From positions 1 through 47,050 of the forward strand of contig JAOQAF010000206.1 in the NCBI GenBank assembly GCA_025963735.1: 47,050 nt of DNA. The letters are read 5' to 3'. The translations under genes and the position numbers were made by a program. Shown in pieces: positions 1-47,050 of this stretch (position 1 is the stretch's first letter; each line of letters opens with the position of its first letter). The notes under the pieces are model-generated. The model did no database searches, was not told the origin of the DNA, and saw only the letters and a list, made by a program, of their open reading frames with translations. The DNA comes from Bacteroidota bacterium. GTDB lineage: Bacteria; Bacteroidota; Bacteroidia; B-17B0; Aurantibacillaceae.

Positions 1-120
1 GCTGTCGTTATCTTTTATAATTAAAAAATAAATAGTGCAGCAAACAGCCAGCAGCGCACCTACAAGCCACAAGCGTTCAATAAAAATAAATAGGTTATTT
101 TGATAATCCGGTTTCATCAT
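1..120 (-). CDS. Partial small membrane protein downstream of lptC
   Basis: Only the first 40 codons are in the window; the gene runs off the left edge. It begins with two consecutive ATG codons (120-118 and 117-115) and overlaps the end of lptC by 26 bases in another frame. The visible part has a short polar N-terminus (MMKPDYQNN) and then a hydrophobic stretch around residues 17-36 that looks like one transmembrane helix or an uncleaved signal anchor. I do not recognise a family from this fragment. In related Bacteroidota, from memory, lptC is often followed by a small hypothetical gene and then a CBS-domain CorC/HlyC-type protein, so a membrane protein here would be typical. The overlap implies it is the fourth gene of the coaX operon. 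Confidence 0.55.
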   Translation of the reverse strand, partial: MMKPDYQNNLFIFIERLWLVGALLAVCCTIYFLIIKDNDS

Positions 121-664
121 TTTGTAAATGTATGGTGCCTGTAATTTCTTTCATTTCATATTTCGAAAAATCCTGGTTACTCTCAAGACCTTTTCCCATA
201 ATTATTTCTTTATTTGTGGTTATTTTCACAAATGCATCTGTATAGATCCGTTTGGTAACTTCATCCCAAACCAACCGTTCTGTTTCAAGTTTTTCTCCTT
301 TAGTATTTATAACCTCAACATTATAACGTGCCTCCATACGTTTACTCAGATCATATCTTACACCGAACTTACCTTTAAGAGTGGCGGAAGTTTTTTCTTC
401 TTCATCAAACATAGTTACAAAAAAGCCTTTGGGCATTACGGTAAAGGGCTCACTTACATTTCTATCATACATCAACATACGGTTTGCCTTCAGTACTATT
501 TTTAATTTCGCGCTATCAGTGTAAAGAAGAGTAACACTGTCGCCAATCTGTGAAGGCGATCTTTTGGGCATGGTCATCGCCGCTACCTGCTTTATATCAT
601 TGGTACAGGATACCAGTAAATAACCTAAAAAGCAGATTGCAATTATGATACAAAATTTAATCAA
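95..664 (-). CDS. lptC: LptC-like lipopolysaccharide export protein (lipoprotein form)
   Basis: Periplasmic LptC-type protein of the Lpt machine that carries lipopolysaccharide from the inner to the outer membrane. The body contains the expected LptC features: conserved DSAxLKxxL near the start of the beta-jellyroll, GxxVxxY-like strands, and a TxxLxWDExxxxIYTD segment typical of the Bacteroidota family. No ATG is available before the hydrophobic leader. The two candidate starts are TTG at 688 and TTG at 664. I prefer 664 because it forms a TTGA overlap with the stop of the upstream outer-membrane protein and gives a compact signal ending in the lipobox LVSC. With 688 the overlap would be 28 bases. 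Length is about 190 residues, as in the family. It is the third gene of an overlapping operon with coaX. Confidence 0.82.
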   Translation of the reverse strand: MIKFCIIIAICFLGYLLVSCTNDIKQVAAMTMPKRSPSQIGDSVTLLYTDSAKLKIVLKANRMLMYDRNVSEPFTVMPKGFFVTMFDEEEKTSATLKGKFGVRYDLSKRMEARYNVEVINTKGEKLETERLVWDEVTKRIYTDAFVKITTNKEIIMGKGLESNQDFSKYEMKEITGTIHLQNDETGLSK

Positions 665-2115
665 TCGTATCTGAATTTTTGAAACCAACGATCTGAAAAA
701 GTAAAGCCAAAACTAATGCGCCAGTAATTATCCTTTACTAAATTATTGCTTACTGAACCTACCTGTCCGTATTGAACTGCCACATTAACCATAGATGTTA
801 CCTGCCCGATGCCCACCGGTAATCCAAGTCCGGCGCTAATTCCATAACTGTTGATAGCTGTGTTTTTTAACTCTATAAAACCGGTATTATAATTTAATCC
901 AAAACGATAATTCATTTTACGGAAATAAGCCCCGCTTCCCGCGGCATATTTTTCAGGAACAAAATTAATTCCTATGGCAGCTCTGTAATTATTTTTAAAC
1001 GAAGTTTGAGTTTCAAGGAATTTAAATTCTTTCCATTTTGTAATGGCAAAATCGGCCACAATATTAATGCGCTCCCCTTTTTTTAATCCAATACCAACTC
1101 CTTGCTCCAGCGGTAATTTAATTGTGCCTGATTGATTATGATGACTCAATACTGTATCCCTTGTAATTTCCTGGCCAAAGCCATTTAAAATGTAATTGTA
1201 AACTGTAGCATCGTAATTCACTTTAAGTGTATTGTTTAATGCCATAAAATATCCAAAGGTTATTTTTACTTTTTCTTTTAAAGCTCTTCGTGGTGTTCCT
1301 ATTTTGGGATCTTTGTTTTTAACGCTGTCAATGGTGTAAGCAGTTTGCATTCCGAAATTTCCAGTAAAATCTCCCAATGTTAGGCTGCGTTCGCGGTAGG
1401 TATTGTTATATAAAATAGAATTAGGATAAAGCACACGTGAGGTTTGATCTATGTTTCCGAATAAATAATTAGCGTTAATACCTATGGCAAAATCACTTGC
1501 AATTTTTTTAATTCCTTCATGCAGCAGGTAAGTCGATCCTTTTAAGGTCTTTAAACTGTCAGGCACATACAAATGCTTTTTTCTGAACTTGTTTAACTGA
1601 AGGTTAAATGGCATAACCCCATAACCAATGAAAGCTTTGTTTAACCCGCCCGAACCGCTGTATAAATACGTAACATCACCAATGCCTGTTTCGGTTCCAA
1701 TTGTTTTTATGTCGTAACCCACATTACTGTATGGCATAATTCCAAAACAGGCGCCACCCTTACTGCGCACAGGAAAACCAAGAGCGCCATATGCGAAATT
1801 AGCCCCCCACTTTTTTATGGTAGTTGAAGAGGTTGAAAAATTAGAATTTATAAAGCTACCTCCCACTTCAAGCGAGGTAAGTCGTATATGAGCATACGCG
1901 GCCGGGTTACCGGTATTTATAAGAACATATCCGGGAATAGTAGAATCGGGTTTTAACGCGATGCAAGCTCCGCCCATACCTGCATTGTGAGCAAAGGTTG
2001 GTGAGTTTAATTCGCCCAACCCGTAACGGGAGTAGGGGCTGAACGTATTATTTTGCGCGAAACAGAAGGAAACGGCGAGACTAAAAAAGAATAAAATATG
2101 TAATTTATTTTTCAA
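661..2115 (-). CDS. Outer-membrane beta-barrel protein of unknown function
   Basis: A 484-residue exported protein with a signal peptide (MKNKLHILFFFSLAVSFCFA, cleavage before QNN). The mature start contains SPYSRYGLGEL, a signature I associate with a Bacteroidota-wide hypothetical outer-membrane protein encoded beside coaX and lptC. The body is rich in alternating aromatic and small residues, and the C-terminus (FSDRWFQKFRYD) has the strand-like pattern of a beta-barrel. The function is unknown; the neighbourhood suggests outer-membrane biogenesis. The start is TTG at 2115, inside the last codons of coaX (11-base overlap). An in-frame stop lies a few codons upstream and no Met occurs before the signal peptide ends, so the non-ATG start is well supported. 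Confidence 0.8.
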   Translation of the reverse strand: MKNKLHILFFFSLAVSFCFAQNNTFSPYSRYGLGELNSPTFAHNAGMGGACIALKPDSTIPGYVLINTGNPAAYAHIRLTSLEVGGSFINSNFSTSSTTIKKWGANFAYGALGFPVRSKGGACFGIMPYSNVGYDIKTIGTETGIGDVTYLYSGSGGLNKAFIGYGVMPFNLQLNKFRKKHLYVPDSLKTLKGSTYLLHEGIKKIASDFAIGINANYLFGNIDQTSRVLYPNSILYNNTYRERSLTLGDFTGNFGMQTAYTIDSVKNKDPKIGTPRRALKEKVKITFGYFMALNNTLKVNYDATVYNYILNGFGQEITRDTVLSHHNQSGTIKLPLEQGVGIGLKKGERINIVADFAITKWKEFKFLETQTSFKNNYRAAIGINFVPEKYAAGSGAYFRKMNYRFGLNYNTGFIELKNTAINSYGISAGLGLPVGIGQVTSMVNVAVQYGQVGSVSNNLVKDNYWRISFGFTFSDRWFQKFRYD

Positions 2116-2830
2116 GATTATAATTTAATATACTGTTTAAGCCATGCAAAACAATATTGGGGTGGGCAAAGATGCGATTTTTAAGTTGTTTGCACAAATA
2201 CTCCGAATCGCCCCCGCTTATGACTACCACAAGGTTTTCGAAGGAAAGGCGATAACGGCTGATAAATTCGTCTATTTCGGAAGCCGCGCCTAGCATAGCC
2301 CCAGAGAGTATTGACTCCGTTGTATTACCTCCTGTTAATTTTTCATAATTATAATCAGGATTTAATTCAGGCAGTTTTTGTGTATAGTGATGCATGGCCC
2401 TTAACCGCATGGATATTCCGGGAGAAATGGCGCCGCCAATAAATTCGTTATTGGAATTTACAAAATTATATTTGATGCATGTTCCCGCATCAATGGTTAA
2501 AACGTTTTGATTTGGGTATAAAGAAAAAGAACCGATAGAAGCCGCTAAACGATCGGAGCCCAAAGTGCCCCCGCTTTGATATAAATTTTTTAAAGGTATT
2601 AACGTGTCGTTTTTAAAAAGTAAAACCCTGATATTTTTTTTTTGATTCTCAATAAAGGTCGCGTGATCTTCCACTACTGATGCAACCACAATGTTTTTTG
2701 CTTGTGAGTAAAAAGAAGCGTCACTCATTAATTCATTTACATGGGTATAAATTTTATCCTTAAGTATTTTTCCATCCTCGAATAAAGCCGCTTTAATGCG
2801 GGTGTTCCCAAAATCTACTGCTAAATTCAC
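2105..2830 (-). CDS. coaX: Type III pantothenate kinase
   Basis: Catalyses ATP-dependent phosphorylation of pantothenate, the first step of coenzyme A synthesis, in the cytoplasm. It belongs to the acetate-kinase-like (ASKHA) fold. Family motifs are visible: DFGNTRIK at residues 6-13 (phosphate loop, D6), GSDRLAA at 91-97, IDAGT with D114, and GGAISPG at 132-138. At 241 residues it has the usual length. The start is GTG at 2830; an in-frame TAA two codons upstream excludes longer forms. A good promoter match ends only five bases upstream, so the transcript may be nearly leaderless. It is first in an operon whose genes overlap by 11 to 28 bases. Confidence 0.93.
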   Translation of the reverse strand: MNLAVDFGNTRIKAALFEDGKILKDKIYTHVNELMSDASFYSQAKNIVVASVVEDHATFIENQKKNIRVLLFKNDTLIPLKNLYQSGGTLGSDRLAASIGSFSLYPNQNVLTIDAGTCIKYNFVNSNNEFIGGAISPGISMRLRAMHHYTQKLPELNPDYNYEKLTGGNTTESILSGAMLGAASEIDEFISRYRLSFENLVVVISGGDSEYLCKQLKNRIFAHPNIVLHGLNSILNYNLEK

Positions 2831-2834
2831 AACT

Positions 2835-2864
2835 TAAAGATACCAGTTAAGCTATAATTTACAA
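2835..2864 (-). promoter_or_regulatory. Promoter of the coaX operon
   Basis: On the minus strand TTG (2864-2862), 19 bases, then TATCTTTA (2842-2835). This matches the Bacteroidota vegetative promoter TTG-N17-23-TAnnTTTG except for the last base. The -7 element lies five bases before the GTG start, which places the transcript start at or next to the start codon. Confidence 0.5.
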
Positions 2865-2929
2865 GAAAACAATTACCGTCATAATTAAATAAATTATAAT
2901 CACTGCGATTGAAAAACTTTATTCACTAT

Positions 2930-3607
2930 TTAAATTTTCTTCAGGTTGTCCTTGAAAGTAGCTATTGAATTCTTTTTTAATGCTGCTATAATGGCATAAA
3001 CAGATATACTTATAAGAGAAGAGAAAAAGCACCATACCGACAGCACATAGTGCTCAAAAAATATCGCAGTAATTATATATGAAATAAGAATAGTTAATCC
3101 TAATACCCACATTCCTTTTAAGGTTGAAAACAACTCCGGTCCTATGGTAGCCAATGCATAAAATATTATTCCCGCATTTCTTAGGGAGGAAGGATAGTCC
3201 TGAAAATAAGAAATATGGTGTCCGGCTATATTAGCCCTGACGGGGAAAAAAAACAGGCAGTACGCAAGATAAAGTGCCAGAAAAATTCCTGCACCTGCTA
3301 ATACCTTCAGTATTTTTTTTCGTCCGGCATTCTTTTCTAGCAGAAGTATTGAAAATGGAACCAAGATTGGCCACACAATTTGTGCGAAAAAAATATAAGT
3401 GTAAGTTAAAATCTTCTGCATTACTATTGAAGCAGGGTTTGGAAGGCATACCCATAAAAATCCCTCGGTAATTTGTTGTACCGCAAAAACCAAAGGGATG
3501 GCTGCAAAAAGAATTTGTGATCGATATTGTGTCTTTTTTATACTGGCAAGCCCTATTCCGGAAAGTACAATTCCGGCACCAAAACTTACATTAGCAGAAA
3601 AACACAT
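2930..3607 (-). CDS. DUF6629 family integral membrane protein
   Basis: A 225-residue, strongly hydrophobic protein with about six or seven predicted membrane segments. The N-terminus MCFSANVSFGAG matches the MCFSAxxSF opening that I associate with DUF6629, and the segment QQITEGFLW after the second helix is also characteristic. The biochemical role is unknown. The start is ATG at 3607. It stands alone: coaX follows after about 100 bases and a tRNA gene precedes it in the same direction beyond a terminator. The family name rests on recall of the N-terminal motif rather than a search. Confidence 0.7.
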   Translation of the reverse strand: MCFSANVSFGAGIVLSGIGLASIKKTQYRSQILFAAIPLVFAVQQITEGFLWVCLPNPASIVMQKILTYTYIFFAQIVWPILVPFSILLLEKNAGRKKILKVLAGAGIFLALYLAYCLFFFPVRANIAGHHISYFQDYPSSLRNAGIIFYALATIGPELFSTLKGMWVLGLTILISYIITAIFFEHYVLSVWCFFSSLISISVYAIIAALKKNSIATFKDNLKKI

Positions 3608-3721
3608 ATTTAGTTTTTAGAGTTATTACTAAATCTAAGTAATTAAAAGGGATAAATTGCCTCCGCTACATATAACTGCTGATTGTGACATTCTGAAAAC
3701 GATATACCTATTATACTCTTA

Positions 3722-3759
3722 CAAAAAAACCCCAAACAACTGAATGTTAGGGGTTTTTG
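3722..3759 (-). terminator. Intrinsic terminator after tRNA-Phe
   Basis: Inverted repeat CAAAAAAACCCC (3722-3733) with GGGGTTTTTG (3750-3759). Read on the minus strand it is a GC-core hairpin followed by seven T residues, 12 bases after the end of the tRNA gene. The A/T flanks could also work on the plus strand. Confidence 0.72.
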
Positions 3760-3770
3760 TCTTTTAACTG

Positions 3771-3843
3771 TGGTGCCTCCAGGAATCGAACCAGGGACAC
3801 AAGGATTTTCAGTCCTTTGCTCTACCATCTGAGCTAAGGCACC
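3771..3843 (-). tRNA. tRNA-Phe (anticodon GAA)
   Basis: A 73-base cloverleaf on the minus strand. The acceptor arms are GGTGCCT and AGGCACC with discriminator A. The D-arm contains TAGCTCAGATGGTAGAGCA, the anticodon stem AAGGA/TCCTT encloses loop CTGAAAA with anticodon GAA, and the T-arm carries GGTTCGATTCC. The 3' CCA is not encoded; the bases after the discriminator are CAG, so CCA must be added after transcription. Confidence 0.97.
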
Positions 3844-4172
3844 AAGCCTTTTGAGGTTGCAAAAATACATATTTTATTGTTTCTGCAAAACATTTAATTG
3901 AAATTATTACAAGCATGGTTAAAACCTCATGGTTGAAAATTTTCCCCAGCTTTACTAACTGCCTCTTTTACGGCATACTTCTAATTATACAGCCCGCTTT
4001 TAAGAAACAGAAGGCTTATAAAGCTTGCCATGACTCTCAGACAGGTGGCCTTCCTTCTTACTTTTTATATTTTTAAGGCAGGTTTTGAAATTTAGGAATA
4101 TGGCGGATAATTTCTTTTCTTGCAGCTATATAACTTTAAAACCGCTGGCGCAGGTTTTTAATTACCCTTTCA
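3844..4172. other. Intergenic region between tRNA-Phe and the debranching enzyme
   Basis: This 329-base gap has divergent genes on its two sides. The left part holds the tRNA-Phe promoter. The rest holds no convincing ORF. A weak plus-strand promoter candidate for the debranching enzyme is TTTTG at 4083-4087, 20 bases, TAATTTCT at 4108-4115. The middle (about 3900-4080) shows no repeat or RNA structure that I can support. Confidence 0.5.
3860..3890 (-). promoter_or_regulatory. Promoter of tRNA-Phe
   Basis: On the minus strand TTTTG (3890-3886), 18 bases, then TATTTTTG (3867-3860), an exact match to TAnnTTTG. The predicted start site is about ten bases before the tRNA 5' end, as expected for a tRNA with a short leader. 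Confidence 0.72.
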
Positions 4173-6134
4173 GTGACCGTGACCCGACATACCCTTCCTG
4201 ACCATGAAAATACTTTAACCAAAGAGTGGATTGTTACCAATGGCATTGGAGGATACGCTTCCTCTACAGTAATAGGCACCAATACCCGAAGGTATCATGG
4301 TTTATTGATAGCCGCATTCAACCCTCCAACCGGTCGCAAGGTTATGGTTTCAAAAGTTGAAGAAACTATTTTATTCAATAATGAAGAAACAGCCCTTTCC
4401 ACCAACCAATACCCTGACACTGTTTATCCTGAAGGTTATCATTATATAAAACAATTTGAGCGCACGCCTTTGCCAGCCACCTTATTCAAGGTGGGCAATC
4501 TTCAATTATTAAAGAGTGTATTCATGGTTTATAATTATAATACAACCATAGTAGAATATAAAAATCCGGGCGATACTTCTTATACCTTACGGCTAAACCC
4601 GCTTTATGCAGTGCGGGATTATCATGGACTTTTACATGAGGAGCACGATTACAAATACTTCATTCAAAATAAAGGTAAAGATCACGCGATATATGCCTAT
4701 GCAGGCGCCGAACCATTATATTTCAGGCACACCAAAGGCAAATTTACCGAAGAGCGTTCCTGGAATAAAAATGTTTTTTATACCATAGAGAAAATGCGTG
4801 GTCAGGATTATACAGAAGATATATACAGTACCGGTTTTGTGAGTTATGAGTTACAGCCCGATGAATCCATGTTTCTTATTTTTTCACTGGACGAAAAATT
4901 TTTGACAGAAAACCCTGAACAATTAAAAGAAAAAGAATTACAGCGCTTAAAAGCTCTCACCGAAGGCAATCCTCACGATAAGTTTTTAACTGATCTGCTT
5001 GCCGCCGGCGATCAGTTTATTGTTCACCGGAAATCAACAGAAAACTACTCCATAATTGCAGGTTATCACTGGTTTACTGATTGGGGACGCGATTCAATGA
5101 TTGTTTTACGCGGATTGTGCATTGCCACGGGCAGGCAAAAAGAAGCACGTTCGGTTATTACAACATTTTTAAAATTTATGAATGAGGGTATTATTCCAAA
5201 CCGTTTCGCGGATTATGAATCGGAAGAACCCGAATACCATACCATTGACGCTACACTTTGGTTGTTTATCGCGGTTTATGAATATGACCTGAAATTTGAT
5301 GATCTGCCATTTTTAAATGAAGTATTTCCAAAGCTTACCGAAATTATTGAACATTACATAAGAGGCACAAAACATAATATTCATGTAACCGATAAAGGTT
5401 TGCTTTCCGGAGGAACTCACGGACTCCCGCTCACGTGGATGGATGCGCGAATTAATGATCATGTATTTACACCACGGCAGGGTTGCGCGGTTGAAGTGAA
5501 TGTTTTGTGGTATAACGCTTTAAAAATTCATGAACATGTTGCCAAACGCGTATCACAAAAAACAAATGAATCATTCAAAGCCATTACTTATAAACTAAAG
5601 AACAATTTTGAAGACTCTTTCTGGAATTCAAATAATTATTTAAATGATGTGGTAACAGAGTCGGGACAAATTGATTCGTCCATTCGCCCGAATCAGATTT
5701 ATGCTGTAAGCCTGCCATTCTCTTTATTGCACGCCGATAAAGAAAAGCTGGTGGTTGAAAACGTTAAAAAACATTTGCTTACCAACTATGGATTAAGGAC
5801 ATTGTCCACTAACGATCCGCAGTTTAAACCGTATTATACCGGGAATGTTTGGGAGAGAGATGCCGCTTATCATCAAGGCACCGTATGGCCATTTTTATTG
5901 CCGGAATATTTTATCGCTTATTTAAAAGTTAATAATTATTCAAGAGAGGCTAAAAAAGAAGTAGAAGCGCATCTCCAGCATCTAAAAAACCATTTTTATT
6001 TTGACGAATGCCTCAATGGCATGTCAGAAGTATTTGATGGCTCTTCGCCCAGATCAGGCAAAGGCTGTGCCCACCAGGCCTGGTCAATTTCAAATCTTAT
6101 ATTATTGATTTTAAAATGTGACGTTGAGATTTGA
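4173..6134 (+). CDS. Amylo-alpha-1,6-glucosidase / glycogen debranching enzyme
   Basis: Cytoplasmic glycoside hydrolase (GH133-type) predicted to cleave alpha-1,6 branch points of glycogen or related glucans. The N-terminal domain opens with EWIVTNGIGGYASSTVIGTN and TRRYHGLL (residues 18-44), the hallmark of the bacterial debranching family. The C-terminal alpha/alpha-barrel contains WFTDWGRDSM (300-309), PLTWMDAR and YHQGTVWPFLLPEY, which form the active-site cleft. Length 653 is typical. The start is unusual: the frame is open back to an in-frame stop at 4137 but contains no ATG near the N-terminus. GTG at 4173 is the best start, GTG at 4179 the alternative. No glycogen synthase or phosphorylase gene is nearby. 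Confidence 0.88.
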   Translation: MTVTRHTLPDHENTLTKEWIVTNGIGGYASSTVIGTNTRRYHGLLIAAFNPPTGRKVMVSKVEETILFNNEETALSTNQYPDTVYPEGYHYIKQFERTPLPATLFKVGNLQLLKSVFMVYNYNTTIVEYKNPGDTSYTLRLNPLYAVRDYHGLLHEEHDYKYFIQNKGKDHAIYAYAGAEPLYFRHTKGKFTEERSWNKNVFYTIEKMRGQDYTEDIYSTGFVSYELQPDESMFLIFSLDEKFLTENPEQLKEKELQRLKALTEGNPHDKFLTDLLAAGDQFIVHRKSTENYSIIAGYHWFTDWGRDSMIVLRGLCIATGRQKEARSVITTFLKFMNEGIIPNRFADYESEEPEYHTIDATLWLFIAVYEYDLKFDDLPFLNEVFPKLTEIIEHYIRGTKHNIHVTDKGLLSGGTHGLPLTWMDARINDHVFTPRQGCAVEVNVLWYNALKIHEHVAKRVSQKTNESFKAITYKLKNNFEDSFWNSNNYLNDVVTESGQIDSSIRPNQIYAVSLPFSLLHADKEKLVVENVKKHLLTNYGLRTLSTNDPQFKPYYTGNVWERDAAYHQGTVWPFLLPEYFIAYLKVNNYSREAKKEVEAHLQHLKNHFYFDECLNGMSEVFDGSSPRSGKGCAHQAWSISNLILLILKCDVEI

Positions 6135-6240
6135 ATAAAGGAATAAACCTTTTTTTAAAACACATCAAAACTCAGCATTGCAAATTTTCATCACTTTATT
6201 GAGTTCCATCAACTTATTTTAAAAACATCACTAAATAAAA

Positions 6241-6264
6241 AAAGCCACTGTTTCCAGTGGCTTT
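6241..6264 (-). terminator. Strong hairpin terminator between convergent genes
   Basis: Perfect 10-bp stem AAAGCCACTG (6241-6250) and CAGTGGCTTT (6255-6264) with loop TTTC. On the minus strand it is followed by a run of T, so it ends the repeat-protein transcript. It probably also stops plus-strand transcription from the debranching enzyme. Confidence 0.82.
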
Positions 6265-6286
6265 ATTCAAAATATTGAATGTGAAA

Positions 6287-6919
6287 TTATTTTGTTTCTT
6301 TAGCAAGCTTTTTATTGGATCCTGCATATTCGCCATAACAGTCTTTCATTCCTGTTTTGCTGTCTCTAAATCCATAATAACGCGCTGAAAATTCTTTTAA
6401 GGTATTGTTTGAAGCTGCATACTGACCATAAGCATCTGCTAAATCAGGAGAAGAGTCTTTAATCTCATGATAACGTTTTACGAAGTCAACTAAAGGCTTG
6501 CCTGAAGCTGCGTAATCTCCCCAATATTTATCCATTTTAGGATAAGTATCTTTGATTTCATAATATCTTCTTGAAAATTCATCTAATGAATGCTCACAAC
6601 CTGCATAATCACCGTAAACATCGGTTAATTTAGGATAAGCGGCCTTAATTTGATTGTAACGCTCAATAAATTTCTCCTGTGTGTGTGAGGATGCTGCATA
6701 ATTTGCCGGCAAAGTTTTTAAAGCAGGATAGCTTGTTTGCAAAGCAAAATATCTTTCCATAAACGTCTCGCTGTTTTTGTCGATGTTTTTTGGAGTAGCT
6801 TCCGTTTTTTCCGTTTTTTTTGCGGTAGTGGTTTTTTCAGCAACAACTGATTGCGCGCTCGCTGTAAATGAGAAAGCGGATGCTAAAAGTGCAATGGGTA
6901 GAATTTTAATCCTTTTCAT
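6287..6919 (-). CDS. Exported protein of five 31-residue repeats
   Basis: A 210-residue protein. Residues 1-23 form a signal peptide (MKRIKILPIALLASAFSFTASAQ). Residues 24-50 are a Thr/Lys/Glu-rich linker. Residues 51-205 are five tandem repeats with an exact period of 31: the first Phe of each unit is at 53, 84, 115, 146 and 177. The consensus is xxFxxRYxxIKxxYPxLxxxYGxYAxSxxxL, and the fifth unit is the most divergent. There is no lipobox, membrane helix or T9SS domain, so the protein is probably periplasmic or secreted. I do not recognise the repeat as a named family. The Tyr/Arg pattern suggests a short helical repeat used for binding, which is inference. ATG at 6919; monocistronic, ending at a strong terminator. 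Confidence 0.8.
   Translation of the reverse strand: MKRIKILPIALLASAFSFTASAQSVVAEKTTTAKKTEKTEATPKNIDKNSETFMERYFALQTSYPALKTLPANYAASSHTQEKFIERYNQIKAAYPKLTDVYGDYAGCEHSLDEFSRRYYEIKDTYPKMDKYWGDYAASGKPLVDFVKRYHEIKDSSPDLADAYGQYAASNNTLKEFSARYYGFRDSKTGMKDCYGEYAGSNKKLAKETK
6305..6769 (-). repeat. Five tandem 93-bp coding repeats
   Basis: Codons 51-205 of the exported protein form five units of exactly 93 bases. The DNA copies have diverged while the amino-acid pattern FxxRY ... YGxYAxS is kept, so the array is old and held by protein-level selection rather than recent slippage. Confidence 0.8.
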
Positions 6920-7059
6920 GGTTTTAAGTCTTTTAATTAGTTGGTGTAAAATTACAAGGGATCAGGCTCAAATTCCGGTGTATTTCGGTATTAACCCTTT
7001 TTGAATAGCCGAAAAGCCTATAAAAGTCTTTGGCATAATTGAAAAATTTCCCTCTTTTC

Positions 7060-8166
7060 TTAAAAAGGCTGACCATGTGTTAAACCTACCATTTTGCCAG
7101 CCAGTCCCGGAAAATATTTAAATAATTTTATTGTGTTTTTAGTTAAAAAAGGATACTCTGAAAGCTTTTGAAAATACCTGCTAAGTTTAATTCTTTTACC
7201 AAAGTGTTTTGTCCAATAAATCTCATAATTCAGCACCAGCTGATTTTTGGCGATTTTTCCCGATAAATAGTTATTCATTTCTTCAGATAAAATACAGGCC
7301 GATCGCAAGCCCATGCTCATGCCGTTTCCTGTGATTGGGGCAATAGTTCCGGCAGAGTCACCAAGAAAAAATGAAGAGGGCGATGAAGTTGTTTTGCTTT
7401 TAAAATGAATACCGCTAATAGTTAATGGTTCTTTAAATAAAAACTCAGATGTTTCAAAAATATTTTTTATGCTGGTATTTTTAAAAAGGGTTTTTTGCTC
7501 CATTAATGAAATTGAATTACCAGCTGTCTTCAGTTTACCTGAATTAATCATATAACACAGGCAACTAATTCCTTCTTCAACATTTGAAACACCACAGTAA
7601 CCTCCATCAAAATTATGAATCTCAATCAGGGCGTTGTCTCTTTTCGTTTTAATATGATATTTAACTCCAACATAATTGTTGCTTTGTCCAATATTCTGAA
7701 CGCCGGAATTGGTATGCCTTCCGGTGGCATTACAAACCAGTTTTGTTTCAATTTTATTACCGTTAACCTGTAAAGAATAAGAATGTGTGTTAAAATGATG
7801 CGTTAATTCATATGCTTTGGATTTGAGAAAAAAAACAACTCCCAGTTTTAATCCTTCTTCATGCATTATATTTTCAAGTAAATATCTGCTGATTCCAAAT
7901 CCACCCAAAGCAAGCGGCATGGAAAAACTCTTATTACCCAGCGTGCTTATCGTAAATTTGGTTATTTCCGGAAGATCTTGTGTTTTCAGAACCGGGCAAA
8001 GATGATGAAGATATTGTTTAGATTCATTGGATATATATTCTCCGCATACTTTATGCCGTGGATAAATTCCCTTTTCAATCACGGCGACAGAATAGCCACG
8101 TTTTTTCATATCAATGGCAAGCGCCATGCCCGAAAGCCCACCACCTATGACAACAAGATCGTACAT
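7060..8166 (-). CDS. FAD-dependent oxidoreductase (geranylgeranyl-reductase/hydroxylase-like)
   Basis: Flavoprotein of the large group that includes geranylgeranyl reductases and aromatic hydroxylases. The Rossmann FAD-binding motif is at the start (VVIGGGLSG, residues 5-13), followed by an acidic ribose-binding position in VIEKG, then RHKVCGEYIS. The C-terminal FAD site is FFLGDSAGTIAPITGNGMSMG-like. I chose ATG at 8166 (368 residues) over the longer frame from 8208: it places the Rossmann strand at the N-terminus and makes a TAATG one-base overlap with the methyltransferase stop. As last gene of the polyketide operon it may hydroxylate the aromatic ring or reduce a double bond in the product. 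This order resembles SrsA-SrsB-SrsC of Streptomyces, where SrsC is a flavoprotein hydroxylase. Confidence 0.85.
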   Translation of the reverse strand: MYDLVVIGGGLSGMALAIDMKKRGYSVAVIEKGIYPRHKVCGEYISNESKQYLHHLCPVLKTQDLPEITKFTISTLGNKSFSMPLALGGFGISRYLLENIMHEEGLKLGVVFFLKSKAYELTHHFNTHSYSLQVNGNKIETKLVCNATGRHTNSGVQNIGQSNNYVGVKYHIKTKRDNALIEIHNFDGGYCGVSNVEEGISCLCYMINSGKLKTAGNSISLMEQKTLFKNTSIKNIFETSEFLFKEPLTISGIHFKSKTTSSPSSFFLGDSAGTIAPITGNGMSMGLRSACILSEEMNNYLSGKIAKNQLVLNYEIYWTKHFGKRIKLSRYFQKLSEYPFLTKNTIKLFKYFPGLAGKMVGLTHGQPF

Positions 8167-8864
8167 TATTCTTTTGCAATAATTATATACCTGAAGGCCC
8201 AGCACCATTTAACGGAATAGTTTGAAAATCCGGCTTGTTTTAATAAAGATATCAGTTCCTTTTTTTTAAAACCTCTTTTTACCGAAAGCGGAGCGTCATA
8301 TTTTACAAGGTAAGATTTTGAGAAAATAGCTGTGATAAATTTTATGCTGTAAAAAGCAAACCAGTTCCTATGAAGGTCGTTGGCCAGAATAATGCACCTG
8401 TTCGCTTTGGCAAATTTAAAAAGATCGATAATTTCATCGTTAGTTAAATGGTGAAGAAACAGGCTGCAATGTATTACGTCTACTTTCTGCAAAAGGCGGG
8501 GTGAAATGTTTCGGTAATCATCACAAATAAGCTGTTTGTTTTCTAATGCATTCAGTTTATTATTTGCGTACGAAACGCAGTCGGGCTTTAAATCAACGCC
8601 ATAAAAAAATAATTTCGTTTTACTTTTTTTCGCGAATTCCGAAAGCTCACTAATGGCGTGACCGCCGCCGAACCCTATGTCAAGCACATTGTTAACCGAA
8701 CCGGTGGAACTTAAAATTTTCGCCAATCCTGAATTTGATGCAGCATAACCACCCAATTGTTTATTAATAACATGCAATTCATCAAGATTACGGCACAAAT
8801 CATCCGGTGGAATGTTTGAATTATCAAGAAATTCTTTTTGCTCTGATCTACTCCTGAATTGCAT
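8166..8864 (-). CDS. SAM-dependent methyltransferase
   Basis: A 232-residue class I methyltransferase. Motif I is LDIGFGGG at residues 61-68, followed by an acidic motif II around GVDLKPD and a motif IV region VIHCSLFLHHL. It is encoded between the type III polyketide synthase (17-base overlap) and the FAD oxidoreductase (TAATG overlap), so the three are translationally coupled. By analogy with SrsB it probably O- or C-methylates the polyketide product; this is inferred from context. The segment after motif IV (NDLHRNWFAFYSIKF) is hydrophobic and might contact a lipid-like substrate. ATG at 8864. Confidence 0.85.
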   Translation of the reverse strand: MQFRSRSEQKEFLDNSNIPPDDLCRNLDELHVINKQLGGYAASNSGLAKILSSTGSVNNVLDIGFGGGHAISELSEFAKKSKTKLFFYGVDLKPDCVSYANNKLNALENKQLICDDYRNISPRLLQKVDVIHCSLFLHHLTNDEIIDLFKFAKANRCIILANDLHRNWFAFYSIKFITAIFSKSYLVKYDAPLSVKRGFKKKELISLLKQAGFSNYSVKWCWAFRYIIIAKE

Positions 8865-10014
8865 AACTTAAAGTTTGAGTATGATCCTGTGTGTTAACGG
8901 CATGAATTTTAGCTTCCATTTTAATGCTGGTCATGGTTATCATTTCAACATTTATTCCGGGACCAAAGGCACAGGAAAATATTTTTTTATTCAGTTGTGA
9001 AGGATCGCCTTTTATTTCATTAAAAACTTTCTGAAGAATAAAAAGTATGGTTGGTGAAGACATATTACCATAATCTTTTAAAACATCATAAGAGTAATTT
9101 AAGCTCGCACGATTAAGTCCCATGGCTTGCTGCACAGCTTCAACTATTTTTACTCCACCCGGATGAACTGCCCAATGGTTAATTTCATCGCTTTTATTTT
9201 TAAGAAACTTTTGCAGCACGGGTTGTATGTTTTCGCGAATAGAAGATACAATCTGCTTGCTTAAAAACATTCTGAAGGCAGATGTGGTAATGTCCCAGGT
9301 CATTAGCTTTTTTGTTCCGGGAATTATTGCCGATCCTATTTCATCAATATTAAATACAATTTTATTGTGAAGATGTTTGCTTTTCTCACCACACACAATG
9401 GTAGCAGCGGCTCCATCAGAGAAGAGAAGGTTGGCAAGAATTTCCTCGTCGGCAAATGAAGGAAAAAAATGCAGGGAACATAATTCGGCACACACAATTA
9501 ACACGCACGCATCGGGATTTGCACTGGCAATATATTGCGCTTGTTTCAACGCTTTCAGTGCTGCGTAACATCCCAGAAAATTTACCGCTGTTTTTTCTAC
9601 GTGCGAAATACCATAATGCTCAGCAATTACAAATTCCATCCCGGGTGCAAAGTGCCCGGTGCAACTTACCGTTATTAAATGAGTAACATCCTCCGGCCTG
9701 AGGCCTGTTTGATTAAATAGTTTATCAATGGCCTTTGATGCGAGTGGTAATATTTTTTCTTTATAAAGTTTTAACCTGTGATTTACAGAAGGTTCATAAT
9801 TACCATTCGTGTACAACTCATAGTTCTTGCCATTATAATCCGGAATGCAGCTGTGCCTTCGGTTGATCATGGTTTTACGGTTTAGAAAACCTAGTTTTTT
9901 TAAAAAATACCCATTATCGTTAGTGTCGGCAACATCCGAATAAAAACGTTCCAGGTCTTCTTTTTCAATTGTAAATTCAGGAACAGCGGTGGATATATCT
10001 AAAATATATGGCAT
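8848..10014 (-). CDS. Type III polyketide synthase (chalcone/stilbene synthase-like)
   Basis: Homodimeric CoA-dependent polyketide synthase of the thiolase fold. The catalytic triad is intact: Cys149 in NFLGCYAA, His284 in AVHPGG, and Asn317 in YGNMSSP. Length 388 is normal. Such enzymes extend an acyl-CoA starter with malonyl-CoA and cyclise it to resorcinols, pyrones or phloroglucinols. The starter cannot be read from sequence. In bacteria with an adjacent methyltransferase and flavoprotein the usual products are alkylresorcinol or alkylquinone lipids. It follows the UbiA gene by four bases and overlaps the methyltransferase by 17. ATG at 10014. It carries no signal peptide and is presumably cytoplasmic. 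Confidence 0.93.
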   Translation of the reverse strand: MPYILDISTAVPEFTIEKEDLERFYSDVADTNDNGYFLKKLGFLNRKTMINRRHSCIPDYNGKNYELYTNGNYEPSVNHRLKLYKEKILPLASKAIDKLFNQTGLRPEDVTHLITVSCTGHFAPGMEFVIAEHYGISHVEKTAVNFLGCYAALKALKQAQYIASANPDACVLIVCAELCSLHFFPSFADEEILANLLFSDGAAATIVCGEKSKHLHNKIVFNIDEIGSAIIPGTKKLMTWDITTSAFRMFLSKQIVSSIRENIQPVLQKFLKNKSDEINHWAVHPGGVKIVEAVQQAMGLNRASLNYSYDVLKDYGNMSSPTILFILQKVFNEIKGDPSQLNKKIFSCAFGPGINVEMITMTSIKMEAKIHAVNTQDHTQTLSYAIQE

Positions 10015-10018
10015 ATGA

Positions 10019-10879
10019 TTATTTATAAAGCAGGATTAAAAAGAAAATATTATTCGACATGGATGAGAGTATTAACATGATCATTACATTTTTGAAATTA
10101 ACATTTTCAGAGTTTTTAAAAGAACGAACAGACCATGTAAAAAAATAAATGGTGGAAGCGAGCATGATAATATTAAATAACCAAAAATTATTTATGGAGT
10201 TATGATGACTAAAAGATAAATACATTAACATGGTTGCAATGCCAAACATGATGGCAGAAAAAATAAAGGTGCCCTTTAAACCCAGCACCATGCTTAAAGT
10301 AGTTACGCCGTCCTCCTTATCGGCAGTATGCTGATAAATTTGCGTAAGTGGATAAACAGTTCCTATAAAAAACGAAGCTGCCAATGCTGAGAATAGTACC
10401 GGTTTTTGGAATAACAAAGTCATTGAAGACAAGGCCAGAATATTGGCGCAAAAGATCCAGGCACCCTGAAAAACGAAAACGATAAGAAAACCAACAACAG
10501 GAAATTTTTTCAGCCGGATAGTTCTATTACTGTAAAGTCTGGAAGCCAGAATATAAAATAAAATGAAAAATACAAAATAGGCATTGAGAACGAAGGCGAG
10601 GATAAGGGCCAAAAGATCCATGGCGATTGTTATATATAGTAATGCATTGGTAGGCTGAGGAGGAGAAGCCAGGCCTCCTATCGGCCCAAGATCACGGTCA
10701 TGATAACTGTTATAACCATTGCTTGATGGAAATACCAGAACATGCCAGATAAGGATAACAAGAAACGTGGAAAGATTAAATGTGGGGTGGATGTAATATA
10801 ACGAAAAGAGGGTTACGGGTAGAAGAAAAAAAGAAAATGGAAACCGCAACAGCTTCACCGTATTTTTAAAATCATTCAT
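10019..10879 (-). CDS. UbiA-family prenyltransferase
   Basis: A 286-residue membrane protein with about eight or nine hydrophobic helices. The UbiA family transfers prenyl groups from polyprenyl diphosphates to aromatic acceptors. The second Asp-rich motif is kept (TADKEDG, D187 and D190). The first is altered: NSYHDRDLG at residues 57-65 keeps N57 and D61 but lacks the Asp expected at the second and ninth positions of NDxxDxxxD, with an extra Asp at 63. It is the first gene of the polyketide operon, four bases upstream of the synthase, so it probably prenylates the polyketide or its quinone derivative. A menaquinone-type role is less likely given the neighbours. ATG at 10879. Confidence 0.82.
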   Translation of the reverse strand: MNDFKNTVKLLRFPFSFFLLPVTLFSLYYIHPTFNLSTFLVILIWHVLVFPSSNGYNSYHDRDLGPIGGLASPPQPTNALLYITIAMDLLALILAFVLNAYFVFFILFYILASRLYSNRTIRLKKFPVVGFLIVFVFQGAWIFCANILALSSMTLLFQKPVLFSALAASFFIGTVYPLTQIYQHTADKEDGVTTLSMVLGLKGTFIFSAIMFGIATMLMYLSFSHHNSINNFWLFNIIMLASTIYFFTWSVRSFKNSENVNFKNVMIMLILSSMSNNIFFLILLYK

Positions 10880-10958
10880 CCTGTTAAAAAAATTAGAAAT
10901 TAAACGCGGGGCTCCCGGGGGAGCAGCTTTTTAACAAGAGAACGCTGCCTGGGTTTTG

Positions 10959-10966
10959 CAAAATTA
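10959..10966 (-). promoter_or_regulatory. Candidate -7 element of the polyketide operon
   Basis: TAATTTTG on the minus strand matches TAnnTTTG exactly. No clear -33 TTG is found 17-23 bases upstream. The leader would be about 70 bases and contains a short GC-rich hairpin, GCTCC (10911-10915) with GGAGC (10920-10924), which is unusual in this AT-rich background. Confidence 0.42.
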
Positions 10967-11106
10967 CCAAATGCCCCTTAAAACGGATTTAGGTTTCGGT
11001 AAGAACCGATAAAAGATAGCTACATGGGCAAAATTATCACTTGGAGAATGAACTCAGAACTTTATAATTAATTCTGTATAATCGATTAGGAAGAAATCAA
11101 AAATTA

Positions 11107-13581
11107 TTAGTTTCCACCGGGATTAGTGAGATTTACATCCTCTGGCATTCTGTCTTTTTTAAATTCAAGTTTACCGAATTTATACGTAAAATTAATTCCA
11201 AACGAACGGTACGGCAATTCTTTCAAATTATATAATGTAAAATTCTGACCCCTGGTTTGCGTCTTTTGTTCCACATTTTTATTAAAAGGATTTGTTGTGG
11301 TAAAAGCGAAACTTGCTTTTTTATTCCAGAATTGCTTTCTGAAAGCAAAATTATAAGTAGTAAAAGATGGCATAGTACCCTGAACATTTAATCTTGGTGA
11401 ATTAAAATTACCAAACACTTCAAAGCTAAGGGTACTGCTTACAATATAAGTAGCGGTAAGATTTACGCGGTAATTAAATCCGCTGATGCTGTTTCCGGGT
11501 ATAATACTGCTGTAAATATACCGTTGAAAACCTGAAAGATTTCCCCGTAAATTAATTTTGGCAGTTACCGGTACAGATGCGAAAATGTTCATACCATAAT
11601 TATCTTCTGTTCCTATATTTTCGCGTGTGGTTACGGCAACATTGGTATATACCGAATCGCCCACTTTATAAGTTGGATACAAAACCGTGTATGCTTGAAT
11701 ATCCGCCCTGTTTCCCCTGTAAAAAAGATTTACATTTATATTTCCTCCTTTGCTTAACACCTTGCTGTAGCCCCCTTCAATGTTATGAGTGTATTCAGGT
11801 TTTAATAAAGGATTTCCGGTGGTAAGATTCTTAGGGTCGCTTGCATTGACAAATGGATTAAGGTCGCGGTAGTCGGGTCTTTGAATTCTGTAAGAATAAC
11901 TTAGTTTAATCATTTGTCGGTTTTTTAACGACTTTGAAACAATTGCAGATGGAACAAATACGCCGTAAGCCGGAACGTCTACTTTTCCTGTCGATGAAAA
12001 GGATGCATTCGTTTCAGTATATTCATATCTCAAGCCTGTTTTAACATCCACAATTTTTGTTTTAAAAATTGCAGATAAATACGCGGCATATACATTGCGC
12101 TCATAATTAATATTGCCCGACTGCGTGGTATTAAAATCATAACTACCACTAGAGCCATTTAAAAGATAAACATTTGCCACACTGTTTATTGTATTAAACA
12201 CTGCTTTGGCCCCGGTTTCTACTTTAATATTATTATTAACCGGTTCTACATAATTTAAAGAAATATTATTTTGTAAATCTGTTCCCGGATTTTTTCCGTA
12301 CGACCCGCTGAATACAGAGTCGTTTGGAAACCTTTGACTCTGGCTGTAGGTAGAGTAATTTGAAGCATCTGAAGCCGAGTATAAAATTTCAAATTCACGA
12401 TCCGCTTTTTCAAATGTTCTTTTATAATTGCAATTCCATTCAAGACTTTGGGAGCTAAAATTATTAATTGAATTTACAAGGTTGGTAACATCTGAGAGCG
12501 TATTTCCCGAAGTGTCTTTTTGAATTGTTCGCCTGTTGGTAACACCTGAATTAGTGTTTCCAAAATAATTAAAATTTACACCTCCGGTAATGTTGTCTGA
12601 TCCTGTTAGTCCTAAATCAAAGCTTAAGCCTGCCTGATAACCGCTTCGTGTAAAGTCGCTGTAGCCATTTTGCAATAACGATGTAGATTGCCCTAAGACT
12701 GCAGATTCGCGATCCATAACATTTGTTGTTCTAGACAGCAATTGTCCGTTCCCACTTAAAAAACCATTTATTCCGAAACGGCCTTTTCTTGCACCGAGAT
12801 TTATAGAACCGTTTTCGAGCCGTGTACCTGCAGTGAGCGAAACATTTCCATTAATACCCTGCGCGTTATTTTTTTTAAGTATAATGTTTATGATACCTCC
12901 TGTGCCTTCAGCGTCGTACTTAGCACCGGGACTTGTAATTACTTCAATACTTTGAATTTGACTTGCCGGAATGGCTTGTAACACATCGGCCACACTACTT
13001 CCAAAAACACTTGAAGGTTTTCCGTTTATTAAAAAACGAATATTTGAATTTCCTTGTAATTCAACATTGCCGTTAACATCTACCGAAACCATTGGTATTT
13101 TTTTTAGCAAATCAGAAGCCACACCACCTTGGGCCGTAAGATCCTTATCCGCATTATAAACCATCTTATCAATTTTATTTTCAATAAGATTTTGTTCCGC
13201 AGTAACCGTAACTTCTTTTAAAATATTTTGCCTGCTGCTAAGTTTAATCTCATTCAATGAAAGATTTTGTTTTTCGGGAGAAATGGATACTGTCAAAGTT
13301 AAGGCATTATATCCTATAAAATATATAACAAGCTTATAGGTGCCGTCCGGAATCTCATCCATTTTAAAGTTTCCTTTATCATCAGAAGTTGTTCCGTTAA
13401 TCACTTTACTTGATTCAAGTAATCCCAAACTTATTGTAGCATATTCGAGAGGAGCCTTTGAAAGAGAATCAACTATTTTGCCTGTTACCTTCCCTTTTCC
13501 TTTTGTTTTTACACTTTCGGGCTGAGAACTTGCAGTTAGTGCCAAACACAATAATAAAGTCAAAACAATCAGTTTGTTCAT
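11107..13581 (-). CDS. TonB-dependent-receptor-like outer-membrane barrel protein
   Basis: An 824-residue outer-membrane protein. Residues 1-19 are a signal peptide. Residues about 30-115 are a carboxypeptidase-regulatory-like beta-sandwich (KGKVTGKIVDS ... GKSYxL-like YKLVIYFIGY). A plug domain follows (DLLKKIPMVSVD, FLINGKPSSVFG, IEVITSPGAKYDAEGTGGIINI). The rest is a beta-barrel ending GINFTYKFG plus a short tail. This is the 'outer membrane beta-barrel family' of Bacteroidota rather than a SusC protein, and no SusD partner is adjacent. The substrate is unknown. Monocistronic; ATG at 13581. About 180 bases of upstream DNA carry no exact TAnnTTTG element. Confidence 0.9.
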   Translation of the reverse strand: MNKLIVLTLLLCLALTASSQPESVKTKGKGKVTGKIVDSLSKAPLEYATISLGLLESSKVINGTTSDDKGNFKMDEIPDGTYKLVIYFIGYNALTLTVSISPEKQNLSLNEIKLSSRQNILKEVTVTAEQNLIENKIDKMVYNADKDLTAQGGVASDLLKKIPMVSVDVNGNVELQGNSNIRFLINGKPSSVFGSSVADVLQAIPASQIQSIEVITSPGAKYDAEGTGGIINIILKKNNAQGINGNVSLTAGTRLENGSINLGARKGRFGINGFLSGNGQLLSRTTNVMDRESAVLGQSTSLLQNGYSDFTRSGYQAGLSFDLGLTGSDNITGGVNFNYFGNTNSGVTNRRTIQKDTSGNTLSDVTNLVNSINNFSSQSLEWNCNYKRTFEKADREFEILYSASDASNYSTYSQSQRFPNDSVFSGSYGKNPGTDLQNNISLNYVEPVNNNIKVETGAKAVFNTINSVANVYLLNGSSGSYDFNTTQSGNINYERNVYAAYLSAIFKTKIVDVKTGLRYEYTETNASFSSTGKVDVPAYGVFVPSAIVSKSLKNRQMIKLSYSYRIQRPDYRDLNPFVNASDPKNLTTGNPLLKPEYTHNIEGGYSKVLSKGGNINVNLFYRGNRADIQAYTVLYPTYKVGDSVYTNVAVTTRENIGTEDNYGMNIFASVPVTAKINLRGNLSGFQRYIYSSIIPGNSISGFNYRVNLTATYIVSSTLSFEVFGNFNSPRLNVQGTMPSFTTYNFAFRKQFWNKKASFAFTTTNPFNKNVEQKTQTRGQNFTLYNLKELPYRSFGINFTYKFGKLEFKKDRMPEDVNLTNPGGN

Positions 13582-13758
13582 GAAAAAATCTTACTTGGAA
13601 TTAATGAGGATGTAAAGCTAAATAATTAATTAAAGATGTCTGCCATTCACATCCCTGAAAAGAACCAATTAAACATAAATTTTGCCTTCTTCAATATTAA
13701 ATTTGTTCAATAATGAGAGAATAAAAGATCATTTTAAAATTAACCTGCTTTAACACTA

Positions 13759-14709
13759 TTATTTCCATTCACTGGCCACATTTATTAATGCTAATTCTTC
13801 ATGAGTTAATTTTAAATTTATTCCTGCGAATAAATCCTGAAGCTGTTTAAGCGAGGTAGCACTGGCTATAGGAGCCGCTACAGAAGCGCGGGTTGTTAGC
13901 CATGCAATGGCCACACTGGCGTTATTACATTTATGCGCAGCACTTACTTCATCCAACGCTTTAAGAATGCGTTTACCTCTTTCATTAAGATAATCCTTAA
14001 CCCTTGCCCCTCTTACACTTTTTTTCAAATCATTTTCGTCGCGGTATTTTCCGGTTAAAAAACCCGCAGCTAATGAATAGAAATTGATAACCGAAATATT
14101 ATTGGCAATACAAACAGACTGAAGTTCTTTTTCAAACACTTCACGATCATATATATTATACAACGGCTGCAATGTTTCATAACGTGGCAAATTATTTTTT
14201 TGGCTTGCTTCCATTGCCTGTGATAAACGGGCTGCTGAAAAATTAGAAGCGCCGATGCACCTTATCTTACCTTCTTTTATTAATTGAGCATATGCTTCAA
14301 GAGCTTCTTCCACAGGAACGCTTTCATCGTCTTTATGAGTTTGATACAGATCAATATGATCGGTTTGTAATCTTTTTAAAGAAGCCTCGGCGGCTTTTAA
14401 AATGTATTTTTTTGTAACGTCCGTTTTTCCCTGGCCCATATCCATCCCCACCTTGGTGGCAAGAACTATTTTATTCCTATTACCACGTTTTTTCACCCAG
14501 TTTCCTATAATAGTTTCAGACTCGCCACCAACACCGCTTGCCCAACGGGAATATACATCAGCGGTATCAATAAAATTAAAATCTTCTGCAGTAAAAGCAT
14601 CCAGTATTTCAAAGGACTTTTTTTCATCAATCGTCCAACCAAATACATTCCCGCCAAGACAAAGTGGAGAAACTTTTAATGTTGATTTTCCTAAATTTTT
14701 TAATTCCAT
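13759..14709 (-). CDS. Aldo/keto reductase
   Basis: NAD(P)H-dependent (beta/alpha)8-barrel oxidoreductase, 316 residues from the preferred start. The catalytic tetrad is complete: Asp48 and Tyr53 in FIDTADVYS, Lys86 in VLATKVG and His125 in LYQTHKDD. The start is ATG at 14709, giving the standard MELKNLGKSTLKVSPLCLGG opening; a longer frame from 14751 adds 14 residues unlike the family. The physiological substrate cannot be inferred. Upstream on the minus strand TTG, 20 bases, TAACTTTA is a plausible promoter in the space shared with the divergent lipoprotein gene. Confidence 0.92.
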   Translation of the reverse strand: MELKNLGKSTLKVSPLCLGGNVFGWTIDEKKSFEILDAFTAEDFNFIDTADVYSRWASGVGGESETIIGNWVKKRGNRNKIVLATKVGMDMGQGKTDVTKKYILKAAEASLKRLQTDHIDLYQTHKDDESVPVEEALEAYAQLIKEGKIRCIGASNFSAARLSQAMEASQKNNLPRYETLQPLYNIYDREVFEKELQSVCIANNISVINFYSLAAGFLTGKYRDENDLKKSVRGARVKDYLNERGKRILKALDEVSAAHKCNNASVAIAWLTTRASVAAPIASATSLKQLQDLFAGINLKLTHEELALINVASEWK

Positions 14710-14801
14710 AATTTTATTTTTAAAGTTAAAATCATTACAGGACAAAGCCAATTTTATTTATACTTCAAGCTCCTTTTACTAAATTTACTTTATTTGTATT
14801 T

Positions 14802-15305
14802 ATGAAAATTTTATTTGGTGGTATATTAATGATTATTTTGGCCTCATGTTCTGACCTACAAAATAATTTTTTTCCCAATGATGCAGTTTCGAAAGGCATT
14901 ACAATTAAAAACCTCAACTGGTTAGCAGGAACCTGGAAGTCTGTTAGTAATCAGGGAATTTCTTATGAAATCTGGAAGAAAGAAAATGACACTTTACTCA
15001 CCGGTCGGGGATTTGTAATTTCAAACGCAGATACTGTATTTTCTGAAAGGCTTAAACTCGTTCAAAGAAATTCTGAACTTTTTTATAGTGCCGCGGTCAG
15101 CGATCAAAATAAAGGTCGTCCGGTTTTTTTTAAATTTATGGAATTTGATAAAGGAGAATTTAGTTTTGTAAATAAGGATCATGATTTTCCGCAGCGCATT
15201 ATTTATAAGAACCCACAACCGGATTTTTTATGCGTGCGAATTGAAGGTACAGAGAATGAGAAACTACGGAAAGTTGATTTTAATTTTTTAAAAGTAAAAA
15301 ACTAA
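14802..15305 (+). CDS. DUF6265-type lipocalin-like lipoprotein
   Basis: A 167-residue protein. The N-terminus is a lipoprotein signal with lipobox LASC (MKILFGGILMIILASC). The mature part begins with NLNWLAGTWKS, followed by EIWKKENDTLLTGRG, and ends with KDHDFPQRIIYKN and VRIEGTEN. This is the layout of the DUF6265 family, a small lipocalin-like beta-barrel. Function is unknown; a hydrophobic ligand is possible. It is transcribed away from the aldo/keto reductase, and its stop codon overlaps the stop codon of the convergent T9SS gene. Confidence 0.78.
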   Translation: MKILFGGILMIILASCSDLQNNFFPNDAVSKGITIKNLNWLAGTWKSVSNQGISYEIWKKENDTLLTGRGFVISNADTVFSERLKLVQRNSELFYSAAVSDQNKGRPVFFKFMEFDKGEFSFVNKDHDFPQRIIYKNPQPDFLCVRIEGTENEKLRKVDFNFLKVKN

Positions 15306-16282
15306 TTAATCCTGATTATTTTTTTTGTAAGGGTGTTATCGCACTCTCTTAATGATAAAAAATAAACTCCTTCCGGCAGTTCCTTTAAGGAAAGGGACTC
15401 GCGATTCCCACTGAAATTTTTACTGAACACTATTTTGCCCGATACATTCATTAGCGAACTACTAATATTTTTTTCGTTGCAATTTATTATAATGATCACG
15501 TCATCTGTAACAGACGGGAAAATTTTTAGTGAACTCTCAAATTTATTCTTTTCGCTAAGAGACAACGGCAGCTGATGCATTACCCCCACTGCATCAAGAT
15601 CAAAGCCCCCTGAAGGAAATGGAGTAGACCATGGATCATTTATTTTATTATTATTCTGATCAAATGATGCGTACTGCGACTGAACGCATCCAACAACATC
15701 TATTAATTTTACGTGACTGATAGCATTAATATTTAGTCCGCTTATTCCCGCCAATTCCTGTAAATCAAAGGGGCAGCCATAGCCACCAATATATTTCCCT
15801 GCAAGGTTATTTATTTTTGCAGGATCACTGTTAGTATCAAAAGGTCCGATTTGCAAAGTAATTTGAATATTACTTGTAGCCGGGAATCTGGTAAAATTTA
15901 TTCCATCGCTGCTTACTTCTACAAAAGCTAATTCCAGAAACCCGGGATCGAATGAATTTTCAAAAACACAAAAATCTGTGCCCTGCAAATTGGTGATGGG
16001 GCTTTGGAAACTCAGCACTGCGCTTCCTCCATCTCCAAGACTCACAACATTTACACCGTCGGCCGGACCAATGGCGCTGCTGCTATCGCCCACTGTTGCG
16101 TAACCTCCGGAAAGATTGCTAATGTCCTGTAACCCGCGTATAATTTTACATCCAACCGCCCAGTTAATAATTATTGAGCTGTCTTTTTTAATTGCTGAAG
16201 TGCCGGGCTGACCTGCGGCCGGTGCAAATTGTCCGCTTACAAATAAAGGCAGAGCGGCCAAACATAAAATAAATCGTTTCAT
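15302..16282 (-). CDS. T9SS-secreted protein under cobalamin riboswitch control
   Basis: A 326-residue exported protein. Residues 1-17 are a signal peptide ending VSGQF. Residues about 35-245 form one beta-rich domain with motifs VSLGDGGSAVLSF, DFCVFENSFDPG, AFVEVSSDGINFTRF, HVKLIDVVG and GGFDLDAVGVMH. Residues about 253-326 are a type A sorting domain (IFPSVTDDVIIIIN ... LPEGVYFLSL ... KKIIRIN), so it is moved to the cell surface by T9SS. The main domain occurs in other surface proteins, but I cannot give it an experimentally defined function. A complete cobalamin riboswitch occupies its leader, so expression should fall when B12 is plentiful. The natural inference is a surface protein for B12 capture. 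No BtuB-like gene is adjacent. ATG at 16282. Confidence 0.8.
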   Translation of the reverse strand: MKRFILCLAALPLFVSGQFAPAAGQPGTSAIKKDSSIIINWAVGCKIIRGLQDISNLSGGYATVGDSSSAIGPADGVNVVSLGDGGSAVLSFQSPITNLQGTDFCVFENSFDPGFLELAFVEVSSDGINFTRFPATSNIQITLQIGPFDTNSDPAKINNLAGKYIGGYGCPFDLQELAGISGLNINAISHVKLIDVVGCVQSQYASFDQNNNKINDPWSTPFPSGGFDLDAVGVMHQLPLSLSEKNKFESSLKIFPSVTDDVIIIINCNEKNISSSLMNVSGKIVFSKNFSGNRESLSLKELPEGVYFLSLRECDNTLTKKIIRIN

Positions 16283-16332
16283 ATATTAAAACGATACTGT
16301 TATCCTTAAAAAATAAAATTATTTCCCAAGTC

Positions 16333-16477
16333 ACCGCTGTGTATCGCGAGCGGTTATTTAATAAATAGCTAAGACAAGTATTCCGACTTAAAGTTGAGTA
16401 TTTCTACTGCCTTCTTACGGCTGCGCGACAGCTCCCGATTTACACGGGATTCCTTTTTATAGCAAGTGCTTCTTAAC
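16333..16477 (-). promoter_or_regulatory. Cobalamin (B12) riboswitch
   Basis: On the minus strand the conserved core can be read in order. P1 is GTTAAGA (16477-16471) with TCTTAGC (16374-16368). Next come the AAAAAGGAATCCCGTG element, the TCCCG/CGGGA stem, and P5 GCTG/CAGC (16432-16420) with loop TCGCG. Then GCCGTAAG, the AGTA-GAAA-TACT hairpin and AAGTCGGAATACTTGTC follow. Downstream is hairpin ACCGCT/AGCGGT (16354-16333), whose loop contains CGCGA, the exact complement of the P5 loop. That is the L5-L13 kissing contact of cobalamin riboswitches. The ATG of the T9SS gene is about 50 bases further on. I see no clear U-tract directly after the hairpin, so control of translation is at least as likely as termination. 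Confidence 0.92.
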
Positions 16478-16482
16478 TAAGG

Positions 16483-16515
16483 CAAATTTAAAAAATGTTT
16501 AGAACGAATGTTCAA
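16483..16515 (-). promoter_or_regulatory. Promoter of the riboswitch transcript
   Basis: On the minus strand TTG (16515-16513), 22 bases, TAAATTTG (16490-16483), an exact -7 match. The -33 lies in the last codons of ribH. The predicted start site falls at the first bases of riboswitch P1. Confidence 0.55.
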
Positions 16516-16987
16516 GAGCCACCATTTTAATAGCAGTTATTGCAGCTTCATCTCCTTTGTTGCCATGCTTACCTCCTGCCCGGTCAATAGCCTGTTGCTG
16601 GTTTTCTGGAGTTAGAACTCCAAAAATAACGGGCATATTGTATTCACGGTTAAGATCAGTTATACCCTGAGCAACTGCGTTACAAATAAAATCGAAATGC
16701 CTTGTTTCTCCCTGAATTACACAACCTAAACAAATAATGGCGTCAACTTCTGTTTTTTCGGCCAACCATTGCGCGCCAAGCGTAAGCTCAAAACTTCCGG
16801 GAACTGCTTTAATTAAAATATTTTCAGGCTTTACACCGTTACTCAATAGTGTTTTATACGCCCCTTCGCGCAGTGCTCCTGTTATTTCCTCATTCCATTC
16901 GGCCCATACTATACCAAATGAGTATTCTGATGCTTTGGGAACCGCCGCACCTTTGCTCCATGAAAGATTATTATTTACACTGCTCAT
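16499..16987 (-). CDS. ribH: 6,7-dimethyl-8-ribityllumazine synthase
   Basis: Penultimate enzyme of riboflavin synthesis. It condenses 5-amino-6-ribitylaminouracil with 3,4-dihydroxy-2-butanone 4-phosphate and usually forms an icosahedral or pentameric cytoplasmic assembly. Family motifs: [43 protein letters not shown] (catalytic His in GETRHFDF) and [11 protein letters not shown]. The 162-residue length and the C-terminal [14 protein letters not shown] are normal. No other rib gene is in the window. The start is ATG at 16987. A strong terminator hairpin ends 13 bases upstream, so its expression probably depends on readthrough from the TPR gene or is attenuated. Confidence 0.95.
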
Positions 16988-16999
16988 TGTATGAAGAAA

Positions 17000-17023
17000 A
17001 AAGTCCCGCCGGAGCGGGACTTT
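17000..17023 (-). terminator. Hairpin terminator between the TPR gene and ribH
   Basis: Perfect 10-bp stem AAAGTCCCGC (17000-17009) and GCGGGACTTT (17014-17023) with tetraloop CGGA. On the minus strand it is followed by TTTTTT C TT. It lies 18 bases after the TPR stop and 12 bases before the ribH ATG, leaving no room for a separate ribH promoter. Confidence 0.78.
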
Positions 17024-17041
17024 GATAATGATTAATTTTTT

Positions 17042-17809
17042 TTACAAATTGCCTAACGCTTTTACCTTGGCAATATCTTTTTCAATTTCTTTGCCTTCTG
17101 TGCTTTTACCGTATTCCTTTTTTATGCGTTCATATACATTCAGTGCATCGGCATAACTTCCTTTTAATTCATAAGCGAAACCAGCTTTTTTAAGATAGAT
17201 AGGAGATGTAAATGTATTATTGCTTTTTTCGGCGGCTTTAAGATAATATTTTACAGCGTCATCCACACGGTTCAGTTCCATGTTACAATCACCAATCGCT
17301 CCAATGGCAATAGGAGCAACAATTGCATCGCTTCCGTCGTATTTGTTTAAACGCTCAATTGCCTGTTCAAATTTTCCGGTGCGTAAATAACAAATTCCCG
17401 CACAATAATTTGCAAGACTACCTGATTTAGTAAGGCTGTATTCATCAGCAATAGTTTCAAACCCTTTCATGGTTTTTTGACCTTCAGGAGCCATAACATT
17501 TATATTACCTTTTAAAGCAATGTTAAAACTGTCGGCCTCAAAATAAAGCTGCGCCCAAAATATTTCGTTTGCGGCTTCTTTTTCCTGTTCAGGCAAATAA
17601 TAAAGTTTATAAAAACAAAATACAGCAATTAACAGAGCTAAAGCGCCACCAACATAGGTTACAGCTTTTTTGTTTTTTTCATAGAACAACTGGATACCCT
17701 GTAAATTAGGATCTATAGGCCTTGCAGCGGGAGTTTCCTCCGTTGTTTCTTCCACATTTTGATCAAATTCGTTGTTATCAACCGTTTGTTCTTCTTTTAA
17801 ATCAGACAT
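17042..17809 (-). CDS. Membrane-anchored tetratricopeptide-repeat protein
   Basis: A 255-residue protein with an acidic, disordered N-terminus (about 1-40), one transmembrane helix (about 49-71: VTYVGGALALLIAVFCFYKL) and a C-terminal TPR region (about 100-250) with patterns such as YCAGICYLRTGKFEQAIERL, CNMELNRVDDAVKYYLKAAE and AGFAYELKGSYADALNVYERI. The arrangement resembles YfgM-type anchored TPR proteins, which interact with the SecYEG or BAM environment. Partners here are unknown. It is transcribed divergently from recF, with a strong terminator downstream. ATG at 17809. Confidence 0.85.
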   Translation of the reverse strand: MSDLKEEQTVDNNEFDQNVEETTEETPAARPIDPNLQGIQLFYEKNKKAVTYVGGALALLIAVFCFYKLYYLPEQEKEAANEIFWAQLYFEADSFNIALKGNINVMAPEGQKTMKGFETIADEYSLTKSGSLANYCAGICYLRTGKFEQAIERLNKYDGSDAIVAPIAIGAIGDCNMELNRVDDAVKYYLKAAEKSNNTFTSPIYLKKAGFAYELKGSYADALNVYERIKKEYGKSTEGKEIEKDIAKVKALGNL

Positions 17810-17897
17810 TTGTACTTAAAATTAGTGGGCGAAGATAGTTTTTTTTACTTTAAATCTGAAATTTTTTTTAGGGTTCTCTCCCCGCGTAAAATAACCG

Positions 17898-17905
17898 TAT
17901 TTTTG
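17898..17905 (+). promoter_or_regulatory. Candidate -7 element of recF
   Basis: TATTTTTG matches TAnnTTTG exactly and ends ten bases before the recF ATG, implying a 5' leader of only about five bases. The -33 region (GGGTTC) is poor. Confidence 0.45.
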
Positions 17906-17915
17906 CCCTGATTTC

Positions 17916-19019
17916 ATGTATTTACAGCAATTATCGCTCATAAACTTCAAAAATTACTCCTCTTTCGAGGAAAAATTCTCAAAAAAGTTGAACTGCTTTG
18001 TTGGAAACAATGGTATGGGTAAAACTAACTTACTCGACGCCATTTATTATCTATCCTTTTGTAAAAGCTTTTTTAATTCTATTGATTCTCAAAACATAAA
18101 ACACAACGAGGCTTTTTTTGTTTTGCAAGGTCATTTTAACAAGTTTGGTGAAGAAATTGAGATTTACTGCGGGATAAAAAGAAATCAAAAAAAGATCTTT
18201 AAAAAAAACAAGAAAGAATATGAACGGCTAAGCGAGCATATTGGCCAGTTTCCATTGGTAATGATATCGCCAAGCGATGCCGAACTAATAAATGAAAACA
18301 GCGAAGTGAGAAGGAAGTTTTTAGATGGGATTATATCGCAATATGATAAAGTTTATCTGGACAAACTAATTTCGTACAACCATGTTCTTAAACAACGTAA
18401 CGCCCTTTTAAAACAATTTCATGAATCACGGACATTTGATTCTGAAACACTTGAAATTTGGGATGAGCAACTCATTATTCACGGAAAGGGGATTTTTGAA
18501 ATACGTCAGGATTTTTTAAAACGCTTCATACCTTTATTTAACCGCCACTACAGGTTTATAAGTAACAGTAAAGAAGAAGTGGTTCTTAATTATCAAAACA
18601 GTTTGGGTGAAAGAGATTTTAAAACGGCTCTGCTTACATCACTCACCCGAGATCGGGCCATGCATTTTACAACCATTGGTCCGCATAAAGATGACCTTGA
18701 GTTTTTAATCAGTGGTTTAAGTTTAAAAAAATTCGCCTCACAGGGGCAACAAAAGTCTTATTTACTTGCTTTAAAACTGGCGCAGTTTGAATTTATTAAA
18801 GAACAAAAAAGCACCAAGCCCTTACTGTTGCTGGATGATATATATGATAAGCTGGATGAAGAGCGTTTTACAAAACTAATTGAAATGGTGAGTGGAGAAT
18901 CGTTTGGACAGGTTTTTATAACCGATACCCATCCTGAGCGAATGAATAAATTATTGAACGAAATGAAAGTTGAACATAAGATTTTTTTGGTTGACGACGG
19001 AATAGTTCAACACTTCTAA
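17916..19019 (+). CDS. recF: DNA replication/repair protein RecF
   Basis: SMC-like ABC ATPase that loads RecA at single-strand gaps together with RecO and RecR. Walker A is GNNGMGKT at residues 30-37, following the typical N-terminus LQQLSLINFKNY. The signature motif region is KKFASQGQQKSYLLALKLAQ, and Walker B is LLLLDDIYDKLDEERF. Length 367 is normal. The ATG at 17916 is supported by the conserved MYLxxLxLxNFKNY opening. It is not next to dnaA or dnaN here, as is common in Bacteroidota. Confidence 0.96.
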   Translation: MYLQQLSLINFKNYSSFEEKFSKKLNCFVGNNGMGKTNLLDAIYYLSFCKSFFNSIDSQNIKHNEAFFVLQGHFNKFGEEIEIYCGIKRNQKKIFKKNKKEYERLSEHIGQFPLVMISPSDAELINENSEVRRKFLDGIISQYDKVYLDKLISYNHVLKQRNALLKQFHESRTFDSETLEIWDEQLIIHGKGIFEIRQDFLKRFIPLFNRHYRFISNSKEEVVLNYQNSLGERDFKTALLTSLTRDRAMHFTTIGPHKDDLEFLISGLSLKKFASQGQQKSYLLALKLAQFEFIKEQKSTKPLLLLDDIYDKLDEERFTKLIEMVSGESFGQVFITDTHPERMNKLLNEMKVEHKIFLVDDGIVQHF

Positions 19020-19058
19020 ATTCGCTAATTCACTTAATGCAAATTTTCTTAGGTAAAA

Positions 19059-19559
19059 TTAACCTAATAAAACAACAAGAATTATAATACCAACAACAAT
19101 TGCGAGAATTACTGAAAACAAAACAATTTTTAAAGTGGTGCTGATGGCTCCTTTGGCCGACTGAACTTTTTCCTTAAAAGTTTTTTTTGTTTTAAATTCC
19201 GATTTTTTATTGATTGTGTTATCGGATTCTACTTTGGCTTTAGAAATGCTGTTACAAGAAAATTTGCTATTCACGTCTTGTGATGTTAAACTGTGAGGTT
19301 TTACTTTAAGCATGCTTTCTTTTACCGAAGAGGAATTAGAGCAAAATACAGGTTCCGGCTCTGAAGCTTCTACAGGTTTACTTTCACGATGAACGATCTG
19401 AATGGAATACTTTTGTTTTGTGTTTACTTTAACATCTTCACCTTTTTTAGTATGCGAGGCGTTAGAAAAACCAGTATAACGTTGAGTTATAAAAGAACTT
19501 CCTTTACAACCGCTTAATACGGCAATGGCAATTAGAGATATACAGATTAACTTCTTCAT
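19059..19559 (-). CDS. Hypothetical lipoprotein with C-terminal membrane helix
   Basis: From ATG 19559 the protein is 166 residues: a lipoprotein signal with lipobox LSGC, a polar Ser/Lys-rich middle without recognisable fold, and a hydrophobic C-terminal helix (about 142-164: LKIVLFSVILAIVVGIIILVV). The segment TQRYTGFSNASH after the lipid site resembles a short RRYxxGF-type motif seen in other small Bacteroidota lipoproteins, by recall only. The longer frame from 19592 adds MNELFKIPLFK and spoils the signal peptide, so I reject it. Dual anchoring by lipid and helix is odd and could tether two membranes, which is speculation. Confidence 0.65.
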   Translation of the reverse strand: MKKLICISLIAIAVLSGCKGSSFITQRYTGFSNASHTKKGEDVKVNTKQKYSIQIVHRESKPVEASEPEPVFCSNSSSVKESMLKVKPHSLTSQDVNSKFSCNSISKAKVESDNTINKKSEFKTKKTFKEKVQSAKGAISTTLKIVLFSVILAIVVGIIILVVLLG

Positions 19560-19632
19560 TTTAAACAATGGGATTTTAAACAACTCATTCAAACTTTGTG
19601 CCAGTATTGGGTTTAATAAGCATCGTCAGCCA

Positions 19633-21066
19633 TTAAAACTCGCAACTCTTAGGTGTGCGCGGAAAAGCAATCACATCCCTGATGTTTGTCATTCCGGTTA
19701 CAAACAATACCAAGCGTTCAAACCCCAATCCAAATCCCGCATGCGGACAAGTTCCAAATCGTCTTGTATCCAAATACCACCAAAGATCTTCTGCGGGGAT
19801 GTTCATTTCCTTCATTCGTGTTTCCAGTTTATCCAAACGTTCTTCGCGCTGGCTGCCTCCAACAATCTCACCAATTCCCGGAAATAAAATATCCATGGCT
19901 CTTACTGTTTTACCGTCGTCGTTCTGACGCATGTAAAACGCCTTTATGTTTTTAGGATAATCTGTTAATATAACCGGCTTTTTAAAATGCTTTTCAACCA
20001 GATATCTTTCATGTTCACTCTGTAAATCCACTCCCCAATCATTAATAAGGTAAGTGAATTTCTTTTTTTTGTTATGGTTACTTTCTCTTAAAATTTCAAT
20101 GGCCTGTGTGTATGTTACACGTTCAAAATTATTATCAATGCAGAATTTTAATTTCTCAATCAGTGTCATTTCGTTTCTTTCGTTCTGAGGCTTTTGCTTT
20201 TCTTCTTCAGATAAGCGCTGACTTAAAAATTCAATGTCTTCCGCGTTATTTTCCAAAGCATATTTAATCACATACTTCATCATTTCTTCAGCCAGATCCA
20301 TGTTGTCATTCAGGTCAAAAAAAGCCATCTCCGGCTCTATCATCCAGAACTCCGCAAGATGACGTGTAGTGTTGCTGTTCTCTGCCCTGAAAGTTGGTCC
20401 GAATGTATAAATATCGCTGAACGCCATGGCGGCCAATTCTCCTTCAAGCTGGCCCGAAACCGTTAGATTGGTTGCTTTACCAAAAAAATCCTGTTTATAA
20501 TCAATTTCACCGTTATCAGTTTTCGGTGGATTTGCCAGATCAAAATTTGTAACGTGAAACATTTCACCTGCGCCCTCTGCATCACTCGACGTAATGATTG
20601 GTGTATGTATGTAAACAAAGCCCTTTTCATTAAAAAATTTATGAATGGCAAAGGCAAGATTGTTTCGCAAACGAAAAATAGCTCCAAAAGTATTTGTACG
20701 AAAACGCAAATGACCTATTTCACGCAAAAATTCAAGACTGTGTTTTTTTGGTTGTAAAGGAAATTTCTCCGCGTCGCTGTCGCCAAGAATTTCGACCTCA
20801 ATTGCCACCACTTCCACCGTCTGACCTTTCCCCTGCGAGGCTATAAGTTTGCCTTTTACACTTATGGAAGCTCCTGTGGTAATCCCTTTTAAAATTTCTT
20901 CCGGAGTACTATTAAAATCAACTACAATTTGAACATTACTATTCGTACTGCCATCGTTAAGGGCAATAAATTGATTATTGCGAAATGTTCTTACCCAGCC
21001 TTTAACAAGCACCTCCTGATTTTCAGGATTTGTTTTTAGCAGTTCTTTAATTCGTACACGCTTCAT
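19633..21066 (-). CDS. asnS: Asparaginyl-tRNA synthetase
   Basis: Class IIb aminoacyl-tRNA synthetase charging tRNA-Asn. The N-terminal OB-fold anticodon-binding domain spans about residues 1-110 ([20 protein letters not shown]). Motif 2 is [21 protein letters not shown]-like, which is characteristic of AsnRS rather than AspRS, and motif 3 is [12 protein letters not shown] near the C-terminus. Length 477 is as expected. ATG at 21066. A direct AsnRS means the organism need not rely on the GatCAB transamidation route for Asn-tRNA. Confidence 0.96.
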
Positions 21067-21085
21067 ATTTAATTTTAAAAGTGCA

Positions 21086-21093
21086 CAAAGATA
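21086..21093 (-). promoter_or_regulatory. Candidate -7 element of asnS
   Basis: TATCTTTG on the minus strand is an exact TAnnTTTG match, about 20 bases before the ATG. Nineteen bases upstream is TTCTTT, an imperfect -33. Confidence 0.45.
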
Positions 21094-21138
21094 ATAAGAA
21101 TGAGCAGCTGTGAAAGAATAACCCTGTTTAAAAATTTT

Positions 21139-22713
21139 TTACTCTTTTACAAAAGTTCGCAATGCCGTTCTCCCTGATGGGTAGGACACTTTAAGAACAT
21201 ATAAGCCACGCGCCTGATCTACCATGTTAACCGAAGTTACGTGACCATTTTTAGCATAAATTACTTCCCCTAATAAGTTTAAAATTTCCACCTTACTTAT
21301 TGAAGAACTTGTTTTAATATTTACACTGGTTTCTGCCGGGTTTGGAAAGACTTCCAGCTCAGATGATTTTATTGTGTTTTCTTTTATAGCTGTTACATTG
21401 TAAGTATAAACGGTTATTTTATCGCGGTCGGCCCCTCCGTTGTTAATCAGATAAATTTTATTTCCGTCGGGCGACACGGCAATATCACGCAGGCGTCCAT
21501 TAAGAGCCTGATCAGCGCCAAAAAACCGTACCGGATTCGGACTCACACTTGTGGAGGGAACTAAACTCAAACCGTCCTGACTGAGTTGAAATTTATACAT
21601 TTCCTGATCTGTAGCTGTTCCGTTTTTTAGAGTAACAACCAGCAAACTATTATCCCAACCCGGAATGCCATTGCCGTTATAATTATAATACACACCGTCA
21701 GAAGGCGCTACGGTACACCAATCGGCATTATTACTCACGGTGGGTTGCGGGGTAGCACACCATGAAAAAAAGGCTTCTTTCAACCCATCTCCTGTTATTC
21801 CGGGGTTCGGAGTAAAACTACTTATACTTGCCGCTTCTCCCGGGTAATTATCATCTGTATGATAGCCGCGTATGTTTTTCCATCCATAATTTTTTCCGGA
21901 TTCTAATATATTAATTTCATCATCGGTTCTGTCACCATGCTCAATATCATATATCAATTCCACACCTTTATTATAAATTAAACCCTGCGGATTACGATGT
22001 CCGCGTGTAAAAACAGAACTTCCGGGAATAGGGTTATCTGCGGGAATAGAGCCATCTATATTAAACCGGTGAATTTTCCCGTTTTTATATGCGGTATCCT
22101 GAACATAATTGTTGGGGTTTAAAGTTGGGGGATTATAACATCCCGGCGCGTTCATTTCAGAAACACCGTTATCGCCTACTGAAAAGTAAAGGTAATTGGT
22201 ACTGTTTTGAGTGACCGCCAGCAGCCTGCCTCCCAGATGATCATAGCCCGTAGGCAGTTGATTAATTAGATCGTTAAAAGCTGTTACCGAATTTGTAACC
22301 GCGCTCCAGGTTAAACGAACAATTTTAAATTTAGTAGAAGGGCTTGTTGTTGTACCGCTGTTATAAGAATACGCGAAATAAATAAATGCTGTTGCAGGAT
22401 TTAAAAAATCAGGATGAAGTGTAAGTCCTAATGTTCCCACGCCAATATTGGGCTGATAACAGGCGGGGCATTGTTCGGCCGGATAACCGGGACAATAATC
22501 GGCGGCTTTAAAAACAGTTAGTTTAGCTCCGGTGTTTGGATCAACACGCGAAACTTCGCCACCGAGTTCGGTAATCCATAAATAACCATCCGGCCCAAGG
22601 GTCATTTCCCATGGGGTTGACAAGGTGGTTGTTAATTCTGAACGAACAAAAGATTGCGGGTAAAAATGAAAGCACGCGATAAAAAGGACGAAAAAAAGAG
22701 TTAATTTTTTCAT
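21139..22713 (-). CDS. T9SS-secreted PQQ-dependent sugar-dehydrogenase-like beta-propeller
   Basis: A 524-residue exported protein. A signal peptide (about 1-20) is followed by a glucose/sorbosone dehydrogenase propeller (about 25-420) with family motifs: TPWEMTLGPDGYLWITE, GGRLL, TRGHRNPQGL, DIEHGDRTDDEIN and GKNYGWKNIRG. The C-terminal domain (about 448-524: VFPNPAETSVNIK ... RGLYVLKVSYPSG) is a type A T9SS sorting signal. The family oxidises aldoses with PQQ. Several PQQ- and Ca-binding positions sit in the conserved motifs, but I cannot confirm activity, and no PQQ synthesis genes are in the window. It is probably surface-bound or secreted. ATG at 22713. Confidence 0.9.
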   Translation of the reverse strand: MKKLTLFFVLFIACFHFYPQSFVRSELTTTLSTPWEMTLGPDGYLWITELGGEVSRVDPNTGAKLTVFKAADYCPGYPAEQCPACYQPNIGVGTLGLTLHPDFLNPATAFIYFAYSYNSGTTTSPSTKFKIVRLTWSAVTNSVTAFNDLINQLPTGYDHLGGRLLAVTQNSTNYLYFSVGDNGVSEMNAPGCYNPPTLNPNNYVQDTAYKNGKIHRFNIDGSIPADNPIPGSSVFTRGHRNPQGLIYNKGVELIYDIEHGDRTDDEINILESGKNYGWKNIRGYHTDDNYPGEAASISSFTPNPGITGDGLKEAFFSWCATPQPTVSNNADWCTVAPSDGVYYNYNGNGIPGWDNSLLVVTLKNGTATDQEMYKFQLSQDGLSLVPSTSVSPNPVRFFGADQALNGRLRDIAVSPDGNKIYLINNGGADRDKITVYTYNVTAIKENTIKSSELEVFPNPAETSVNIKTSSSISKVEILNLLGEVIYAKNGHVTSVNMVDQARGLYVLKVSYPSGRTALRTFVKE

Positions 22714-22798
22714 GCAGTTGAAATTTTAAAGTAAAGAGAGAAACAAACCGGAACGGTAAACGAGTGCAGCTTGATTTTTTATTAAAAAAGAATGCCTG

Positions 22799-23170
22799 TT
22801 ACTTCCTGAAGAAAAAATAAACAGCCACAAACAGGAAAAAAAATCCGATCACATGATTCCATTTTAGAGTTTCGGTTTTAAAAACCAGTAATGTAAAAAT
22901 TACAAAAACCGAAATTGAAATTACTTCCTGTATGAGTTTTAACTGCCACATATTAAATGGTCCGCCATTGATATTACTTCCTAATTTATTGGCAGGCACC
23001 ATTAAACAATATTCGAGAAAGGCAATACCCCAGCTGATTAGCACCGCCGTCATTATACCCGAATGCTTAAGTAGGGCAATGTCTTTAAAACGTAAATGCC
23101 CATACCAGGCAATGGTCATAAACGTATTAGACCCTATAAGTAAAAGAATGGTAGTAACGCCCTGTGACAT
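22799..23170 (-). CDS. DUF486/DMT-type small membrane protein
   Basis: A 123-residue protein with four predicted transmembrane helices. The sequence WGIAFLEYCLMVPANKLG and the following polar segment with QLKLIQEVIS are characteristic of the DUF486 family, related to drug/metabolite transporters of the EmrE size class. The substrate is unknown. It begins with a TAATG one-base overlap with the MarC gene upstream, so the two are translationally coupled. Confidence 0.85.
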   Translation of the reverse strand: MSQGVTTILLLIGSNTFMTIAWYGHLRFKDIALLKHSGIMTAVLISWGIAFLEYCLMVPANKLGSNINGGPFNMWQLKLIQEVISISVFVIFTLLVFKTETLKWNHVIGFFFLFVAVYFFFRK

Positions 23171-23736
23171 TATAAGCCTGTATGTTTTCGAAATAATTTA
23201 ATTGCAAGTGCAAGAAGAATAATACCAAATACTTTTTTAAGTATGGCTATACCGCTCGGTCCTAAAAACCTTTCCACAAGATTAAGATATCGTAAAACAA
23301 AATAAACAACAATTACATTTAAAACAATGGCAATGATGATAGACAAAATATTATACTCGGCGCGAATAGAAAGTAAGGTGGTAAGTGTGCCCGTTCCAGC
23401 TATTAAAGGAAATGCGAGAGGTACAACAGATGCGGAATTGGGCATGGTATCTTTATTTATCTGAATTCCCAATATCATTTCAAACGCAACAATAAAAATA
23501 AGTAACGATCCTGCGATGGCAAAATCGCCAATTGAAATTCCGATGATATCGAGTATGGAATTCCCCACAAAGAGGAAAACAATCATGATAGCCAGCGAAA
23601 CCCATGAAGCTTTTAATGCATCTATACTTCCGGTACGTTGTTTAAGTGAAATTATTACCGGGATTGAGCCAATAATATCAATGACTGCGAACAAAACCAT
23701 TGATACTTTTAGTATTTCAATAATATCAAAATTCAT
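23170..23736 (-). CDS. MarC family integral membrane protein
   Basis: A 188-residue protein with about six helices. The signature FAVIDIIGSIPVIISL near the N-terminus and PLAFPLIAGTGTLTTLLS in the middle identify the MarC (UPF0056) family. Despite the name it has no established role in multiple antibiotic resistance. I chose ATG at 23736: the longer frame from 23895 would overlap the divergent AAA+ gene and adds 53 residues unlike the family. It precedes the DUF486 gene with a one-base overlap. Confidence 0.88.
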   Translation of the reverse strand: MNFDIIEILKVSMVLFAVIDIIGSIPVIISLKQRTGSIDALKASWVSLAIMIVFLFVGNSILDIIGISIGDFAIAGSLLIFIVAFEMILGIQINKDTMPNSASVVPLAFPLIAGTGTLTTLLSIRAEYNILSIIIAIVLNVIVVYFVLRYLNLVERFLGPSGIAILKKVFGIILLALAIKLFRKHTGL

Positions 23737-23830
23737 AAACAAAATTAACGTTAAATAAGTGATACCGCAGCAAAAATGTTTTAAATAATCAAGTAAAATT
23801 TTTATTTTTATATAAATAATAGTACCACCT

Positions 23831-26452
23831 ATGGAGAAGAGATTTAAATTTAAATCATTGCTGACTTTTTGTAATAATGAATGGATGGTAAACAACCTAA
23901 AACGTTACCGTTCATGTTTTGATAAGGAAGAGATAGATTATGTGAGATGCGAACTTGCGCTTTATAATAAACTGTTTGATGAAGAAGACTGGACTGCCAA
24001 AGTAAATTTAAAATGTTTTGACATAAAAGGAAAAGAGGAGTTCTGCAACCGCGAAGTAATAATCACAGTTAAGAAAGATGAAAATATTTTTTATTTGCGT
24101 GATGGCTGGGGGGTTGAAACAAAAGGCAGTTTCTGGAAAAAAGGAAGTTATAAATGGATGGCCTACATCGACAACGTTTTTATAGGTGAAAATGTTTATC
24201 ATGTAAACGATGTTGGTCTTGTAACCAATACTTCAAATCCATATCTTGAAATAGAACACATTAAATTATACGATAGTCATTCAAACGGATGGCAGGAAAG
24301 GAACCGCAAGTATCTTAAAACTTTCAGCAAAGCTGAAACAAAATATGTGTGGGCCGAAGTAAAATTTAAAAACATAACTCCGCTTGATTATCACTATGAA
24401 ATTTTCATAAATTTTTATGATGATGCCGGACAACCAAAAGCATCCTTATCACAAACAGGTTTTGTAGATTCGAACAAAATGGATTATACCTATACCTTTG
24501 AAAAGGCCTGGGGTAGTGATAGTGGAGGAATATGGACTGATGATAAATATCTTGTGGAGGTAGTCTTTAATGATGTATTGGTGGCAGCAACCACTTTTGA
24601 ATGCGGCCCTCAGGCCGAAGAAGGAGAAACTCCAATTCTTAAAACAATTGAGCAGGCGGTGGCTTCGGGAAGTTCATCTGCGGGCAGTAACGCCAAAGTT
24701 GATGAATCTAAAAATCCGAAAACCCTTGAAGAATTACTTGCCGAACTCGACGCTCTGATTGGTCTTGATAATGTCAAGAAGTCGATCCGCGAAAATATTA
24801 CCTATTTAAATTTTACAAAACTCCGTAAAGAAAAAGGTTTTGATGATTCTTCAAAACTTGCGCTTCATAGTATGTTTACCGGAAATCCGGGCACAGGTAA
24901 AACCACCATCGTTAAAATGCTTGGTAAAATTTACCACCAGATGGGCCTTCTCACTAAAGGTCATGTGGTTGAAGTAGACCGTGCCGCCCTGGTTGGCGAG
25001 TACATTGGACAAACTGCGCCCAAGACCAAAAAAATGATTGACAGTGCAAGAGGTGGTATTTTGTTTATCGATGAAGCGTATTCTCTTGCCCGTTCTGACG
25101 ATGACAGTAAAGACTTTGGTAAAGAAGTTATTGAAATACTTTTAAAAGAGATGAGTGATGGTCCCGGTGATATTGCCATTATTGGCGCCGGCTATCCAAA
25201 ACAGATAAACCATTTTATTGAAAGTAACCCCGGCTTAAAGTCGCGCTTCGCGCATTATTTTCATTTTGATGATTACATGCCCGAAGAACTTTATCAGATT
25301 GCAATATATGCGGCAAAACAAAAACAGATTAATTTTTCACCCGACGCTGATTTTTATTTAAAAGAACAATTAACCGAAGCTTACCGCAAACGCGATGAGA
25401 ATTTTGGTAACGCTCGTTTTGTAAATGCAGTAGTAGATGAAGCGAAACTGGATATGGGTTTACGCATTATGAAATCAAGCGATCTTGCTGCTCTTTCCAA
25501 TGAAGAACTTTCAACCATACTTGTTGAAGATTTACAGCAGGTATTTTTAACGGAGCAAAAGAAAAAATTAAAACTGGCCATCAATGATAAACAACTCAAC
25601 GAAGCTTTAGCTGAATTGAATGATCTGGTAGGCATGGATAAAATTAAACAAGACGTGCAGGAGCTTGTTAAGCTTATTCGTTTTTATAATGAAACCGGCA
25701 AAGACGTTGTAAATAAATTCTCTTTGCATTCAGTATTTACAGGCAATCCCGGCACCGGCAAAACTACTCTTGCCCGGATAATTGCCAAAATTTATAAAGC
25801 GTTAGGTGTGTTAGAGCGCGGGCATGTTGTGGAGGTTGACCGTGAAGGATTAGTTGCGGGATATGTTGGACAAACAGCCACCAAAACAGCGGGTGTTGTT
25901 GAAGATGCCATGGGTGGAATTTTATTTATTGATGAAGCTTATGCTTTGGCCAATAAAGGATCTGCCAATGATTACGGACAGGAGGCGATCCAGGTAATTT
26001 TAAAACGAATGGAAGATGAGCGTGGAAAATTCGGGGTAATTGTTGCGGGTTACACTGAAAACATTCACTTGTTCATTGAAAGCAACCCCGGCTTTAAATC
26101 ACGCTTTGATAAAACATTTGTCTTTGAAGATTATAATCCTGATCAATTATGGCAAATAACTAAAAATCTGTTAATCAAGGAAAACTTAACAGCAACACCT
26201 GAAGCCGAAGAGCAAATAAAAAAATACCTTACCGGCTTATTTGAAAACCGCGATGTATTTTTTGGTAATGCCAGATCGGCAAGACAAGTTGTAGGAGATA
26301 TAGTTATGAAACAAAATTTACGTTTGGCTTCCATGCCTTCAGAAAAACGCAAAAAAGAAGATCTGGTTCAGTTAACTTTTGAAGATGTAAAACACTTACA
26401 GGTTGCAGAAACCGGAAGCCGCGCTACACTTGGTTTTAAATTCGGGCAATAA
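23831..26452 (+). CDS. Double-AAA+ ATPase of the CbxX/CfqX/SpoVK type with duplicated N-terminal domain
   Basis: An 873-residue protein. Residues about 20-126 and 139-259 look like two copies of one beta-rich domain: YRSCFDKEEIDYVRCEL against YLKTFSKAETKYVWAEV, then GSFWKKGSYKW against GGIWTDDKYLV. A Ser-rich linker (275-297) follows. AAA domain 1 spans about 300-575 with Walker A GNPGTGKTT (351-359), Walker B GGILFIDEA (408-416) and arginine finger in NPGLKSRF. AAA domain 2 spans about 590-870 with Walker A GNPGTGKTT (638-646) and Walker B GGILFIDEA (695-703). Both ATPase sites look intact. CbxX relatives remodel other proteins (Rubisco activase, EccA, SpoVK). The target here is unknown; the duplicated domain is the likely substrate or partner receptor. 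First of three TAATG-coupled genes. ATG at 23831. Confidence 0.9.
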   Translation: MEKRFKFKSLLTFCNNEWMVNNLKRYRSCFDKEEIDYVRCELALYNKLFDEEDWTAKVNLKCFDIKGKEEFCNREVIITVKKDENIFYLRDGWGVETKGSFWKKGSYKWMAYIDNVFIGENVYHVNDVGLVTNTSNPYLEIEHIKLYDSHSNGWQERNRKYLKTFSKAETKYVWAEVKFKNITPLDYHYEIFINFYDDAGQPKASLSQTGFVDSNKMDYTYTFEKAWGSDSGGIWTDDKYLVEVVFNDVLVAATTFECGPQAEEGETPILKTIEQAVASGSSSAGSNAKVDESKNPKTLEELLAELDALIGLDNVKKSIRENITYLNFTKLRKEKGFDDSSKLALHSMFTGNPGTGKTTIVKMLGKIYHQMGLLTKGHVVEVDRAALVGEYIGQTAPKTKKMIDSARGGILFIDEAYSLARSDDDSKDFGKEVIEILLKEMSDGPGDIAIIGAGYPKQINHFIESNPGLKSRFAHYFHFDDYMPEELYQIAIYAAKQKQINFSPDADFYLKEQLTEAYRKRDENFGNARFVNAVVDEAKLDMGLRIMKSSDLAALSNEELSTILVEDLQQVFLTEQKKKLKLAINDKQLNEALAELNDLVGMDKIKQDVQELVKLIRFYNETGKDVVNKFSLHSVFTGNPGTGKTTLARIIAKIYKALGVLERGHVVEVDREGLVAGYVGQTATKTAGVVEDAMGGILFIDEAYALANKGSANDYGQEAIQVILKRMEDERGKFGVIVAGYTENIHLFIESNPGFKSRFDKTFVFEDYNPDQLWQITKNLLIKENLTATPEAEEQIKKYLTGLFENRDVFFGNARSARQVVGDIVMKQNLRLASMPSEKRKKEDLVQLTFEDVKHLQVAETGSRATLGFKFGQ

Positions 26453-26796
26453 TGAGGCCTGCAGGGCTTAAAAGACTTCCGCACATTAAACATTTTGCGT
26501 CTGCACTTTTACGAAATATTTTTGCAGCTTTTATAGTTATATTATTTTCCCTTATTATTGGCACTCTTGGTTATATGTATTTCTTTAAACTGAGTTGGGT
26601 GGATGGGCTTTATAATGCAAGCATGATCTTAACCGGAATGGGTCCGGTTGATAAAGCCATAAGCAATAGCGGAAAAATTTTCGCTTCCATTTATGCGGTA
26701 TACAGCGGCGTTGCTTTTTTAACGAGTGTAGCTGTTCTATTCGCGCCGGTTCTTCACAGGTTCCTGCACAAATTCAGACTTGACATAGAAGAGTAA
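26452..26796 (+). CDS. Two-helix membrane protein with pore-loop-like segment
   Basis: A 114-residue protein. It has a basic N-terminus (about 1-20), TM1 (about 23-45), a semi-hydrophobic re-entrant segment DGLYNASMILTGMGP (about 51-65), TM2 (about 74-98) and a basic/acidic tail. The order TM1-pore-TM2 and the position of the Asp and aromatic residues resemble two-TM potassium channels. However, the filter TxGYG is replaced by TGMGP, so potassium selectivity is not supported. I do not know a family for it. It is coupled at both ends by TAATG overlaps, to the AAA+ ATPase upstream and the glycosyltransferase downstream, so a shared process is likely. Confidence 0.7.
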   Translation: MRPAGLKRLPHIKHFASALLRNIFAAFIVILFSLIIGTLGYMYFFKLSWVDGLYNASMILTGMGPVDKAISNSGKIFASIYAVYSGVAFLTSVAVLFAPVLHRFLHKFRLDIEE

Positions 26797-27881
26797 TGCC
26801 ATCTGTATTAATTCTTTGCGCGCATCGCCCCGGCCGCTCTCCCAGTCAGAGATACAGGTTCGAACAATATATCCCCTTTTTAGAAAAAAACGGTTTTATA
26901 TTCTCATGGTCGTATTTACTAAACGAAAAGGCAGACCGCGTTTTTTATTCGAGAGGAAATACTATTGCTAAATTTTTAATTCTGGCTAAAACTTTTTTGC
27001 AGCGCTTTAATGACACGCGGCACTTTAAAAAATTCGACATAGTTTTTATTCAGCGCGAAACAATGTTTCTTGGCACCTCTTTCGTTGAAAAAAAAGCCGC
27101 GCTTTCAGGAGCTAAAGTTATTTTTGATTTTGATGACAGTATATGGCTTGCAGATACAAGTCCGGGAAATAGAAAATGGCAGTGGTTAAAAAAACCAGAA
27201 AAAATTTTCGAAGCGGTTAAGCATGCAAACCTTGTTATAGCCGGCAATACCTACCTTGCAAATAAAAGCATTCCATTCAATAAAAACACAATCATTATAC
27301 CAACCACTATTGATACCGACTTTCATATTCCAAAATATAATTTACGCAATAAGGAAACCCTAACACTGGGGTGGAGCGGCAGCATAAGTACAATTAAGCA
27401 TTTTGAATTAATTGTTCCTGTATTAATTCAACTTAAAGAAAAATATGGAAATAGAATTAATTTCAAAATTATTGGTGATAAAAATTATAAAAACGATCAT
27501 CTTAACATAGAAGCATTAGATTGGGTTGAAGCAGCCGAAGTGGACCAACTGAATTCCTTTGATATTGGATTGATGCCTTTGCCGGATGATGAATGGTCGA
27601 AAGGGAAATGCGGCTTAAAAGGTTTGTCGTACATGGCCTGCGAAGTGTCAACCGTTATGAGCAATGTAGGTGTAAATTCAGAAATTATAAAAAACGGCAT
27701 CAATGGCTTTCTCATAAACCACCCTTCTGAATGGTTAAAGGTTCTTAGCAATTTAATTGAAAACTCACAACTAAGAAAAGATCTTGGCAGAGAAGGTAGA
27801 AAAACTGTGATTGAAAAATATTCGGTAGAGGCAAATAAAAATAATTACCTGAAAGCATTCAATACCGCGCTTCACGTGTAA
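26796..27881 (+). CDS. Glycosyltransferase, GT-B fold (GT4/GT1-like)
   Basis: A 361-residue protein. The N-terminal Rossmann half begins VLILCAHRPGRSPSQRYRFEQYIPFL, a pattern of Bacteroidota glycosyltransferases; FDIVFIQRE and KVIFDFDDSIWLAD follow. The C-terminal half contains TLGWSGS, IGLMPLPDDEWSKGKCGLKGLSYMACEV and GINGFL, the nucleotide-sugar-binding part with the conserved acidic/Gly region. Donor and acceptor are unknown. It is last in the AAA+ operon (TAATG start) and has no neighbouring cell-envelope polysaccharide locus. Confidence 0.85.
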   Translation: MPSVLILCAHRPGRSPSQRYRFEQYIPFLEKNGFIFSWSYLLNEKADRVFYSRGNTIAKFLILAKTFLQRFNDTRHFKKFDIVFIQRETMFLGTSFVEKKAALSGAKVIFDFDDSIWLADTSPGNRKWQWLKKPEKIFEAVKHANLVIAGNTYLANKSIPFNKNTIIIPTTIDTDFHIPKYNLRNKETLTLGWSGSISTIKHFELIVPVLIQLKEKYGNRINFKIIGDKNYKNDHLNIEALDWVEAAEVDQLNSFDIGLMPLPDDEWSKGKCGLKGLSYMACEVSTVMSNVGVNSEIIKNGINGFLINHPSEWLKVLSNLIENSQLRKDLGREGRKTVIEKYSVEANKNNYLKAFNTALHV

Positions 27882-27933
27882 CAGCCTTCAATCCTCGAGC
27901 CCTTTTCAATAGTGTATTTTGAGCTGTATGTAG

Positions 27934-27941
27934 TATATTTG
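27934..27941 (+). promoter_or_regulatory. Candidate -7 element of the TerB-DnaJ gene
   Basis: TATATTTG is an exact TAnnTTTG match, 23 bases before the ATG. No TTG lies at standard -33 spacing. Confidence 0.4.
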
Positions 27942-27963
27942 CCTTTCATTTTTAAAAACAGAT

Positions 27964-28722
27964 ATGTTTAAATTCATAGGCGCAATCATTGGCTTTTTTC
28001 TTTTAGGCCGTAATTTTTTTGGACTTATTATTGGGTTTGTTGTTGGATCGGTGATTGATAGCTTTAAGGTGATCAGCGTTAAAAAAGGAGACAACGGAGA
28101 AGACATCTTTGATTATTATAAACAGCACGCCGCTCAAAATCATGAAGACTTCGCCACCATGCTCATGGCTCTTTCCGCCCTGGTAATGAAGGCCGATGGA
28201 CGTGCTGTTAAAGCGGAGCTCGAATTTATTAAATCTTTTTTTGCGCAGCAATTCGGTCCGCAATTTACCAACCAGCATTTGCAAATATTAAAACACTTTT
28301 TAGATGCACCGCAAATTCCTGTTGAAAAAATCTGTCAGGATATCCGTCTACGGATGCAGGTGGAAGTGCGCATACAGCTCCTGCATTATTTATTTGGAAT
28401 CGTTAAGGCCGATGGACATGTAGCAGACACGGAAATTCAGGTTCTGAAAAGAATTGCGAACCTGCTCGAAATTCCAACGAGTGATTTTGAAAGCGTTAAG
28501 AACATGTTCTACCGTGATGTGAATTCAGATTACCACGTACTGGGCATTGAACCTAACGCTACAGAAGAAGAGATTAAAAAAGCCTACCGTCAAATGGCGG
28601 TACGATACCATCCCGATAAAGTAAGTCACATGGGTGAAGAATATCAGAAAGGCGCAAAAGAAAAATTTCAAAAAATAGTGGAAGCCTACGAAACCATTAA
28701 AAAGGCCCGAAGGATGGTGTAG
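27964..28722 (+). CDS. TerB-like and J-domain protein (DjlA-like co-chaperone)
   Basis: A 252-residue protein. One N-terminal membrane segment (about 4-32) is followed by a TerB-like helical domain (about 55-180; repeated KADGxxxxxExxxIK patterns at 76 and 148) and a C-terminal J domain (about 189-252) with the HPD tripeptide at 216-218 (YHPDK). The layout matches DjlA, a membrane-anchored co-chaperone that stimulates DnaK ATPase. ATG at 27964. It converges on nadC with only seven bases between stops and no hairpin terminator visible. Confidence 0.9.
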   Translation: MFKFIGAIIGFFLLGRNFFGLIIGFVVGSVIDSFKVISVKKGDNGEDIFDYYKQHAAQNHEDFATMLMALSALVMKADGRAVKAELEFIKSFFAQQFGPQFTNQHLQILKHFLDAPQIPVEKICQDIRLRMQVEVRIQLLHYLFGIVKADGHVADTEIQVLKRIANLLEIPTSDFESVKNMFYRDVNSDYHVLGIEPNATEEEIKKAYRQMAVRYHPDKVSHMGEEYQKGAKEKFQKIVEAYETIKKARRMV

Positions 28723-28729
28723 TCAGAGA

Positions 28730-29602
28730 CTAGTGCTTCATGGCCTTTAAACTCAGATCCAGACTATTTACATGATGTGTTAAAGCTCCTATCGAAATAA
28801 AATCCACTCCACACTTCGCGTATGCGCTGATATTTTTTTCTGTTATTCCGCCTGATGATTCTACCTCGTACTTTCCGTTAATTAATTTTACAGCTTGCAG
28901 AGTTTGTTCAGGAGTAAAATTATCAAGCATAATGCGTTGCACGCCCCCGTGTTTAAGAACAGTTTTTACATCCTCAATATTTCTTGTTTCTACCTCAATT
29001 GAAAGTTTTTTCTTCTTGCGTTTCAGATAAGAGTTCGCTTCATCAATGGCTTCGGTAATGCCTCCCGCAAAATCAATGTGGTTATCCTTTATAAGAATCA
29101 TATCAAACAATCCATAGCGGTGATTAGCGCCGCCACCAATAACCACCGACCACTTTTCAAAAAACCGGAAGCCGGGCGTGGTTTTACGGGTATCAATTAC
29201 TTTAGCTTTAGTGCCTTTGCATAATGACTGTAAATGCGCGGTTTTAGTTGCTATACCGCTCATGCGCTGCATGATATTTAAAATTAAACGTTCAGACATA
29301 ACAAGCTTTTGAGTGTTGCCATGTATGATAAAAGCGGCCTGACCTTTTTTTACTTTATCACCGTCTTTAAAAACTTTTTTGAACTTTATTTTTTTATCAA
29401 TCAGTTTAAAAATAAGTTCAGCAGCTTCAACGCCGGCAATGATGCCATCCTCCTTTATAAGTAATTGCATCCATCCTTTTTGATTTTTAGGAATGATGGA
29501 GAGCGTAGTATGATCGCCATCGCCAATATCTTCTTTAAAAGCGTTGGAAATAAACTGTCTTAAATTAAAATGCTTTCGGTGAAACTTAACAAAATCATTC
29601 AT
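28730..29602 (-). CDS. nadC: Nicotinate-nucleotide pyrophosphorylase (carboxylating)
   Basis: Quinolinate phosphoribosyltransferase of de novo NAD synthesis. It converts quinolinate and PRPP to nicotinate mononucleotide, CO2 and pyrophosphate. Family motifs: EDIGDGDHTT near the N-terminus, LNIMQRMSGIATKT, DTRKTTPGFR, GGGANHRYGLFDMILIKDNH, and the C-terminal barrel EVESSGGI and GVDFISIGALTH. The start is ATG at 29602 (290 residues), overlapping the DUF4783 stop by eight bases; the longer TTG start at 29614 is less likely. The nadC-DUF4783 pair with rlmH divergent is a neighbourhood I recall from other Bacteroidota. Confidence 0.96.
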   Translation of the reverse strand: MNDFVKFHRKHFNLRQFISNAFKEDIGDGDHTTLSIIPKNQKGWMQLLIKEDGIIAGVEAAELIFKLIDKKIKFKKVFKDGDKVKKGQAAFIIHGNTQKLVMSERLILNIMQRMSGIATKTAHLQSLCKGTKAKVIDTRKTTPGFRFFEKWSVVIGGGANHRYGLFDMILIKDNHIDFAGGITEAIDEANSYLKRKKKKLSIEVETRNIEDVKTVLKHGGVQRIMLDNFTPEQTLQAVKLINGKYEVESSGGITEKNISAYAKCGVDFISIGALTHHVNSLDLSLKAMKH

Positions 29603-29969
29603 TATCGTCTTCAATCCTGAATTGAGAAATTAAATTATTACGTATGAGTATCGAAACTCTGAATTTACCGTTAGCGGTTTCCAGCGTGCCCGTGATGTAT
29701 TGCGCGCTGTTGTTCATAGAACTAATATGGGAAGATGAAAAAGCCTTTACTGCGTGCTTTTCAAAAAAATATTTAATGTTAGCTTCGGCCTGGGGTTTAC
29801 TTAAAACATCTTCCTGATTTGAAATTTTTACAGACACCTTCTCTGCAAAATATTTAACAAGTTCACTCGATTTGCCAATTTTTAAGGCAGCCACAATTTC
29901 ATCAGGCACTTCAGCGGCGGAAAAAAAGAGGCTGAAAATAAAATAAAATATGCTGATCGTTAGTTTCAT
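29595..29969 (-). CDS. DUF4783 family exported protein
   Basis: A 124-residue protein with a signal peptide (about 1-19, ending FFSAAE). The mature part is an alpha+beta domain of about 100 residues: EIVAALKIGKSSELVKYFAEKVSVKI, then QAEANIKYFFEKHAV, ending RVSILIRNNLISQFRIED. This matches DUF4783 as I recall it, a small NTF2-like fold commonly encoded with nadC in Bacteroidota. Function is unknown. It has a clear promoter just upstream and overlaps nadC by eight bases. ATG at 29969. Confidence 0.85.
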   Translation of the reverse strand: MKLTISIFYFIFSLFFSAAEVPDEIVAALKIGKSSELVKYFAEKVSVKISNQEDVLSKPQAEANIKYFFEKHAVKAFSSSHISSMNNSAQYITGTLETANGKFRVSILIRNNLISQFRIEDDNE

Positions 29970-29979
29970 TTATGTTTTA

Positions 29980-30011
29980 CAAAGTTATACTATTTTTCCC
30001 ATCTTTGTCAA
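29980..30011 (-). promoter_or_regulatory. Promoter of the DUF4783-nadC operon
   Basis: On the minus strand TTG (30011-30009), 21 bases, TAACTTTG (29987-29980), exact at both elements. The ATG is ten bases past the -7, so the leader is very short. Confidence 0.68.
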
Positions 30012-30031
30012 CCTAAACCCTTATTGCTCTA

Positions 30032-30505
30032 ATGAAAGTAGTGCTGCTTCAGATTGACAAAACCCAGGATAGTTATTTGATTGAAGGGATTGATACCTAT
30101 ACCAAACGCATAAACAACTACACTGACTTTAAGATTATAACAATTAACGTGCCAAAAGCCATCAGACAGCGGACACATAACGAACAAAAGCTGGAGGAAG
30201 CACGTTTAATTTTAAATGAAATTGCCCCGGATGATCACCTCATTTTACTGGATGAAAAAGGTAAAGAGTTTAACTCCATCGATTTTTCAAAATACATATC
30301 GCAAAAACAAAATGCCTCCGTTAAACGGGCTATTTTTCTCATTGGTGGGCCGTTTGGCTTTGATGAGCTGATTTATAAAAGGGCAAACTTTAAATTGGCT
30401 CTCTCACAAATGACTTTTTCGCACCAAATGGTTAGATTGTTTTTTTCAGAACAATTATACCGGGCCTATACTATTCTTAAGGGAGAAAAGTATCATCATC
30501 AATAA
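30032..30505 (+). CDS. rlmH: 23S rRNA (pseudouridine1915-N3)-methyltransferase
   Basis: SPOUT-class methyltransferase that modifies m3-pseudouridine 1915 in helix 69 of 23S rRNA on assembled ribosomes. The trefoil-knot motifs are visible: LILLDEKGKEFNS, FLIGGPFGF, and the C-terminal SQMTFSHQMVRLFFSEQLYRA with ending GEKYHHQ, which matches the family YHK/YHH tail. Length 157 is exact for the family. ATG at 30032, transcribed divergently from DUF4783-nadC. Confidence 0.97.
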   Translation: MKVVLLQIDKTQDSYLIEGIDTYTKRINNYTDFKIITINVPKAIRQRTHNEQKLEEARLILNEIAPDDHLILLDEKGKEFNSIDFSKYISQKQNASVKRAIFLIGGPFGFDELIYKRANFKLALSQMTFSHQMVRLFFSEQLYRAYTILKGEKYHHQ

Positions 30506-30528
30506 TCCGTTAAAAATTTACAAATTGT

Positions 30529-32385
30529 TTAGTCAAAAAACATCCAGCTGATTCCGAATCGGAAAGCGCGGTCGGGCTGATAGTATCCCGGAACAAACGA
30601 ATAACTTTTACCTGCATAACCCTGCAACACGTTTTCCACTTTTAAAAATATATTCACTGGTCTTATCCTTGCATTTAAATATACATCCAAATAAGGATAC
30701 TCGCCGGTCATTTGCCTGTCTTGTAAATAAAATACCTGGGAAGAAGGCATATATCCATAACCGTAGAAAGACTGATAATATTGCAATTGTGCGCCAACCT
30801 GCAATTGAAGGTTATTGTGATAAAGACTGCCTGTATAAAACAACCTCGCGGTTAGAATATTTTTAGGAACACTCACATAAGCATCGTTGGTAGTGCTTTG
30901 TATAATATCGTTGACCGTAATTCCGATATGTTTAAGTAAAACAATTGAATAATTGGCAGTTATTCCTGCATTTTGCAATGCCTTTGCATGTTGTTGCGGC
31001 ATTGCCACGTTATTAAAAAATAAATAATTCTTAATATTCTGAAAAAGAAAAGTAAGACTGAAACTTTTATTGTAAACGTAGCCTAGTTGCGACTGAAACA
31101 TTTCCTGTGGCCTGTAACCATTATTGAACCAGATAAAATTATTGCTTACCCAATAGTTGTAAATATAGTCGGCGCTTCTTTTTTCGTATAATACATTCAG
31201 AAAAATCAAATGTTGTTTTGTCCGGTTTAAAGTAAAACTATTTTTAGTTTCCACTTTATAATTTCCTGAATTAGCGCCGTTAAATATATAGGAAGCATTA
31301 AAACCTGTTTCAAACAAACCTTTTTGATTTTTGATTGAATCCGAAGAGAGCATTGCTTTCCTCCAAACTGCATCGGCAAGAACCAAATTATTACTAAAAG
31401 AACTGTCGGCTTTTTGCCATACCTGATTCAACTCATTTTTGTATCCTAATGATACTCCTGCATTTTTATCAGTGCTTAATATAGAATAATTTATTTCGTT
31501 ACTGAATTTCAAAATCCGCGTACTATCATATGTTTGGACAGTATCCAGATAAATTAGATTATAAAATTTGTCGCCTACCGGATTTGCATCTTTATATTTA
31601 TACGTATTAAAGGCAACCTTCGATTTTAATTGAAGATACTGATGAACTTTAACTACTGAATCATTTGCGTTGTTTAATCTGATCCATGGATTAAACATGG
31701 CCTTATACTCTTTATTATCACGTGACGCAGAAGTGAGTTTAACAGGCAGCAGATCCTTTCCGTTAAGCAGATCTTTTTGGCTTAAAGTATCAAACGTGAT
31801 ACCACCGTTTTCCTGATTTTTATTTCCATTATTTAAAAAATAAAAATAATATCCGCTTCTTTTATTTGCTTTTGTGTAATTGCTTGAAACAAAAAGATTA
31901 TTTGTATACGTCTGTTGCTTTAAATAATATCCCAGCGATGTATAACGGTTAAACTTAACGGCAATATTCACCTTGTCTTTATAAGTGTGCGTAAAAATTA
32001 ATTTCAGGGCTTGCATTTTTTTGCTTCCCGCAATACCTGTAAGGCTTGCGTAGGGTCCTTTGCTGCGGTAATAACTTACCTCCTCCTCTTTAAAAATATC
32101 GTTAGAATAAGCGGAGGGCGTAAATCTAAATCCTAATTCAGAAGTTCCATAATTAAAAACATAAATGGGTGAAGGCATTCCCACATTCCCCATATAATTA
32201 CGCGGTAAAAAATTATGAATGATATTAATGGAAGTGTCAGGATAGGAAGAAGTGTAACGCGTTAAAGCGTTATTACCTTCTTGTTTTGATTTTAAATAAT
32301 CGGGATTTATGCTGTAAAAAACCTGAGAGGAGACGACCTGAGCCAAAAGAAAAAATAAAAATGTAAATACGCGTGCTGCTTGCAT
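30529..32385 (-). CDS. Putative porin (Bacteroidota outer-membrane beta-barrel)
   Basis: A 618-residue protein with a signal peptide (about 1-20, ending VVSSQ). The mature start contains NIIHNFLPRNYMGNVGMPSPIYVFN, a pattern of the Bacteroidota 'putative porin' family (PF14121-like). Alternating strand-like segments follow throughout, ending FRFGISWMFFD with a terminal aromatic. The permeant substrate is unknown. ATG at 32385. It lies downstream of the patatin-like gene, separated by about 100 bases, and converges on rlmH. Confidence 0.83.
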   Translation of the reverse strand: MQAARVFTFLFFLLAQVVSSQVFYSINPDYLKSKQEGNNALTRYTSSYPDTSINIIHNFLPRNYMGNVGMPSPIYVFNYGTSELGFRFTPSAYSNDIFKEEEVSYYRSKGPYASLTGIAGSKKMQALKLIFTHTYKDKVNIAVKFNRYTSLGYYLKQQTYTNNLFVSSNYTKANKRSGYYFYFLNNGNKNQENGGITFDTLSQKDLLNGKDLLPVKLTSASRDNKEYKAMFNPWIRLNNANDSVVKVHQYLQLKSKVAFNTYKYKDANPVGDKFYNLIYLDTVQTYDSTRILKFSNEINYSILSTDKNAGVSLGYKNELNQVWQKADSSFSNNLVLADAVWRKAMLSSDSIKNQKGLFETGFNASYIFNGANSGNYKVETKNSFTLNRTKQHLIFLNVLYEKRSADYIYNYWVSNNFIWFNNGYRPQEMFQSQLGYVYNKSFSLTFLFQNIKNYLFFNNVAMPQQHAKALQNAGITANYSIVLLKHIGITVNDIIQSTTNDAYVSVPKNILTARLFYTGSLYHNNLQLQVGAQLQYYQSFYGYGYMPSSQVFYLQDRQMTGEYPYLDVYLNARIRPVNIFLKVENVLQGYAGKSYSFVPGYYQPDRAFRFGISWMFFD

Positions 32386-32490
32386 ATTAAATAAATTTTA
32401 TAATTTCATGAAGACTCAATCTAAAGCAAAACTAAGAAAATTAAATCCTTCCTGCTAAGACATTGGAGAGTAAGATCTAAAGAAAACCGA

Positions 32491-33522
32491 TTACATTCTA
32501 TCGAAAAAATGTTGTTCCACATCAAATGTAGATTTAACACCAACTTCTTTAAAATCATTGGCAAGCCAGTTTTCGGCAATTTTACGACCCTTGTTTTTAA
32601 GATCAAGTAAAAACTCCCATGAGGTATTCATTTTACTGCTGTAATTTAACTGACTTAAAGCGTCGTACCCGCTGATGGTATGAACAAAAATTTCGCGGTT
32701 TTCCTTATTATCGGTTTTTAATATGCCGTTACGAATGAGTTCATTCCTGTAATGTATGAGTTTCATTTCGTTGATAAGACTGCTGTTAAAGGAAATTTCA
32801 TTTACACGATCAGCGATATCACGAGCCGTGGTAGGAACTGAATTAATATTAATGGAATTAATCTTCACTAGAACAATATCATGCAAGCCCGTTCCGGTAA
32901 TCAGCGGAGAAATAGGAGGATTTCCCATATATCCTCCATCCCAGTAAAACTGACCTTCAATTTCAACCGCCTGGAATAAAAAAGGAAGGCAGGCGCTGGC
33001 CATTACAGCATCAACTGTAATTTCCTTATTTGAAAATATTTTTGCCCTGTTTGTTTTAACATTGGTGGCGCAAATAAATAATTTTTTGTTGTTATAGGCC
33101 TGAAGTTCTTTAAAATCAATCAGCTTCTCAAGAATATCTTTAAGCGGATTATAATTAAAAGGATTGAAATTATAAGGCGAAAGAACCTGTGAAATGGCGT
33201 TGAACCACATATAACCCGCACTGTTGTAAATATCCCCGCTTCCGTATACTTTATCAAAAGTTCCGGGCTTAAACATGTAACTGCCACTTAGGGCAATACG
33301 ACGCCATAATTCTTCCAATAACTCTTTTGCTTTTTGAGGTCCGCCGATATGAAGACCATAAGCGCATGTAACGGCATTAACCGCGCCCGCGCTTGTTCCG
33401 CACATGGCTTCCGCCACCAGGTTTTCTTCTTCCAGTAAACGATCTAACACACCCCAGGTAAAAGCTCCGTGAGCACCCCCACCCTGTAATGCGATTCCAA
33501 CAATTTTTTTATCTAAGCCCAT
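32491..33522 (-). CDS. Patatin-like phospholipase
   Basis: A 343-residue cytoplasmic or membrane-associated lipid acyl hydrolase of the patatin/RssA group. The oxyanion hole is GGGAHG (14-19), the nucleophile is Ser44 in GTSAG, and the dyad Asp is Asp195 in DGGYMGNPP. All catalytic elements are intact. No signal peptide or outer-membrane domain is present, unlike PlpD. The substrate is not predictable. ATG at 33522. The C-terminal 100 residues are helical and unassigned. Confidence 0.93.
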   Translation of the reverse strand: MGLDKKIVGIALQGGGAHGAFTWGVLDRLLEEENLVAEAMCGTSAGAVNAVTCAYGLHIGGPQKAKELLEELWRRIALSGSYMFKPGTFDKVYGSGDIYNSAGYMWFNAISQVLSPYNFNPFNYNPLKDILEKLIDFKELQAYNNKKLFICATNVKTNRAKIFSNKEITVDAVMASACLPFLFQAVEIEGQFYWDGGYMGNPPISPLITGTGLHDIVLVKINSININSVPTTARDIADRVNEISFNSSLINEMKLIHYRNELIRNGILKTDNKENREIFVHTISGYDALSQLNYSSKMNTSWEFLLDLKNKGRKIAENWLANDFKEVGVKSTFDVEQHFFDRM

Positions 33523-33545
33523 TTAAGGTTAATAAGTTATTCTAT

Positions 33546-33566
33546 CAAATGTATGATTTTAATCAT
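33546..33566 (-). promoter_or_regulatory. Candidate -7 element and adjacent inverted repeat of the patatin gene
   Basis: TACATTTG (33553-33546, minus strand) is an exact -7 match 24 bases before the ATG. Immediately upstream is ATGATT-TT-AATCAT (33553-33566, plus strand), an inverted repeat between the -7 and -33 positions, which is where an operator could act. Confidence 0.38.
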
Positions 33567-33617
33567 GGATTTGAAATAATTTCATCACACGAAAAGGTAG
33601 GTTTATCGAATTAAAGC

Positions 33618-34646
33618 CTACAACTCACGCAGTCCTTCGATTGCAGGCCCGTAATTTGGTTGCAGCTGAAGACACATTTTATAATCGGCGGTAGCGCTGG
33701 GCTTGTCTTTTAAACGGGCATAGGTATACCCCCGCGCAAAATAGGCCTCTACATAATTCGGGTTGACAGAAATAGCACGCGTAAAATATTCAAGCGCTTT
33801 TTTGTTATCTTTTTTTATTTCGAGATAAATGGCGCCCAGGTTATACAAACAGTTTTCGCAATTCTTATTTGATTCAAGAATTTTTTCATATTCCACTATG
33901 GCATCGTCGTGCTTGCCTAAATTTTGTAACAGTTTCGCTCTTGCGTATTTTGCATTATCGTTGGAAGGATTGACCTTTAAAGTATTGTTGTAATATTCCA
34001 GCGCTAAAGGATTTTTTTTTGCCGCGAAAATAACTCCAAGATCATAAAAAGCATCTTCGAATTTATTATCCTGTTCGATTGCCGTTTGAAGACTTGAAAT
34101 AGCGCGCGCGGTATCGCCGCTTTCACGATATATACTTCCTTTTAAATAATATGCTTTAGCAAGATTTTCATTTACTTTCAAAGCTTTGTTAACGTATTCG
34201 ATAGCTTTTTGGTACTGTTTAACAAGAAAATATAATTCGCCCAGCTTTAACAGCGAAGCGGTATTATCAGGAAATTTTTTTTCCATGATTTCAAGAAGTT
34301 CTTTTGCCTGCCGTGTTTTATTTTGGGCAAAGTAAGCATCCACCAGTGTATTGTAATAATCAGCTTGTGTACTGTCTAGCTTAATAGCTCTAAGGGCATC
34401 GCCCACTGCTTCATGGAGTTGCTTAAGATCAATATAAACCGTTGCTCTTTTATTATAAAGTTGGGCATTGTTAGGGTCTTTAAGCAATTGCGCGTTTACA
34501 GCTTTTAACTGCGGAGAATTAAGTTTTATACTTAAACTATCTGCCTTTGAATTAAGCTGCGCTATTTCTTTATCGTCTGCAGAGGGCTTGCAGGAAACCA
34601 AAAGAATAAAGGCAACAAAAATTAAATAAAAAAAATTATTCATCAT
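33618..34646 (-). CDS. TPR-repeat lipoprotein
   Basis: A 342-residue protein with a lipoprotein signal and lipobox LVSC (about residue 19), a short coiled segment and then about eight tetratricopeptide repeats to the end (for example YLKGSIYRESGDTARAISSL, YNLGAIYLEIKKDNKKALEY and FARGYTYARLKDKPSATADY). It is a probable periplasmic scaffold; the partner is unknown. It is last in the operon mlaD-like, Fe-S membrane protein, Fe-S protein, TPR lipoprotein, five bases after the preceding stop. ATG at 34646. Confidence 0.88.
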   Translation of the reverse strand: MMNNFFYLIFVAFILLVSCKPSADDKEIAQLNSKADSLSIKLNSPQLKAVNAQLLKDPNNAQLYNKRATVYIDLKQLHEAVGDALRAIKLDSTQADYYNTLVDAYFAQNKTRQAKELLEIMEKKFPDNTASLLKLGELYFLVKQYQKAIEYVNKALKVNENLAKAYYLKGSIYRESGDTARAISSLQTAIEQDNKFEDAFYDLGVIFAAKKNPLALEYYNNTLKVNPSNDNAKYARAKLLQNLGKHDDAIVEYEKILESNKNCENCLYNLGAIYLEIKKDNKKALEYFTRAISVNPNYVEAYFARGYTYARLKDKPSATADYKMCLQLQPNYGPAIEGLREL

Positions 34647-34651
34647 TGAAA

Positions 34652-35440
34652 TTAAAGATCAATAGCAGAAGCAATCATTTCCGCAACATCCAGCACTTTT
34701 GTTTTATCTTCTTTATTAAAATGCTTTACCCCGTCGGTCATCATAGTATTACAAAAAGGACAACCCACAGCTATTACATCAGGGTTTAAAGCGAGCGCCT
34801 CTTCCGCTCTCTCAACATTTACTTCCTTATTGCCGGGCTCTGATTCTTTAAACATCTGAGCACCACCGGCCCCGCAGCATAAACCTTTTGCGCGGCTTCG
34901 CTTCATTTCGGAAAGTTCTACATCCAGCTTTTGTACTACTTCGCGGGGGGCTTCATAGATATCATTTCCTCTTCCAAGATAACAGGGATCATGAAACACA
35001 ATTTTCTTTCCTTTAAAAGCGCCGCCCTCTACCTTTAGTTTGCCCTGATCGATGAGTTCCTGCACTAATTGCGTATGATGTACAATTTCATAATTTCCTC
35101 CCAAAGAAGGGTATTCATTTTTAATGGTATTAAAACAATGAGGACAACCTGTAACAATTTTTTTTACGCCGTAACCATTCATTACATTTATGTTTTGCAT
35201 GGCCTGCATCTGAAATAAAAACTCATTTCCCGCACGTTTTGCAGGATCACCGGTACAGGATTCTTCTGTTCCTAAAATGGCGAATTTTATTTTAACGTGA
35301 TCCAGTATTCTTACAATTGCCTTGGTTATTTTTTTTGCGCGGTCATCAAAACTTCCGCTGCATCCTACCCAGAATAAGATCTCCGGAGTTTCACCTGCAG
35401 CCATCATTTCTGACATTGTTTTTACAATAATTGGTGTCAT
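34652..35440 (-). CDS. Cysteine-rich (CCG-domain) Fe-S oxidoreductase subunit, HdrB/GlpC-like
   Basis: A 262-residue protein with two CCG cysteine-rich domains. The first has VGCSGSFDDR and TGCPHCFNTIKNEYP. The second has HDPCYLGRGND, GLCCGAGGAQMF and VGCPFCNTMM. These motifs bind a non-cubane or 4Fe-4S cluster in HdrB, GlpC, LutA and related proteins. The protein probably works with the adjacent membrane-bound 4Fe-4S protein (15 bases upstream) as an electron-transfer pair. The donor and acceptor are not identified. ATG at 35440. Confidence 0.9.
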   Translation of the reverse strand: MTPIIVKTMSEMMAAGETPEILFWVGCSGSFDDRAKKITKAIVRILDHVKIKFAILGTEESCTGDPAKRAGNEFLFQMQAMQNINVMNGYGVKKIVTGCPHCFNTIKNEYPSLGGNYEIVHHTQLVQELIDQGKLKVEGGAFKGKKIVFHDPCYLGRGNDIYEAPREVVQKLDVELSEMKRSRAKGLCCGAGGAQMFKESEPGNKEVNVERAEEALALNPDVIAVGCPFCNTMMTDGVKHFNKEDKTKVLDVAEMIASAIDL

Positions 35441-35455
35441 GCTTATTTTAATGTT

Positions 35456-36778
35456 TTATATTTCCTTAGACCAATTAGCTCTGTCTGAAGGTGAAAATTG
35501 CCAGGGGGCGCCGTTGTTTTCGGTGTTACTGAACATTAAATTCAATTCATTTGGTGCCTGACTTTGTTCCATCACCAGAAAGCGTCTCATGTCCATAATA
35601 ATTGCCAGTGGATCAATATTCACCGGACATTCCTGAACACAGGCGTTACACGTATTACATGCCCACAGCTCCTCGTTGCTGATATAATCAAAAAGCGATT
35701 TACCATCATCCACAAAAGTTCCTTTGTTGGCATCCATATTCTTCCCTACTTCTTCAAGCCTGTCACGCGTATCCATCATGATCTTACGCGGTGATAATTT
35801 TTTACCGGTAATATTTTGCGGACAAGCACTTGTACACCGTCCACATTCGGTACATGTATAAGCATCCAGTAAATTTTTCCAGGTAAGATCCTGAACATCT
35901 TTAACACCAAAGCGCTGGTGATGGTTAGGATCGGTTTTAGGAACATAAGCAGGATCAAAGTTTGGAGCAACAACATCAGTAACACTTTCAAGAGTTGCGA
36001 ATTTGCCTTTTTTATGCAGGTTCGAAAAATAAGTGTTTGGAAAACCAAGCACGATGTGCAAATGTTTTGAATAAGGCAGGTAATTTAAAAACCCAAGAAC
36101 CATAAGTATATGTCCCCACCAACCGATTCGTTCAACCAGGTGCAAACCGTTATCAGATAATCCACCGAATAATAAGGGACCAATATGGCCGCTGATGGAA
36201 AAGCCCAGAGAGCCATCTCCCAGGTTTGCGGCATGAGATAAATTCCGACGGTATAAAACCTCATCGGCACCGTTCATCATAAAAATACAACAGATTAAAG
36301 TTAGCTCGCCAATTAAAATAAGATTAGCGTCTAATTTAGGCCAGCCATTTAATTCACGTTTAACCAGGCGCGGCACTTTCAATAAATTTCTCCGGGCTAA
36401 AAAAGCAATTGTGCCTATGAAAGCAAGAACAGATAAAATTTCTATAAAACTCACGATAAAAGTATAAAAGCCGTGAATGGAAGGCCTGAATACCCTATGG
36501 CTGCCGGTAATGCCATCAACCACAATTTCAATTAATTCTATTTGGGTAATTATAAAGGCAGCGTATAAAAACAAATGTAGTAATGCGGGCACGGGTCTTG
36601 CGAACATTTTTTGCTGACCAAAGGCAACAAGCATCATGGTTTTAAAACGTTCGCCATTATTACGCGGAAGTTCAACATCACGTCCGATTAATATGTTGCG
36701 CCTTATTTTTTTTACATTGATAGTAAAAAAAATACCTGCAGCTAATAAGAGTATGCTAAATATTAATGAGCTTATCAT
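35456..36778 (-). CDS. Membrane-bound 4Fe-4S dicluster protein
   Basis: A 440-residue protein. The N-terminal half has about five to six transmembrane helices with scattered His, resembling the NarI/HdrE type b-heme domain. The C-terminal half has two 4Fe-4S motifs, CTECGRCTSACP and CNTCNACVQECP. Together with the downstream CCG protein it resembles a split HdrD/DsrK-type quinone-linked oxidoreductase. The substrate is unknown. It follows the MCE-domain gene by five bases. ATG at 36778. Confidence 0.88.
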   Translation of the reverse strand: MISSLIFSILLLAAGIFFTINVKKIRRNILIGRDVELPRNNGERFKTMMLVAFGQQKMFARPVPALLHLFLYAAFIITQIELIEIVVDGITGSHRVFRPSIHGFYTFIVSFIEILSVLAFIGTIAFLARRNLLKVPRLVKRELNGWPKLDANLILIGELTLICCIFMMNGADEVLYRRNLSHAANLGDGSLGFSISGHIGPLLFGGLSDNGLHLVERIGWWGHILMVLGFLNYLPYSKHLHIVLGFPNTYFSNLHKKGKFATLESVTDVVAPNFDPAYVPKTDPNHHQRFGVKDVQDLTWKNLLDAYTCTECGRCTSACPQNITGKKLSPRKIMMDTRDRLEEVGKNMDANKGTFVDDGKSLFDYISNEELWACNTCNACVQECPVNIDPLAIIMDMRRFLVMEQSQAPNELNLMFSNTENNGAPWQFSPSDRANWSKEI

Positions 36779-36783
36779 ATGAT

Positions 36784-37764
36784 TTATTCCGTTGAAGGTT
36801 TTTTCTTTCTTCCAAAAACAGAGAAGTGAATGTAACGTTCAGGGTTAAGACGAAGATCCTTTAAAAATCTGTCGAGGTCGGCTGAAGATTTATTAAGGTT
36901 ATTATAGAGTGAATCGTTTTTAGCCATTTTACCGAGGGTACCCTGACCTTTGTTTATACCTGAAAGCAAGGTATTAAGTTCTTTTAAAGATTTATCTGCA
37001 TCAACAATGGCATCTTTGAGTTGAGCCTTTGCAAGGCTATCGCTCAGGTTGCTGATGTTGCTGATAATGTTGTTTATTTTTTCGCCATTCTTATCAAGGT
37101 TGGCTGTTATGGCATTCATGTGTGTTAACATGGATGAGATTTTCGCTTTTTCAGAACCGATCAAATCGTCAAGCTTGTAGGCAGTTTGTTCCAGACTCGA
37201 AATAGCTTTATGTATTCCCTCAAAAGATTTATCAAGATTATCACGCGTTTTTTTATTCAGGATGGAGTTAACAACCATAATAACGCTATCCATGCTGCTT
37301 ATGAGATTTTCAGCTTTGGCTTGTATTGGTGCTATTCTTTTATCAAGCGCCTCTTTAAAACCCGATTCGGTTTCGGCAACCAGTGTATCGCCGTTTTTAA
37401 CAAACTCCGGATTTTTGCTGAAAATAATTTCAACCGCTTTTTGCCCCAATAAATCAGCGCTTACCGAACGTGCAATGGAGCCTTTCGGTATATCAACGTT
37501 TTCGGTTAAAAGAAATTTAACCAGAACTTTATTAACTGCATTAGGCCCTTTGATAAGTGAGATATCTGTAACCTGCCCGATTTTATAACCACTAACCAAA
37601 ACCGGATTGGCGGGAATTAAACCATCTATTTTAGGATAGACAGCGTATAAAAAATATTTATGCGTGAAGAGGTTGGAGCCCTTTAAAAAGTTAATACCCC
37701 AAATGAATGCGGCAATTGCACAAACCACCACTACACCTATTTTAAATTCTTTACTTACCTTCAC
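36784..37764 (-). CDS. MlaD/MCE-domain protein
   Basis: A 326-residue protein with an N-terminal membrane anchor (about 7-25: KIGVVVVCAIAAFIWGINFLKG), a single MCE domain (about 38-115: VSGYKIGQVTDISLI, ADLLGQKAVEI) and a long helical, coiled-coil-like C-terminus (about 130-300). MCE proteins form hexameric periplasmic channels for phospholipid transport. No MlaE permease or MlaF ATPase gene is in the window. The start is GTG at 37764, with an in-frame TAG three codons upstream. It is the first gene of an operon with Fe-S proteins. Confidence 0.9.
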   Translation of the reverse strand: MKVSKEFKIGVVVVCAIAAFIWGINFLKGSNLFTHKYFLYAVYPKIDGLIPANPVLVSGYKIGQVTDISLIKGPNAVNKVLVKFLLTENVDIPKGSIARSVSADLLGQKAVEIIFSKNPEFVKNGDTLVAETESGFKEALDKRIAPIQAKAENLISSMDSVIMVVNSILNKKTRDNLDKSFEGIHKAISSLEQTAYKLDDLIGSEKAKISSMLTHMNAITANLDKNGEKINNIISNISNLSDSLAKAQLKDAIVDADKSLKELNTLLSGINKGQGTLGKMAKNDSLYNNLNKSSADLDRFLKDLRLNPERYIHFSVFGRKKKPSTE

Positions 37765-37823
37765 AAAGAGCTAAATTTTAATGCTTAAATATAGTTATTT
37801 TTATTAATTTGACGGTTACCCGA

Positions 37824-38354
37824 ATGAATCAAAAACTTAAAAACGAAGAGCTCGGCAGACTTAGTGTGGAAGAGTTTAAGACCACTCCAAAAAATAAAAT
37901 TACAGTTATTCTTGATAATGTTAGAAGTTTAAACAATGTAGGTTCAGTTTTCAGAACCGGAGACGCTTTTTTAATAGAACAAATTATTCTTTGCGGGGTA
38001 ACGGGTGTACCTCCCAATAAAGAAATTGAAAAAACCGCATTAGGCGCCACTTCTACTGTAAAATGGACTTATTTCGGCTCAACCAGCGAGGCTGTGGATC
38101 AATTAAAAAAAGAAGGTTATAAAGTGTACGCGGTAGAGCAGGCGGAACACAGTATTTTGTTAAATGATTTTTCACTCACTAATGAACCTCTTGCGCTTGT
38201 GTTTGGAAACGAAGTGTATGGCGTGGAGCAGGAAGTAATAAATGATTGCGATGGTGTTATAGAAATTCCGCAGGCGGGCACAAAACATTCTTTAAATATT
38301 TCGGTGAGTGTTGGAATTGTTTTATGGGAGGTTGTAAAAACAACATTTAAATAA
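37824..38354 (+). CDS. TrmH/SpoU family RNA 2'-O-methyltransferase
   Basis: A 176-residue SPOUT methyltransferase. The three motifs are present: VILDNVRSLNNVGSVFRTGDAF (motif 1), LALVFGNEVYGV (motif 2) and IEIPQAGTKHSLNISVSVGIVLWE (motif 3). The product is likely a 2'-O-methylated tRNA or rRNA nucleotide; the target is not predictable. I use ATG 37824; the upstream TTG at 37809 would add only five residues and overlaps a near-consensus -7 (TTAATTTG). Confidence 0.92.
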   Translation: MNQKLKNEELGRLSVEEFKTTPKNKITVILDNVRSLNNVGSVFRTGDAFLIEQIILCGVTGVPPNKEIEKTALGATSTVKWTYFGSTSEAVDQLKKEGYKVYAVEQAEHSILLNDFSLTNEPLALVFGNEVYGVEQEVINDCDGVIEIPQAGTKHSLNISVSVGIVLWEVVKTTFK

Positions 38355-38379
38355 ATGTAGTTTAAAAAAATCTAAGCTT

Positions 38380-40590
38380 TTAAATCTTATTATCCGGCAC
38401 TGAAAAATAAAACGTAGAGCCTTCGTTAATTTTGCTTTCGGCCCACACTTTACCTTCATGCCGTGTTATTATGCGCCTAACGAGGGCTAAACCCACACCT
38501 GTTCCTTCAAAATCTTTCTGGTTATGCAGGCGTTGAAAAACACCGAATAATTTGTCGTAATATTTCATATCAAATCCTACGCCGTTATCCTTCACATAAA
38601 ACACAGTACTGTTATCTTTTTTATAGGATCCGATTTCAATTTCCGGTTTTTCTTTCTTTGAAGAATATTTAATAGCGTTAGATAAAAAATTAGCAACTAC
38701 CTGCCGCATCATGTTTACATCGCCCACAATATTTTCCAGTGGCTTTATTTCAATTTCAGCTTTTTTGTCGGGAAGCAGGATTTGTTGTTCGGTTACCAGC
38801 TCTTTAACAAGACCATCCATATTAATTTCGGTTTTATGAAGAGCGTCTTTGCCCATTCTGGCGAAGTGCAAAAGATCGTTTATCAATTGCCCCATTCTAT
38901 TCACGTTATCGGTAATCACATTTAAAACCCTTTTACCTTCTTCATCCATTTTATCACCGTAATCTTCCGAAAGAATAGTGGCATATCCGCTAATAGCCCG
39001 CAAGGGTGCACGCAGATCATGCGACACAGAATATGAAAATGATTCCAGTTCATTATTCACCGTTTCTAATTGTGCGGTACGTTCTACAACTTTTTTCTCA
39101 AGATTCGCGTTCATCGACTTAATTTCTTCTTCAATCCGTTTACGTTCGGAAATATCGATTGAAAGTATAAATACACCTTCAGGAACCGGCTGAATGCTAA
39201 GCTCAAAATACCCTTTAGAGTTATCAGGAAAAACAAATTCATTTTCAACATGAAAACTTTTATGTTCGGTCATGGATTGACGTATGAACTTAAAAACTTC
39301 GCTATTTTCAATGCCTGGAAATATTTCCATCATGGTGTGCCCGATATAAGCAGATGCAGGATTGCGCCCTTGTTTAGCAAGAGATTCATTTACATAAATA
39401 TATTTCCAGTCTTTATCAATTATTTGTACCCCTTCAAGCATTGCATCCAATGTTTCCCTGTATCTTTTTTCGCTTTTTACTACTTCAGAAGTGCGTTCCA
39501 TAACCTTTTGTTCAAGTAATTTCCCCGCGTTTCTTTGTTTTTCCACGTCCCTAAAAACCAGCACTGCACCAATAAGTTCTTCCTGCGAATTAAAGACAGG
39601 TGCCGCACTATCGTCAATCGCAATTGCTTTTTTATCTTTTCGCATAAGAATGGCGCGGTGCGAGGTAGTGGTTGCCTTCCTGTTTTTTATTGTTTTATGG
39701 ACAGGGTTTTCCTGAATTTCACCTGAATCTTCGTCCGAAACATTAAATATTTCATTTACAGGTTTACCAATTACCTCTTCCAATTTCCATCCTGTCAGGC
39801 TTTCGGCAACCGGATTAATAAACTTTACAATACCTTTAATATCTGTTGCAATTATTCCATCACTTATTCCAGCCAGGGTATTTGAAAACCAGGAGGAACT
39901 TTCACTTAGTTCTTTTTGCACTCTGGCTCTTTGTCTTAAGGTAGAAGTTACAATTAAGAGCACCGTTAGCAGCACTAAAAACAATACCAATTGCAATAAA
40001 AGAGTGATAATTTTAACAGCCCGGATACTTTGCCCGTTAGTTAAAGAACGCTGTTGCAATAGAAGTTGTTCCTCTTTTTGTATAGCGCTTATAATTATGG
40101 CAATCCTCTCGGATAATTTCACTCCTTCTTTACCCAGTATTAATTTTTTTCCTTCTTCATACCCTTTCTCCTGACGAAGTTTCATAAGTGCCAGGGCAAA
40201 AATAACCCGCTTGTTTATTGCAGAATCCAGTGCCTGCACACGGGCCTGTTGTTTTAAATTATCCGCTGTAAGAACTTTAAGTTGACGGATGTGTGATTTT
40301 ATTGCGGTGGTATCATAAGTAAATGCAGAATTAAATTCATTCCACCCTGTAATTAAAAATCCACGGCTTTCAGCTTCAATACCTTTGAACAAATAATTAA
40401 TCTTTTCACTTTGATATAGCACTTCCTTTGTATGATCAACCCACTTTTGGGACTCTACCAGAGAGTTATTGTTTTTTCGCGAAAAGTAAAAAATAAGTAT
40501 AAGTACGCCTACAATGAAGGCGAAAGCAACAAATAGTTTTTTTTCGAATGATGGAAAGGAGCTTTTATTGGGAGGGGGCTGAAGCGACAT
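38380..40590 (-). CDS. Sensor histidine kinase (CHASE3-PAS-PAS-HisKA-HATPase)
   Basis: A 736-residue membrane kinase. TM1 is about 17-36. A CHASE3-type periplasmic sensor spans 40-190 (the motif GIEAESRGFLITG at 70-82 is typical), with TM2 about 192-216. PAS1 is about 230-350 (IVKFINPVAESLTGW), PAS2 about 378-488 (YIYVNESLA). A coiled coil leads to HisKA with phosphoacceptor His524 in SYSVSHDLRAPLR, then the HATPase with N-box NFLSNAIKYS, G1 DNGVGFD and G2 GTGVGLAL. All catalytic parts look intact. No response regulator is adjacent, so it is an orphan kinase. The dimerisation sequence matches the phytochrome-like HWE-free group common in Bacteroidota. ATG at 40590. Confidence 0.93.
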   Translation of the reverse strand: MSLQPPPNKSSFPSFEKKLFVAFAFIVGVLILIFYFSRKNNNSLVESQKWVDHTKEVLYQSEKINYLFKGIEAESRGFLITGWNEFNSAFTYDTTAIKSHIRQLKVLTADNLKQQARVQALDSAINKRVIFALALMKLRQEKGYEEGKKLILGKEGVKLSERIAIIISAIQKEEQLLLQQRSLTNGQSIRAVKIITLLLQLVLFLVLLTVLLIVTSTLRQRARVQKELSESSSWFSNTLAGISDGIIATDIKGIVKFINPVAESLTGWKLEEVIGKPVNEIFNVSDEDSGEIQENPVHKTIKNRKATTTSHRAILMRKDKKAIAIDDSAAPVFNSQEELIGAVLVFRDVEKQRNAGKLLEQKVMERTSEVVKSEKRYRETLDAMLEGVQIIDKDWKYIYVNESLAKQGRNPASAYIGHTMMEIFPGIENSEVFKFIRQSMTEHKSFHVENEFVFPDNSKGYFELSIQPVPEGVFILSIDISERKRIEEEIKSMNANLEKKVVERTAQLETVNNELESFSYSVSHDLRAPLRAISGYATILSEDYGDKMDEEGKRVLNVITDNVNRMGQLINDLLHFARMGKDALHKTEINMDGLVKELVTEQQILLPDKKAEIEIKPLENIVGDVNMMRQVVANFLSNAIKYSSKKEKPEIEIGSYKKDNSTVFYVKDNGVGFDMKYYDKLFGVFQRLHNQKDFEGTGVGLALVRRIITRHEGKVWAESKINEGSTFYFSVPDNKI

Positions 40591-40689
40591 ATAATTTGAA
40601 AGACGATATTAAATATAATTTTAAATTAATTATTATGAATGTTAAATAAAAATGCCAAAAGGTATTTTATCCCATTCTGCTTTTTAACA

Positions 40690-40719
40690 TTTGTTCTCTA
40701 AGGAAATTTTATATATTTA
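40690..40719 (+). promoter_or_regulatory. Candidate promoter of the giant T9SS gene
   Basis: TTTG (40690-40693), 18 bases, TATATTTA (40712-40719), one base off TAnnTTTG. The predicted start site is near 40724, just before a perfect 14-bp palindrome. Confidence 0.48.
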
Positions 40720-40726
40720 TAGTAAT

Positions 40727-40740
40727 CTTACATATGTAAG
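40727..40740. repeat. Perfect 14-bp palindrome in the leader of the giant T9SS gene
   Basis: CTTACATATGTAAG is fully self-complementary. It sits directly after the predicted transcript start and 24 bases before the ATG, where it could be an operator or a small hairpin. Confidence 0.55.
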
Positions 40741-40763
40741 ATATTTTGTTAATAAAACATAAA

Positions 40764-43700
40764 ATGACTAGAGTCCTTCTTTTATTATTAGTTTTCTGTT
40801 CTAAAATATCTTCACAATCCATTGCCAATTATTCTACCGTTAGAAACACTGCCGTACCCTATACAAGCATTGGCGCATCCGGCTTTGCCTTTAATAACTG
40901 GCGTAACATTACCACTTATACTCAGGATGATAACCGTTCTGATTTTACCGATATAGGTTTTGACTTTTGGTATAATGGTACACGATACACCCAATTTTGT
41001 GTATCCACAAATGGCTTTATTGATTTTTCTTCCTCGGCTAATAACGGGGGCGCTGTGGCCAATGCTTTTGGTTACGATAATACTTCGTTCACTAATTCCA
41101 GCGCAGCGAATGGCACGCGCCCTGCCATTGCGCCTTTTTATGACGATTTAACAGCGCAAGGCGGAAGTGCTGCACTTGGTAACAGCATTAAATACCTATT
41201 AACCGGTAGTGCGCCAAACAGAACACTTACCATTGAATGGATAAACATGGCGGTATATTTAAACACTACACCCAGCCTCAATTTCCAGGTTAAACTCGTT
41301 GAAACAACGGGACAGATCCTTATTAATTATGGCACCATGAATACAGGAACCAAAGTGTTTTCATACAGCATGGGCATGAACAGCGCTACCCTGGGAGTGA
41401 TTCCGGCCGCTTCTGAATTAAAAATGTTACAAACGGTTAACACTAACAGTTTGAGTAACGCGGTTCAAAATAACTTATCGGCTATGCCTGCCGCCAACTC
41501 TCAGTACGTTTTTACCTCGCCGGCCCCTACCCCTACGGCAGGAGCATTAACTTTTTCATCGGTGACACAAAGCAGCATGACCCTCAACTGGCCAAACTGG
41601 GCTACCAATGAAGTGGGCTATGTTATTTATAATTCAACGGATGGTATAAATTTTAATTTTGTTTCTCAGCTTCCCGCAAATACAGTATCGGCAAGCGTTA
41701 CAGGATTAACGTCCAACACTTTATATACCTGGAAACTATATGCCGTTACAGAAGGTTGTTTAAGCAACCCCTTGAATGGAGTTCAGGCAACAACCATAGC
41801 AGGTTCACGGGTTTCAGTGGCAACAGGTAACTGGAGTGCCGCGGCAACCTGGAGTCCATTAGGTGTTCCTTCGGCCGGAGAAGATGTTACAATTGCCAAC
41901 GGGCATGTAGTATCCATCACCTCCACAGCAACCTGTAATTCTTTGCTGGTAGGACAAGGCACGGCCACTACGCTTCAGTTTAGCGGAACCACGGCGCGCT
42001 CCTTCACAATAAACAACAACCTAACGGTTAGCGCCAATGCTGTTTTTAATGTACAGCTAACTTCCAATGTTACCCACTCACTTAACGTAAAAGGAAACAT
42101 AATAAATAACAACATCCTGGACTTTGCCTCAGACGTAAACAGCCTTTGCGATGTAACAATCAGTAAAAACGGTAATCAGTCCTTAACCGGAGCCGGCGCA
42201 CTTACACGCTTTAATCTGATCACGATGAATCTTGGAAGCTCTGCAAATAATATATTCAATGTAGCTTCTTCTACTTTTTCAGCGGCCCCCAACTTTCTTA
42301 CTTTAATAAACGGCACATTTAAACTATCCTCTATCAATCCGGTAACCATTACTCTTTTTACTCCCTTAACCACCATTCCTCAAACCTGCGGTGTATGGCT
42401 TAATTCAGCCACAGCGGTTTTAAACTCAGGCGCAGGTATAACTTTAACAGGTAAAATGACTGTTTCAAACGGTACATTGAATGTTGGTAATGCCGCTGAT
42501 GAAGATCTTCTTTCCAGCGGAGGCACCTTATTGGTAACCGGAGGACAGGTAAATATTGCGGGAAAGTATTACGCAACAGGCATCAACAACCTTTGTTATT
42601 TTACTATGACCGGCGGAACCGTTACAGTACCTAATTCCGGCTCCAGCAGTTCTACCATTGCGCCTTTTCAAATTGTAGGCGCAGGTTCAAAATTTATTAT
42701 GTCGGGCGGGCTATTGGTTATTCCGCGCGAAGGAGGGACCGGGGCGCAGGACCTCGGTTTTATTAATACGGTTCCTGACGGATCGGTAACCGGAGGCACC
42801 GTTCAGATAGGAAGTGCGGCTACCAATTCTATACAAACCATTAATATCAATACTAATTTTTCAATAGGAAATTTATCTGTTAACAGTCCGAGTGTGACCG
42901 CACGAATTAATACAAATACTTTAAATGTTGTTGGCGATGTGGTTATAAACACAGGAACTTTAAATGTAAACAACATGGACCTGGCCTTAGGAGGAAAATG
43001 GAATCATATTGGCGGTGCCTTTACTACGGGGACTGCGGTAGTAACTTTTAGTTCTTCGGGAGCCCAATCCATTTTTAAAGCCGGTGGTGAAACCTTTTAT
43101 AATTTATGCTTCACCGGTTCGGGGGTTAAAACATTTTCAGCTCCTGTAACTACTAGTGCAAACTTTTCAATTACTGCCGGAGCTCCTGTAGATGTAAGTA
43201 CATCTAACAATCAACTAACGGTAAAAGGCAATTTTATTAATAACGGCACGTTCAATTCACGAAGCGGACTGGTTTATTTTAACGGCACCACTCCTCAAAC
43301 CATTGGCGGAACCAGCGTTACAGACTTTAATGACATTACATTGAGTAATAGTGCGGGCGCTTCATTGTCAGGCGCTGAAAATTTATTAGGAACATTAACT
43401 TTAACAACAGGTATTTTTAATACCAACGCCAAAGTATTTACCATGGTTTCTACAGCTACCGCGTGTGCAAGAATTGCGCAAATTACCGGCTCGGGTGATA
43501 TTACAGGAAATGTTACCGTGCAGCGGTTTGCGCCTGCAGGAACCACGGGCTGGTCTTTATTCGGAACCCCTATATCTTCTCCATTAACTTTTGCCGATTG
43601 GAATGACGATTTTGGAATTACATGTCCAACATGCCCTGATGGTTTTCCTGGAAGTTTTTATTCGGTGTATTCTTATGACGAAACTTTTCCGGGTTTATAT

Positions 43701-45398
43701 GATGCAGCCGCGTCATATATCCCTGTAAGCAATATAACTGATCCTTTAGTGAGTAATAAAGGGTACTGGGTGTACTTTGGAAATGGCCAGTATACAACTA
43801 CCGATATTACCATTGATGTAACCGGCACTGTTAGAAAATTTAATAATACCATTCCACTTAATTATACAAATTTTGGATCGCCAATTAATGACGGTTGGAA
43901 CCTGATCCATAATCCTTATCCTTCACCAATTAGCTGGAGCGCTTTAAAAGGTGCAACTCCAAATATTGATAATGCAATTTATGTTTATAATACTGATTTA
44001 AATGCCGGAGCGGGCGGATTTGCAACTTATGTGAACGGGGTTAGCAGTCCTGCTGTAGGTGCAGGTGGCGTGGGAAATACAATCCCCATGAGTCAGGCAT
44101 TTTATGTGCATTCAACCGGCCCTGCGACTTTAACCGCGCAGGAAGCTAACAAGGTAGCCGGTAATCCAACATATCTTAAGACAAATATAATTAATAACAA
44201 TGCCGGTCCTTTAGTTCGAATTGTGTTGGACGGTGTATATGGATTTAATGATGAAACCGTTCTATACCTGCAACCGTTAGCTACCGATACTTTTGATGAG
44301 GGTTTCGATTCCTATAAAATGAGGGGCCAGGATCCATACGCACCCACCATAGCTTTGGAAAAAGGAACCGACCAGTTTCAGATAAATGGAGTTGCACCTA
44401 TCGCAGGTAATTTTTCAATGCCATTAAAAACCTTAACCGGTTACGCGGGAACATATACCATAAGCGCCCCGAGTTTCACTTCATTTCCGCACGGAGCCTG
44501 CATTAATTTATATGATAAGTTTTTGAACACTACAACCGATATCAGCACTACACCTTATGTTTTTAATTTGGCTGACACTACAACAGTTGCACGGTTTGAT
44601 GTTAACATTACCATGCTGCCACTGTTGGTTAATACAACTATGACACAACCTTCATGTCAATTACTAAATAGCGGACAAGTGGTTGCTTCGGGTGCAAACG
44701 CCGGACCATGGAATTATTACTGGACCACAAATGGAACTCCCATCCAAACAAGCCTTAATAAAACAACTGCTGATACATTAAATAATTTACCAGGAGGCAC
44801 TATCGATCTTGAAGTAAATACAGTTGGCATGTGTGATAACAGCAGCTCTACATATCAGATAAATTCACAGATACCTTCTTATGCCCAGTTTAATTCGGCA
44901 GACACGCTCGATCTTAATTTGTTTTCATCCATTACCTTTACTAATTTATCATCAGGAGCTGTTTCATATCTGTGGGATTTTGGCGATGGCAGCGGAACTT
45001 CCATTAATAGCTCTCCTACGTATTATTATTCTTTCCCGGGAACCTATACCGTTACTTTAATCTGCTGGAGCAGTACAGGGTGCAGTGATACCACTACCAA
45101 AGTAATAACGGTAACAAGTATTCTTACTGACTTAAGTTCTAATGGAGGAAGTTCGACCGAACTTGTAGTTAAAACAAAAAGTGATAATGAATTTATTTTT
45201 GAGCGGGCGTTTAACGAAGAGCAAAGTATTAGCTTCAGGTTAACGGATGCATGTGGAAGGCTGATTCAGGATTATGGAACAATTACTGCCAAAGCCTTTC
45301 AGTTACCGGTTGAATTAAAAAACTTCGCTCCCGGAATTTATTTAATGACTATTACTACAGGCACAAGTAAAAAAGTAGTTAAGCTTCCGGTAAAATAA
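40764..45398 (+). CDS. Giant T9SS-secreted adhesin-like protein
   Basis: A 1544-residue surface protein. The start is ATG 40764 (MTRVLLLLLVFCSK...SSQ signal peptide), not the upstream TTG at 40746. Residues about 20-250 are a beta-rich domain. Residues 252-344 are a fibronectin type III domain (SMTLNWPNWATNEVGYVIYN). A long series of degenerate beta-strand repeats (about 345-900; patterns like GTLNVGN, GNFINNGTF and FNGTTPQTIGG) suggests a beta-helix. Next is a region typical of Bacteroidota secreted proteins (WNLIHNPYPSPISWSALKG). A PKD domain (about 1378-1450, YLWDFGDGSG ... GTYTVTL) and a divergent type A sorting domain (LKNFAPGIYLMTI ... KKVVKLPVK) end the protein. A role in adhesion or matrix is inferred. 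No adjacent partner gene is seen. Confidence 0.9.
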   Translation: MTRVLLLLLVFCSKISSQSIANYSTVRNTAVPYTSIGASGFAFNNWRNITTYTQDDNRSDFTDIGFDFWYNGTRYTQFCVSTNGFIDFSSSANNGGAVANAFGYDNTSFTNSSAANGTRPAIAPFYDDLTAQGGSAALGNSIKYLLTGSAPNRTLTIEWINMAVYLNTTPSLNFQVKLVETTGQILINYGTMNTGTKVFSYSMGMNSATLGVIPAASELKMLQTVNTNSLSNAVQNNLSAMPAANSQYVFTSPAPTPTAGALTFSSVTQSSMTLNWPNWATNEVGYVIYNSTDGINFNFVSQLPANTVSASVTGLTSNTLYTWKLYAVTEGCLSNPLNGVQATTIAGSRVSVATGNWSAAATWSPLGVPSAGEDVTIANGHVVSITSTATCNSLLVGQGTATTLQFSGTTARSFTINNNLTVSANAVFNVQLTSNVTHSLNVKGNIINNNILDFASDVNSLCDVTISKNGNQSLTGAGALTRFNLITMNLGSSANNIFNVASSTFSAAPNFLTLINGTFKLSSINPVTITLFTPLTTIPQTCGVWLNSATAVLNSGAGITLTGKMTVSNGTLNVGNAADEDLLSSGGTLLVTGGQVNIAGKYYATGINNLCYFTMTGGTVTVPNSGSSSSTIAPFQIVGAGSKFIMSGGLLVIPREGGTGAQDLGFINTVPDGSVTGGTVQIGSAATNSIQTININTNFSIGNLSVNSPSVTARINTNTLNVVGDVVINTGTLNVNNMDLALGGKWNHIGGAFTTGTAVVTFSSSGAQSIFKAGGETFYNLCFTGSGVKTFSAPVTTSANFSITAGAPVDVSTSNNQLTVKGNFINNGTFNSRSGLVYFNGTTPQTIGGTSVTDFNDITLSNSAGASLSGAENLLGTLTLTTGIFNTNAKVFTMVSTATACARIAQITGSGDITGNVTVQRFAPAGTTGWSLFGTPISSPLTFADWNDDFGITCPTCPDGFPGSFYSVYSYDETFPGLYDAAASYIPVSNITDPLVSNKGYWVYFGNGQYTTTDITIDVTGTVRKFNNTIPLNYTNFGSPINDGWNLIHNPYPSPISWSALKGATPNIDNAIYVYNTDLNAGAGGFATYVNGVSSPAVGAGGVGNTIPMSQAFYVHSTGPATLTAQEANKVAGNPTYLKTNIINNNAGPLVRIVLDGVYGFNDETVLYLQPLATDTFDEGFDSYKMRGQDPYAPTIALEKGTDQFQINGVAPIAGNFSMPLKTLTGYAGTYTISAPSFTSFPHGACINLYDKFLNTTTDISTTPYVFNLADTTTVARFDVNITMLPLLVNTTMTQPSCQLLNSGQVVASGANAGPWNYYWTTNGTPIQTSLNKTTADTLNNLPGGTIDLEVNTVGMCDNSSSTYQINSQIPSYAQFNSADTLDLNLFSSITFTNLSSGAVSYLWDFGDGSGTSINSSPTYYYSFPGTYTVTLICWSSTGCSDTTTKVITVTSILTDLSSNGGSSTELVVKTKSDNEFIFERAFNEEQSISFRLTDACGRLIQDYGTITAKAFQLPVELKNFAPGIYLMTITTGTSKKVVKLPVK

Positions 45399-45400
45399 AA

Positions 45401-45464
45401 AAGCGTTCAGTAAATGCTCAGTGAATCAATACCGAATACCGATTCTAACATTTTCTGAACGCTT
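45401..45464 (-). terminator. Long-loop inverted repeat downstream of the lysine-rich gene
   Basis: Arms AAGCGTTCAG (45401-45410) and CTGAACGCTT (45455-45464) pair perfectly. On the minus strand the second arm is followed by TTTTTATTTTA, consistent with a terminator for the lysine-rich gene. The 44-base loop is long, so efficiency is uncertain. Confidence 0.5.
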
Positions 45465-45499
45465 AATAAATTTGTAATAAATCAAATTAATTAAAAAGC

Positions 45500-45805
45500 T
45501 TAACTCTTTGCTTCTTCTCCAGTAGGAGTTTTTCCTTTTTCTTTGCCTCTCTTCTTCTTATGTTTCTTTGATTTTTTACCTAAATTAAAGTTTTTATTGA
45601 TCGGGCTTTTCTTAAAAGCGGCACGCTCCTGGTTTTTAGCATTTTTACGTTCGCGCTTTTTAATTTTATTTTCTTTCTTTAATTCATGGCGGCCTTTAAC
45701 TGTGTTCGTATTTGCCATTGCATGTGAATCTCCGGGTTGTTGCGCAGTAGCTTTTAAACCAAAGAACAAACAGAGAGTGATTAGATATTTTATAGCGGTT
45801 TTCAT
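45500..45805 (-). CDS. Small lysine-rich exported protein
   Basis: A 101-residue protein. Residues 1-22 are a clear signal peptide (MKTAIKYLITLCLFFGLKATAQ). The mature 79 residues contain about 22 Lys and 5 Arg, in clusters such as KKENKIKKRERK and KKSKKHKKKRGKEK, and almost no hydrophobic residues. It is expected to be disordered and strongly cationic in the periplasm. No lipobox, Cys or T9SS domain is present. I recognise no family. It has its own promoter candidate and terminator, which supports a real gene. Binding to an anionic partner (lipopolysaccharide, nucleic acid, phosphate) is inference. ATG at 45805. Confidence 0.72.
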   Translation of the reverse strand: MKTAIKYLITLCLFFGLKATAQQPGDSHAMANTNTVKGRHELKKENKIKKRERKNAKNQERAAFKKSPINKNFNLGKKSKKHKKKRGKEKGKTPTGEEAKS

Positions 45806-45810
45806 GGTTT

Positions 45811-45841
45811 TAAATTTAGATCGTTAAATAATTACACTCAA
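45811..45841 (-). promoter_or_regulatory. Promoter candidate of the lysine-rich gene
   Basis: On the minus strand TTG (45841-45839), 20 bases, TAAATTTA (45818-45811). The last base differs from TAnnTTTG. The -7 lies only six bases before the ATG. Confidence 0.42.
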
Positions 45842-46055
45842 GATTCTTGCCATCCTTAATTATATTCAAATCCTTAACAAGTTTGGGGAAATAAAGTCCG
45901 GAAAATCTTTAAATGCCCATTTAGGAATTTATATAAATCGTTGGTCATCAATAAATTCGTTAATAGCTATCCCAAAAATTTTAACTTTTCTTTTTAAAGA
46001 TTTGTTCCGGCGTGAAACCCTAACCCGCATAAAGCTGTGTTCATGTGCTTTTTAT

Positions 46056-46063
46056 TATCTTTG
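46056..46063 (+). promoter_or_regulatory. Candidate -7 element of the DEAD-box helicase gene
   Basis: TATCTTTG is an exact TAnnTTTG match ending eight bases before the ATG at 46071, implying an almost leaderless transcript. No convincing -33 TTG was found. Confidence 0.45.
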
Positions 46064-46070
46064 ATAAAAA

Positions 46071-47050
46071 ATGTCTTTTGCTTCTCTTGGTTTATCCCCT
46101 TCTTTTCTAAAAACCTTATCAGAACAGGGCTTTGAACAGCCTTATCCTATCCAGGAAAAAGTAATTCCATTGGTGTTGCAGGGAAAAGATGTGCTTGCCA
46201 TTGCCCAAACAGGCTCAGGTAAAACTGCTTCTTTTGCCTTGCCTATCCTTGAAAAAATTAAAGACGAACAGGCGTTAAAAAACAGGCATATAAGTGTTCT
46301 TGTTCTTGTTCCAACCCGCGAATTAGCCGCCCAGGTGAATGAAGTATTCAATTTATTAGCCGATAATTTGCCCCACAGGATCAATATTTTGTCAGTTTAT
46401 GGTGGAGTTTCCATAAATCCTCAAATGATGCGATTGCAGGGCGTTCAAATTTTAATTGCCACGCCGGGACGTTTACTGGAATTAATAGCTTCAAAAGCTG
46501 TGCATTTATCAGAGGTAAAAACATTGGTTTTAGATGAAGCAGATAAAATGCTTAATCTGGGCTTTAAAGATGAAATGGCCGAAATTTTTTCACGTTTACC
46601 GATTATAAGACAAAACCTTTTGTTTTCGGCCACTTTAAGTGACGATGTTAATAATATAAATTCTATCCTTTTAAAAAACCCGGAAGTAATAAAGATCGAG
46701 GATGAATCTACCGGTAACATTGACCTCATACAACAGCACGCTTACTTTGTTTCCGATGAAAAAAAAGGTCCCTTACTTCGGTACCTGATTAAACATAATA
46801 ATATGAAGCAGGTATTGGTATTTACATCCTCGGTATTTAAAGCTGATAGTGTGGCCAATAAATTAAGAGCGAATGGCATTGACGCGTCCGCTATTCATAG
46901 CAAAAAAAGTCAGGGGGCCCGGCAGGAATCTCTAAGCCGCTTTAAATCCGGCAAGTTACGTGTTCTGGTGGCCACCGATTTAATGGCAAGGGGTATTGAC
47001 ATAAAGTTTTTACCATGCGTTATTAATTATGAATTGCCACGGTCTCCGAA
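46071..47050 (+). CDS. DEAD-box ATP-dependent RNA helicase, C-terminus cut by window end
   Basis: The first 326 codons of an RNA helicase. The Q motif (GFEQPYPIQ), motif I AQTGSGKT (45-52), Ia VPTRELAAQV, Ib ATPGRLLE, motif II LDEADKML, motif III SATLS, motif IV VLVFTSS and motif V ATDLMARGID are all present. Only the end of domain 2 (motif VI) and the tail are missing. It is most like the RhlE group of cold-shock and ribosome-assembly helicases, although without the C-terminal tail the subgroup cannot be fixed. ATG at 46071; the protein start MSFASLGLSP is typical. Confidence 0.93.
   Translation, partial: MSFASLGLSPSFLKTLSEQGFEQPYPIQEKVIPLVLQGKDVLAIAQTGSGKTASFALPILEKIKDEQALKNRHISVLVLVPTRELAAQVNEVFNLLADNLPHRINILSVYGGVSINPQMMRLQGVQILIATPGRLLELIASKAVHLSEVKTLVLDEADKMLNLGFKDEMAEIFSRLPIIRQNLLFSATLSDDVNNINSILLKNPEVIKIEDESTGNIDLIQQHAYFVSDEKKGPLLRYLIKHNNMKQVLVFTSSVFKADSVANKLRANGIDASAIHSKKSQGARQESLSRFKSGKLRVLVATDLMARGIDIKFLPCVINYELPRSP

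Follow-up and report, generated by a model that had tools for sequence, protein, structure and literature searches.

A cobalamin riboswitch and a T9SS-tailed protein with a distant BtuH-like domain in a Bacteroidota bacterium

In the 47,050-nucleotide stretch of Bacteroidota DNA analysed here (contig JAOQAF010000206.1 of assembly GCA_025963735.1; hereafter the window), a cobalamin riboswitch precedes a gene for a protein with a C-terminal sorting domain of the type IX secretion system (T9SS), and both the riboswitch and the T9SS tail are firmly identified. Profile comparisons and structure prediction relate the remainder of the mature protein to the B12-binding domain of BtuH, so that the protein would represent a known class of B12-binding proteins in a T9SS-exported form, for which BtuH-like, T9SS-delivered variant is the most fitting name. 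We consider it probable that a promoter-driven, riboswitch-controlled and T9SS-delivered BtuH-like protein binds cobamide here and passes it to an uptake system. A reading of the sequence alone had already proposed a B12-binding or B12-scavenging protein delivered by T9SS, and this putative function is now well supported by gene context, homology and modelling.

The gene (15302..16282, minus strand) was defined by its open reading frame and translation and encodes 326 residues. A signal peptide, assigned by eye, covers residues 1–17 (16232..16282, minus strand), and conservation in the family alignment sets in near here. It is followed by the BtuH-like domain, residues 18–242 (225 residues; 15557..16231, minus strand), which is delimited by profile, hhalign and structure-model matches and has no Pfam family, and by a T9SS type A sorting domain, residues 255–323 (15314..15520, minus strand), which exceeds the curated cut-offs of both Por_Secre_tail (PF18962; 39.3 bits, cut-off 27) and TIGR04183 (37.3 bits, cut-off 23). 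The T9SS cargo gene that the sequence-only reading placed right after the riboswitch is thereby confirmed, and the genome also encodes PorV, so that both marks of T9SS cargo, the C-terminal sorting domain and PorV, are present. The next gene downstream is convergent, as had likewise been read; it encodes a DUF6265 protein (14802–15305, plus strand) and overlaps the 3′ end of the BtuH-like gene by 4 nt. The neighbourhood described earlier can be supplemented by the upstream gene on the same strand, that of lumazine synthase (ribH; 16499–16987, minus strand), which ends 3 nt ahead of the aptamer match. Because of this overlapping convergent gene on one side and ribH on the other, the unit is a single gene. 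Lumazine synthase belongs to the flavin pathway, which supplies the lower ligand of B12. In the window ribH is itself preceded by a TPR gene and recF, and five relatives (L032, L033, L034, L045 and L047) also have it there, behind a TPR gene and the counterpart of the window's recF.

The central domain falls into no Pfam or NCBIfam family in scans of the 326-residue protein, and among 104 family members a single Pfam match at E ≤0.01 was obtained, to an unrelated enzyme (0.0086). Neither a single-sequence phmmer search nor a narrow profile (A1) gave a relevant match in the PDB. When a diverse profile of 29 members was run against 177,635 distinct PDB sequences with E-values up to 10, only two chains were matched, namely 8blw_B (BtuG1/GH, BtuH-like domain; 4.8e-5) and 7biz_A (BtuH2; 0.01), and both matches fall within the B12-binding domain; the 104-member profile matched 8blw_B alone (8.6e-5) and did not reach BtuH2. 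In profile-profile comparisons (hhalign) the family matched BtuH with probabilities of 97.2%, 94.1% and 97.1% in three comparisons, and nine control families taken from these loci each scored at most 0.6%. The BtuH alignment used (A3) holds 27 of the 29 stretches collected, from genomes in the family of G324, and the seed of this set matches 8blw_B at 7e-120 and 7biz at 8e-54. The BtuH homology spans only 51–63 columns at the sequence level, and the 225-residue domain is put forward as a well-supported but distant homologue of the BtuH B12-binding domain. Two other assignments were rejected. DUF4465/BtuJ gives no PF14717 match to the protein (E up to 1), none among the 104 members (E up to 0.01) and an hhalign probability of 0.6%; for BtuG there is no DUF5074 or YncE Pfam match (E up to 1), and hhalign against the BtuG-like proteins of the order gives 0.1%. 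In NCBIfam the domain (15881–16042) weakly matches LIC_13355, a lipoprotein family with a Leptospira name, below its threshold (19.8 bits, cut-off 120; E 3.6e-4), a hint that the domain may reach past the Bacteroidota. A search of open-licence papers found nothing on the domain family; the passage of PMC9723704 in question deals with a TonB transporter.

The AlphaFold model built from 104 sequences (mean pLDDT 94.7, pTM 0.92) points in the same direction. BtuH2 is ranked first by Foldseek, whose best E-value, 1.2e-3, stays short of 0.001, and is also the best match in VIA-align (Z 12.1 over 157 residues at 3.2 Å rmsd, BtuH2 318–592), followed by 8blw_B (Z 10.9) and then by CBM32 and PAPP-A modules from Z 9.7 down. 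This model supersedes a first one from 22 sequences (pLDDT 74.3), for which Foldseek returned a CBM at 2.0e-3 and BtuH2 at rank 6 with 2.1e-2; in VIA-align BtuH2 was already first (Z 9.8). The sequence-only reading had expected a fold different from that of BtuG, which holds in that the model shows no BtuG-type propeller; it is, however, no unrelated fold among known B12 binders, its best match being the B12-binding domain of BtuH2. The predicted fold by itself leaves the ligand unspecified, because carbohydrate-binding CBM32/F5-8C folds follow at Z 9.7 and below; BtuH2 itself is described in PMC8941943 as modestly resembling the alginate lyase AlyQ. Asn109, Ser110 and Phe111 belong to a FENSF motif (codons 15950..15958, minus strand), and an HMM alignment sets Asn109 and Phe111 against Asn399 and Phe401 of BtuH2, the former a phosphate contact and the latter a lower-ligand contact according to that paper (PMC8941943). 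All 104 aligned sequences have the Asn, and 90% or more of them the Phe. The numbering of the BtuH2 chain was checked by hand, and seven of the contact residues named in the paper match their letter at an offset of 100. Of the named contacts the aligned part holds only Asn399 and Phe401, so that no equivalents were placed for His476, Tyr510, Trp511 and Trp577; an equivalent of Gln333 is plausible by eye only (PAPGQ against AAGQ) and is not invariant in the family. A ligand site at Asn109/Phe111 is supported, not proven, by this alignment.

Within the order, the domain was found in 79 of 87 genomes, and its gene context there was followed for 80 matches, with a weak extra one (G002:C50, E 1.6e-4) dropped and the riboswitch of G008 (23.6 bits, below the cut-off) kept. 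Fifty-eight of the 80 homologues lie downstream of an RF00174 match, which in 39 (direct loci) is on the same strand and under 700 nt away, at or above the cut-off in 38 of them, and in 19 (operon loci) 1.4–3.7 kb upstream with a DUF4465 gene between; a further four have a DUF4465 gene upstream and no riboswitch in view. As the riboswitch-bearing genomes of the order hold just one to three riboswitches each, chance proximity is very unlikely. The initial search gave neither riboswitch nor DUF4465 for the remaining 18 homologues. Laxer searches on these recovered RF00174 in G029 (45.5 bits) and a sub-threshold RF01482 in G022 (41.6 against 50), and found nothing upstream in 15 of them, with G085, whose match is at a contig end, left out. 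Sixteen operon loci were read, and in 14 of them a TonB receptor, a DUF4465 protein, the BtuH-like protein and a YncE-like (BtuG-like) lipoprotein follow one another in that order; the other two (L048 and L053) have no adjacent TonB receptor. At four loci the BtuH-like gene is followed by genes for CobT, CobS and a CobC-like phosphatase (Pfam on one representative per cluster). DUF4465 proteins bind B12 according to PMC13398666 and PMC12751083, and from these neighbours and operon contexts the lone gene is therefore taken to be a detached member of a B12-uptake regulon. This membership of the B12 regulon is conserved and firmly established.

A small Cys-rich CWC and/or DUF5522 protein is often encoded directly before the homologue (Pfam on L056, L068 and L202 only). 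Both occur in L056, L071 and L085, and CWC in L040, L044, L063, L065, L067, L068, L073 and L074, and such a protein is also encoded farther upstream in L053; in L202 DUF5522 shares one open frame with a distant relative of the domain, and the long ORFs of L042 and L050 seem by eye to contain the CWC motif. The CWC/DUF5522 protein is a possible further B12-linked or metal-linked partner.

Elsewhere in the phylum, the riboswitch was sought in 40 of the 49 matching genomes other than that of the window, and in 22 of the 40 homologues an RF00174 match precedes the gene within 6 kb on its strand, the other 18 having none in that span. Among the best 80 of 539 relatives, 54 loci carry B12 genes within 3.5 kb on the same strand and 26 do not, and 22 have a TonB receptor, DUF4465 and a BtuG-like protein all together; at 6.5–10 kb none of the 30 loci with full flanks has a B12 gene. 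The profiles for these neighbours were built from genes of the order, with the T9SS tail removed from that of DUF4465. An earlier count of 58 of 80 within 4 kb was replaced, since the DUF4465 profile then still held the tail. The sequence-only reading had proposed looking for homologues beside B12 genes and riboswitches: TonB-receptor, DUF4465, BtuG-like and cob genes and riboswitches do recur, but not everywhere, with 18 of 80 homologues in the order and 18 of 40 and 26 of 80 in the wider sets lacking them. Titles of the relatives' records include Flavobacteriales, Chitinophagales, Bacteroidales and Chlorobiota. In L246–L250, L252, L253 and L255 a related domain is followed by an OmpA-type domain (Pfam for L248, the rest by eye). 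Nine genomes of one bacterial family (G482, G522, G552, G579, G604, G629, G652, G695 and G714) have at least 11 BtuH-like profile matches each, with open frames of up to 4065 aa and a strong orthologue-like copy in all except G552; this multiplicity is best read as a lineage-specific expansion.

The riboswitch itself is of a compact type. Its RF00174 aptamer (16356..16495, minus strand) reaches 51.7 bits, well over the gathering score of 31.5, with an E-value of 4e-10 in a search of the whole window, and RF00174 is still the top family for this stretch under lax search filters, which settles both the identity that had been read from the sequence and the check suggested for it. The match ends 73 nt before the start of the gene and was the sole one in the 3.47 Mb assembly in the first search; a laxer search adds a contig-cut fragment on contig C264 (24.1 bits, below the gathering score). 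A promoter-like box, TAAATTTG (16483..16490, minus strand), fits TAnnTTTG, the Bacteroidota −7 promoter consensus. The survey of boxes and aptamer elements took in 29 of the 39 direct and 16 of the 19 operon loci. Between 60 nt before and 25 nt after the aptamer start such a box is present in 21 of the 29 direct and in all 16 operon loci, where shuffled versions of these stretches would give 2.7 and 1.7, and it lies at most 12 nt from the aptamer edge in 20 direct and 14 operon loci. As the box recurs at the aptamer edge far above shuffle expectation, the gene probably has its own promoter there.

The P13 hairpin (ACCGC/GCGGT, loop L13 TCGCGATACACA; 16333..16354, minus strand) was taken from the window fold and the eight compact loci, and its loop contains CGCGA, which pairs with the L5 segment TCGCG (16424..16428, minus strand; read from the sequence and aligned leaders). 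This 5-nt pair alone is not significant, being equalled in 26 of 100 shuffles. However, by eye the loop CGCG(A/G)TAC is constant in the window and seven relatives, within stems whose letters change and still pair, and for this reason the L5–L13 kissing pair claimed from the sequence, which is indeed present, is credible. The folding energy of the riboswitch region is not significantly better than that of shuffles (z −1.23). A regular-expression test for the kiss was rejected, as it recovered the aptamer core from only 5 of 31 loci, and for these five 11 to 56 of 100 shuffles were as good. Elements GCCACTG and GGGAAGG-like are both absent from the window aptamer and from all six compact-loop loci of the survey; among the 37 longer aptamers 34 have the GGGAAGG-like element and 18 GCCACTG, and two short aptamers (G004 and G018) have neither element nor the CGCG(A/G)TAC loop. 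Two riboswitch builds are seen in the leaders of related genes (L013, L022 and L032–L091), a compact one of 127–154 nt and a full-length one of 165–222 nt, and the compact aptamer of L033 measures 181 nt with a run of N. The differing builds and gene contexts look as if B12 control had been gained or exchanged more than once.

For L13 there is a possible alternative to L5. The leader segment GTATCGT (16291..16297, minus strand) is complementary to GCGATAC of L13 over seven pairs, one of them G-U, and the same segment builds a hairpin (16273..16295, minus strand) that takes in the start codon according to energy prediction. With G-U allowed, seven pairs between L13 and the leader are possible in seven of the eight compact loci and five in the eighth; with Watson-Crick pairs only, the pairing is equalled by at most 8 of 1000 shuffles in five loci and by 37, 250 and 683 in the others. 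The predicted hairpin encloses the AUG, paired or in the loop, in all eight loci, a count from energy prediction with no shuffle control. These loci are related to each other and hence not independent. The kissing loop L5–L13 is a feature of the E. coli btuB-type cobalamin riboswitch as well, but P13 of the window does not lie over a ribosome-binding site, and L13 can pair beside the start codon. To our knowledge, Bacteroidota hardly use Shine-Dalgarno sites. The alternative pairings of L13, with L5 or with the start-codon leader, suggest Shine-Dalgarno-independent control in the compact riboswitches. In this hypothetical switch, B12 would hold L13 on L5, and the leader, thus released, could fold across the start codon.

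A B12-uptake operon is encoded elsewhere in the genome. That no BtuB gene lies nearby, as the sequence-only reading had stated, is true of the locus but not of the genome, since contig C264 carries an operon of the RF00174 fragment, cut by the contig start, a TonB receptor, a DUF4465 protein with T9SS tail and a DUF5074 protein, in which the BtuH-like gene is not included. Seven PF02310 (B12-binding domain) matches in the genome also mark the organism as a likely B12 user. At low cobalamin, a promoter of the gene's own at the aptamer edge would drive transcription, and translation would follow; the signal peptide would take the product across the inner membrane and the type IX system would carry it to the cell surface or beyond, where the BtuH-like jelly-roll domain may bind cobamide and hand it to the separately encoded TonB receptor (BtuB)/DUF4465/DUF5074 system. 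At high cobalamin, the aptamer would be bound and the L5–L13 kiss stabilised, leaving the leader segment free to fold across the start codon, and expression would drop.

By analogy, the protein would work like the BtuH and BtuG accessory capture proteins. With BtuH2 (BT_1956; PDB 7biz) and the C-terminal domain of BtuG1/BtuGH (8blw) it shares a domain distantly homologous to their B12-binding one, secretion, a cobalamin-riboswitch regulon and, often in its family, an operon with a TonB receptor. By contrast, it consists of a single domain and a T9SS tail in place of a lipoprotein anchor with PKD or propeller domains, its gene is often alone, the homology is weak and partial, and B12 binding is putative. 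BtuJ/DUF4465 (IPR027828) is likewise a B12-binding class, adjoins the BtuH-like gene in many operons and is T9SS-tailed in the two examples scanned, but no sequence relation to the window protein was found (hhalign 0.6%, no Pfam DUF4465 match). BtuG (DUF5074/YncE) shares the proposed role in surface capture for BtuB; it differs in being a beta-propeller, unlike the predicted fold here, and is separately encoded in the same genome.

A member of the B12 regulon need not bind the vitamin. BtuL of Bacteroides is encoded in a cobamide-uptake operon and up-regulated without B12, yet did not bind cobalamin, according to PMC12751083, and the window protein could similarly be a structural partner, adaptor or vesicle factor, particularly as several BtuH2 contact residues cannot be placed in the family. 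We regard this as unlikely, given that, among domains of known structure, the nearest homologue is precisely the one that binds B12, and that all 104 aligned sequences keep the Asn set against the phosphate contact Asn399.

Considerably less probable is a carbohydrate-binding or adhesive surface protein with a CBM32/F5-8C-like jelly roll that acquired B12 control secondarily. CBM32 and discoidin folds do appear at Z 9.7 and below, and in a single bacterial family relatives of the domain have multiplied, with open frames of up to 4065 aa, but at the sequence level the match is to BtuH only, and throughout the phylum the gene recurs next to genes for TonB receptors and DUF4465 and to cob genes. 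Least credible of all is that the riboswitch, although real, acts for ribH or is only a remnant, with the protein made constitutively: the aptamer starts only 3 nt past the ribH stop codon and some relatives have no riboswitch, but it lies 3′ of ribH and 5′ of the BtuH-like gene, has its own promoter-like box and is also found with homologues that have no adjacent ribH. A riboswitch-controlled, T9SS-delivered cobamide-binding protein is thus the preferred reading.

In the published work drawn on here, BtuH is a class of lipoproteins of gut Bacteroidetes. What is new is the putative link of this class to an unannotated domain that occurs across Bacteroidota orders and in Chlorobiota-titled records and is T9SS-delivered in the window, suggesting that many environmental bacteria use a BtuH-like protein to catch vitamin B12. 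On a bolder and more doubtful reading, which we offer tentatively, a phylum-wide T9SS-delivered BtuH-type family would serve free-living Bacteroidota and their relatives for extracellular cobamide capture, as a carrier that is regulated on its own or could even be released, and in the group of the window a Shine-Dalgarno-free compact riboswitch would pair L13 either with L5, when B12 is bound, or with the leader that otherwise covers the start codon. The compact leader would provide a concrete model of riboswitch control for a phylum that hardly uses Shine-Dalgarno sites, and the protein is a candidate means by which free-living groups, for which the exchange of B12 is important, capture cobamides extracellularly.
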